From Geobacteraceae bacterium (GTDB taxonomy: Bacteria > Desulfobacterota > Desulfuromonadia > Geobacterales > DSM-12255), in contig JACABD010000006.1 of assembly GCA_013377075.1 (NCBI GenBank), forward strand, positions 59,450 to 99,059: a stretch of DNA of 39,610 bases. Reading direction: 5' to 3'. Below the pieces are notes generated by a model. It had not been told where the DNA came from. It saw only the letters and a list, made by a program, of their open reading frames with translations, and did no database searches. Below, in pieces: positions 1-39,610 of this stretch. Every line of letters starts with the position of its first letter. The stretch's first letter is position 1. Both the position numbers and the translations under genes were made by a program.

Positions 1-30
1 GTGAAAGGTGAAGAGTGAAAGGTGAAGAGT
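1..30. repeat. 14-bp tandem direct repeat at the lpxK start
   Basis: The 14-mer GTGAAAGGTGAAGA occurs twice head to tail at 1-14 and 15-28, and a partial copy (GTGAAAGGTGAG) lies at 45-56. The second copy contains the GTG used as the lpxK start. The first copy supplies the purine-rich AAAGGTGAAGA just in front of that GTG, so it may act as the ribosome binding site. The window edge hides whether further copies lie upstream. Confidence 0.75.
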
Positions 31-1112
31 ATTTCAAAAAACTTGTGAAAGGTGAGGGGCTCGTTATTGTGGACAGGCTTGCCCTGCTTTTGCTAAAGGG
101 AGTATCCTTTCTCTACTCTTTTGTTATGCTGCTTCGCGGGTTTTTATACCATTTTGGAGTGTTTCGCTCGTATGCGCTTGCTGCGCCTGTGATCTCGGTC
201 GGCAATCTTGTCATGGGTGGAACCGGAAAGACTCCGGTGACTGTTTTCATCGCTGATTATCTGATGAAGAGAGGAAAGAAAGTTGCAGTTCTTACACGTG
301 GTTATGGCGGCAGACTTGAAGGAGAAGTTGCAGTTGTTTCTGATGGTGAAAAGCGTTTGCTTTCTGCCGCTGACGCCGGTGATGAGCCATCCTTGATGGC
401 AGAGATGCTCCCTGGCCTGATCGTTGTCATGGGGAGTGACAGGTACCAGGCCGGCAGCCTGGCAATGGAGCGGTTCAAGCCAGACGTATTCATCCTTGAC
501 GATGGCTTTCAGCATTTGCGTATTCGGCGCGATCTAAATATCCTGCTGATGGATGCCAAAAGTCCACTTGGCAACGGATCTGTTTTCCCTGCCGGGACTC
601 TGCGTGAGCCGCCATCTGCTGCCAATCGTTGTGATCTTGTGATCTATACCAGAAGCAGCGACAGTATGGATGTCACTAAAACAGCACCTCCTGGCAAGCC
701 CCATGCAAAGGCACGTCACAGCCTTGCCGGTCTGCGGAAATCGCTCTCAGCTGAGCTATTGCCATTCTCGCACCTGGAAGGCAGGCGGGGGGCTGCATTT
801 GCGGGGATCGCTAATCCAATGTCGTTTTTTGATTCCCTTGAGGAAAATGGTCTGAGGCTTGCGGCGACACTTTCTTTTCCAGATCACTGTGAGTACGGCG
901 AGCAGGAGACTGCGGCTCTCGCCAGGCTCCTGAAATCATCCCGAGCTGATTACCTGATTACCACCGCAAAGGATGCTGTGAAGATAGGGGGCTTGATTAA
1001 TGGCAGCTCTCCGTTCTATATTGCATCCCTTGAGATTAAGTTCTTTGACAGCTCTCCTTTAGAACGAGAGCTGATCAGATTTATAAACAGGAGAGGGAAT
1101 GGCCATATCTGA
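15..1112 (+). CDS. lpxK: Tetraacyldisaccharide 4'-kinase LpxK
   Basis: This enzyme phosphorylates the 4' position of the tetraacyldisaccharide lipid A precursor at the inner face of the cytoplasmic membrane. The protein is 365 residues, close to the family size. It shows a P-loop GGTGKT at about residues 68-73, after a hydrophobic N-terminal segment (about 20-42), and the family motif LDDGFQH at about 161-167. The start is GTG at 15: the N-terminal stretch with YFKKLVKGE resembles the family's usual N-terminus, which argues against the later GTGs at 45 or 69. The stop overlaps the next small gene by 14 bases, so the two are probably cotranslated. The function call is secure; the start is less so because of the repeat. 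Confidence 0.93.
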   Translation: MKGEEYFKKLVKGEGLVIVDRLALLLLKGVSFLYSFVMLLRGFLYHFGVFRSYALAAPVISVGNLVMGGTGKTPVTVFIADYLMKRGKKVAVLTRGYGGRLEGEVAVVSDGEKRLLSAADAGDEPSLMAEMLPGLIVVMGSDRYQAGSLAMERFKPDVFILDDGFQHLRIRRDLNILLMDAKSPLGNGSVFPAGTLREPPSAANRCDLVIYTRSSDSMDVTKTAPPGKPHAKARHSLAGLRKSLSAELLPFSHLEGRRGAAFAGIANPMSFFDSLEENGLRLAATLSFPDHCEYGEQETAALARLLKSSRADYLITTAKDAVKIGGLINGSSPFYIASLEIKFFDSSPLERELIRFINRRGNGHI

Positions 1113-1266
1113 AAAACTTCTGGAGATTCTTGTCTGCCCCAAGTGCAAAGGTGCTTTGCAGTATGTAAGTGAAAACCCGTCACTTGACTGTCTTCACTGT
1201 AGACTCAGCTATCCTGTCAAGGAGGATATTCCGGTCATGCTGATCGATGAGGCCAAGGGGCTCTGA
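1099..1266 (+). CDS. Trm112/YcaR-family small zinc-ribbon-like protein
   Basis: A 55-residue protein starts at ATG 1099 inside the end of lpxK, behind the ribosome-binding-like GGAGAGGG at 1090-1097, and stops at 1266. It begins MAISEKLLEILVCPKCKG, the typical opening of the Trm112/UPF0434 (YcaR) family. Four cysteines in two CxxC-type pairs (C13/C16 and C31/C34) could bind zinc. YcaR-type proteins commonly sit next to lpxK and kdsB in Gram-negative bacteria, which fits here. The waaC start codon follows directly after the stop. Its own function in bacteria is not established; family membership is clear from the motif. Confidence 0.88.
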   Translation: MAISEKLLEILVCPKCKGALQYVSENPSLDCLHCRLSYPVKEDIPVMLIDEAKGL

Positions 1267-2319
1267 TTGCGAGTTCTTATCGTAAAGACATCTGCACTGG
1301 GTGATATAATCCATGCCCTTCCTGTACTTGACTATCTCCATCAGGTAGTCTCCGGCATAGAGGTTGACTGGGTGGTTGAGGAGCGTTTTGTCGATATCCT
1401 TTCCGGAAATCCGCTTGTCAGCCAGTTATTCACCGTAGATACGAAAAAGTGGCGCAAGAAGCTACTTTCCCCTGTGACATGGCGTGAAATCTCCTCTCTC
1501 AGGCAGCAGCTTGAGGCTCGTCGCTACAGTATTGTCTTTGATATTCAGGGGAATTTCAAGAGCGGTCTGATTGCAAAGTTCTCCGGTTGCAGCAGGAGAT
1601 ACGGATTTGATGCAGAAGCGGTGCGAGAGAGTCTAAATCTTAAATTCACTACTAATCAGGTTCCTCTGCGCAGACAGGACTATCACGTAACAGACCGCTC
1701 CTTAAGGGTTGTCAGTGTTCCTTTTGGCAAGGATTACTCTGCTCTCAAGCTGGGTAGCGACATCGTCACTGATTCTGAAGAAGATCAGTCTGCGGAGCTT
1801 TTTCTGGCGACCTTGAATGACGGACTGGTATTTCTATTTCATCCAGGGACAACCTGGGTTACCAAACTCTGGCACGAGAGTGGTTGGATTGCGCTTGGCA
1901 AGGAGCTTACGGATAAGTTCCCTGAAAGTACAATCCTTATCTCCTCAGGGGGAGGGGAGGAAAAGCAGGTTGCCGAAAATATCAAAAGTGGCATCGGTCG
2001 TCAGACCAGACTCTTGCCACAACTCTCTATCAAAGGGTTTACTGCGATAATCAAGAAAGTTGACCTGATGTTTGGCGGTGATACCGGACCGATACATCTT
2101 GCTGCCGCAGTCGCTACGCCGACGGTCTCTTTTTATCGTGCAACCGATGGCAAACGAAACGGTCCCAGGGGAGATATTCATAGAATTGTACAGTCGCCAC
2201 TACCATGTACAAAATGCCTTCTCAAGCAGTGTGGCAAGGATCAAAGCTGCCGAGAGAGTATTGACGTGAATGAGATGCTTGGGGCGGCAGAGGAGCTTTT
2301 GCTTTCCGATGGCAGGTAA
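1267..2319 (+). CDS. waaC: Lipopolysaccharide heptosyltransferase I (WaaC, GT9)
   Basis: GT9 enzymes transfer L-glycero-D-manno-heptose from the ADP-sugar; WaaC adds the first heptose to Kdo of the inner core on the cytoplasmic side. The 350-residue protein has the N-terminal KTSALGDIIHALP motif at residues 7-19 and the C-terminal nucleotide-binding motif GGDTGPIHLAAA with Asp at about 272. A cysteine cluster, CTKC...C...C, follows near the C-terminus. The start is TTG at 1267, directly after the stop of the preceding gene, so translation is probably coupled. The downstream GT9 gene overlaps by 11 bases. WaaC rather than WaaF is inferred from the S-A-L-G-D-I-I-H pattern. Confidence 0.87.
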   Translation: MRVLIVKTSALGDIIHALPVLDYLHQVVSGIEVDWVVEERFVDILSGNPLVSQLFTVDTKKWRKKLLSPVTWREISSLRQQLEARRYSIVFDIQGNFKSGLIAKFSGCSRRYGFDAEAVRESLNLKFTTNQVPLRRQDYHVTDRSLRVVSVPFGKDYSALKLGSDIVTDSEEDQSAELFLATLNDGLVFLFHPGTTWVTKLWHESGWIALGKELTDKFPESTILISSGGGEEKQVAENIKSGIGRQTRLLPQLSIKGFTAIIKKVDLMFGGDTGPIHLAAAVATPTVSFYRATDGKRNGPRGDIHRIVQSPLPCTKCLLKQCGKDQSCRESIDVNEMLGAAEELLLSDGR

Positions 2320-3397
2320 TCAGAAAAAAATACTGGTGCTTCGCTACCGTTTCATCGGCGATACCATCCTTACTATTCCATTTTTGCGTAATCTCCGTTA
2401 TGCCGAACCCGGTGCCCATATTGCCTGGGTTGTTGCGCCAGGCTCATCAGATGTAGTTGCCGGCATCCCCTATGTGGATGAGCTTATATACTGGGATCCG
2501 GTGACTATACATGCTGACAGCAGAGGGACACACAGGACTTTTGCAGATAAACTCGGATTTGTCAGGGGGTTGCGGGAAAGGCATTTTGATAAGGCATATG
2601 TGCTAAAACGCTCACTCGGCAGCGCTATCCTTGCCCTTCTTGGCGGTGCGAAGGAGAGGATAGGTTTTGCATCTGAAGGTAGAAGTCTGCTTTTGACAAA
2701 AACAGTCCCTTATCGGCATGACCGGCATGAAGTGCAGAACTTTCTTGATGTTCTAAGAGCTGATGGAGTGCCGGTTGTTGACGACTATCTTGAGGCATGG
2801 ATCACCAGGGAAGAAGAGCTTTTTGCTGAGAAATTTTATGCTGATGCCGGTGTGAAGCCGGGTGAAACCTTGATCGGCATTCACCCCTTTGCCGCCAATG
2901 CACCAAGGGCATGGCATCTGGATAATTTTATCGAACTTGCAAACCGGCTGCAAAGCGTAGTCAAGTGCCGTGTCGTCTTTTTCGGCGGACCCAAGGACAG
3001 TGAAGCTGCTGCCAGATTGGCGGATGAAGTAACGCCAAAACCGGTTCTGGCTATAGGCAAAACAACTCTCAGGGAGTCAATGGCTCTCTTGAAGCGGCTC
3101 AAGCTGCTTGTCTGTAATGACAGCGGCATCATGCATCTGGCTGCTTCGCTGCAGGTGCCGCTGGTGGCGCTTTTCGGGCCCCAGTCACCGGTAAAGTTTG
3201 GCCCATGGGGTGACAAGTGTCTGGTGTTGTACAGTAAATTCCCGTGCAGTCCGTGCAGGCAGAAATTCTTTACTGAGTGCAAGCCGTCAGGCAGAGGGAC
3301 ACCGGAGTGTATGGAATTTATCACTACTGATCTAGTGCTGAACGATATCGGTTCTTTACTCAAATGGCAGAGCCCTGAGGAAGTGGTGCTCGGGTGA
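2309..3397 (+). CDS. GT9 heptosyltransferase, WaaF-like
   Basis: This is a 362-residue ADP-heptose:LPS heptosyltransferase family protein. It has the N-terminal motif RYRFIGDTILTIPFLRNL, the C-terminal motif NDSGIMHLAAS, and the tail cysteine pattern CSPC...C...C. I chose ATG 2309, because the protein then begins MAGNQKKILVLRYRF as GT9 proteins do; the open frame extends 13 codons further upstream inside waaC but gives an atypical leader. It overlaps waaC by 11 bases, and its stop overlaps the next GTG start by four. It probably adds heptose II or a later heptose. The exact acceptor cannot be told from sequence. Confidence 0.85.
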   Translation: MAGNQKKILVLRYRFIGDTILTIPFLRNLRYAEPGAHIAWVVAPGSSDVVAGIPYVDELIYWDPVTIHADSRGTHRTFADKLGFVRGLRERHFDKAYVLKRSLGSAILALLGGAKERIGFASEGRSLLLTKTVPYRHDRHEVQNFLDVLRADGVPVVDDYLEAWITREEELFAEKFYADAGVKPGETLIGIHPFAANAPRAWHLDNFIELANRLQSVVKCRVVFFGGPKDSEAAARLADEVTPKPVLAIGKTTLRESMALLKRLKLLVCNDSGIMHLAASLQVPLVALFGPQSPVKFGPWGDKCLVLYSKFPCSPCRQKFFTECKPSGRGTPECMEFITTDLVLNDIGSLLKWQSPEEVVLG

Positions 3398-4485
3398 AAC
3401 TACTACTAGTGAACACTAGCCGTGGATGGGGTGGAGCCGAAGAGCAAATGTTGGTTATGGCTGGCGAGTTAAAGCGTCGAGGTCATGATGTCGCAGTAGT
3501 TGTTCGTACTGGCAGTATGATTTTTGATCGTTTTGAGCGATCTGGACATCATGTTTTGGCAGTTGACCGGAAAGGGATTAGGGCCGTTGCCGCACCTTTC
3601 CGAGCTGCTATTCAGGCGAGAAAGTATCGATTCGATGTTGTGCACTGTCACCGTGATCATGACCTGCTGCTAGGTAAGCTGATAGCAATGTTTTGCCGGG
3701 TTCCGTTGGTGTTGACACAACATTGCTATCCGAGAAAGCTGAACAGGATTGTTTATGGTCTGGCAGACAGGGTTGTCACAGTTTCAAAATACATAGGAAA
3801 TGGAATAGTCGAGAGGATTCCTTCTCTTAAAGAACGTCTTGAGGTCATCGTTAACGGTATTAATCCTTTGCTGTTTGCTAATCCAGATAGGGATTTTTGG
3901 CGTCGTCAGCAACCGTTGGTTGATGTTAGTGGCCCATTGTTGGGGGCGGTGGGAGCTTTCTATAAAGGGCAGGAAGAGTTGGTCGCCATGCTTCCGCATC
4001 TCCGCAAGTCATTCCCACATCTTCTGCTGATACTGATCGGTGAAGATGAAGTCAGGAAGGCAACTCTAATTGACAAAGCGAAACATTTTGGTGTTGCAGA
4101 TGCGCTAGTATTTGCCGGCCATATTCCTCGTGAAATGATGAAAGACGCACTGGGAAGTCTTGACCTTAATGTGAGTGCGTTTCGTAATGAAGGTTTCGGT
4201 CTTAGTGTAATCGAGGGGATGTTGGTAGGGACACCTTTTGTAGGTTATAAGGCTGGAGGATATCCAGAGATAGTTAATAGTGGAAAAAATGGATATCTTG
4301 TTGATACTAATGAAGAGATGATGGGCATTTTATTACATCTACTGCATGATCATAAGATGATGAAGAACATTAGCGCGAATGCCGAAATGTATGTAAATGA
4401 GCATTTTTCGTTTGAGATTATGCTAGACTCCTACGAATCTCTTTATCTTAACCTTATTAATCGTGATGGGATATTTAATGCCTAA
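3394..4485 (+). CDS. GT4-family glycosyltransferase (GT-B fold)
   Basis: The 363-residue protein is a retaining GT-B glycosyltransferase. Its N-terminal acceptor domain contains the WGGAEEQMLVMAGEL motif near residues 12-27. Its C-terminal domain has the nucleotide-sugar motif NEGFGLSVIEG with the two glutamates of the E-x7-E signature at about 266 and 274. It starts at GTG 3394, overlapping the stop of the preceding heptosyltransferase by four bases (GTGA), and its own end overlaps the next gene by eight. It most likely adds a hexose to the LPS core. Donor and acceptor are unknown. Confidence 0.85.
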   Translation: MKLLLVNTSRGWGGAEEQMLVMAGELKRRGHDVAVVVRTGSMIFDRFERSGHHVLAVDRKGIRAVAAPFRAAIQARKYRFDVVHCHRDHDLLLGKLIAMFCRVPLVLTQHCYPRKLNRIVYGLADRVVTVSKYIGNGIVERIPSLKERLEVIVNGINPLLFANPDRDFWRRQQPLVDVSGPLLGAVGAFYKGQEELVAMLPHLRKSFPHLLLILIGEDEVRKATLIDKAKHFGVADALVFAGHIPREMMKDALGSLDLNVSAFRNEGFGLSVIEGMLVGTPFVGYKAGGYPEIVNSGKNGYLVDTNEEMMGILLHLLHDHKMMKNISANAEMYVNEHFSFEIMLDSYESLYLNLINRDGIFNA

Positions 4486-5428
4486 AGTCAGTGTCCTCAT
4501 GTCAGTCTACAACAAGGGGCAATTTCTTCGTGAAGCGATGCTGTCTGTTTTTGCTCAGACATTTACAGATTTTGAATTTGTAATTTATGATAATTGTTCT
4601 ACTGATAATTCAGTCACAATTATTGAAGAATTTATCGATAGCAGGATAAGGCTCTACAGGAATAGCAGGAATGTTGGCCCTGCCACTTCATTGAATAACT
4701 GTATTGAAGCTGCTGGCGGAGAATATCTTGTCTTCTTCCATGGTGATGACATTTGGGAAGAGACGTTTCTGGAAACCAATATAGATTATTTAAACAGGTT
4801 TCCATCGATTAACGTCTGCCACTCATTGATGCACTCGATTGATGCTAATGGTAACAAGTCTTTTTCGCAGAATTCAAAGAATGCCGGTGAATTTGAAATT
4901 ACGCCTTACGAAAACGTTTTGGGTAGGCTGTTCAAGGGATGTTATGTCAAGACGCCTACTGTGGTCTACCGGCATAATGTCATGCGCTTCTATGATTTTC
5001 GCTATACCTATGCCTGTGACTGGGATATGTATCTGCATTTGGCTGCCAGCGGTAACAATTTTATCGTTATAAATAAGCCACTTATGTACTATCGGACTTC
5101 AGCAGGGAATGAAACCAGTGCCGGTGTTAGAGGTGGGAATCTAATTGTCGAAGGGTATATGGTGCTTCGTAGCTTTTTTAGTCTTTACCCGGCTTATGCC
5201 CGCTTCAGCTGCAAATCTTTTAAACGTCTATCAGATGCAACATTGAGACGAGCACGAGACGCAGAAACCCGTGACCAGGTGAATTTTCTGCTACGTTGCG
5301 CCATCATGTTTTCTCCCGTACAGTTGATAAATCCTGGGTATTACCTCTATCTTTTTATTGGACTTATTTTTGGCCCGGTCGGGTTGAAACTCCTGAAAAG
5401 TTCCAGAAAAAAAGGTGTTAGTAATTAA
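4478..5428 (+). CDS. GT2-family glycosyltransferase
   Basis: This is a 316-residue inverting GT-A enzyme. It opens with MPKVSVLMSVYNKGQFL, the classic GT2 start, followed by QTFTDFEFVIYDNCSTDNS and a metal-binding acidic motif HGDDIW. The start is ATG 4478 because the family motif begins there; GTG 4463 and ATG 4466 are in frame upstream but only add MMGYL. It overlaps the preceding GT4 gene by eight bases. The first half of the gene looks AT-rich by eye. There is no membrane segment typical of processive synthases, so it is probably a single-addition enzyme. Confidence 0.87.
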   Translation: MPKVSVLMSVYNKGQFLREAMLSVFAQTFTDFEFVIYDNCSTDNSVTIIEEFIDSRIRLYRNSRNVGPATSLNNCIEAAGGEYLVFFHGDDIWEETFLETNIDYLNRFPSINVCHSLMHSIDANGNKSFSQNSKNAGEFEITPYENVLGRLFKGCYVKTPTVVYRHNVMRFYDFRYTYACDWDMYLHLAASGNNFIVINKPLMYYRTSAGNETSAGVRGGNLIVEGYMVLRSFFSLYPAYARFSCKSFKRLSDATLRRARDAETRDQVNFLLRCAIMFSPVQLINPGYYLYLFIGLIFGPVGLKLLKSSRKKGVSN

Positions 5429-5523
5429 TAACTATGCGATTGTCTTGTGACAATATTTCAATTCCGTTTTAACTCAAGTTTAAGTCTGAGACGTAGCATC
5501 TTGAGTATAGTTAATGGTGGTTT

Positions 5524-6567
5524 ATGAGCAGTAAGATCAAAACAATCGGTTTTTGGAATTATCATGAAGGCTTGAACGCTAATCGAATGTTCCGTGATGC
5601 CAATGTTTCGATTGGCGACGACCTCCTGTTGCCTATTATGGAATTGGGTAAATATCTGCATAGCAGGAATATCAAGGTAGCGACAATAGATATGTTGGAA
5701 CCGGAAACGATTGATGCATATCTCTTTATTGATGTGCCAAACCCTTCCAATCCTTACGTGAAAGCAGCCTTTAATTCGGGGAAACCTCTTTACCTTCTTG
5801 CCCTGGAAAGTCCACTGGTGCGGCCGGAAAGTATTGACTCTTCAAAGCATGATCGTTACACGAAAGTTTTCACCTATTATGATGTTTTGGTTGACGATCG
5901 TAAATACATAAAGATCAACTATTCATTTTCCATACCTCAATCTATACCTGTAGGTATGAAGCACAAAGAAAAACTCTGTGTAACCATTGCTGGTAATAAG
6001 AAACCACGTAAGCAGGGTGACTTTACTGAGCTTTATTCTGAGCGGCTTCGGGCGATCCGCTGGTTTGAAAATAATCATCCTGATGATTTCGATCTGTACG
6101 GCTTTGGCTGGGGGAAGCCGCAACTAAAATTGTCGCGGGTGCTCAATCCGTTCTGGCTATTAAAAATTCTGCGGGCTCCTTACTATTCGACTTACCGGGG
6201 AACAGTAGAAAGAAAGAAACCAGTACTGGCGAAATACAAATATTCCTTATGTTATGAAAATGTGCTTGATGTCCCGGGTTATATAACAGAAAAAATCTTT
6301 GACTGCTTTTTTGCCGGAACTGTTCCAATCTATCTTGGCGCTGGCAATATTAGTGAATATATTCCTGAAAGCTGCTTTATCGATAAACGGAACTTCGATA
6401 GCTACGAGTCACTCTATTCGTTCATGACTAACGTTACAGATGCTGATTATCATCAATATCTTGTCAATATCAGGGATTTTCTTGTGAGTGACAAGGTAAA
6501 GGTTTTTAGCTGTAATGATTTCGTTAAAGTGATCTCTGACAATATATTGTTATCGCTGAAAGGCTAA
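5524..6567 (+). CDS. GT10-family alpha-1,3-fucosyltransferase-like protein
   Basis: The 347-residue protein carries the hallmark C-terminal GT10 block: YKYSLCYENV, then GYITEKIFDCFFAGTVPIYLG from about residue 252, then an IPESCFID segment. This block binds GDP-fucose in known fucosyltransferases. The N-terminal half is variable, as in the family. ATG 5524 follows a GGTGG at 5516-5520. A 95-base gap separates it from the GT2 gene. No GDP-fucose synthesis genes (gmd, fcl) are in this window, so the donor must come from elsewhere or the enzyme uses another GDP sugar. Family assignment is firm; sugar specificity is inferred. Confidence 0.82.
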   Translation: MSSKIKTIGFWNYHEGLNANRMFRDANVSIGDDLLLPIMELGKYLHSRNIKVATIDMLEPETIDAYLFIDVPNPSNPYVKAAFNSGKPLYLLALESPLVRPESIDSSKHDRYTKVFTYYDVLVDDRKYIKINYSFSIPQSIPVGMKHKEKLCVTIAGNKKPRKQGDFTELYSERLRAIRWFENNHPDDFDLYGFGWGKPQLKLSRVLNPFWLLKILRAPYYSTYRGTVERKKPVLAKYKYSLCYENVLDVPGYITEKIFDCFFAGTVPIYLGAGNISEYIPESCFIDKRNFDSYESLYSFMTNVTDADYHQYLVNIRDFLVSDKVKVFSCNDFVKVISDNILLSLKG

Positions 6568-6671
6568 CTCTCTTTTGGATCAGAAAACTGGTAAGGTAAA
6601 AGACTGCAATTATTAACTTTAAACTTGTTAATTCGATAGAGTAAGGTCAGTCATCAGCTTTTGCAAAAAAA

Positions 6672-7808
6672 ATGAACTTGATAAACAAAATGGTATTTGT
6701 GATAAAAACTGATAACCAAATTTCAATAAACTCTCTGTTAGTCATCGAACCTAACCTGCGCACGTCAAGTGGTCACTATGCAGATTTTGTAAAGGCTCTT
6801 GGTAGCCGACTGCCCGCGGATTCTTTAGAAGTATTTGCTCACCCTGATGCTGATGTGATGCTTGAAGAGATGCACGGCGTTCGAGTCTGCAAGTCATCGC
6901 CACGAACAGGTGATATGTTTTCTGAATGGCTCACTATAAACTCCAGCGTATCTAAAGAGCAGTCCTTTCTTATTCTTACAGCAGATAATCGTCATGCTGC
7001 CGCTGCCTCATTTGCTTCTCGCTTCTCCGGGAAAAATCCAGTCAGCGCCAATTTCTTTTTTCACCGCGCACCTACAACCTGGCGAGACAATCTGCTACAG
7101 CCACTTACTGCAATTACTCGCGAATATTCACAAGCAATTACATCAACCGAGATGGTAGCTGATTCTTTAAAAGCTCTTGGTTGGAGAAGGGTTGAGTATG
7201 TCCCTTACCCTGTGTTGCCGCCTGATTTATTACCTGATCCCCGTCTGTTTTCTCATCTTTTGATGGCTGGTGCAGCAAGGCTCAATAAGGGTCTTGATCT
7301 TGTAGCAGACCTTGCCAGTAAATGGGCAGGTGAGGGGAGAAATATACCACTTCTGGTGCAGGTGTCTAAAAAACATCGCTCCAGACATGGCAGAAGAGAG
7401 TCTCAGTATGTGGAAAAGCTCCTTTCTTCAGGGTACATTGGGCTTCATACTGATGAAATCTCTCCTTGCAGGGCGGATTATCTTGAACGATTCAAAGGAG
7501 CTCTGGTTTTAGCCCCTTATGAGCGTGAGCAGTTTTCCAGTCAGGTCAGTGGTGTTATTCTTGATGCCCTACTTAATGGAGCACCGGTAATTGCTACAAA
7601 AGGTACTTGGTCTGCAATTCAGGTTCAGCGCTTCGGAGCCGGGATTACCATTGCGGAGCGTTCAATTTCTGCACTGGAGATAGCCATAGATACTATTTTG
7701 GCTGATTGGAGTTCTTATTCGCAAAGAGCTTGTGAAGCCTCTAAAACTCTAGCTTTAGAGCATGACCCTATTAATCTTGCTAACCTGCTGGGATTGAACA
7801 ATGAATGA
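6672..7808 (+). CDS. Glycosyltransferase, GT4-like
   Basis: The 378-residue protein has a GT-B layout. An N-terminal LLVIEPNLRTSSGHYADF segment is followed by a HRAPTTWRD region, then MAGAARLNKGLDLVADLA as the start of the C-terminal domain, and LAPYEREQFSSQVSGVILD near the nucleotide-sugar site. The usual E-x7-E motif is not clean, so the family call is weaker than for its neighbours. No clear ribosome binding site precedes ATG 6672. ATG 6690 (residue 7) is an alternative. A 104-base AT-rich gap lies upstream. The end overlaps the next GT9 gene by eight bases, which places it in the same surface-glycan operon. Confidence 0.68.
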   Translation: MNLINKMVFVIKTDNQISINSLLVIEPNLRTSSGHYADFVKALGSRLPADSLEVFAHPDADVMLEEMHGVRVCKSSPRTGDMFSEWLTINSSVSKEQSFLILTADNRHAAAASFASRFSGKNPVSANFFFHRAPTTWRDNLLQPLTAITREYSQAITSTEMVADSLKALGWRRVEYVPYPVLPPDLLPDPRLFSHLLMAGAARLNKGLDLVADLASKWAGEGRNIPLLVQVSKKHRSRHGRRESQYVEKLLSSGYIGLHTDEISPCRADYLERFKGALVLAPYEREQFSSQVSGVILDALLNGAPVIATKGTWSAIQVQRFGAGITIAERSISALEIAIDTILADWSSYSQRACEASKTLALEHDPINLANLLGLNNE

Positions 7809-8817
7809 TACCCCTTCAAGAATCCTTATAATAAAGCCTGGCGCAATTGGTGACCTCCTTCACATCACTCCAGTAATTCGGGCATTGAAGGGGTTCGCTC
7901 CTGATGCTGCCATAACGGTTATGGTAGGCTCAAAAATTACTAAATCACTCTTTAACGATAATCCTATGGTTAATGATGTCATTGTCTTTGATAAAAAAGG
8001 TGAACATCGAAAATGGTTGAATCTGTTTGCGCTATGGAAAAAAATTCGTGATGCAAGATACGATCTTGTTCTCAATTACCAGCGTAGCAATCTTAAAGGT
8101 TGGTTTCTGGTTACAGCTGCGTTTCCGTGCCGCGTTCTTGTCTATCATAAGCTGCGCCACAGGGTAATCCATGCAATTGAAGATCACCTGAGGCCACTTG
8201 AGCTACTTGGTGTTGATCCTTTTACCTATGATAAAAGCCTTGATTTCTTCCCATCTACCCAGGATGAGGCGTTTGCTGACAATTTTATAAGGGTGAATAA
8301 TCTTTATACAAAAAAAATTGTTGCATTCAATCCGGGTACGAGTCATGCCTCAAAGTGTTGGCCCATAGAGCGCTTTATTGAACTTGGAAATGCCATAGCA
8401 GCTGATTTCGGATGTGAAATTCTTCTTCTTGGAAGTCCTGCTGAGAAGGAATTGACCGATACTATAAGCAAAGGGATGCAGTTCCCAGTCCATGATCTCT
8501 GTGGCTGTTCACTTGGCGAGTCAGCTGCAGTTTTGAAGCGATGTGAACTTCTGGTTACCGGCGATACCGGCCCTATGCATATTGCTACTGCCGTCAATGT
8601 GAGAGTGCTGGCTCTGTATGGCCCGATAAGTCCTGTCCGGAGCGGCCCTGTTGGTGATGGCAACAGGATTGTCATGCATGAAGAGCTGGATTGCTGTCCT
8701 TGTAATAGTTTTAATTGTAAAAATAATCATTTCCGTCTCTGTATGGAACTGATAACCGTTGAAGAAGTGAAGCAGGCGCTGGCTGAAATGCTGACGTTAA
8801 ATAACAACGAGGTCTGA
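7801..8817 (+). CDS. GT9 heptosyltransferase family protein
   Basis: This is the third GT9 enzyme in the locus, 338 residues. It has the N-terminal IIKPGAIGDLLHITPVIRAL motif, a mid-protein FNPGTSHASKCWP segment in the heptosyltransferase pattern, and the nucleotide-binding motif GDTGPMHIATA. A C-terminal cysteine cluster (CCPC...C...C) matches those of the two other GT9 proteins here. ATG 7801 overlaps the preceding glycosyltransferase by eight bases. It may add a third heptose or a related sugar to the core. The precise acceptor is not visible. Confidence 0.85.
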   Translation: MNDTPSRILIIKPGAIGDLLHITPVIRALKGFAPDAAITVMVGSKITKSLFNDNPMVNDVIVFDKKGEHRKWLNLFALWKKIRDARYDLVLNYQRSNLKGWFLVTAAFPCRVLVYHKLRHRVIHAIEDHLRPLELLGVDPFTYDKSLDFFPSTQDEAFADNFIRVNNLYTKKIVAFNPGTSHASKCWPIERFIELGNAIAADFGCEILLLGSPAEKELTDTISKGMQFPVHDLCGCSLGESAAVLKRCELLVTGDTGPMHIATAVNVRVLALYGPISPVRSGPVGDGNRIVMHEELDCCPCNSFNCKNNHFRLCMELITVEEVKQALAEMLTLNNNEV

Positions 8818-8821
8818 ATTA

Positions 8822-9427
8822 ATGCATGTAGATGAACTGAATCTTGCTGCTCTTGCCGAATCTTTTGATAGATGTATAACCTTCTGGCACAACGATCCTG
8901 AAGATCATGCTCTTTGCCGTAGTGAGCTGAGCTTGCTTGCTTTTGATCTTGCGTGGGAAAACTACTCACTCTGGCACGAGGAGGACAAGGCAAGACGTAC
9001 GGATGTTAACGATAGCCTTATCGCCCTTGTAAAGCGCAACATTGACCGCTTTAACCAACAGCGAAATGATCTTATAGAGCGCCTTGATGAGGCGATTCTC
9101 GGCTGGCTTGTTCAAAAGACTGAGTTTGCTGATGATCTTCCGATCAATTCTGAGACTCCAGGTAGTATTGTTGATCGAATCTCGATCATGAGCCTCAAGG
9201 TTTATCACATGTATGAAGATACATTGCGTGATGATATTAATGATGAACATCGTCAAAAGTCCCTGCATAAACTTGCTGTGCTTCGCGAACAGAGATCTGA
9301 CCTGGAATCTGCTCTACATCTGCTTCTTGATGATTACCTGGTTGGTAGAAAAAAAATGAAGATATATCGTCAGTTCAAGATGTATAACGATCCGACATTG
9401 AATCCTGAGATGTACAGGCAAAAGTGA
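8822..9427 (+). CDS. DUF4254 domain protein
   Basis: The 201-residue protein looks cytoplasmic, with no signal peptide or membrane segment. It matches my memory of the DUF4254 family: a helical N-terminal half with LIALVKRNIDRFNQQRNDLIE, and the conserved central block SETPGSIVDRISIMSLKVYHM at about residues 108-130. The C-terminal third is charged and probably helical. It starts four bases after the upstream GT9 gene, so it belongs to the glycan operon. No enzymatic role is established for the family as far as I know. The context suggests a part in LPS core or surface glycan assembly. Confidence 0.78.
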   Translation: MHVDELNLAALAESFDRCITFWHNDPEDHALCRSELSLLAFDLAWENYSLWHEEDKARRTDVNDSLIALVKRNIDRFNQQRNDLIERLDEAILGWLVQKTEFADDLPINSETPGSIVDRISIMSLKVYHMYEDTLRDDINDEHRQKSLHKLAVLREQRSDLESALHLLLDDYLVGRKKMKIYRQFKMYNDPTLNPEMYRQK

Positions 9428-9490
9428 CCTGAGAATTGATACCCTGAATTCAGATTAGAAATTTCGGTCAGATTGGGAGAAGATCCAAAT

Positions 9491-11128
9491 ATGCAGGAAA
9501 ATAAAAACAAAGCTGATTTCTTATCAACTGGCTATGCGCTGCTCATACTTGCTGTCATTTGGCTTATTCCCGGTCTTTTTGGTCATGACCCCTGGAAGGC
9601 CGATGAACCTTACAGTTTTGGAATGGTTTACCATATTATTACTACTGGAGACTGGGTGGTCCCGACGGTTGCAGGTGAGCCGTTTATGGAGAAACCGCCG
9701 CTTCTTTACCTGACAGCCTCAATCTTTGCACGGCTTCTTTATCCAATTTTCCCCCTTCATGACGGTGCGCGTGCGGCTTTGGCGTTTTTTATGATTATTA
9801 CCTTTGTTTTTATCGCCCTCTCTGCCAGAGAGCTTTACGGTAAAGGTTCAGGGCGGATCGCCGTGCTTATTCTTATGGGGTGTATTGGTCTGGTCAACCA
9901 CGCTCACAAGCTGATGACTGATGTTTCTCTTTTGACCGGATTTGCTGTTGCATTCTTTGGACTTATCTTGAGTCGGAGAAATGCTCTGCTTGGTGGGTTC
10001 TTTGCCGGGACCGGGGTGGGAATCGGCTTTATGTCAAAAGGTCTATTGGCACCGGGCCTGATCGGTATCATTGCGATTGTTCTCCCTTTCTGGTGTCGTG
10101 AATGGCGTCAGAAAAAATATCTGGTTGCTCTTGCAGTTGCCTTTATTTCTGTTTTGCCCTGGCTTATTACCTGGCCTTTGGCTCTCTATCTCAAAGCTCC
10201 TGAGCTGTTCAAGGAATGGTTCTGGGTGCAGAATTTTGGTCGATTCTTCGGTTATGCTCATCAGGGCCCTGCAAACGCGCCTGGCTACTATTTCCTTCAT
10301 CTTCCTTATTTCGCCTGGCCCGCATTTCCCTTGATTCTTTTTCTTGTATGGCATCAATACCGTACAAAAAAAGTGCAGTTTTTTAAGAGCTTCCCCTTTG
10401 CTGCACTTATGACAATGCTGGGTATTATGTCTCTTGCATCTGATGCAAGGGTGCTTTATGCACTGCCGATGCTGTTACCGCTCTCTCTCTTGGCCGTTCC
10501 GGCTGTTGATATCTTCTCTGAAAAGGCTTTGAGGATTTTAAACCGCACGCTGACGGTCATATTCTCTTTGCTGCTCTTTCTTTGCTGGCTTGGCTGGTTT
10601 ATATTGCAGACCGGATACCCTGCGTCTATCTTCAAGCGCCTTATGCTTGAATCTCCGGCTCATCAGCCTACTTTGGATTTCAGGTTCGCTTTGCCAGCGG
10701 TACTTGTGACAGCACTTTTCTTTGTTGTAAGCAGGTCACAGCAGCTTTCAGGTAAAAATCTACTTTTCAGGTGGACTGCCGGGTTGACAGTCATATGGGC
10801 GCTGCTAATGACCCTCTGGCTCCCTTTTATTGATGACTCCAGAAGCTACCGTAGTACGTTTATTGATCTTAAAAACGCAATCCCACCAGGAACCCACAAG
10901 TTTGCAGGTATCTCTTTGGGAGAGTCTGAGCGGGCTCTACTTGAATATTTTGCCGATATTCGTACGGTTAAATTCGATAGGGAAAAACCAAAATCTACAG
11001 ACCTTCTCCTGGTGACAACTTCCCGAAAAAATAAATCAAATGTAATCGGTCATGAGTGGCAGGAAATCTGGCAAGGATCCAGACCCGGTCACGCATCTGA
11101 GTTGTTTGTCCTTTACAGACTCATCTGA
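9491..11128 (+). CDS. ArnT/PMT-family (GT39-like) membrane glycosyltransferase
   Basis: The 545-residue protein is polytopic, with roughly ten or more hydrophobic segments. Near the N-terminus, after the first membrane segment (about 13-31), it has GHDPWKADEP, the acidic first-loop motif (Asp-Glu at 38-39) of ArnT-type enzymes, followed by a MEKPPLLYL segment. Such enzymes move a sugar from a polyprenyl-phosphate carrier to lipid A or another periplasmic acceptor. I chose ATG 9491, preceded by GGGAGA at 9475-9480, over the in-frame TTG at 9473. No arnA, arnB or arnC genes are nearby, so transfer of 4-amino-arabinose is not shown. Confidence 0.85.
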   Translation: MQENKNKADFLSTGYALLILAVIWLIPGLFGHDPWKADEPYSFGMVYHIITTGDWVVPTVAGEPFMEKPPLLYLTASIFARLLYPIFPLHDGARAALAFFMIITFVFIALSARELYGKGSGRIAVLILMGCIGLVNHAHKLMTDVSLLTGFAVAFFGLILSRRNALLGGFFAGTGVGIGFMSKGLLAPGLIGIIAIVLPFWCREWRQKKYLVALAVAFISVLPWLITWPLALYLKAPELFKEWFWVQNFGRFFGYAHQGPANAPGYYFLHLPYFAWPAFPLILFLVWHQYRTKKVQFFKSFPFAALMTMLGIMSLASDARVLYALPMLLPLSLLAVPAVDIFSEKALRILNRTLTVIFSLLLFLCWLGWFILQTGYPASIFKRLMLESPAHQPTLDFRFALPAVLVTALFFVVSRSQQLSGKNLLFRWTAGLTVIWALLMTLWLPFIDDSRSYRSTFIDLKNAIPPGTHKFAGISLGESERALLEYFADIRTVKFDREKPKSTDLLLVTTSRKNKSNVIGHEWQEIWQGSRPGHASELFVLYRLI

Positions 11129-11144
11129 AAGGTTTTTTCACGTA

Positions 11145-11879
11145 ATGAAAATTCCCGTTCTTTTTTACCATCATGTAAATAGCCATTCTGGAGATACGGT
11201 CACGGTTACAACAGAAAACTTTGCCTCCCAGATTGAGTACCTCTATAGTGAAGGGTACGAGTCTATCTCTGCGGATCAGCTCATGCGCTTTATTGCCGGA
11301 GAATATACGCCGTCTGGCAAAGTTGTTCTAATTACCTTTGACGACGGCTGGCTTGATAACTACTTTAATGCCATTCCGATACTAAAACGCTACAGTTTCA
11401 ATGCCACGTTCTTTCTGATAACAGGCAGGGTCAATGCTGTAGTCTCATCTACGTTTCGAAACCTGTCACCTGACCATGAGATCTGCAAAAAGCTCGTCAA
11501 CAGTGGCAGGGCAGGTGATGTTGCAATCGGCTGGGGTCTTGCGAAGGAACTTGATAAAGACAATCTGTTCGATTTTTATTCCCATACCGTAAGTCATCGC
11601 CACTGTGTGACTCTAAAAGCGGACGAACTGATATTTGAACTTGAAGAGTCAAAGAGAAAGCTTGAAGAGCAGCTTGGCAGGCCATGTGACTATCTTTGCT
11701 GGCCTTACGGGAGCTTCAATCAATCCGCTCTGGAATGTGCGGCGCAAATAGGGTATAAAGGTACATTTTCAACAATAGACGGCTTCTGCACAAGAGGCTC
11801 TGACCCGTTTCTTGTTAACAGGATTGAGGTCAGGGACTCCCTTGAGTGGTTTAAGAGCCGTCTTTCAGCGGAGAGTTGA
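11145..11879 (+). CDS. Polysaccharide deacetylase (NodB/CE4 family)
   Basis: The 244-residue protein has the CE4 NodB-homology motifs. ITFDDG carries the catalytic and metal-binding aspartates at about residues 66-67, and HTVSH carries the two metal-binding histidines at about 147 and 151. A C-terminal CWPYGSFN segment follows, as in the family. The start MKIPVLFYHHV at ATG 11145 is the standard opening; an open frame extends upstream into the ArnT-like gene but reads as its shadow. No signal peptide is evident, so it may act in the cytoplasm on a lipid-linked or nucleotide-linked N-acetyl sugar. Its stop shares one base with the next start (TGATG). Confidence 0.88.
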   Translation: MKIPVLFYHHVNSHSGDTVTVTTENFASQIEYLYSEGYESISADQLMRFIAGEYTPSGKVVLITFDDGWLDNYFNAIPILKRYSFNATFFLITGRVNAVVSSTFRNLSPDHEICKKLVNSGRAGDVAIGWGLAKELDKDNLFDFYSHTVSHRHCVTLKADELIFELEESKRKLEEQLGRPCDYLCWPYGSFNQSALECAAQIGYKGTFSTIDGFCTRGSDPFLVNRIEVRDSLEWFKSRLSAES

Positions 11880-12889
11880 TGAACAGGGTTCTGGTGACCG
11901 GCGCTGCCGGATTTATAGGGTTTCATCTCTCTAAGAGGCTTCTGTCAGATGGCTTTCAGGTTGTTGCCATTGATAATCTGAATGATTATTACGATCCGTC
12001 ACTTAAAAAAGCACGTCTTTCGATACTTGAGAGTTCCGACCGGTTCTCTTTCAATCTGATTGATATATCTGACAGGTTGGCAATGGCGGATTTTTTCGCT
12101 AAAAACAGCTTTGACGCCGTTCTCCATATGGCTGCCCAGGCTGGAGTCAGATATTCGCTCGTAAATCCCCATGTATATGCTGATAGTAACCTGACAGGCT
12201 TTCTGAATGTTCTGGAGGGATGCAGAAATTCCGGCACCGGGCATCTTGTCTATGCTTCTTCCAGTTCTGTTTACGGTGCAAACACCACCATGCCGTTTTC
12301 CGTTCACCAGAATGTTGATCACCCCCTGTCACTCTATGCTGCGACAAAAAAGGCCAATGAGCTCATGGCTCACACCTATTCTGCTCTCTACGGCATTCCC
12401 ACAACCGGGCTGCGTTTCTTTACTGTCTATGGGCCTTGGGGGAGACCTGATATGGCGCTTTTCCTCTTCACACGTGCCATACTCGAAGGTAAACCGATTG
12501 ATATTTTCAATAACGGTATGATGGAGCGGGATTTTACCTATGTTGACGATATTGTCGAAGGTATAGTCAGGGTGATGATGCAGCCTGCCACACCTGATCC
12601 TGCCTGGAGCTCTGCTGCGCCTGATTCGTCAAGTGCCGCTGCCCCATACAGAATCTACAATATAGGTAACAGCAAGCCTGTTCAGCTGACCCGCTTCATA
12701 GAGCTGCTCGAAAAGGCTATTGGCAAAAAAGCTTTTAAAAATCTTCTGCCGATGCAGCCTGGAGATCTACCCTCAACTTATGCCGATATATCCGAATTAT
12801 CGGATGCTATTGGATTCTCACCTGATACGCCCCTTGAAACGGGGGTTGCCAGGTTTGTTGAGTGGTATCGGCAGTATTATAAAGTCTAG
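11879..12889 (+). CDS. NAD-dependent sugar epimerase, UDP-glucuronate 4-epimerase-like
   Basis: This is a 336-residue extended short-chain dehydrogenase. The NAD motif TGAAGFIGFHL is at about residues 7-17, and the catalytic Tyr-x3-Lys is YAATK at about 153-157. The segment GLRFFTVYGPWGRPDMA is typical of UDP-glucuronate/galacturonate 4-epimerases, as is FNNGMMERDFTYVDDIVEG. ATG 11879 overlaps the previous stop by one base. A low-complexity Ala/Ser/Pro-rich insert lies near residues 238-258, in front of YRIYNIGNSKPV. It probably supplies UDP-galacturonate for the LPS core. Substrate is inferred from motif resemblance. Confidence 0.88.
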   Translation: MNRVLVTGAAGFIGFHLSKRLLSDGFQVVAIDNLNDYYDPSLKKARLSILESSDRFSFNLIDISDRLAMADFFAKNSFDAVLHMAAQAGVRYSLVNPHVYADSNLTGFLNVLEGCRNSGTGHLVYASSSSVYGANTTMPFSVHQNVDHPLSLYAATKKANELMAHTYSALYGIPTTGLRFFTVYGPWGRPDMALFLFTRAILEGKPIDIFNNGMMERDFTYVDDIVEGIVRVMMQPATPDPAWSSAAPDSSSAAAPYRIYNIGNSKPVQLTRFIELLEKAIGKKAFKNLLPMQPGDLPSTYADISELSDAIGFSPDTPLETGVARFVEWYRQYYKV

Positions 12890-12900
12890 GAGTCGGGGTT

Positions 12901-13851
12901 ATGGTTGGTAAAATGTCGGACTTCTCACAGGTTAAGACCTATCCTTTGAAGGAACGCGCGAATAAGATGGTCTTTTCGAAAGACTCTGCCAAGCCTGTAA
13001 CAAAGGGTATGAGTGTAAGCGATCTTCTTGCTGCAATGCCTGCACAGCTTGGTGCAGAGGCTTTTATCAAGATCATTGACGCTGTTGTTGCCGCAAAAGA
13101 GAAGGGTAAGCCGGTTGTTATGGCAATTGGCGGTCATGTCATAAAATGTGGATTGCAACCGGTTCTCAAGTCTCTCGTCGATGCCGGGGCTGTGACCGCT
13201 TTTGCCATGAACGGTTCTGTATCGATTCATGACTATGAACTTTCTCTGATAGCTGAGACCAGTGAAGACGTGGGAGCAGTCCTGCATTGCGGCACTTTTG
13301 GCATGGCCGAGGAGACCGGTAGGGATATTAACAGGGCTTTGAGAGAGGGTATTGCCAATGGGCAGGGATATGGTGAGTCGGTCGGCAAATTTATCCTTGA
13401 AAATAATAACCCATACGCCTGTCATAGCCTGCTTGCTCTCTGTGCAGAGCGGAACATTCCGGCAACTGTCCATGTTGCCATTGGTAACGATATTATCCAT
13501 CAGCATCCTGATGCCGACGGCGCAGTAATCGGAGAGGCGTCCTTTCGCGACTTCAGGCTGTTTACGGATGTTGTTAGTAAACTTGGCGATGGCGGTGTCT
13601 ACCTGAATATCGGCAGTGCTGTAATTCTGCCGGAGGTTTTTCTGAAGGCGCTCTCCATTGCCCAGAATCTTGGTTATCATGTTGATAATTTTACCACCGC
13701 AAATTTTGATATGCAGCAGCACTACAGACCGCTCCAGAACGTGGTAAAGCGCCCCACATCGGGCAAGAGCCAGGGGTATACGGTCACAGGTCATCATGAA
13801 ATCATGATTCCACTACTTGCTGCCGGTATTCTGGATAGACTTGGAGAATAG
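12901..13851 (+). CDS. Conserved protein of unknown function upstream of hldE
   Basis: The 316-residue protein looks cytoplasmic, with no membrane segment. ATG 12901 follows an AGGAG at 12888-12892. It contains glycine- and histidine-rich blocks: VMAIGGHVIKCGL, MNGSVSIHDYELSLIAETS, LHCGTFGMAEETG, VAIGNDIIHQHPDADG and YLNIGSAVILPEVFLKAL. These look like an enzyme active site. The HDYELSLIAETSEDV and GMAEETG blocks remind me loosely of deoxyhypusine-synthase-like proteins, but I cannot confirm that and do not assign it. It lies between a nucleotide-sugar epimerase and hldE and ends four bases before the hldE start, which suggests a link with heptose or core sugar supply. Confidence 0.72.
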   Translation: MVGKMSDFSQVKTYPLKERANKMVFSKDSAKPVTKGMSVSDLLAAMPAQLGAEAFIKIIDAVVAAKEKGKPVVMAIGGHVIKCGLQPVLKSLVDAGAVTAFAMNGSVSIHDYELSLIAETSEDVGAVLHCGTFGMAEETGRDINRALREGIANGQGYGESVGKFILENNNPYACHSLLALCAERNIPATVHVAIGNDIIHQHPDADGAVIGEASFRDFRLFTDVVSKLGDGGVYLNIGSAVILPEVFLKALSIAQNLGYHVDNFTTANFDMQQHYRPLQNVVKRPTSGKSQGYTVTGHHEIMIPLLAAGILDRLGE

Positions 13852-13855
13852 AGGA

Positions 13856-15325
13856 ATGGAGAGAAGAAAAATTGAGCGGCTTTTTGCAGGGGCTAGGCAG
13901 ATAAAGGTACTGGTCATCGGTGATCTGATGCTTGATGAATATCTCTGGGGTAAAACCGATAGAATCTCGCCAGAAGCTCCGGTGCAGGTTGTTGATGTGC
14001 TGCGGGAGGACGTTCGACTTGGTGGGGCAGGTAACGTGGTCAGTAATCTTGCTGCCCTTGGTGCGGCGGTTTCTGTTTGTAGTGTTATTGGTGATGACGA
14101 TAATGGTGCGCTATTACGAAGCACCTTTAATGATCTGAATGTCGGCACTGATGGGCTGTTTGCAGACTTGAACAGAAGAACCGGCAAAAAAACCAGGGTG
14201 ATGGCGTCCCACCAGCAGATTGTCAGGATAGACCGTGAGACCAAGGATGCTTTGCATCCGGAATTCGAGATCATGCTTATCAACTGGCTCCAGGCAAATA
14301 TCTGCAATTATCATGTTTTAGTAGTCTCCGATTACCTTAAGGGTGTTTTGACACCTGCTATCCTTGAAACTATTATTACTCTTGGAAAAAGTTCCAGCAT
14401 CCCGGTGGTTGTTGATCCGAAGGGGAGCGACTACTCCAAATATTGCGGTGCAACCATCCTTACCCCCAACCGCAAGGAGGCTGAGCAGGCTTCTGCCATT
14501 GCCATAAATGATGAGGCATCGCTAAATCTGGCTGCGGCAAAACTGCTTGAGTCTCTGAAACTCTCCGCCCTGCTTATCACAAGAAGCGAAGCCGGAATGT
14601 CTCTTTTTAGACCATCCGCAGACCCGCTGCATATACCGACCGTTGCCCGTGAGGTCTATGATGTGACCGGCGCAGGGGATACGGTGCTTGCGCTCCTTAG
14701 CCTCGGGCTTGCTTCAGGCTTGTCGCTGGATGACTCATCTAAGCTTGCCAACACTGCTGCTGGTATTGTAGTCGGCAAACTTGGCACTTCGACCCTAAAA
14801 CCTGCCGAGATTCTGGATGAGATCGGACGTAGCCTCTACGGTGGTGATAGCAAAATCAAATCCCTCGATGCCCTTACAGAAATAATTGTTGCTGAAAAAG
14901 CCAGGGGTAAAAGGGTCGTTTTTACAAACGGCTGTTTTGACCTTCTCCATGCCGGTCATGTCAAATATCTGCAAAAGGCCAGATCTCTCGGTGATCTGCT
15001 TGTTTTGGGGCTGAACAGTGATGCTTCGGTAAGGCGGCTTAAAGGTGAGAAAAGGCCACTCATCTCCGAAGACGAACGGGCACATATTCTTGCTGCACTT
15101 GACTGCATTGACCATGTAGTGATTTTTGATGAGGATACGCCATTGACAGTTATCGAAAGGCTTAAGCCTTTTATCCTGGCAAAGGGTGGCGATTACACTC
15201 TGGAAGGGGTTGTCGGTCGCGAGATTGTCGAAGCTGAAGGTGGCCGGGTCGAGTTGGTGCAGTTTGTTGACGGCAAGTCTACCACCAACATAATTGAAAA
15301 GATTCTTGAGAGTTACGGAGAATGA
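13856..15325 (+). CDS. hldE: Bifunctional heptose-7-phosphate kinase / heptose-1-phosphate adenylyltransferase HldE
   Basis: HldE performs two steps of ADP-heptose synthesis for the LPS inner core. The 489-residue protein has an N-terminal PfkB-type sugar kinase with GDLMLDEYLWG at residues 22-32, LGGAGNV at 55-61 and the anion-hole/catalytic motif DVTGAGDTVLALL. The C-terminal nucleotidyltransferase has TNGCFDLLHAGHVKYL, with HAGH at about 365-368. Both domains are intact. I chose ATG 13856, preceded by a GGAG at 13843-13846, over an upstream in-frame start inside the previous gene. The stop overlaps the galE start by four bases (ATGA). Confidence 0.95.
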   Translation: MERRKIERLFAGARQIKVLVIGDLMLDEYLWGKTDRISPEAPVQVVDVLREDVRLGGAGNVVSNLAALGAAVSVCSVIGDDDNGALLRSTFNDLNVGTDGLFADLNRRTGKKTRVMASHQQIVRIDRETKDALHPEFEIMLINWLQANICNYHVLVVSDYLKGVLTPAILETIITLGKSSSIPVVVDPKGSDYSKYCGATILTPNRKEAEQASAIAINDEASLNLAAAKLLESLKLSALLITRSEAGMSLFRPSADPLHIPTVAREVYDVTGAGDTVLALLSLGLASGLSLDDSSKLANTAAGIVVGKLGTSTLKPAEILDEIGRSLYGGDSKIKSLDALTEIIVAEKARGKRVVFTNGCFDLLHAGHVKYLQKARSLGDLLVLGLNSDASVRRLKGEKRPLISEDERAHILAALDCIDHVVIFDEDTPLTVIERLKPFILAKGGDYTLEGVVGREIVEAEGGRVELVQFVDGKSTTNIIEKILESYGE

Positions 15326-16326
15326 TATTGAAAAATCGTGTTCTTGTTACCGGCGGCTGCGGCTACATCGGCAGTCATGTTGTCAGACAGCTTTCCGAGG
15401 CAGGTTATGAGGTAATTGTCTTTGACAATCTCTCCACAGGATTTGCTGATGTCCTGATCAACGGCGAGAAACTGATAGTCGGCGATCTTCAGGATGCTGG
15501 AGTATTGGATCAGCTTTTTTCCGAGTATGGATTCAAGACCGTTCTCCATTTTGCGGCAGCCATCATTGCACCTGAGTCGGTTTCGCTACCGCTCAAGTAT
15601 TACACCAATAATACTAGAAACACGCTTAATCTTCTCCAGGTTTGTAATAAATATGCCGTTGAAAAGTTTATCTTCTCAAGCACAGCAGCTGTATACGGCA
15701 TTCCACAAGGTGGAACAGCTTCCGAAGAGTCTCCAACCGTTCCAATTAACCCATACGGCACTTCAAAACTGATGAGTGAATGGATGCTCAGGGATACTGC
15801 TGCAGCATCGACAATGAAGTATGTGGCACTGCGTTACTTCAATGTTGCCGGTGCTGATCCGCAAGCCCGCATGGGGCAAAGAACAAAAGATGCTACTCAT
15901 CTTATCAAGGTTGCTTGCCAGGCTGCGCTGGGTATGCGTGACTCGGTTGAAGTTTTTGGTTCTGACTATGAAACCAGTGACGGAACCGGGATTCGAGACT
16001 ATATTCATATCGAAGATCTTGCTGCAGCCCATCTGGCGGCACTCTCTTATCTTGAAAAAGGTGGCGACTCCACTGCCGTCAATGTCGGCTACGGCACTGG
16101 CTCTACAGTCCGTGAAGTCATTGCTGTTGTGAAAAGGGTTAGTGGTGTTGATTTCAAGGTTATTGAATCGCCTCGAAGACCTGGTGATCCGGCTACACTT
16201 GTTGCTGTAGCTGACAGAGCCAGAACGGTTCTGGGCTGCAATTACCGTTTCGACAATCTTGAAACAATCGTCAGTGATGCATGGCGCTGGGAGCATAAGC
16301 TTTACACAGGGGGAATAAATGCTTAG
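15322..16326 (+). CDS. galE: UDP-glucose 4-epimerase GalE
   Basis: The 334-residue NAD-dependent epimerase interconverts UDP-glucose and UDP-galactose (possibly also the N-acetyl forms). It shows VTGGCGYIGSHVV at residues 8-20, FDNLSTG, and the catalytic YGTSK with Tyr at about 145 and Lys at 149. RYFNVAGAD and GTGIRDYIHIEDLA complete the GalE pattern. It overlaps hldE by four bases and yicC by eight, so it bridges the glycan operon and the nucleotide/stringent-response genes. This arrangement suggests readthrough from the LPS genes into yicC-gmk-rpoZ. Confidence 0.94.
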   Translation: MILKNRVLVTGGCGYIGSHVVRQLSEAGYEVIVFDNLSTGFADVLINGEKLIVGDLQDAGVLDQLFSEYGFKTVLHFAAAIIAPESVSLPLKYYTNNTRNTLNLLQVCNKYAVEKFIFSSTAAVYGIPQGGTASEESPTVPINPYGTSKLMSEWMLRDTAAASTMKYVALRYFNVAGADPQARMGQRTKDATHLIKVACQAALGMRDSVEVFGSDYETSDGTGIRDYIHIEDLAAAHLAALSYLEKGGDSTAVNVGYGTGSTVREVIAVVKRVSGVDFKVIESPRRPGDPATLVAVADRARTVLGCNYRFDNLETIVSDAWRWEHKLYTGGINA

Positions 16327-17197
16327 AAGCATGACTGGATATGGTAAGGCAGAGTCGATAACAGATGATTGCAAGCTCATCATAGAAATGCGCTCGGTAA
16401 ACCATCGCCATGGTGAAATAACCGTGAAGATGCCACGGCAGTTCATGGCTCTTGAAGGGGAGATTAAAAAACGAGTCAGTGATCGCTTCAAGAGAGGTAA
16501 AATAGATGTTTTTATAAATTACGAGCAGTCTGTGACAGGGGGGGCTGCACCTCAGGTGAATCTAGCCCTCGCAAGAGCATATTATGATGCTTTTATCGAG
16601 CTCAACCATACCCTGGGTATTTATGAGCCCATACCGGCGGCGCTTATCCTTGCTCAACGTGATGTTCTTGCCACGCAGGAACTGACTACCGACCTGGAGA
16701 ATGTCTCCGAACTTCTTTTTACAACACTTGCGGACGCAATGGATTCATTTGAAAAGATGAGAGTTGCTGAAGGGGAGGCTCTTTTTAAAGAGATAAATGG
16801 GCGTATCGCCTTGATCTCAAGTATTGTAGATTCTGTTGCAACAAGGACTCCGGTGGCTGTTGCCGCAAATGTGGAGCGGATGAAAGAGAGATTGACAAAG
16901 CTTCTTGCTGATGTGCAGCTTGACGAGATGCGCCTTGCTCAAGAGGTTGCAATTATAGCCGACAGAATGGAAATTACCGAAGAGTTAGTCCGTCTACGCA
17001 GTCACTTTGTGCAGTTCGATGGCCTGCTCAGCGCTGCTGAACCTGTCGGCAGAAAGATTGATTTCCTTCTTCAGGAGATGAACCGTGAGGTTAATACCAT
17101 CGGTTCTAAGGCAAATGATTCGGTGATTGCCGCCCTTGTTGTTGAATTGAAATCGGAGATGGAAAAGGTGCGGGAGCAGATTCAGAATGTCGAGTAG
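16319..17197 (+). CDS. yicC: YicC-family endoribonuclease
   Basis: The 292-residue protein begins MLRSMTGYGKAE and continues MRSVNHRHGEITVKMPR, the YicC N-terminal signature. The C-terminal DUF1732 part contains IDFLLQEMNREVNTIGSKAND, near-identical across the family. YicC proteins have been characterised as RNA endonucleases acting in sRNA turnover. ATG 16319 follows GGGGGA at 16309-16314 and lies inside the end of galE. The downstream gmk gene overlaps by 11 bases. The yicC-gmk-rpoZ order is common in many bacteria. Confidence 0.95.
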   Translation: MLRSMTGYGKAESITDDCKLIIEMRSVNHRHGEITVKMPRQFMALEGEIKKRVSDRFKRGKIDVFINYEQSVTGGAAPQVNLALARAYYDAFIELNHTLGIYEPIPAALILAQRDVLATQELTTDLENVSELLFTTLADAMDSFEKMRVAEGEALFKEINGRIALISSIVDSVATRTPVAVAANVERMKERLTKLLADVQLDEMRLAQEVAIIADRMEITEELVRLRSHFVQFDGLLSAAEPVGRKIDFLLQEMNREVNTIGSKANDSVIAALVVELKSEMEKVREQIQNVE

Positions 17198-17801
17198 GAA
17201 AGGAATATTATACGTCATTTCAGCCCCTTCCGGTGCCGGTAAAAGCACTGTTTGCAGGGAACTCCTTGACATCTTCCCGTTGATGCGGCATTCTGTCAGT
17301 TCTACAACTCGCGCTCCAAGGGGTGAAGAGCTTGATGGCAGAGAGTATCACTTCATCTCAAGAGAAGATTTCCTTGCAAAAGTGGCAGTAGGTGAGTTTG
17401 CAGAATGGGCAGAGGTTCATGGCAACCTTTACGGAACATCACTTGAGACAATCCGTAAATCCCTAGCTGACGGCATAGACCTGATTCTGGATATTGACTG
17501 TCAGGGGGCTGCGCAGCTGAAGAAAAAAGGGGTGGACGGAGTTAATATTTTTATCATGCCGCCATCATATGAAGTGTTGCGGACAAGATTGGTGGGGCGT
17601 GGCTCAGATTCATCCGAAGTAATCGAGAGGCGACTTCTGGCAGCAGAAGCAGAGATAGGTCAGGCAGGCTGGTACGATTACATTGTTGTAAATGATATTT
17701 TGGAAAGTGCAGTCGAGAGTTTGAAATCAATAGTAATTGCCGTACGTCACCGGACAAATTTTGTCAGGGAGACATTGGCAAAGGAATTCAATATCGGTTA
17801 G
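17187..17801 (+). CDS. gmk: Guanylate kinase
   Basis: Gmk phosphorylates GMP to GDP with ATP and so feeds GTP and (p)ppGpp pools. The 204-residue protein has the P-loop SGAGKS at residues 15-20, the GMP-binding [21 protein letters not shown] region at about 38-57, and [15 protein letters not shown] 17187 sits inside the end of yicC (11-base overlap). It is 31 bases upstream of rpoZ in the same direction. Together with the (p)ppGpp enzyme and guaAB in this window it makes several guanine nucleotide genes in one 8-kb stretch. Confidence 0.97.
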
Positions 17802-17832
17802 AGCGCAAGAGTCGCTCATTAGGGGAGTATTT

Positions 17833-18045
17833 ATGGCAAGAGTTACAGTTGAAGATTGTCTTGAGCATGTTGAAAACCGATTCCTGCTTGTTATGCTTGC
17901 TGCAAAGCGTGTCAAGCAACACTACAAGGGAGCTCGTCCGCTTATCGAGAATCGTGGCGAAAACAAGAATGTTGTCCTTTCACTGCGCGAGATTGCAGCT
18001 GGCAAAGTCAAATATGAATATTCCGGTCGCCGTAGCGGGAAGTAA
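17833..18045 (+). CDS. rpoZ: RNA polymerase omega subunit
   Basis: This 70-residue protein begins [29 protein letters not shown], the standard omega N-terminus. Omega aids assembly of the beta' subunit and, in proteobacteria, forms part of a ppGpp site on RNA polymerase. I chose ATG 17833, with a strong AGGGGAG at 17821-17827; the frame is open further upstream but that part overlaps gmk. It ends in front of an intrinsic terminator and the (p)ppGpp synthetase gene. Confidence 0.97.
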
Positions 18046-18079
18046 CCTTTTGTAGCACCACTCATATTTTGTTACCAAT

Positions 18080-18110
18080 AAGGCGACGGTGTAAATCGTC
18101 GCCTTTCTTT
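18080..18110 (+). terminator. Intrinsic terminator after rpoZ
   Basis: A perfect 9-bp stem (AAGGCGACG at 18080-18088 with CGTCGCCTT at 18097-18105) encloses an 8-base loop and is followed by TCTTT. It lies 35 bases past the rpoZ stop and 15 bases before the rsh start. The T-tract is short, so it may attenuate rather than stop transcription into rsh. Confidence 0.8.
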
Positions 18111-18124
18111 CATCCGGGCGTCCA

Positions 18125-20275
18125 ATGATTAGACTCAACGACATACTCTCAAAAGTAACTGCGTACAACGCTGCTGCCGACCTTGAGCTTATCAAGAAGG
18201 CTTATGTCTACTGTGCCAAGGTTCATATGGGGCAGACTAGACTCTCTGGCGAGCCTTATCTGGTTCACCCGATGGAGGTCTCGGCCATTCTGGCTGATCT
18301 TCGTCTTGATGTGTCGACAGTGGTCACCGGACTTCTTCATGATACGGTTGAAGATACGCTTGCAACTCTTGAAGAGTTAAGTGAAATGTTTGGTGAAGAG
18401 GTTTCAAATCTTGTCAATGGCGTCACCAAAATAGGCAAGATTCACTTCAAAACAAAAGAGGAAAGTCAGGCGGAAAATTTTCGCAAGATGCTTCTTGCAA
18501 TGTCGGATGATATCCGCGTTATTCTTATCAAGCTTGCCGACAGACTTCATAATATGCGCACCCTTGAGTTCCAACCTGAAATCAAGCAGCGTACAATCGC
18601 CAGAGAGACGCTCGACATATATGCACCGATTGCCCATCGTTTAGGTATCCAGTCGATCAAGAGCGAGCTTGAAGATCTCTCCTTCAGATATGTTGATCCA
18701 CAGGTTTATGAAGACCTGCTTTCCAGGGTAAATGCCAAGAAGCAGGAGCGGATGGCATATCTTGACGATGCAAAGCGCGTGATAATCGAGAAACTTGCCG
18801 AGCATGGGTTGAAAGGGGAGGTGTCAGGCCGGAGCAAGCATCTCTACTCTATCTACCGCAAGATGATGAAACGAAATGTCGACCTTGACGAGATCTATGA
18901 TATCAGCGCCATCAGGGTTCTGGTCGATGATATCCGCGCCTGCTACGAGCTGCTGGGCATAGTTCATGCCACCTGGAGACCTATTCCGGGGCGTTTCAAG
19001 GACTATATCGCCATGCCGAAAGGGAATATGTACCAGTCCCTTCATACAACAGTTATCGGCCCAACCGGCGAGCGGATGGAGGTGCAGATACGCAGTTTTG
19101 AGATGCACCGTGTTGCTGAGGCCGGTATTGCGGCCCACTGGAAGTACAAGGAAGGTAAGGGGTACGACGAACGTGAAGTCAATCGTTTTGCCTGGCTGAG
19201 ACAACTCCTTGAGTGGCAGCAGGAACTTCAGGACTCACGGGAGTTCATGGACAGTGTCAAAGTTGAACTCTTTCCTGAAGAGGTTTATGTTTTTACGCCC
19301 AAGGGCGATGTTAAATCATTTCCTAAAGGTTCCACGCCGATTGATTTTGCCTACAGTGTGCATAGTGACGTCGGTCACAGATGTGTCGGTGCAAAAGTTA
19401 ACGGCAAGCTGGTTCCGCTCAAGCATGAACTTAAAAACGGCGATATTATAGAGGTTATTACTTCGCCCCATCATACCCCCAGCAAGGACTGGTTGAAGAT
19501 CGTCAGAAGTTCCAGGGCCAAGAACAGGATCAGGGCATGGATCAAGACCGAAGAGCGCAAACGGAGTATCTCTCTTGGCAAAGAGATTTGTGAAAAAGAG
19601 TTACGTCGTTATTCACTCAATTTTGCCAAACTCTCCAAGAGTGGCGAGGTTAAAAAAGCTGCTGTAGAATTCGGTCTCCACTCTGAAGAGGATTTGATGG
19701 CCGCCATTGGCTATGGCAAAGTCTCTGCTGTCCAGCTTGCCGGAAAACTTTCTCCGGATCAGAAAATCGTGCCCCATGTTGACAAGCCACAGTCCCGGGT
19801 TGAAAAGATCATAAATAAACTGAAGGGTAACTCTTCAAGTGCCATTCAGATCGGTGGTGTCGACGACGTAATGATCCGCTTCGGAAAATGCTGCAATCCT
19901 CTTTCAGGAGACGAGATAATCGGCTTTATTACTAGAGGTAGAGGCGTTACCGTTCATACCGCAGATTGTCCTCTTGCACTCGGCAGTGACCCTGAAAGGC
20001 GTGTCGAGATAGCATGGAGCAGGGATAAAAAATCCGCACTTCCCGTAAAAATAAGGGTTTCCTGTCACGATCAGAAAGGGATTCTTGCTAATATCAGTCT
20101 GGCGATATCCAACTGTGAGGCAAATATTACAAGTGCCCATATCCAGAGCACTGTAGACAGGATGGGGGTTAATATTTTTGAAGTTGAAGTAACTGATCTT
20201 GACCATCTGCGAAGGGTAATGAATTCCATTCAGAAGCTGGCAGGTGTAAATCATGTGGAGAGGCTAAGGGGTTAA
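18125..20275 (+). CDS. rsh: Bifunctional (p)ppGpp synthetase/hydrolase (Rsh, RelA/SpoT family)
   Basis: The 716-residue protein has the full long-RSH layout. An HD hydrolase domain carries LLHDTVEDT with His-Asp at residues 72-73. The synthetase domain carries GRFKDYIAMPKGN; its RFKD (about 290-293) is the R-x-K-D motif of bifunctional enzymes, not the E-x-D-D of synthesis-only RelA. A TGS domain follows (VYVFTPKGDVKSFPKGSTP), then a cysteine-containing region (FGKCCNPLSGD) and a C-terminal ACT domain (CHDQKGILANISLAI). It controls the stringent response in the cytoplasm, associated with ribosomes. A terminator lies just upstream, so a promoter within or beyond it probably serves this gene. 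Confidence 0.95.
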   Translation: MIRLNDILSKVTAYNAAADLELIKKAYVYCAKVHMGQTRLSGEPYLVHPMEVSAILADLRLDVSTVVTGLLHDTVEDTLATLEELSEMFGEEVSNLVNGVTKIGKIHFKTKEESQAENFRKMLLAMSDDIRVILIKLADRLHNMRTLEFQPEIKQRTIARETLDIYAPIAHRLGIQSIKSELEDLSFRYVDPQVYEDLLSRVNAKKQERMAYLDDAKRVIIEKLAEHGLKGEVSGRSKHLYSIYRKMMKRNVDLDEIYDISAIRVLVDDIRACYELLGIVHATWRPIPGRFKDYIAMPKGNMYQSLHTTVIGPTGERMEVQIRSFEMHRVAEAGIAAHWKYKEGKGYDEREVNRFAWLRQLLEWQQELQDSREFMDSVKVELFPEEVYVFTPKGDVKSFPKGSTPIDFAYSVHSDVGHRCVGAKVNGKLVPLKHELKNGDIIEVITSPHHTPSKDWLKIVRSSRAKNRIRAWIKTEERKRSISLGKEICEKELRRYSLNFAKLSKSGEVKKAAVEFGLHSEEDLMAAIGYGKVSAVQLAGKLSPDQKIVPHVDKPQSRVEKIINKLKGNSSSAIQIGGVDDVMIRFGKCCNPLSGDEIIGFITRGRGVTVHTADCPLALGSDPERRVEIAWSRDKKSALPVKIRVSCHDQKGILANISLAISNCEANITSAHIQSTVDRMGVNIFEVEVTDLDHLRRVMNSIQKLAGVNHVERLRG

Positions 20276-20279
20276 AATT

Positions 20280-20666
20280 ATGGGGAAAATAATAGTTGGT
20301 ACGGACAAGGCCCCGGCAGCCATTGGGCCGTACTCGCAGGGAGTCAAGGCAAACGGGTTTATCTTCTTCTCAGGACAGATTCCGCTTGATCCGTCTAGCG
20401 GAGAAGTTGTTAAAGGCGATATCTCAATTCAGACAGAGCTTGTCATGAATAATATTGAGGCGCTGCTGGTTGCTGCAGGGTCAGGTTTTGAGGATATTGT
20501 AAAGACAACTATTTTTCTTACAGATCTGGCTGACTTTTCAGTTGTAAACGGAATTTACGGGAAAAGGTTTACTTGTGAGCCTCCTGCAAGGTCAACCGTC
20601 GAGGTGAAGGCTCTCCCAAGAGGTGTTAATATCGAAATAGAAGTTATCGCGCTTCAAGGATGTTGA
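20280..20666 (+). CDS. ridA: RidA-family enamine/imine deaminase
   Basis: The 128-residue protein matches RidA/YjgF. It has the N-terminal block APAAIGPYSQGVKANGFIFF and the C-terminal block PPARSTVEVKALPRGVNIEIE, which contains the conserved substrate-binding arginine. The family hydrolyses reactive 2-aminoacrylate-type enamines and imines in the cytoplasm. ATG 20280 lies four bases after the rsh stop, with AGGGG at the end of rsh as a likely ribosome binding site, so the two are cotranscribed. The following gene (rpmB) is convergent. Confidence 0.95.
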   Translation: MGKIIVGTDKAPAAIGPYSQGVKANGFIFFSGQIPLDPSSGEVVKGDISIQTELVMNNIEALLVAAGSGFEDIVKTTIFLTDLADFSVVNGIYGKRFTCEPPARSTVEVKALPRGVNIEIEVIALQGC

Positions 20667-20670
20667 CAAT

Positions 20671-20714
20671 AAAGAACAAAAGAAAGCCGCAATCCAACAA
20701 AAGGAGAGCGGCTT
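20671..20714 (-). terminator. Intrinsic terminator of rpmB
   Basis: A 7-bp stem (AAGCCGC at 20684-20690 pairing with GCGGCTT at 20708-20714) encloses a 17-base loop. Read on the minus strand it is followed by the T-rich TTCTTTTGTTCTTT, so it suits rpmB. Read on the plus strand there is no good T-tract after it, but the hairpin may still serve ridA, which ends at 20666. Confidence 0.72.
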
Positions 20715-20736
20715 GAATTACTTCTTTGATTGTGAA

Positions 20737-20928
20737 TCAGAGCGCTTTTGTAACGTGACCGGAGCGGATGCAACGTGTGCACACTTTTATGCTCCTGACA
20801 GTCCCTTGACGGATTGCCTTGATTTTCTGAAGATTCGGATGCCATGTTCTGCGGGTCTTATTGTTTGCATGGCTGACATTGTTTCCGAAGCTGGGACCTT
20901 TTCCGCAGATTTCACATGTTCTTGACAT
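20737..20928 (-). CDS. rpmB: Ribosomal protein bL28
   Basis: This 63-residue minus-strand protein begins [23 protein letters not shown] and continues with [10 protein letters not shown], the bL28 signature. Two cysteine pairs (CEIC and CTRC) make it a zinc-ribbon, cysteine-containing L28. The start ATG is at 20928-20926, preceded on the minus strand by GGGGG seven bases upstream. It is a single-gene unit facing ridA, with its own promoter and terminator visible. rpmG, a common partner of rpmB, is not adjacent. Confidence 0.96.
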
Positions 20929-20959
20929 TTACTTACCCCCTGATTTACTGAAGCATTAG

Positions 20960-20988
20960 TTAATATCAGCCCTGCGCAAAAAATTCAA
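20960..20988 (-). promoter_or_regulatory. Sigma70-type promoter of rpmB
   Basis: On the minus strand TTGAAT (20988-20983) is followed after exactly 17 bases by TATTAA (20965-20960), a reasonable match to the -35 and -10 boxes. It lies 32 bases upstream of the rpmB start codon on the correct strand. Not tested. Confidence 0.55.
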
Positions 20989-21025
20989 CAAATATTTTAT
21001 GTTGCCATAAAAAAAAGAGGCTCCA

Positions 21026-21622
21026 TTGCTAACGCTCCTGAAAGGTCTGATCTCCTGTATACTACTTCTTTCACTTCTTGTTTTTGTTCTTTTTGTCGAT
21101 TTTGTTTACAAGACATTTTCCTACAGCGTCAGAGATATCAATCCGGATGCTGTTGTCGTTCTGGCCGGAGGGAAGGGGCGAATAGAGGAGGGGGTTAAAC
21201 TTTACCGTGAAGGGAGGGGGAATACGCTTTTCCTTATAGGGGTTGATCCTTCTGTTAAAAAGGCTGATCTTTATAAGGAAGTAAAGGGGCTTAGGAGTAG
21301 TGAGCAGGTTATTTTAGAAAATGTCTCACGCAATACCCTTGAAAATGCGATATTTGCCAGAGAGTTGATAGTTAAAAACGGTGTAAGATCCATGATTCTG
21401 ATTACTTCCCGCTACCATATGAAAAGGTCCCTTTTGATCTTTCGTAATATTCTGCCGAAGGACATTGCCATATATCCGCATCCTGTAATCGGCAAGAGTT
21501 CCATGGAATCCCTGTGGAGTCATGGAGGAAGCATGCGGCTTTTGTTCTCTGAATTCTATAAATACTGTCTCTACAGAACTGTTTTTCTTTTTTCACAGGG
21601 TGAGCTTAGATACTTTCAGTAA
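21026..21622 (+). CDS. YdcF/DUF218-family membrane protein
   Basis: The 198-residue protein has one N-terminal membrane segment (about residues 8-30). A DUF218/YdcF domain follows: DAVVVLAGGKGRIEEGVKLYREG, then VSRNTLENAIFARELI and LITSRYHMKRS. Members such as SanA/ElyC affect the cell envelope, with ElyC linked to lipid carrier metabolism; the exact activity is unsettled. The start is TTG 21026, supported by AGAGG at 21016-21020 and by the membrane segment that begins at once. It is transcribed divergently from rpmB across a short shared region. Confidence 0.85.
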   Translation: MLTLLKGLISCILLLSLLVFVLFVDFVYKTFSYSVRDINPDAVVVLAGGKGRIEEGVKLYREGRGNTLFLIGVDPSVKKADLYKEVKGLRSSEQVILENVSRNTLENAIFARELIVKNGVRSMILITSRYHMKRSLLIFRNILPKDIAIYPHPVIGKSSMESLWSHGGSMRLLFSEFYKYCLYRTVFLFSQGELRYFQ

Positions 21623-21738
21623 TGTTGAAGAAAATGTCAAATGAACTGGCTGTAAATCATCTGTTTTGTCTGGATTATTTGAGAGGATAATGTATATTTC
21701 AGGCAGCTTAGTTATCTTATTTACGTGGGGTAGCGTTT

Positions 21739-22116
21739 ATGTCGGATTCAAATTCTCCTACAGTCCTTGTGGTTGATGACGAGCTTTTTTTCAGGGAAAT
21801 TCTCAAAAAAATGCTTGCAGATTCAGGTTTTAAAGTAGTGTCAGAAGCCTGTGATGGTGCGGAGGCGGTTCAGAAGTATTCTGAAACTAAGCCAGCTCTT
21901 GTTTTGATGGATATTTACATGTCTGCAATCAGCGGGATTGAGGCAACAAAAGAGATCATGGCGATTAATCCTTCAGCAAAGATAATCATCTGTAGCGGTA
22001 CGGGTTATGATGATGATATCGCCGCAGCCCTTGCAGCCGGGGCAAAAGCTGTAATATTCAAGCCTTTTTATGATGAAGAAGTCCTGGAGACTCTTCGGAA
22101 TGTTCTTGCCTCCTGA
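21739..22116 (+). CDS. Stand-alone response regulator receiver protein
   Basis: This is a 125-residue CheY-like receiver domain with no output domain. Acidic pocket residues Asp13-Asp14, the phosphoacceptor Asp58 (LVLMDIY), a Ser at 86 and Lys108 (FKPF) are all in place. The usual proline two residues after the D-x-x-M of the beta3 loop is replaced: the sequence reads MDIYMSAISG. No histidine kinase is nearby, so its partner is unknown. A 116-base gap lies upstream and 131 bases separate it from guaB. The receiver call is firm; its pathway is unknown. Confidence 0.93.
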   Translation: MSDSNSPTVLVVDDELFFREILKKMLADSGFKVVSEACDGAEAVQKYSETKPALVLMDIYMSAISGIEATKEIMAINPSAKIIICSGTGYDDDIAAALAAGAKAVIFKPFYDEEVLETLRNVLAS

Positions 22117-22229
22117 TTCATATTTAAGCCTAATTTAACTTGACTTGCTTCTCTGTCTCCTCTAACTTTTCCTGTTAATCTGTTTAGTCAATTATTTTCT
22201 AAAAAACGTATTCACAACCATACAAATGA

Positions 22230-23720
<1,491 letters not shown>

Positions 23721-23734
23721 CTAAAGGGATATAA

Positions 23735-25294
23735 ATGCCTGACATTCATAAAGAAAAAATATTAATTCTCGATTTCGGCTCTCAGTACACCCAGCTTATT
23801 GCCAGAAGGGTTCGCGAAGCACATGTCTACTGCGAATTGCACCCGTTTGATATGGGATTTGAGGCAATCAGGAGCTTTAACCCATCTGGTATCATCCTCT
23901 CCGGCGGGCCAAAGTCTGTTTATGAGGATGGTGCTCCGATAGTTGCCGAGGAGCTCTTTGAGCTTGGTGTTCCTGTCCTTGGTATCTGTTATGGCATGCA
24001 GCTTATGAGCCGTCATTTTGGAGGAAAAGTTGTCCCTGCCGGAAAACGGGAGTTCGGCCATGCTGACCTGTTTTCCTGTGGTTCACCGGGTGAGCTGTTT
24101 GACGCATTTTTCATCGATGGTAAAAGTCCTGTCTGGATGAGCCACGGTGATCATGTCGAGGTTGTGCCGGATGGATTCGAAATAGTTGCTTCGTCACTGA
24201 ACGCTCCGGTCTGCGGGATTCAGAATGTTGCCCGCTCTTTATACGGAGTGCAGTTTCACCCCGAGGTAAATCATACGCCACGCGGTGAAATGCTTATCGA
24301 TACCTTTGTCAGAAAAATCTGCCGTTGTAGCGGTATCTGGACACCTGCGCAGATAATTGACGATGCTGTAGCAAGAATACGTACCCAGGTAGGTACTGAT
24401 GCCGTTATCCTCGGCCTTTCGGGTGGCGTTGACTCTTCCGTGGCAGCAGCTCTGATTCATCGTGCTATTGGTGATCAGCTCACCTGTGTTTTTGTCGATA
24501 ACGGACTTCTTCGACTTGGAGAAGGTGATCAGGTCATGGCAACCTTTGCCAGAAATCTCGGTGTAAAGGTTATTCGCGTTAATGCCGAAGATCGTTTTCT
24601 CTCCGCCCTTACCGGAGAGTCAGATCCGGAAAAAAAGAGAAAAATAATTGGCAACCTCTTCGTAAAGATATTTGAAGAGGAGTCCGTAAAGATAAGCGAT
24701 GCCAAATGGCTGGCACAGGGGACTATATACCCCGATGTTATTGAATCTGCCGGTGCAAAGACCGGCAAGGCCCATAATATCAAGAGTCACCATAATGTTG
24801 GTGGCCTGCCTGAACATATGAAGTTAAGTCTTCTCGAGCCTCTTCGTGAGCTCTTCAAGGATGAGGTGAGGGGGATAGGCGAGGAGCTTGGCCTGCCACA
24901 CCAGATGGTCTGGAGGCACCCATTTCCGGGGCCGGGCCTTGGTGTAAGGATTCTCGGTGAAGTTAAAAAAGAGTATGCCGATATCCTGCGTCATGCTGAT
25001 GCCATCTATATTGAGGAGCTTTACTCTTCAGGGCATTATGAAAAGATAAGCCAGGCTTTTGCTGTTTTTCTCCCCGTAAAGAGTGTTGGTGTAATGGGGG
25101 ATGGCAGGACATACGAATATGTTGTTGCCCTGCGTGCAGTGGAAACAAAGGATTTCATGACAGCCGGTTGGTATCAGATGCCATATGAGGATCTGGCCAG
25201 AATAAGTGGTCGTATTATTAATGAAGTAAAAGGGATCAACAGGGTTGTCTACGATATTTCGAGCAAGCCTCCAGCTACCATTGAGTGGGAGTAA
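23735..25294 (+). CDS. guaA: GMP synthase (glutamine-hydrolysing)
   Basis: GuaA aminates XMP to GMP using glutamine and ATP. The 519-residue protein has an N-terminal class I glutamine amidotransferase domain with the nucleophile Cys85 in GICYGMQ and the HPEV histidine motif. The ATP pyrophosphatase domain has SGGVDSS at 229-235, and the C-terminal XMP-binding/dimer domain follows. ATG 23735 has AAAGGGA at 23723-23729. It is cotranscribed with guaB. Only six bases separate its stop from the start of mreD. Confidence 0.97.
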
Positions 25295-25300
25295 CAGCCT

Positions 25301-25792
25301 ATGTTCAGGCTGCTTCAACTGTTACTCTCAATCGTATTGATAGTAATACTTCAGGTCACTGTTTTTCCCGCATACATTGATGAAGCTTTCAAGCCCAATC
25401 TAATCATCATCCTTATCTGCTTTCTTGCATTACGTGGGGAGCACACCGTCGCAGGCGCCGTGACAGCTTATGGTACCGGGCTGATACAGGGTGTTTTCAG
25501 CGGTTTTTATTTCGGTCTATTTGGTATATCAAGTCTGTTCATATATTTTGCTTTAAGAAAGGTATCTGACCAGCTTTATACGGAAAGCCCCCATCTGCTT
25601 GCCTTTGCAGTCTTTATCGCTTCAATTGCGGATTCAATGATCTCGCTTCTGCTAATTACCCTTCTTTCCTCTGACACAGGCATTTATAGCACAATTCTTA
25701 CTTACATGTTTCTTCAGGCATTTATTTCGGCATCAATTGCTGCGCTTTTTTATGCTTCCTGTACCTTTGTCAGGCAAAGGCTAGTCTCTTGA
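25301..25792 (+). CDS. mreD: Rod shape-determining protein MreD
   Basis: The 163-residue protein is almost wholly hydrophobic, with about five membrane segments, the usual size and layout of MreD. The KPNLIIILICFLALRGE segment after the first helix fits the family (cytoplasmic-loop P-D/N-L pattern). MreD belongs to the elongasome that guides lateral wall synthesis. It overlaps mrdA by four bases (TTGA). mreB and mreC are not in front of it; guaA is. Confidence 0.82.
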   Translation: MFRLLQLLLSIVLIVILQVTVFPAYIDEAFKPNLIIILICFLALRGEHTVAGAVTAYGTGLIQGVFSGFYFGLFGISSLFIYFALRKVSDQLYTESPHLLAFAVFIASIADSMISLLLITLLSSDTGIYSTILTYMFLQAFISASIAALFYASCTFVRQRLVS

Positions 25793-27669
25793 GCAAACAG
25801 CAATATGTCAGGGGTGGACAAGACCTTGGGAGAAGACTCTACTTCCTCTCTGTGGCTGCTGCTGTCCTTTTTGCCGTGATTCTCACCAGGCTCTGGTTTC
25901 TGCAATTTATCGAGGTGGACAGGCTCAAGGAGATGTCTGAAAACAACCGGCTTCGATTTATTCCTGTTGCCGCATCAAGAGGGGCTCTTATAGACAGAAA
26001 CGGCAAGGTTATTGTTAATAACACACCATCTTTCAGTCTTGCCGTAATTCCTAATGAAGTGACTGATAAGGATTATCTTATCGATAATGTTGCAAAGGTT
26101 TTAAAGCTGGATAAGGAAGAGCTGCTTGCCAAATGGGAGAAGGGGAAGGGGCGGGCAAAGTATATACCGATAATACTCGCATCAGGTCTTACCCGTGATC
26201 AAGTCGAGTATTTTGAAGAGAACAATCTTCGTTTAAATGGGCTTGAAATCGAAGTTAAGCCGGTACGCGAGTACCCGAATGTTTCCCTTGCATCCCATCT
26301 TCTTGGCTATATTGGTGAGGTCTCCGAAAAAGAGCTCACTGTACCTGAATTTTCAAACTACAATCCTGGAGATTATATAGGGAAAAGCGGTATTGAAAGA
26401 AGCTTTGAAAGCTATCTGCATGGCGATGATGGCGGCAGGCAGATTGAGGTTGATGCCAGGGGCCGTTATCTTCGCACACTCAATGAAACTCTCCCTGTTC
26501 CTGGTCAGAGCCTTGTGCTGACAATAGATATTGACCTGCAGAAAGCTACCGAAAAAGCCCTTGGCGATAAGGCCGCAGCAGTTGTAGCAATGGATGTGAA
26601 CAGCGGTGAAATCCTATCATTTGCTAGCAACCCAGGCTTTGATCCTGCGCTCTTTACCGGAAGGATGCCTCCTGAAATATGGAAACAGTATCTTGAGGAT
26701 AAACGCCGTCCTCTTGAAAACAAGGCTCTAAAGGGAATGTATCCTCCTGGTTCCACATTCAAGATGATCACAGCTCTGGCTGGGCTTTCAGAGGGGCTTA
26801 TCGATGAGAATACTACCGTGAACTGTACCGGTGAGCATAAACTTGGCAATGCAACTTTCCGTTGCTGGAACAAAAAAGGGCATGGCAGAGTCAATTTAAA
26901 AAGTGCCTTGAGAGAGTCCTGTGACGTCTACTTTTACCAGCTTGGTGAAAGACTAGGTGTTGATAAGATAGCTGAGTACGCAAAAAAATTCGGTCTTGGT
27001 GAGCCTATAGGCATAGGCATTGATGGTGAAAAGAGTGGAGTTGTTCCGACAGCTGCCTGGAAAGAGAAAAAAACCGGTACCAAGTGGTTTAAAGGTGAAA
27101 CACTTTCTGTCTCAATCGGTCAGGGTTATCTGACTGCAACTCCACTTCAACTTGCAGCAATGACAGCCGGACTTGCAAACGATGGCAAAATATACCGGCC
27201 CCATGTAGTTAAAAAAATTCTTGACCGTGACGGTAAGACACTCAGGGAATATGCTCCGGAATTACTTAAAAATAGCAGCCTTAAGCCTGATCATTTGCGG
27301 CTTGTGAAAGAGGGGATGCTGGCTGTTGTTAACGAGCCACGCGGTACCGGTGCTGCTGCCAGACTTTATGAGGTCAAGGTCGCCGGAAAGACCGGTACAT
27401 CTCAAGTTGTTAAACAAAAAGATGCCAAGATGGCGCTTGCCTACCTGCATCGCGATCATGCCCTTTTTGTCGCATTTGCCCCTTATGATAAGCCGGAAAT
27501 AGCCATTGCCGTAGTTGTTGAGCATGGAGAGCATGGCGGCGGAGCAGCAGCCCCTGTTGCCGGGCAGATACTCCGTAAATATTTCGAGTTGAAAGGGGTA
27601 ATCAAGCGTCCAGTGACCGATTCAGATATTGATGAGTCGGACAACGAGAGTGACGGGGGTGGAGATTGA
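25789..27669 (+). CDS. mrdA: Penicillin-binding protein 2 (peptidoglycan transpeptidase)
   Basis: The 626-residue class B PBP has one N-terminal membrane anchor (about 18-38), a dimerisation/pedestal domain starting with ASRGALIDRNGKVI, and a C-terminal transpeptidase domain. The active-site Ser322 is in PPGSTFKM (S-x-x-K), SCD forms the second motif, and K534-T-G-T is the third. It crosslinks lateral wall peptidoglycan in the periplasm with RodA. The start is TTG 25789, coupled to the mreD stop. The C-terminus ends in an acidic tail (SDIDESDNESDGGG). Confidence 0.96.
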   Translation: MSKQQYVRGGQDLGRRLYFLSVAAAVLFAVILTRLWFLQFIEVDRLKEMSENNRLRFIPVAASRGALIDRNGKVIVNNTPSFSLAVIPNEVTDKDYLIDNVAKVLKLDKEELLAKWEKGKGRAKYIPIILASGLTRDQVEYFEENNLRLNGLEIEVKPVREYPNVSLASHLLGYIGEVSEKELTVPEFSNYNPGDYIGKSGIERSFESYLHGDDGGRQIEVDARGRYLRTLNETLPVPGQSLVLTIDIDLQKATEKALGDKAAAVVAMDVNSGEILSFASNPGFDPALFTGRMPPEIWKQYLEDKRRPLENKALKGMYPPGSTFKMITALAGLSEGLIDENTTVNCTGEHKLGNATFRCWNKKGHGRVNLKSALRESCDVYFYQLGERLGVDKIAEYAKKFGLGEPIGIGIDGEKSGVVPTAAWKEKKTGTKWFKGETLSVSIGQGYLTATPLQLAAMTAGLANDGKIYRPHVVKKILDRDGKTLREYAPELLKNSSLKPDHLRLVKEGMLAVVNEPRGTGAAARLYEVKVAGKTGTSQVVKQKDAKMALAYLHRDHALFVAFAPYDKPEIAIAVVVEHGEHGGGAAAPVAGQILRKYFELKGVIKRPVTDSDIDESDNESDGGGD

Positions 27670-28766
27670 TTGACAGAAGGCTGCTCACAAACTTTGACTG
27701 GAAGATTTTCTTATTGATTACTGTAATCGTTGCGCTCGGTGTATTGAATATTCACAGTGCAAGTGCATCGTATAAGCTCGCCGGGCTATCCTACTCTGTG
27801 AAGCAGATATACTGGTTCATGATCGGGATAATGCTGGTAGTTTTAACCTGTAGTGTTGATTATCACATCCTTGAAGACCTTTCTTTCTGGTTTTACGGCA
27901 TTCTCATAGTTTTTCTTCTACTGGTTCTTGTAGTCGGAAAAACTACCATGGGTGCAACAAGATGGCTTCATCTCGGATTTTTCACAATTCAGCCTTCGGA
28001 GCCGATGAAAATTGTCATAACCGTAACATTTGCCAGTTTCTTCACAAGGGTTGCTCCCCAATCTCTGCTAGGTCTCAAGGAGATCATCAGGCCACTTGCC
28101 ATACTTATGGTTCCTGCACTCTTAATTGCCAAGCAACCTGATCTGGGTACAGCAATCATGGTATGTCTCGTTGCCGGCTCCATAATTCTTGCTGTCGGTG
28201 TGAGATGGAGCACCATGCTGACATTGATTCTTACCGCTATTCCGATCCTCTTTATTGCCTGGAACTTTCTTCTGCGCGCTTATCAGAAAAACAGGGTGTT
28301 GAACTTTTTAAGTCCTGAGCGGGATCCGTTAAAAAGCGGCTATCACCTTATCCAAAGCAAGATTGCAGTCGGTTCAGGTGGCATTACCGGCAAAGGTTTC
28401 ATGCATGGGACCCAGTCCCAGCTCAGATTTCTCCCGGAGCAGCATACTGACTTCGCGTTTTCGGTTTTTGCAGAAGAGTGGGGTTTCATCGGCTCAATTG
28501 TCGTACTTGCACTCTATTTTGCACTGATCATATGGGGGATGAATGTTGCTGCACGATGCAATGACCGCTTTGGAACCCTTCTGGCTGTAGGCGTCACAGC
28601 GATGCTCTTTTGGCATATCATCATAAACATCGGCATGGTTATCGGGCTTTTTCCGGTGGTAGGGGTGCCCCTGCCTCTTTTCTCCTACGGGGGGACATCC
28701 ATGATCACATCGATGATAGGTGTAGGCCTGTTGATGAATATTAACATGCGAAGGTTCATGTTCTAG
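27666..28766 (+). CDS. rodA: Peptidoglycan glycosyltransferase RodA (SEDS family)
   Basis: RodA polymerises lipid II into glycan strands in the elongation complex. The 366-residue protein has about ten membrane helices. It carries the SEDS motifs QPSEPMKI, KQPDLGTAIM, and FLPEQHTDFAFSVFAEEWG, and the C-terminal GVPLPLFSYGGTSM. The start is TTG 27666, overlapping the mrdA stop by four bases. It is the last gene of the guaB-guaA-mreD-mrdA-rodA run and ends 12 bases from a convergent gene, with no clear terminator between them. Confidence 0.96.
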   Translation: MIDRRLLTNFDWKIFLLITVIVALGVLNIHSASASYKLAGLSYSVKQIYWFMIGIMLVVLTCSVDYHILEDLSFWFYGILIVFLLLVLVVGKTTMGATRWLHLGFFTIQPSEPMKIVITVTFASFFTRVAPQSLLGLKEIIRPLAILMVPALLIAKQPDLGTAIMVCLVAGSIILAVGVRWSTMLTLILTAIPILFIAWNFLLRAYQKNRVLNFLSPERDPLKSGYHLIQSKIAVGSGGITGKGFMHGTQSQLRFLPEQHTDFAFSVFAEEWGFIGSIVVLALYFALIIWGMNVAARCNDRFGTLLAVGVTAMLFWHIIINIGMVIGLFPVVGVPLPLFSYGGTSMITSMIGVGLLMNINMRRFMF

Positions 28767-28778
28767 CTCATGTAACTG

Positions 28779-29423
28779 TCATGACTTAATGAACCCCTCA
28801 AAATCAATCAGCAACGCAGCCGCAATGAACGTATCGAGCTCATCGCGCTCTAAACCTGTCAGCTGCTTTGTAAAGGCCCTGCCTAGAATCCCTTCTCTAT
28901 GGAAAGCTTCCCTGAACTTCCATTTCAGCGAATCAAGCTGAAGCGGGTCGATCCCGGTAAAATTCAGGGTGCACCACTCGCTTTCCATGACTTCGCCGCA
29001 GATGTCTACAAGGGGCAGGCCATGGAGCCGGCAGGTCATGGGGCGGTATTCATATAACAGGCAAAGTCCGTTTTCATCGAGCAGCAGGCAGGGGGTGTCA
29101 TTATCCGATGCCATTAGCTCTTCGATCTCATCTTCACTATGACTGTTCAGGATAAACGGCTGTTCAAACTCCGGCCAGAGAGCCTGAATGACCTTGATTC
29201 GCTCCCTGGCTTTAAGCCTGAGAGTGTCCTGCATCTCAGCAGAAAGGAGATCAAAACCTCTTTTAAGGAGAGCCCCATCGAGCATGGTAATATCAAAGAG
29301 GCCGCGGCAGCATTTGCTGCATCCTTTTACGCAGATAATCTGCTCCTGGTGGTGCGTCAGGCATGAGTTGAACCATGCGTCCACCTCTGCCAGAAGATGT
29401 GCATATTTATCAAGAGTTGACAT
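28779..29423 (-). CDS. YkgJ-family cysteine-cluster protein
   Basis: The 214-residue protein has the YkgJ (zinc/iron-chelating CxxCxxCC-type) pattern. An N-terminal CVKGCSKCCRGLFDITMLD is followed by a second cluster CLLLDENGLCLLYEYRPMTCRLHG. Such cysteine arrangements bind a metal ion or iron-sulfur cluster; the biological role is not established. I chose the ATG at 29423-29421 because AGGGAG lies eight bases upstream on the minus strand; the open frame extends 22 codons further but without such a site. It is divergent from queD and convergent with rodA. Confidence 0.83.
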   Translation of the reverse strand: MSTLDKYAHLLAEVDAWFNSCLTHHQEQIICVKGCSKCCRGLFDITMLDGALLKRGFDLLSAEMQDTLRLKARERIKVIQALWPEFEQPFILNSHSEDEIEELMASDNDTPCLLLDENGLCLLYEYRPMTCRLHGLPLVDICGEVMESEWCTLNFTGIDPLQLDSLKWKFREAFHREGILGRAFTKQLTGLERDELDTFIAAALLIDFEGFIKS

Positions 29424-29622
29424 TATCGCTGCTCCCTGTGTGCCTATCGATGCTGTGTGACTATAGCAAAAACGGTAGATGACAGCCACCTTCGATCGTG
29501 TGCCGGTTTAAATATCTGATTTCTGATCAATGTTCATATGAAGTGAGCTGATGAACCCTATGGATTTTTTCTTTCGCTTCGTGCTAGAGTAAATCACATT
29601 CACACTCAAAAAGGGGCTATTC
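29424..29622. promoter_or_regulatory. Divergent intergenic region between the YkgJ gene and queD
   Basis: These 199 bases must hold promoters for both genes. On the minus strand TATAGT at 29465-29460 is a good -10 candidate but lacks a good -35 box. On the plus strand I see no convincing promoter. I looked for a preQ1 riboswitch in front of queD and saw none of its pseudoknot pattern. Confidence 0.3.
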
Positions 29623-29991
29623 ATGTATAGATTAAAGATAGTTACATCATTTGCTGCTGCCCATAACCTGCTGAATTATCATGGCGATTGTGAAAATCTT
29701 CATGGTCATAACTGGAAGGTTGAAGTCACTGTCGGTGCGCTCAATCTCGATAAAGCCGGGCTTGGCATAGACTTCAAAATCCTCAAGGCAAAGACAAAAG
29801 AGCAGCTTGCACTTCTAGATCACAAGTATCTGAACGAGCTTGACTGCTTCAAGGGACAGTCTCCCTCCTCCGAGAATATTTCAAGATTCCTCTACCACGA
29901 GCTCTCCCGGATTCTCAATAATGACAACGTCACCGTTGAGATGATCACCGTATGGGAGTCGGACAACGCAGCAGCAAGCTACTATGAGTAA
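29623..29991 (+). CDS. queD: 6-carboxytetrahydropterin synthase QueD
   Basis: QueD converts dihydroneopterin triphosphate to 6-carboxytetrahydropterin, the second step to queuosine/7-deazaguanine. The 122-residue protein shows the zinc histidines H14 (FAAAH) and H27/H29 (LHGH), and the catalytic Cys23 in GDCENLHGH. A C-terminal glutamate follows in MITVWESDNA. ATG 29623 has AAGGGG just upstream. The end overlaps queE by eight bases, which ties the two consecutive pathway steps together. Confidence 0.94.
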   Translation: MYRLKIVTSFAAAHNLLNYHGDCENLHGHNWKVEVTVGALNLDKAGLGIDFKILKAKTKEQLALLDHKYLNELDCFKGQSPSSENISRFLYHELSRILNNDNVTVEMITVWESDNAAASYYE

Positions 29992-30736
29992 TTCTACCGC
30001 TAATTTGATCGAACTCTTTTCCTCTATTCAGGGAGAAGGGTCTCAGATCGGTCTTCGGCAGGTTTTTATCCGTTTTTTCGGCTGCAACCTCTCCTGTGAA
30101 TACTGTGACACCAATGTCGGTGTTGACGCCGGCCTCTGCAGAATTGAACAGACTCCAGGCAGGGCCGATTTCAAGGAGATAGCAAATCCTGTCGACATGA
30201 ACCTGGTTCTGTCCCATCTGCAAGGGTGGGTGCAGGAGTGGCCAAAGGTTCATCACTCCATTTCCCTTACCGGCGGAGAGCCTCTCCTGCATCTGGACAC
30301 CCTGCATCGCTGGCTTCCCGAGCTCAGACTAATCCTCCCGGTTCACCTTGAAACCAATGGAGTTCTTCACTTTGCCCTCTCCAGAGTTATTAGCGATATT
30401 GACTACATCAGTATGGATATAAAACTGCCATCTTCTTCCGGCGAGATCGACCTTTGGGAGCATCACCGGCAGTTTCTCGAAGTTGCCGTTCAGGCCGAGG
30501 TTTCTGTTAAAATTGTTGTCAACTCTACTACCGAGCTCTGGGAAATCGAGCGTACCGCTGGTATGATTGCCGCTGTTGACTGCAATATCCCTCTCATAAT
30601 ACAACCTGAGACAGCCGATGATCTGTCAATCAGGATTTCAACCCTTTCGCTGCTGGAACTTCAGGAGGTTGCTTCGCTTATTCTCCCTGATGTCAGGATA
30701 ATTCCCCAGACGCACAGATTCATTGGCCTTCTCTGA
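29984..30736 (+). CDS. queE: 7-carboxy-7-deazaguanine synthase QueE
   Basis: QueE is a radical SAM enzyme that contracts 6-carboxytetrahydropterin to 7-carboxy-7-deazaguanine. The 250-residue protein has SIQGEGSQIGLRQVFIRF at about 14-31 and the cluster-binding motif CNLSCEYC with Cys34, Cys38 and Cys41. SLTGGEPLLH is the SAM-binding GGE segment. Spacing C-x3-C-x2-C is the standard radical SAM form. ATG 29984 lies inside the end of queD. queC and queF are not in the window. Confidence 0.94.
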   Translation: MSNSTANLIELFSSIQGEGSQIGLRQVFIRFFGCNLSCEYCDTNVGVDAGLCRIEQTPGRADFKEIANPVDMNLVLSHLQGWVQEWPKVHHSISLTGGEPLLHLDTLHRWLPELRLILPVHLETNGVLHFALSRVISDIDYISMDIKLPSSSGEIDLWEHHRQFLEVAVQAEVSVKIVVNSTTELWEIERTAGMIAAVDCNIPLIIQPETADDLSIRISTLSLLELQEVASLILPDVRIIPQTHRFIGLL

Positions 30737-30756
30737 TCACTTCACTTATATTTGCC

Positions 30757-30786
30757 TTTACAATTTGGCAGTAGTCAGGCTATATT
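30757..30786 (+). promoter_or_regulatory. Sigma70-type promoter upstream of lepA
   Basis: TTTACA at 30757-30762 and TATATT at 30781-30786 are separated by 18 bases, each one or two bases from consensus. They lie 35 bases before the lepA start codon and just after the end of queE. Confidence 0.6.
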
Positions 30787-30821
30787 TCATTGCTTAAATT
30801 CGCTGAATTGCAAAGAGCCCA

Positions 30822-32633
30822 ATGTCCATCAAAAATATCCGTAATTTTTCCATTATCGCCCACATCGACCACGGCAAATCGACCCTTGCAGACAGGCTTC
30901 TGGAGTACACAGGAGCGCTTTCTGACCGCGAAAAGCAGGATCAGTTCCTCGACAAGATGGATCTGGAGCGCGAGCGCGGCATTACTATCAAGGCACAGAC
31001 TGTCCGTCTCAATTACACTGCCAATGACGGCACTCCTTATATTCTCAACCTGATTGACACCCCTGGTCACGTTGACTTTACCTACGAGGTGTCACGCTCC
31101 CTTGCCGCCTGTGAAGGCGGGCTACTGGTTGTTGATGCCTCCCAGGGGGTTGAAGCACAGACCCTTGCCAACGTTTATCTTGCCCTTGATAATAATCTCG
31201 AAGTATTCCCGGTGCTGAACAAGATAGATCTTCCTGCTGCAGAACCTGAGCGGGTTATTCAGGAGATAGAGGATATTATCGGCATAGATGCCCATGACGC
31301 CGTACTGGCAAGCGCCAAGCAGGGGATAGGCATTCATGAGATTCTTGAGGAAATTGTTAAAAAGATCCCTGCTCCCAAGGGTGACATTAATGCACCTCTG
31401 AAAGCGCTCCTCTTTGATTCCTGGTACGATCAGTATCAGGGGGTCATCATCCTTGTCAGGATATTTGACGGGGTCCTGAGTAAAGGCGACAAGCTTTTGC
31501 TGATGGCGACCAAGGGCAGCTATGAGGTGCTTAAAGTCGGTGTTTTTGCTCCTGTCATGAAAGAGGTGCAGTCTCTTTCCGCCGGTGAAGTAGGTTTTGT
31601 TATTGCCGGTATACGGGACGTTGCCGATGCCAAAGTCGGCGACACGGTAACCCACGCCCTTACTCAATCTAAAAAGCCCTGTGCGGCAGCGTTTACCGGT
31701 TTTAAAGAGGTAAAGCCCATGGTTTTTTCAGGACTTTACCCGATTGATACTTCCCAGTACGAGCAGCTTCGTGATGCTCTGGCAAAACTTAAATTGAACG
31801 ACTCATCTTTCTCCTTCGAGCCGGAAACATCCATGGCCCTCGGATTCGGCTTCAGGTGCGGTTTTCTCGGTCTTCTCCATATGGAGATTATTCAGGAGAG
31901 ACTTGAGCGGGAGTTTAATCTTGATCTGATAACCACCGCTCCGACGGTTGTTTACAGAATCCACCGGACTGACGGCTCCCTGCTTCAGATCGAGTCTGCT
32001 GCCAAGTTGCCGGAGCTGTCACATATCGACTATATTGAAGAGCCGTTTATCCTTGCTCATATTCATGTGCCCAACGATTTCGTCGGTGCTGTGCTGGCTC
32101 TTTGCGAAGAAAAGCGCGGTGTCCAGCGCGAGATTAAATATCTGACCACGACCCGTGTCATGATCATTTATGAGCTGCCGCTCAATGAGATAGTTCTTGA
32201 TTTTTATGATCGGCTGAAATCGATATCCAAAGGTTACGCATCACTTGATTATGAACATCTGGACTACCGCAAGAGCGAACTTATAAAGCTGAACATTCTT
32301 ATCAATGACGAACCTGTTGATGCCCTCTCGCTCATTATCCACCGTGACAAGGCTTACTACCGTGGTCGTGATCTTGTCAAAAAGATGAAAGAGCTTATCC
32401 CTCGGCAGATGTTCGAAGTGGCAATCCAGGCGGCAATAGGTAACAAGGTGGTTGCCCGCGAAACTGTCAAGGCGATGCGCAAGGACGTTCTTGCCAAATG
32501 CTATGGCGGTGATATTTCCCGGAAACGCAAGCTGTTGGAAAAGCAGAAAGAGGGGAAGAAGCGGATGAAGAGTGTCGGTAACATTGAGTTGCCGCAGGAA
32601 GCGTTCCTGGCGATTTTGAAAGTGGAAGATTAG
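30822..32633 (+). CDS. lepA: Translation elongation factor 4 (LepA/EF4)
   Basis: LepA is a ribosome-associated GTPase that helps initiation and elongation under stress. The 603-residue protein has the G1 motif AHIDHGKST at 13-21, switch [12 protein letters not shown], a domain II, EF-G-like domains III and V, and the LepA-specific C-terminal domain ending [21 protein letters not shown]. Length and all motifs are complete. lepB lies 83 bases downstream in the same direction, the usual lepA-lepB pairing. Confidence 0.97.
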
Positions 32634-32646
32634 AAAGACAGCTGTT

Positions 32647-32695
32647 TAGGCTGAAGACTGAAGGCTAAAGTAGAGTCTTTAAAACCTTCAGCCTA
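32647..32695. repeat. Inverted repeat between lepA and lepB
   Basis: A perfect 10-bp inverted repeat, TAGGCTGAAG (32647-32656) and CTTCAGCCTA (32686-32695), encloses 29 bases. The loop itself contains ACTGAAGGCT, related to the arm, and a shorter alternative pair AAGACT/AGTCTT. No T-tract follows, so it does not look like a classic terminator. It may be an mRNA processing element or a small dispersed repeat. Confidence 0.7.
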
Positions 32696-32716
32696 TCAAC
32701 CTTACAAGAGGTTCCC

Positions 32717-33370
32717 ATGGCAGACCAACAAATAGAGATAAACCCGGCTACCGGCGAAACAGTCAACAAGAAGCATATCGTTCGCGAGTATGCCGAATCC
32801 ATAATTGTTGCGATAATTCTTGCCCTGATTATAAGGACATTTCTGGTGCAGGCATTCAAAATTCCTTCCGGTTCCATGGAGGATACTCTGTTGATTGGTG
32901 ATCATCTTTTGGTGACCAAGTTTCTTTATGGTACAAAAATCCCATTCACCGACAAGAAGATCTTCAAAATACGCGATCCCCGACAGGGTGATGTAGTTGT
33001 TTTCGAGTATCCGGAAGATCCAAGTAAAGATTTCATCAAGCGTGTTGTCGGTGTTCCCGGTGATGTTGTTGAGGGGCGTGACAAAAAGGTTTTCGTGAAC
33101 AACAAGCCGTTCGAAAACCCACATGAGATTCATAAGGACAAGGAAATCATCCCAAAGGCACAGAATCCACGGGACACTTTTGGACCGATTACTGTCCCTG
33201 TTGATTCTTATTTTGTCATGGGTGACAACCGTGATCGCTCCTATGACAGCCGTTTCTGGGGAGTTGTGAAAAGTCCTGCCATTCGTGGCAAGGCACTGAT
33301 CAAATACTGGTCATGGGATAGTGAAAAATTCACCGTAAGATTTAAAAATATCGGCAGGTTGATCGACTAG
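32717..33370 (+). CDS. lepB: Signal peptidase I
   Basis: LepB cleaves signal peptides from exported proteins at the outer face of the cytoplasmic membrane. The 217-residue protein has one N-terminal membrane helix (about 26-46). The catalytic Ser53 lies in IPSGSMEDTLLIGD and the general-base Lys108 in FIKRVVGVPGD. The box E motif GDNRDRSYDSRFWG is present. ATG 32717 follows AAGAGG at 32705-32710. The next gene starts three bases after its stop. Confidence 0.96.
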   Translation: MADQQIEINPATGETVNKKHIVREYAESIIVAIILALIIRTFLVQAFKIPSGSMEDTLLIGDHLLVTKFLYGTKIPFTDKKIFKIRDPRQGDVVVFEYPEDPSKDFIKRVVGVPGDVVEGRDKKVFVNNKPFENPHEIHKDKEIIPKAQNPRDTFGPITVPVDSYFVMGDNRDRSYDSRFWGVVKSPAIRGKALIKYWSWDSEKFTVRFKNIGRLID

Positions 33371-33373
33371 TTA

Positions 33374-34261
33374 ATGCTACAATTGCTGATAAATCTTGTT
33401 TTTATTATGGTTGCAGCTACTTCAGCTTTTGCCGAAGAGAGCCGCCCGCTAACCACTCCGGCAGATCAGCAACTGATCCTCAAAGAGACTCCTCAACCTG
33501 ACAAGCCGCTCTTTGACTGCCTTCAGGCAATGCCGACAGTAAAGGGAATTACTGTAGCCGATCTTGACAGGAAGCGTTTTGAGCGCCTCAAGGAGATGCA
33601 GAAGCAGATTGCCAGTCAGCGTGCGTCAATGCTCGATTTCGATGGGTATGTCAAATGGATGGGGGGAACCCTGGCCAGCTACTCCAGGTACGTGGAGGCA
33701 GGTTCCTTTGCCGCCGGATTTGCACGGCTTCTTCCGATCCCCTATGCAGGCCAGGCAGGTCAGTTCTCAAAGTTTGTTGCCCATTTTGCACTTTCCCTGA
33801 GTAACACCTCAGTGTCGGTAAAACAGTATCTTGGCTCCTCCCAGCAGTTCCTTGCCAAGGTTGATGCCCTTGGGGAATCGGGACAGGGGAAGGAGAGCGA
33901 AATGGCTTTTCTGACCTTTTATGCCGATCAGCAGCTTACCAGAGATATGACAGATCTGCAGGGGAAGCTTTCTACCATCTCCGAGCTTTCGACTTCTGCT
34001 CTTTCTTTTCTGATAAGCCTTCAACAGTATCTTGCCAGCACTGATGAGTATTGGCAAAAGACAAAGTCTCTTCTTGCAAAAAAGGATACTGACAAGGCAG
34101 AGAAAGGTGCCCTTGCCGGAAGCATCGATGGTCTTAAGGCAAGAACTGAAGGTTTTAATAAAGGGTTGAATGTTTATGGTGAAAATGTGAGTAAAACCTT
34201 ACCGATTATAACAACTCTTGTTGCATATGACGGACTTAGACAGGAACTCGAAAGTAAATAA
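33374..34261 (+). CDS. Secreted protein of unknown function
   Basis: I do not recognise this 295-residue protein. It has a clear signal peptide: a hydrophobic stretch of about 15 residues and a cleavage site after ATSAFA (about residue 20), followed by EESRPL. The mature part is soluble and probably mostly helical, rich in Ser, Leu, Lys and Gln. One glycine/proline-rich hydrophobic patch (about 108-130, with LLPIPYAGQAG) could contact a membrane. A single cysteine is in the mature part (FDCLQAMP). It begins three bases after lepB and ends 22 bases before the S1 gene, so it is probably cotranscribed with both. Confidence 0.75.
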   Translation: MLQLLINLVFIMVAATSAFAEESRPLTTPADQQLILKETPQPDKPLFDCLQAMPTVKGITVADLDRKRFERLKEMQKQIASQRASMLDFDGYVKWMGGTLASYSRYVEAGSFAAGFARLLPIPYAGQAGQFSKFVAHFALSLSNTSVSVKQYLGSSQQFLAKVDALGESGQGKESEMAFLTFYADQQLTRDMTDLQGKLSTISELSTSALSFLISLQQYLASTDEYWQKTKSLLAKKDTDKAEKGALAGSIDGLKARTEGFNKGLNVYGENVSKTLPIITTLVAYDGLRQELESK

Positions 34262-34283
34262 ATTTATTAGAGGATGATACGGT

Positions 34284-35480
34284 ATGAATGATAATTTCGA
34301 TAATGATATTCAGGAAGAGAGTTTTGCCGAGCTTTTTGCCGCAACCGAGTCAAAGAGCGGCAGGCTAAAGCCGGGACAACAGGTTCAGGCCAGAGTTCTG
34401 CATATGACTGCTGAGTGGATTTTTCTCGATATCGGTCAGAAGGGTGAGGGAGTTCTTGATATTCGCGAACTGACCAATGCTGATGGCGAATTGACTGTTG
34501 TTCCTGGTGACAAGATCACCGCCTGGTTTACCGGCGGGGTTAAGGGTGAACTTCGCTTCAGCACAAAAGTTGGCGGTATCGGTGCTGCAGATCGCTCTAT
34601 GCTCGAAGATGCTTTTAATGCCGGAATACCGGTTGAAGGTTCTGTAGAGAAGGAGATCAAAGGGGGGTTTGAGGTGAAGATTGGCTCCAATCGCGCATTT
34701 GCACCGTTTTCGCAGATGTCTCTTCGCCGCGTTGCCGATGCTTCTGTCTTTGTCGGTAAAAAACTTAAATTTATGATCACCGAATATGCAGAAGGTGGAC
34801 GTAACCTGATTGTCTCCCACCGTGCAATCCTTCAAGAAGAGGCTGCCCGTGAGAAAGAGCTTCTTAAAGACTCACTCTCTGTCGGCATGAAATTGAACGC
34901 TGTGGTTACCTCAATCCAGAAATTCGGTGCTTTTGTCCGCGCAGGTGGCATTGAAGGTCTTTTGCCCATATCTGAAATCGGCTGGAAGAGGGTGAACGAC
35001 GTCTCCGAAGTTCTTTCGGTTGGCGATGAAATCTCCGTTGTGCTGAAAAATATCGACTGGGAGAACGACAAATTCTCCTTCAGCCTCAAGGATACCCTGG
35101 CCGATCCATGGGAAACTATGACTGACCGCTTCCCGATCGGCTCATCACACAGCGGAACAGTGTCACGACTTGCCCAGTTCGGCGCCTTTGTCACCATTGG
35201 CGACGGTGTTGACGGCCTTCTTCACATTTCGAAAATAGGGAAGGGGAAGCGGATCAATCACCCCAAGGAAGTCCTTCACGAAGGGGAAGTTGTAGAAGTC
35301 CTCATTGAGGCTGTTGACAGGGAAAACAAGCGTATTTCCCTCGCCCTTGCCGAGGCAGTCCGCGCAGCAAACGAAGCTGAGGAGAATATGGCAGCCTTCC
35401 GTCAGCAGTCAGCTGAAGCGCCTTCAGGGATGGGAACGTTTGCTGATCTCCTCAAGGGGAAGTTTTCCGTGCAGAAATAG
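34284..35480 (+). CDS. S1 RNA-binding domain protein with four S1 motifs
   Basis: The 398-residue protein contains four S1-type OB folds at roughly 27-97, 108-180, 194-263 and 279-352. Domains 3 and 4 are the most typical (FGAFVRAGGIEGLLPISEIGW and FGAFVTIGDGVDGLLHISKIG); domains 1 and 2 are divergent. The C-terminal 45 residues are Ala/Glu-rich. Canonical bS1 of Gram-negative bacteria has six domains and more than 500 residues, so this is probably a shorter paralogue or a regulatory RNA-binding protein rather than the main ribosomal S1. The start is ATG 34284, behind AGAGGAT at 34269-34275. A strong terminator follows. Confidence 0.87.
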   Translation: MNDNFDNDIQEESFAELFAATESKSGRLKPGQQVQARVLHMTAEWIFLDIGQKGEGVLDIRELTNADGELTVVPGDKITAWFTGGVKGELRFSTKVGGIGAADRSMLEDAFNAGIPVEGSVEKEIKGGFEVKIGSNRAFAPFSQMSLRRVADASVFVGKKLKFMITEYAEGGRNLIVSHRAILQEEAAREKELLKDSLSVGMKLNAVVTSIQKFGAFVRAGGIEGLLPISEIGWKRVNDVSEVLSVGDEISVVLKNIDWENDKFSFSLKDTLADPWETMTDRFPIGSSHSGTVSRLAQFGAFVTIGDGVDGLLHISKIGKGKRINHPKEVLHEGEVVEVLIEAVDRENKRISLALAEAVRAANEAEENMAAFRQQSAEAPSGMGTFADLLKGKFSVQK

Positions 35481-35503
35481 AGACACTTTACAGGAAGTAA
35501 TCA

Positions 35504-35546
35504 AAAGGCCGCATCTCCATTTTTGGGTGATGCGGCCTTTGTTTAT
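35504..35546 (+). terminator. Intrinsic terminator after the S1-domain gene
   Basis: A perfect 12-bp stem pairs AAAGGCCGCATC (35504-35515) with GATGCGGCCTTT (35529-35540) around a 13-base loop. TTT ends the stem and GTTTAT follows. It lies 23 bases after the stop of the S1 gene and closes the lepA-lepB group. Strong stem, moderate T-tract. Confidence 0.9.
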
Positions 35547-35552
35547 AGGAAT

Positions 35553-35590
35553 CTGTAACTGTTTACAGGTTCTGCAATAAGGTGTACTAA
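35553..35590 (+). promoter_or_regulatory. Promoter of the MFS gene with an overlapping inverted repeat
   Basis: TTTACA (35562-35567) and TACTAA (35585-35590) are 17 bases apart and make a plausible -35/-10 pair, 33 bases before the gene. The palindrome CTGTAA-CTGT-TTACAG (35553-35568) covers the -35 box. This is a good place for a repressor operator, but no regulator gene is adjacent. Confidence 0.5.
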
Positions 35591-35622
35591 TAAGCACAAA
35601 TCAAAATGGATAATTTACAAAA

Positions 35623-36846
35623 ATGTCTGCTAATCCCCGTCAATTCTCACTTCTAAAGCACCGCCCGCTGCTCAGGTTTGTTACTGCCAGGGCTGCGGCA
35701 ACCATTGCCTATCAGATGATGGGGGTCGGGGTCGGCTGGCAGGTGTACGATCTTACCCACAAGGCGCTTGACCTGGGGCTGGTCGGGCTTGCCCAGTTTC
35801 TTCCTTCCATACTGTTAGTGCTGCTGGTCGGCCACCTGGCAGACCGCCATGACAGGAAGATGATAGTCTTTACTGCCCAACTGGTGGAGGCCATGGCCCT
35901 TTTTGGGCTTGCCGCTTTCATGACAATTTACGGTGTTAACCGGGAGACGATTTTCATTTTTCTCCTCGTCATGGGGACTGCCCGCTGCTTTGAATTCTCC
36001 ACCCTGCAAACCCTGGTACCTGCCCTTGTTGAGCCGGAACATCTCCCCCAGGCAATGGCAGCAACCTCCTCGGTCCGCCAGGCAGCGACCATAGCCGGCC
36101 CAATGCTCGGCGGCTTCCTTTATATGGCAGGGCCCATTACCGTCTACTGCGTCAGCGCCGTTCTTTTTATGATATCAGCAATTATGATTGCGCTTCTACC
36201 GGTGCGTCAGACAAAGGCTCATCGCGAACCAGCCAGCTTGAAGACGGTTCTTGCAGGGATTACCTTCATCCGGAGTAATCCCGTCGTCTTTGGTGCCATA
36301 TCTCTTGATCTTTTTGCCGTTCTTCTTGGTGGAGCAACTGCTCTTCTCCCTGTTTTTGCCCGTGATATCCTCTTCGCCGGACCGACCGGCCTTGGCATAC
36401 TGCGGGCATCTCCCGCCCTTGGAGCCCTCGGTGCATCCATCTATCTGGCCCGCTCACCCCTTGCCGGTAATGTTGGCAGGACGCTGTTTGCAGCGGTCAG
36501 TGCGTTCGGGGTGATGACCATACTGTTCGGCCTGTCCCGGTCACTGCTCCTTTCCTGCCTGGTTCTGGCAGCCATGGGGTGGGTCGATATGATCAGTGTG
36601 GTGATTCGCTCTTCGCTGGTTCAGCTTGATACGCCCGATGAGATGCGGGGCCGGGTCAGTGCAGTCAATGCCGTTTTTATAGGTACATCAAATGAGCTGG
36701 GGGAGTTTGAGTCCGGAATCACAGCCGCCTGGTTCGGAGTTGTTCCGGCTGTCCTGATCGGTGGGTTCGGTACACTTGCGGTTGTGCTGATCTGGACGGG
36801 GCTCTTTCCGGAATTGAAAGCCCGTCAGCGGCTTCAGAAGGGATGA
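35623..36846 (+). CDS. MFS transporter, EntS-like exporter family
   Basis: The 407-residue protein has about 12 membrane helices, as in the major facilitator superfamily. The N-terminal half has GHLADRHDRKMI, the loop 2-3 motif A (G-x3-D-R-x-D-R-[RK]) of the superfamily. The central TLVPALVEPEHLPQAMA and the C-terminal LDTPDEMRGRVSAVNAVFIG are typical of the EntS/MFS_3 group. Substrate is unknown: relatives export siderophores, drugs or metabolites. It is a single-gene unit on the plus strand with its own likely promoter, facing a minus-strand operon. Confidence 0.88.
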   Translation: MSANPRQFSLLKHRPLLRFVTARAAATIAYQMMGVGVGWQVYDLTHKALDLGLVGLAQFLPSILLVLLVGHLADRHDRKMIVFTAQLVEAMALFGLAAFMTIYGVNRETIFIFLLVMGTARCFEFSTLQTLVPALVEPEHLPQAMAATSSVRQAATIAGPMLGGFLYMAGPITVYCVSAVLFMISAIMIALLPVRQTKAHREPASLKTVLAGITFIRSNPVVFGAISLDLFAVLLGGATALLPVFARDILFAGPTGLGILRASPALGALGASIYLARSPLAGNVGRTLFAAVSAFGVMTILFGLSRSLLLSCLVLAAMGWVDMISVVIRSSLVQLDTPDEMRGRVSAVNAVFIGTSNELGEFESGITAAWFGVVPAVLIGGFGTLAVVLIWTGLFPELKARQRLQKG

Positions 36847-36880
36847 AACATACGGCAACAGCCATTTTATTTTTGCAATT

Positions 36881-37762
36881 TTACTTATTCACCCGGTACT
36901 TTCTCACCATATCTATCGGATGATATGAGCTCTTCGCAGCTTTAAGTCCGCTCTCCCCCAGATCCTGTTCCCTGTTGACATAGATGTATTCTCCCGTCAG
37001 AGAGCGGCAGAACTCGCGGTTCACCAACTGGGCCAATCCTTCGAGAAATGGATCAGACTTTTCAAAGTGGCAGACAAAGGTGTTGGTGTTGAGTCTTTCG
37101 CCGAGGGCAAAGGCTGAAACCCCCCGTTCAGTTAGAACTACCACTCCCTCAAGTCCAAGCTCATCGGCACGTTCAACCCCTTCGCGTGTTGCTCCAACCT
37201 CAGCTGTCATGGATCTGCTCAGGTACTGGCTGTGAGCCATCTCCCACCCATGGAGAAGTCCCAGACTGGAATGCTGGTGCCGCTTGCTATAGGGTTCTAC
37301 AGTGTAACTGTTTCTCAGGGAGAAGTAATTAATCCGGTTTTTCTTCTTGTGGTAAAGTTTACCCGGAAGATCGGCGAGATTGCTTTTCAGGTAGAGATAG
37401 TCGTCATTGTCCCTGTCGGCAACTATGGTGCAGCCTTCTTCAGAGAGATGCTCTGTGATAAACCGCTGATCGGCCCCGTACAGGGTGTTCCCCTGGGAAA
37501 GCATGTACCTTGCAGCTTCACTGCGATCTCCGCAAAGTGGTGGGAGAACATAAGGCTGGCTGTCATAGCCGCAGCCGAGGATAACAAGGCTGCCTTTGAC
37601 TGTTGTCAGCCTGTACTGGTGGATCTCCCTGAAGAGAAAGATGTTGGCGAAAGAAAGTTCGGAAACAGACGGCTGAATTTCTCGAAAAAAACCTGTCAGC
37701 AGCTCTCTGTCGGAGATATTGATCGGTCTTGAAGCCGGGTATTGAGGAATTTGAGCAGTCAT
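36881..37762 (-). CDS. DUF2156 (LPG synthetase C-terminal-like) protein
   Basis: The 293-residue protein matches the DUF2156/phosphatidylglycerol lysyltransferase C-terminal GNAT-like domain. SELSFANIFLFREIHQYRLT lies near the N-terminus, and the end carries EYIYVNREQDLGESGLKAAKSSYHP, a family hallmark. There are no membrane helices of the flippase part of MprF, so lipid aminoacylation is not implied. I chose the ATG at 37762-37760, eight bases after the permease stop on the minus strand; an in-frame start further upstream would overlap the permease. It is the third gene of the ABC operon. Confidence 0.82.
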   Translation of the reverse strand: MTAQIPQYPASRPINISDRELLTGFFREIQPSVSELSFANIFLFREIHQYRLTTVKGSLVILGCGYDSQPYVLPPLCGDRSEAARYMLSQGNTLYGADQRFITEHLSEEGCTIVADRDNDDYLYLKSNLADLPGKLYHKKKNRINYFSLRNSYTVEPYSKRHQHSSLGLLHGWEMAHSQYLSRSMTAEVGATREGVERADELGLEGVVVLTERGVSAFALGERLNTNTFVCHFEKSDPFLEGLAQLVNREFCRSLTGEYIYVNREQDLGESGLKAAKSSYHPIDMVRKYRVNK

Positions 37763-37769
37763 TGTCCAG

Positions 37770-38528
37770 TTATTCCGAAAGTTTGTTTCTGAAGATGAGG
37801 ACTGCTGCAACAAAGGAGATTACTGCAAAGATGCAAAGGTTTGCACAGTACATAATGGAAAAACTCCCGGTAACCATACTCTGCCGAGCTCCCTCAAACA
37901 GGGCTGTTGTGGGTAGCAGGCGGATGAACGGGGCTATTGAAGGCGGGTAGGAGGAGAGGGGGAAGAAGAGACCCGACATGAAAATAAGTGGCATGATCAG
38001 TACCGCCTCAACCCGGCCGATTGTCTCCGGTTTGTCAAGCAGGGTGCCGCTGATGACACCGGCGCAGGAGAAGAGCGCCGAGCCCGGTATGAGAAAGGCT
38101 AGATAGGCCAGAAGGCTTGACAGCTGGAAGCGGAAAGGAGTGATGGCAAAGATGACAAGTGCAACAGCAACCCCTTTGATAAGACCGTGGGAGAAGCCGG
38201 AGAGTATCTTGGCGATGACTATTTCCGAAACAGAAACCGGGGTGACACGGTACGATTCGATGGTGAACTGTACCCGACGGTGAAACCAGAGGCTCCAGAC
38301 GCTCTCGTTGTAGGCGGCATTCACCGCAGTCATGGTAATCAGCCCTGGCGCGATGAACAGACCATAGGGGACACCGTCCACAAGGCCGATATAACCCTGC
38401 ATCCCAATGCTGAAGGCAAGGTAAATAGTCAGCGGATAGGCAATGACGGCAATCATCTCGGAGAGTATGCTTCGTCGAAGGACCAGCATGTCACGGCGCC
38501 AGACAGCCATTGCACCCATGAAATTCAT
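37770..38528 (-). CDS. ABC-2 type transporter permease
   Basis: The 252-residue protein has six hydrophobic segments in the ABC-2 layout. The N-terminal WRRDMLVLRRS is the usual amphipathic start, and LIMPLIFMSGLFFPLSSYPPSIAPFIRLLPTT is close to the family's C-terminal signature. It resembles the NodJ/DrrB group that exports lipid-linked or hydrophobic compounds. The start overlaps the ATPase stop by four bases (ATGA). Substrate unknown. Confidence 0.9.
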   Translation of the reverse strand: MNFMGAMAVWRRDMLVLRRSILSEMIAVIAYPLTIYLAFSIGMQGYIGLVDGVPYGLFIAPGLITMTAVNAAYNESVWSLWFHRRVQFTIESYRVTPVSVSEIVIAKILSGFSHGLIKGVAVALVIFAITPFRFQLSSLLAYLAFLIPGSALFSCAGVISGTLLDKPETIGRVEAVLIMPLIFMSGLFFPLSSYPPSIAPFIRLLPTTALFEGARQSMVTGSFSIMYCANLCIFAVISFVAAVLIFRNKLSE

Positions 38529-39493
38529 TCGCGCACCCCTTCGCCGGTCAGGCTGATAAAGACCTCTTCCAGGGTATTCTCCCTGAGTGAGATGCGGCGC
38601 AGTTCTGCACCGTTAAGGGCTGTTATTACCTCTGCCAGACATTCCCAACGCTCCAGAGATACATCTACAACTCTGCCTGTTATAGTGAACTTGCCGACGC
38701 AGGACATATTTTCGAGTATCTTCGCATAGTGCTCAGACCCTTCAGCAAACTCAATTTCGTAAGTAGCACCGCCGGTCAGTTTCGCTTTCAGTTCGGCACT
38801 GCTCCCCATGGCAATGAGTCTGCCGTGATCCATGATGGCAACTCGTTCGCAGAGGTGTTCCGCCTCCTCAAGGTAGTGGGTAGTAAGAAATATAGTCATC
38901 TTACCTGCAATCGTTCGAATGTAATCCCAGACTGCACGGCGCGACTGGGGATCGAGACCGGTTGTCGGTTCGTCGAGAAACAGTACCTTAGGCTCATGCA
39001 GCAGCGCTCTGGCAACAACGAGTCTTCTCTGCATGCCGCCGGAGAAGGTGTCAGGAAAATCATGTTGTCGTCCGGCAAGTCCGAAAAGCTCCAGCAGTTC
39101 ATCAATTCTGCGTTTGTAGGTTTTCTTCTCCATAGAGTGAAGCCGGGCGTGAAGCTCAAGGTTTTCCCTGGCTGTCAGATAGCGGTCAAGGCTGTTTTCC
39201 TGGGGGACTACACCAATAAGACTGCGAATTTCGCGGCCGTGCTGAGCGCTGTTCATGCCGTAGACAAAGGCTTCGCCGGAGGTGGGACTCATCAATGTGG
39301 TCAAGATGCGGATCAGGGTGGTTTTGCCGGCACCGTTCGGGCCAAGCAGGGCGAAAATCTCACCTTTTTTGATCTCCAGATCAAAGGAATCAAGAGCCGT
39401 AAGAGAGCCGTAGCGCTTGGTGACAGAGCGGACAGAAATGGCTAAGTCCGGATTATTTCCTGTGGTGGGGCTGTTTGTTGGTGGAGGTTGCAT
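38525..39493 (-). CDS. ABC transporter ATPase, DrrA/NodI-like
   Basis: The 322-residue protein has Walker A GPNGAGKTT at 51-59, the signature FSGGMQRR, Walker B VLFLDEPTTGLDP and the switch histidine in TTHYLEEAEHL. The C-terminal extension after about 230 is typical of DrrA-type ATPases of ABC-2 exporters. It begins with a Pro/Thr-rich leader (MQPPPTNSPTTG). I see no ribosome binding site near the ATG at 39493-39491. The bases in front are the T-rich tail of a hairpin, so translation may be weak or start differently. Confidence 0.93.
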   Translation of the reverse strand: MQPPPTNSPTTGNNPDLAISVRSVTKRYGSLTALDSFDLEIKKGEIFALLGPNGAGKTTLIRILTTLMSPTSGEAFVYGMNSAQHGREIRSLIGVVPQENSLDRYLTARENLELHARLHSMEKKTYKRRIDELLELFGLAGRQHDFPDTFSGGMQRRLVVARALLHEPKVLFLDEPTTGLDPQSRRAVWDYIRTIAGKMTIFLTTHYLEEAEHLCERVAIMDHGRLIAMGSSAELKAKLTGGATYEIEFAEGSEHYAKILENMSCVGKFTITGRVVDVSLERWECLAEVITALNGAELRRISLRENTLEEVFISLTGEGVRE

Positions 39494-39538
39494 ATAAATA
39501 AAATAGCCCCCTTATCTGATTATGACAAGGGGGCTATT
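39490..39538 (-). terminator. Intrinsic terminator between the partial right-edge gene and the ABC operon
   Basis: A 12-bp stem pairs AATAGCCCCCTT (39502-39513) with AAGGGGGCTATT (39527-39538) around a 13-base loop. Read on the minus strand the stem is followed by TTTATTTAT and then the ATPase start codon. It would terminate the gene ending at 39559. It lies between that gene and the ABC operon, so it may also attenuate the operon. Confidence 0.8.
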
Positions 39539-39558
39539 GAGTTTAATCTGCTCGACCT

Positions 39559-39610
39559 CTAAATATTCTGCGCATCCACAACAGCGATTGCGGCCATGTT
39601 GACGATATCG
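39559..39610 (-). CDS. C-terminal end of a minus-strand gene, phosphotransacetylase-like
   Basis: Sixteen codons and a TAG stop are inside the window; the peptide reads DIVNMAAIAVVDAQNI. The DIVN-x-x-AI-x-x-x-x-AQ ending resembles the C-terminus of phosphate acetyltransferase (Pta), which interconverts acetyl-CoA and acetyl phosphate. The terminator just downstream supports a real gene end here. With so few residues the identity is tentative. Confidence 0.45.
   Translation of the reverse strand, partial: DIVNMAAIAVVDAQNI

Follow-up and report, generated by a model that had tools for sequence, protein, structure and literature searches.

A GSU2086-family protein encoded next to hldE is a candidate replacement for the heptose epimerase HldD

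Introduction

Heptose is the foundation of the inner core of lipopolysaccharide (LPS). In the textbook pathway it is made in the order GmhA, HldE kinase, GmhB, HldE adenylyltransferase and HldD. HldD, a short-chain dehydrogenase/reductase (SDR) of the GalE type, inverts C6'' of ADP-heptose by means of a bound nicotinamide cofactor, with no net redox change.

In a 39,610-nucleotide stretch of a Geobacteraceae genome (here called the window), a gene for a protein of no named function lies directly in front of hldE. Two key questions about this gene are: (i) what kind of protein it encodes; and (ii) whether that protein supplies a step of the heptose pathway and, if so, which one.

Results

The gene and its surroundings

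The gene occupies positions 12901-13851 of the window; it and all other features described here lie on the plus strand. It starts with ATG and runs through 316 intact codons, as judged from the list of open reading frames and the sequence, and AGGAG at 12888-12892, 8 bases 5′ of the start codon, is a probable ribosome-binding site. The open reading frame, the profile NF052581, an AlphaFold model and a fold search together point to a 316-residue GSU2086-family protein, predicted to be an NAD-dependent heptose-pathway enzyme with a DHS/LOR-SDH fold. After a gap of 4 bases (13852-13855) comes hldE (13856-15325), whose frame is open from the ATG at 13856 and which encodes the bifunctional heptose-7-phosphate kinase/heptose-1-phosphate adenylyltransferase (NF008454, 527 bits against a cut-off of 521, with both domain models above cut-off). 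Upstream is a gene for an extended-SDR sugar epimerase (11876-12889), labelled UDP-glucuronate-epimerase-like in a preliminary description of this DNA. Its product scores 103.9 bits against the HldD model, for which the cut-off is 274.6, and among the 25 NCBIfam models listed for it none is over its cut-off. With the last base of the epimerase-like gene at 12889 and the hldE start codon at 13856, the preliminary description was right to place the gene between the two and four bases before hldE.

The gene lies inside a same-strand run that leads from lpxK through three GT9 heptosyltransferase-like genes to galE, yicC, gmk and relA. The LPS-core cluster of the window opens with lpxK, for the lipid A 4′-kinase (15-1112; TIGR00682, 239 bits, cut-off 92). 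The GT9 genes are an LPS heptosyltransferase I-like gene, whose product would use ADP-heptose (1267-2319; TIGR02193, 218 bits, cut-off 185), a second at 2270-3397 (PF01075, 147.7 bits; TIGR02195, 134.4 bits against a cut-off of 134.6) and a third at 7801-8817 (Pfam PF01075, 124.7 bits, with NCBIfam models below cut-off). Behind hldE, galE (15322-16326) matches TIGR01179 at 445 bits (cut-off 262). The cluster also holds a GT10 (fucosyltransferase-like) gene at 5524-6567 and, at 6672-7808, a gene for a 378-residue protein that matches neither NCBIfam (at E 1e-10) nor Pfam (at E 0.001). A DUF4254 protein is encoded at 8822-9427, directly 3′ of the third GT9 gene, and the same pair occurs in a second locus of our study, L090.

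Family assignment

The protein matches the NCBIfam model NF052581 at 419.2 bits (cut-off 250) over model positions 3-300 of 301. This is its own family, the GSU2086 family, which carries no function in NCBIfam, in agreement with the preliminary description of a conserved protein without a named function. A literature search found neither activity data for the family nor an earlier proposal that it replaces HldD, and in a full-text search of 5.39 million open papers GSU2086 was mentioned in PMC5585712 alone.

Its own genome holds a single copy, free of internal stops, and 29 of 38 near-relative genomes (the source genome counted) have matches. We conclude that 12901-13851 is a genuine gene rather than a chance open reading frame, because the single intact copy and the near relatives are joined by 118 of 277 genomes of the class, 242 of 395 of the phylum and 50 invariant residues. 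As to reach beyond the phylum, a contig scan with six exact peptide patterns gave 58 loci (L030-L087), whose titles, where they name a group, name Desulfuromonadales-type bacteria, unplaced Deltaproteobacteria or Desulfobulbaceae. A plasmid collection yielded two records with family members, one of them from Chloroflexota.

Other profiles give little. Nothing in Pfam is over its cut-off, no SDR model of Pfam or NCBIfam matches, and the HldD model TIGR02197 gives no match up to E 1. The likeness to deoxyhypusine synthase is weak by sequence (E 0.0043), far under the cut-offs of the relevant models (16.3 of 364 bits for NF002630; 11.9 of 304 for TIGR00321), and the LOR/SDH and ArgZ models are likewise not reached (13.8 of 410.8 bits for TIGR00300; 17.8 of 27 for Pfam PF21570). 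A phmmer search of PDB sequences with the single protein returned nothing useful, and the family profile found AgrE/ArgZ alone there, at E 0.14-0.15. Profile-profile comparison with hhalign is more informative: against 12 LOR/SDH-like proteins of the same class the probability is 94.6 (E 6.6e-8) over residues 54-119, with a shared HD.E block. Against seven deoxyhypusine synthases it is 25 (E 7.6e-4), a weak match, and human deoxyhypusine synthase as a lone sequence does not match the family.

Predicted fold and conserved residues

An AlphaFold model built with 73 homologues has a mean pLDDT of 89.8 and a pTM of 0.87; confidence is low at residues 271-290, and below 50 at 274-280. Nearly all of the 50 Foldseek matches listed for this model, at E 8.3e-9 to 2.5e-7, are deoxyhypusine synthases; among solved structures the best fits come from these synthases, from AgrE/ArgZ and from an archaeal LOR/SDH protein. 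In VIA-align the Pyrococcus deoxyhypusine synthase 7cmc matches over its full length (Z 20.3, rmsd 4.0, 278 residues) and AgrE (6lrh) more tightly over fewer residues (Z 20.8, rmsd 3.1, 210 residues), the two being tied within 1 in Z. With the deoxyhypusine synthases (TIGR00321; PDB 7cmc, 1dhs and 6xxj) the protein has the full-length fold in common, at Z 19-20. The best Z belongs to the C-terminal ornithine cyclodeaminase domain of AgrE/ArgZ and to LOR/SDH (TIGR00300; PDB 6lrg, 6juy and 3c2q), which align to residues 49-315 of our protein, and with the C-terminal part alone of those longer chains. A homologous LOR/SDH NAD-binding half is present both by profile (E 6.6e-8) and by predicted fold (Z 20.8).

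The preliminary description had called the likeness to deoxyhypusine synthase loose and odd in this context. Loose holds for the sequence; the fold likeness is strong, at a Z of about 20. Nor need it be odd, provided that the two have a catalytic NAD+ fold in common rather than polyamine chemistry. Of the two outcomes that would have refuted the preliminary description, neither appeared: there was no strong match to an unrelated characterised family, and the neighbourhood with hldE is conserved.

Ornithine cyclodeaminase uses NAD+ without net redox change. Deoxyhypusine synthase oxidises spermidine with NAD+ and regenerates NAD in a final reduction, as set out in PMC7226451. Because these fold relatives use NAD+ without net redox change, binding of NAD by the modelled protein is a well-grounded inference, and from its deoxyhypusine-synthase fold the protein is probably NAD-dependent.

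Across 75 homologues, including two that share only about 36% identity with the window protein, 50 positions are invariant, including H79, H110, D111, E113, H191, H200, E245, K249, D270, R276, R284 and H299; five columns are all-His, one all-Lys, three all-Arg and eight all-acid. (Alignment A1 was drawn from a set of 75 sequences from 128 loci, non-redundant at less than 90% identity and 295-335 residues long; it holds 73 of that set and leaves out the truncated L083 and L118, which has no clear start.) The Gly/His/Asp-rich blocks pointed out in the preliminary description are real and contain many of these invariant positions. Judged from the sequences, the invariant arginines and histidines of the C-terminal half could bind phosphate.

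Deoxyhypusine synthase has a catalytic lysine (Lys329 in the human enzyme), whereas the window family has no conserved equivalent: among the 75 homologues no column in 281-293, ahead of the last helix, is all-Lys, although both the alignment to the human enzyme and the model are weakest at that segment. K289 is found in 19 of the 75; position 283 is K in 62 and R, Q, N, V or S elsewhere. The sole all-Lys column is 249. In the human enzyme spermidine is bound by residues (PMC7226451) that fall where the alignment is weak and have no confident partners in the window protein.

Linkage to gmhA and hldE

The preliminary description had taken the protein for an unplaced enzyme tied to ADP-heptose synthesis, and the tabulated neighbourhoods bear this out. 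At 56 of the 58 contig-scan loci gmhA or hldE is within 2.5 kb; hldE lies downstream on the same strand within that distance at 52, and gmhA is directly upstream at 25. For 36 copies from the class (L108-L143, a set that partly overlaps the first in source genomes), the numbers are 32 for hldE downstream, 18 for gmhA directly upstream and 36 for either. Within 2.5 kb downstream, gmhB is found at 17 of the 58 loci and for 19 of the 36 copies. An HldE-kinase match at E <= 1e-30 accompanies the gene in 114 of the 118 genomes of the class that have it. Directly 3′ of the gene at 11 of the 58 loci is a small open reading frame (about 122 residues) that looks like a four-helix bundle; its product resembles what we take to be a protein of the 23S-rRNA-intervening-sequence type.

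In the wider phylum the arrangement is different. Among the 30 best-scoring of 242 loci, which are not a random sample, gmhA is directly upstream at 25 and hldE was seen within 1.5 kb at none; the gmhA pair adjoins genes that look, by their sequences, like hemC, ispF or argH. Both HldE activities are present nonetheless: in wider-phylum genomes with the GSU2086-family gene and without hldD, the adenylyltransferase (8/8) and the kinase (7/7) are over cut-off, which speaks against the idea that such genomes are missing the rest of the pathway. In all seven genomes where both were sought they are at separate places (for the eighth, G516, the adenylyltransferase alone was sought). Because the wider-phylum loci keep gmhA while the kinase and the adenylyltransferase are elsewhere, the deepest neighbour link of the family is to gmhA. 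One genome of the class, G145, has both a gmhA-GSU2086-hldE module (L129) and a separate gmhA-hldE-gmhB module.

In Geobacter sulfurreducens, the gene table for growth on electrodes in PMC5585712 gives transposon values of -3.1 for hldE (GSU2085), -3.2 for GSU2086 and -3.7 for gmhA (GSU2087). The similar values in that table fit a shared pathway; polar effects inside a single operon are possible.

Alternation with hldD

A result that goes beyond the preliminary description is that the gene alternates with hldD. Of the 277 genomes of Desulfuromonadia, 118 have a GSU2086-family member over cut-off, 207 an HldE kinase and 91 an HldD. Among the 209 that are hldE-positive at E <= 1e-100 (207 at the curated cut-off), 97 have the GSU2086-family gene without hldD, 74 have hldD without that gene, 10 have both and 28 neither, with HldD matches taken at E <= 1e-70 (all of them over cut-off) and three genomes with gene fragments (G048, G140 and G157) counted as lacking the gene. 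The other pathway step tabulated in the class, gmhB, served as a control. It is present in 203 of the 209: 93 of the 97 with the gene only, all 74 with hldD only, all 10 with both and 26 of the 28 with neither. Alternation is seen with hldD, not with gmhB. In a sample of 395 genomes of the phylum, taken irrespective of hldE, the family is found in 242 and hldD in 86; 224 have the gene only, 68 hldD only, 18 both and 85 neither. For the 378 of these outside the class the corresponding numbers are 219, 64, 16 and 79.

The alternation is visible within a single taxonomic family: L142 (genome G262, without hldD) reads gmhA-GSU2086-hldE, whereas L100 (G032, hldD only) reads gmhA-hldE. By the look of the sequences the flanks are the same, with mreB, a GT2 and a response regulator. 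L105 (G020) has the L142 arrangement, yet its genome also has hldD.

In 48 hldD-less genomes (the 28 with neither gene and 20 with the GSU2086-family gene only) the best match to the HldD model is 152.5 of 274.6 bits, so that hldD is not merely just under cut-off there. Another SDR encoded near hldE was considered as the replacement and rejected: a counterpart of the window's epimerase-like gene is immediately upstream at only 8 of the 58 loci. SDR matches to the HldD model reach E 2e-44 in hldD-less genomes, which leaves room for an unlinked, divergent SDR.

The 28 hldE-positive genomes with neither gene (e.g., L088, L090, L096 and L098) imply either that neither gene is needed wherever hldE is present, or that a third solution exists. 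Seven are under 90% complete (G051, G130, G140, G170, G243, G265 and G270), and one of these, G140, holds the fragment of a GSU2086-family gene. The 21 more complete ones may use the D-glycero heptose (D-glycero-D-manno-heptose) directly, or may have another, third enzyme.

Alternation and shared ancestry

Counted over 246 genera of the phylum, 15 have both genes, 147 the GSU2086-family gene only, 37 hldD only and 47 neither (Fisher 1.2e-9; the overlap of 15 was counted by eye from 162 genera with the gene and 52 with hldD). Over about 107 families the numbers are 17, 61, 14 and 15 (p 0.015), where the total presumes that unlisted genomes contribute no further family. Within the class, the genus-level test gives p 0.008 and permutation within families p 0.067.

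A tree of the hldE kinase domain, which is not a species tree, was made for 85 genomes: 80 picked by hand so that the genera and all four groups are represented, plus 5 from other loci of the study (the gene alone in 45, hldD alone in 21, both in 7 and neither in 12). On it a model of dependent gain and loss is better than independence (LR 14.3, 4 df, p 0.006), and this holds without the 23 of the 80 picked tips in which both strands are open (LR 14.0, p 0.007), the full run having chosen the strand by similarity. In the model hldD is gained almost only where the GSU2086-family gene is absent, and the latter almost only where hldD is present. It is as if the GSU2086-family gene arrived first and hldD was lost afterwards. 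The dependence of the two genes looks real. It is less overwhelming than the raw counts, because the signal shrinks once relatedness is allowed for (p 0.008, 0.067 and 0.015 in the tests above).

Distant homologues on plasmids

The two plasmid-borne members are 36% identical to the window protein, score 386 and 384 bits against NF052581 (cut-off 250), and pass Pfam PF21570 at 30.3 and 30.0 of 27 bits. On plasmid pDCAR1 of Solidesulfovibrio carbinolicus (L207, 10441-13522) the homologue stands with an HldE-like fusion with swapped domains (adenylyltransferase first) and a GmhA-like SIS protein, near NeuB/PseI-like, pseF, transketolase and radical-SAM genes of a nonulosonate-type cluster; the region looks like an undescribed sugar cluster. 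On the Chloroflexota plasmid (L206, 11152-14582) the company is a HAD hydrolase, an HldE-kinase-like PfkB protein and a GmhA-like SIS protein; a sugar ABC transporter is encoded next to them, and no nucleotidyltransferase was recognised among the five genes scanned. The HldE-like and GmhA-like proteins of both plasmids are all under their own family cut-offs.

Discussion

We propose that the window protein is an NAD enzyme that replaces HldD and inverts C6 of heptose in lineages without hldD, and we give this proposal a probability of about one half. From a predicted fold and from computed linkage and alternation we infer both the substrate and the epimerisation. The enzyme would hold tightly bound or recycled NAD+. 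The C6 hydroxyl of the heptose would be oxidised to a ketone, with the hydride passing to NAD+, and the ketone would then be reduced from the other face as the hydride is handed back, with no net redox change. The outcome would be conversion of the D-glycero to the L-glycero heptose at C6 without HldD. The job predicted for the protein is that of HldD, the ADP-glyceromanno-heptose 6-epimerase (TIGR02197), with which it alternates phyletically; unlike HldD, which is an SDR, it has a deoxyhypusine-synthase-like predicted fold, and it may act one or more steps earlier. We judge the same inversion to be the simplest account because a fold suited to taking a hydride out and handing it back is combined with alternation with hldD and not with gmhB. 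At odds with a strict replacement are the 10 genomes of the class and 18 of the phylum that have both genes, as well as the 28 hldE-positive genomes with neither. A literature search for the heptose configuration of the LPS of Geobacter (G. sulfurreducens), or of any strain with the gene and without hldD, found none.

The substrate could be ADP-heptose or a heptose phosphate next to GmhA. We lean slightly to a sugar phosphate, given the link to gmhA, the presence of a second heptose module in G145 and the gene company on the Chloroflexota plasmid. The company that the plasmid homologues keep would, by analogy, also favour a substrate at the sugar-phosphate level; to our knowledge Chloroflexota are not expected to make LPS. 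No residue of the HldE kinase stood out as tracking the presence of the GSU2086-family gene among 85 sequences, which is weak evidence against the sugar-phosphate version and for the ADP-sugar level. A fuller form of the early route is more tentative than the replacement of HldD itself: much of the phylum would make L-glycero-D-manno-heptose by having C6 inverted on heptose or sedoheptulose 7-phosphate by a GmhA-paired NAD enzyme of deoxyhypusine-synthase fold, HldE would activate the inverted sugar, and HldD would be superfluous. The module of GmhA-like protein, NAD enzyme and PfkB kinase would also have been put to use for other sugars, with the Chloroflexota plasmid as one such case.

The main rival explanation, which we consider unlikely, is that the enzyme takes the same heptose intermediate as HldD and makes another product from it, such as a different epimer or a heptose that has been oxidised or aminated, so that HldD would be useless or harmful. 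Any competitor for the intermediate of HldD would fit the alternation, and the plasmid modules, with their under-cut-off HldE- and GmhA-like proteins, may serve other sugars. The neighbours in the window speak for ordinary heptose instead: they are those of an ordinary LPS core, with lpxK and GT9 genes, one heptosyltransferase is over the ordinary heptosyltransferase I cut-off, and elsewhere gmhB follows at 17 of 58 loci and for 19 of 36 copies.

It is quite improbable that common descent, by accident, accounts for most of the alternation, with the enzyme having another task in the heptose pathway or close to it. Such an accident would agree with the permutation within families of the class (p 0.067) and with the 17 families that hold both genes, of which 12 include at least one genome carrying both and 5 never combine them; against it speak the genus-level test, the tree-based test and the gmhB control.

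Equally hard to favour, and in our view improbable, is a protein that is not catalytic for the missing step and works together with GmhA (or HldE), as a partner or as a subunit that tunes activity, the alternation being lineage history. Such a role would suit the depth of the gmhA link (25 of the 30 best-scoring phylum loci, with no hldE in 1.5 kb) and a statistical signal that fades under phylogenetic correction. But the 50 invariant residues, with their all-His, all-Lys, all-Arg and all-acid columns, look like an active site, gmhA occurs without the GSU2086-family gene in hldD-only loci such as L100, and the dependence persists on the hldE tree, which counts against a mere partner of GmhA. 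Nothing was seen in favour of a mere regulator, a role that the preliminary description had also considered. A true deoxyhypusine- or homospermidine-synthase-like enzyme, acting on polyamines or on a lysine of HldE or another protein, is very improbable despite the full-length fold match to 7cmc, since the family scores far under the cut-offs (16.3 of 364 and 11.9 of 304 bits), has no conserved lysine at the catalytic position (K289 in 19 of 75; all-Lys at 249 only) and has heptose genes as its nameable neighbours.

Finally, we note what the replacement of HldD by the GSU2086 family would mean. HldD is the last step of the textbook pathway, yet 224 of the 395 sampled genomes of the phylum have the GSU2086-family gene and no hldD over cut-off. 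ADP-heptose has been described as a signal detected by host cells. If the proposal is true, a widespread enzyme of a basic pathway has so far been overlooked, and a fold known from polyamine and amino-acid chemistry would gain a sugar reaction. A family named by a locus tag alone would then become annotatable.
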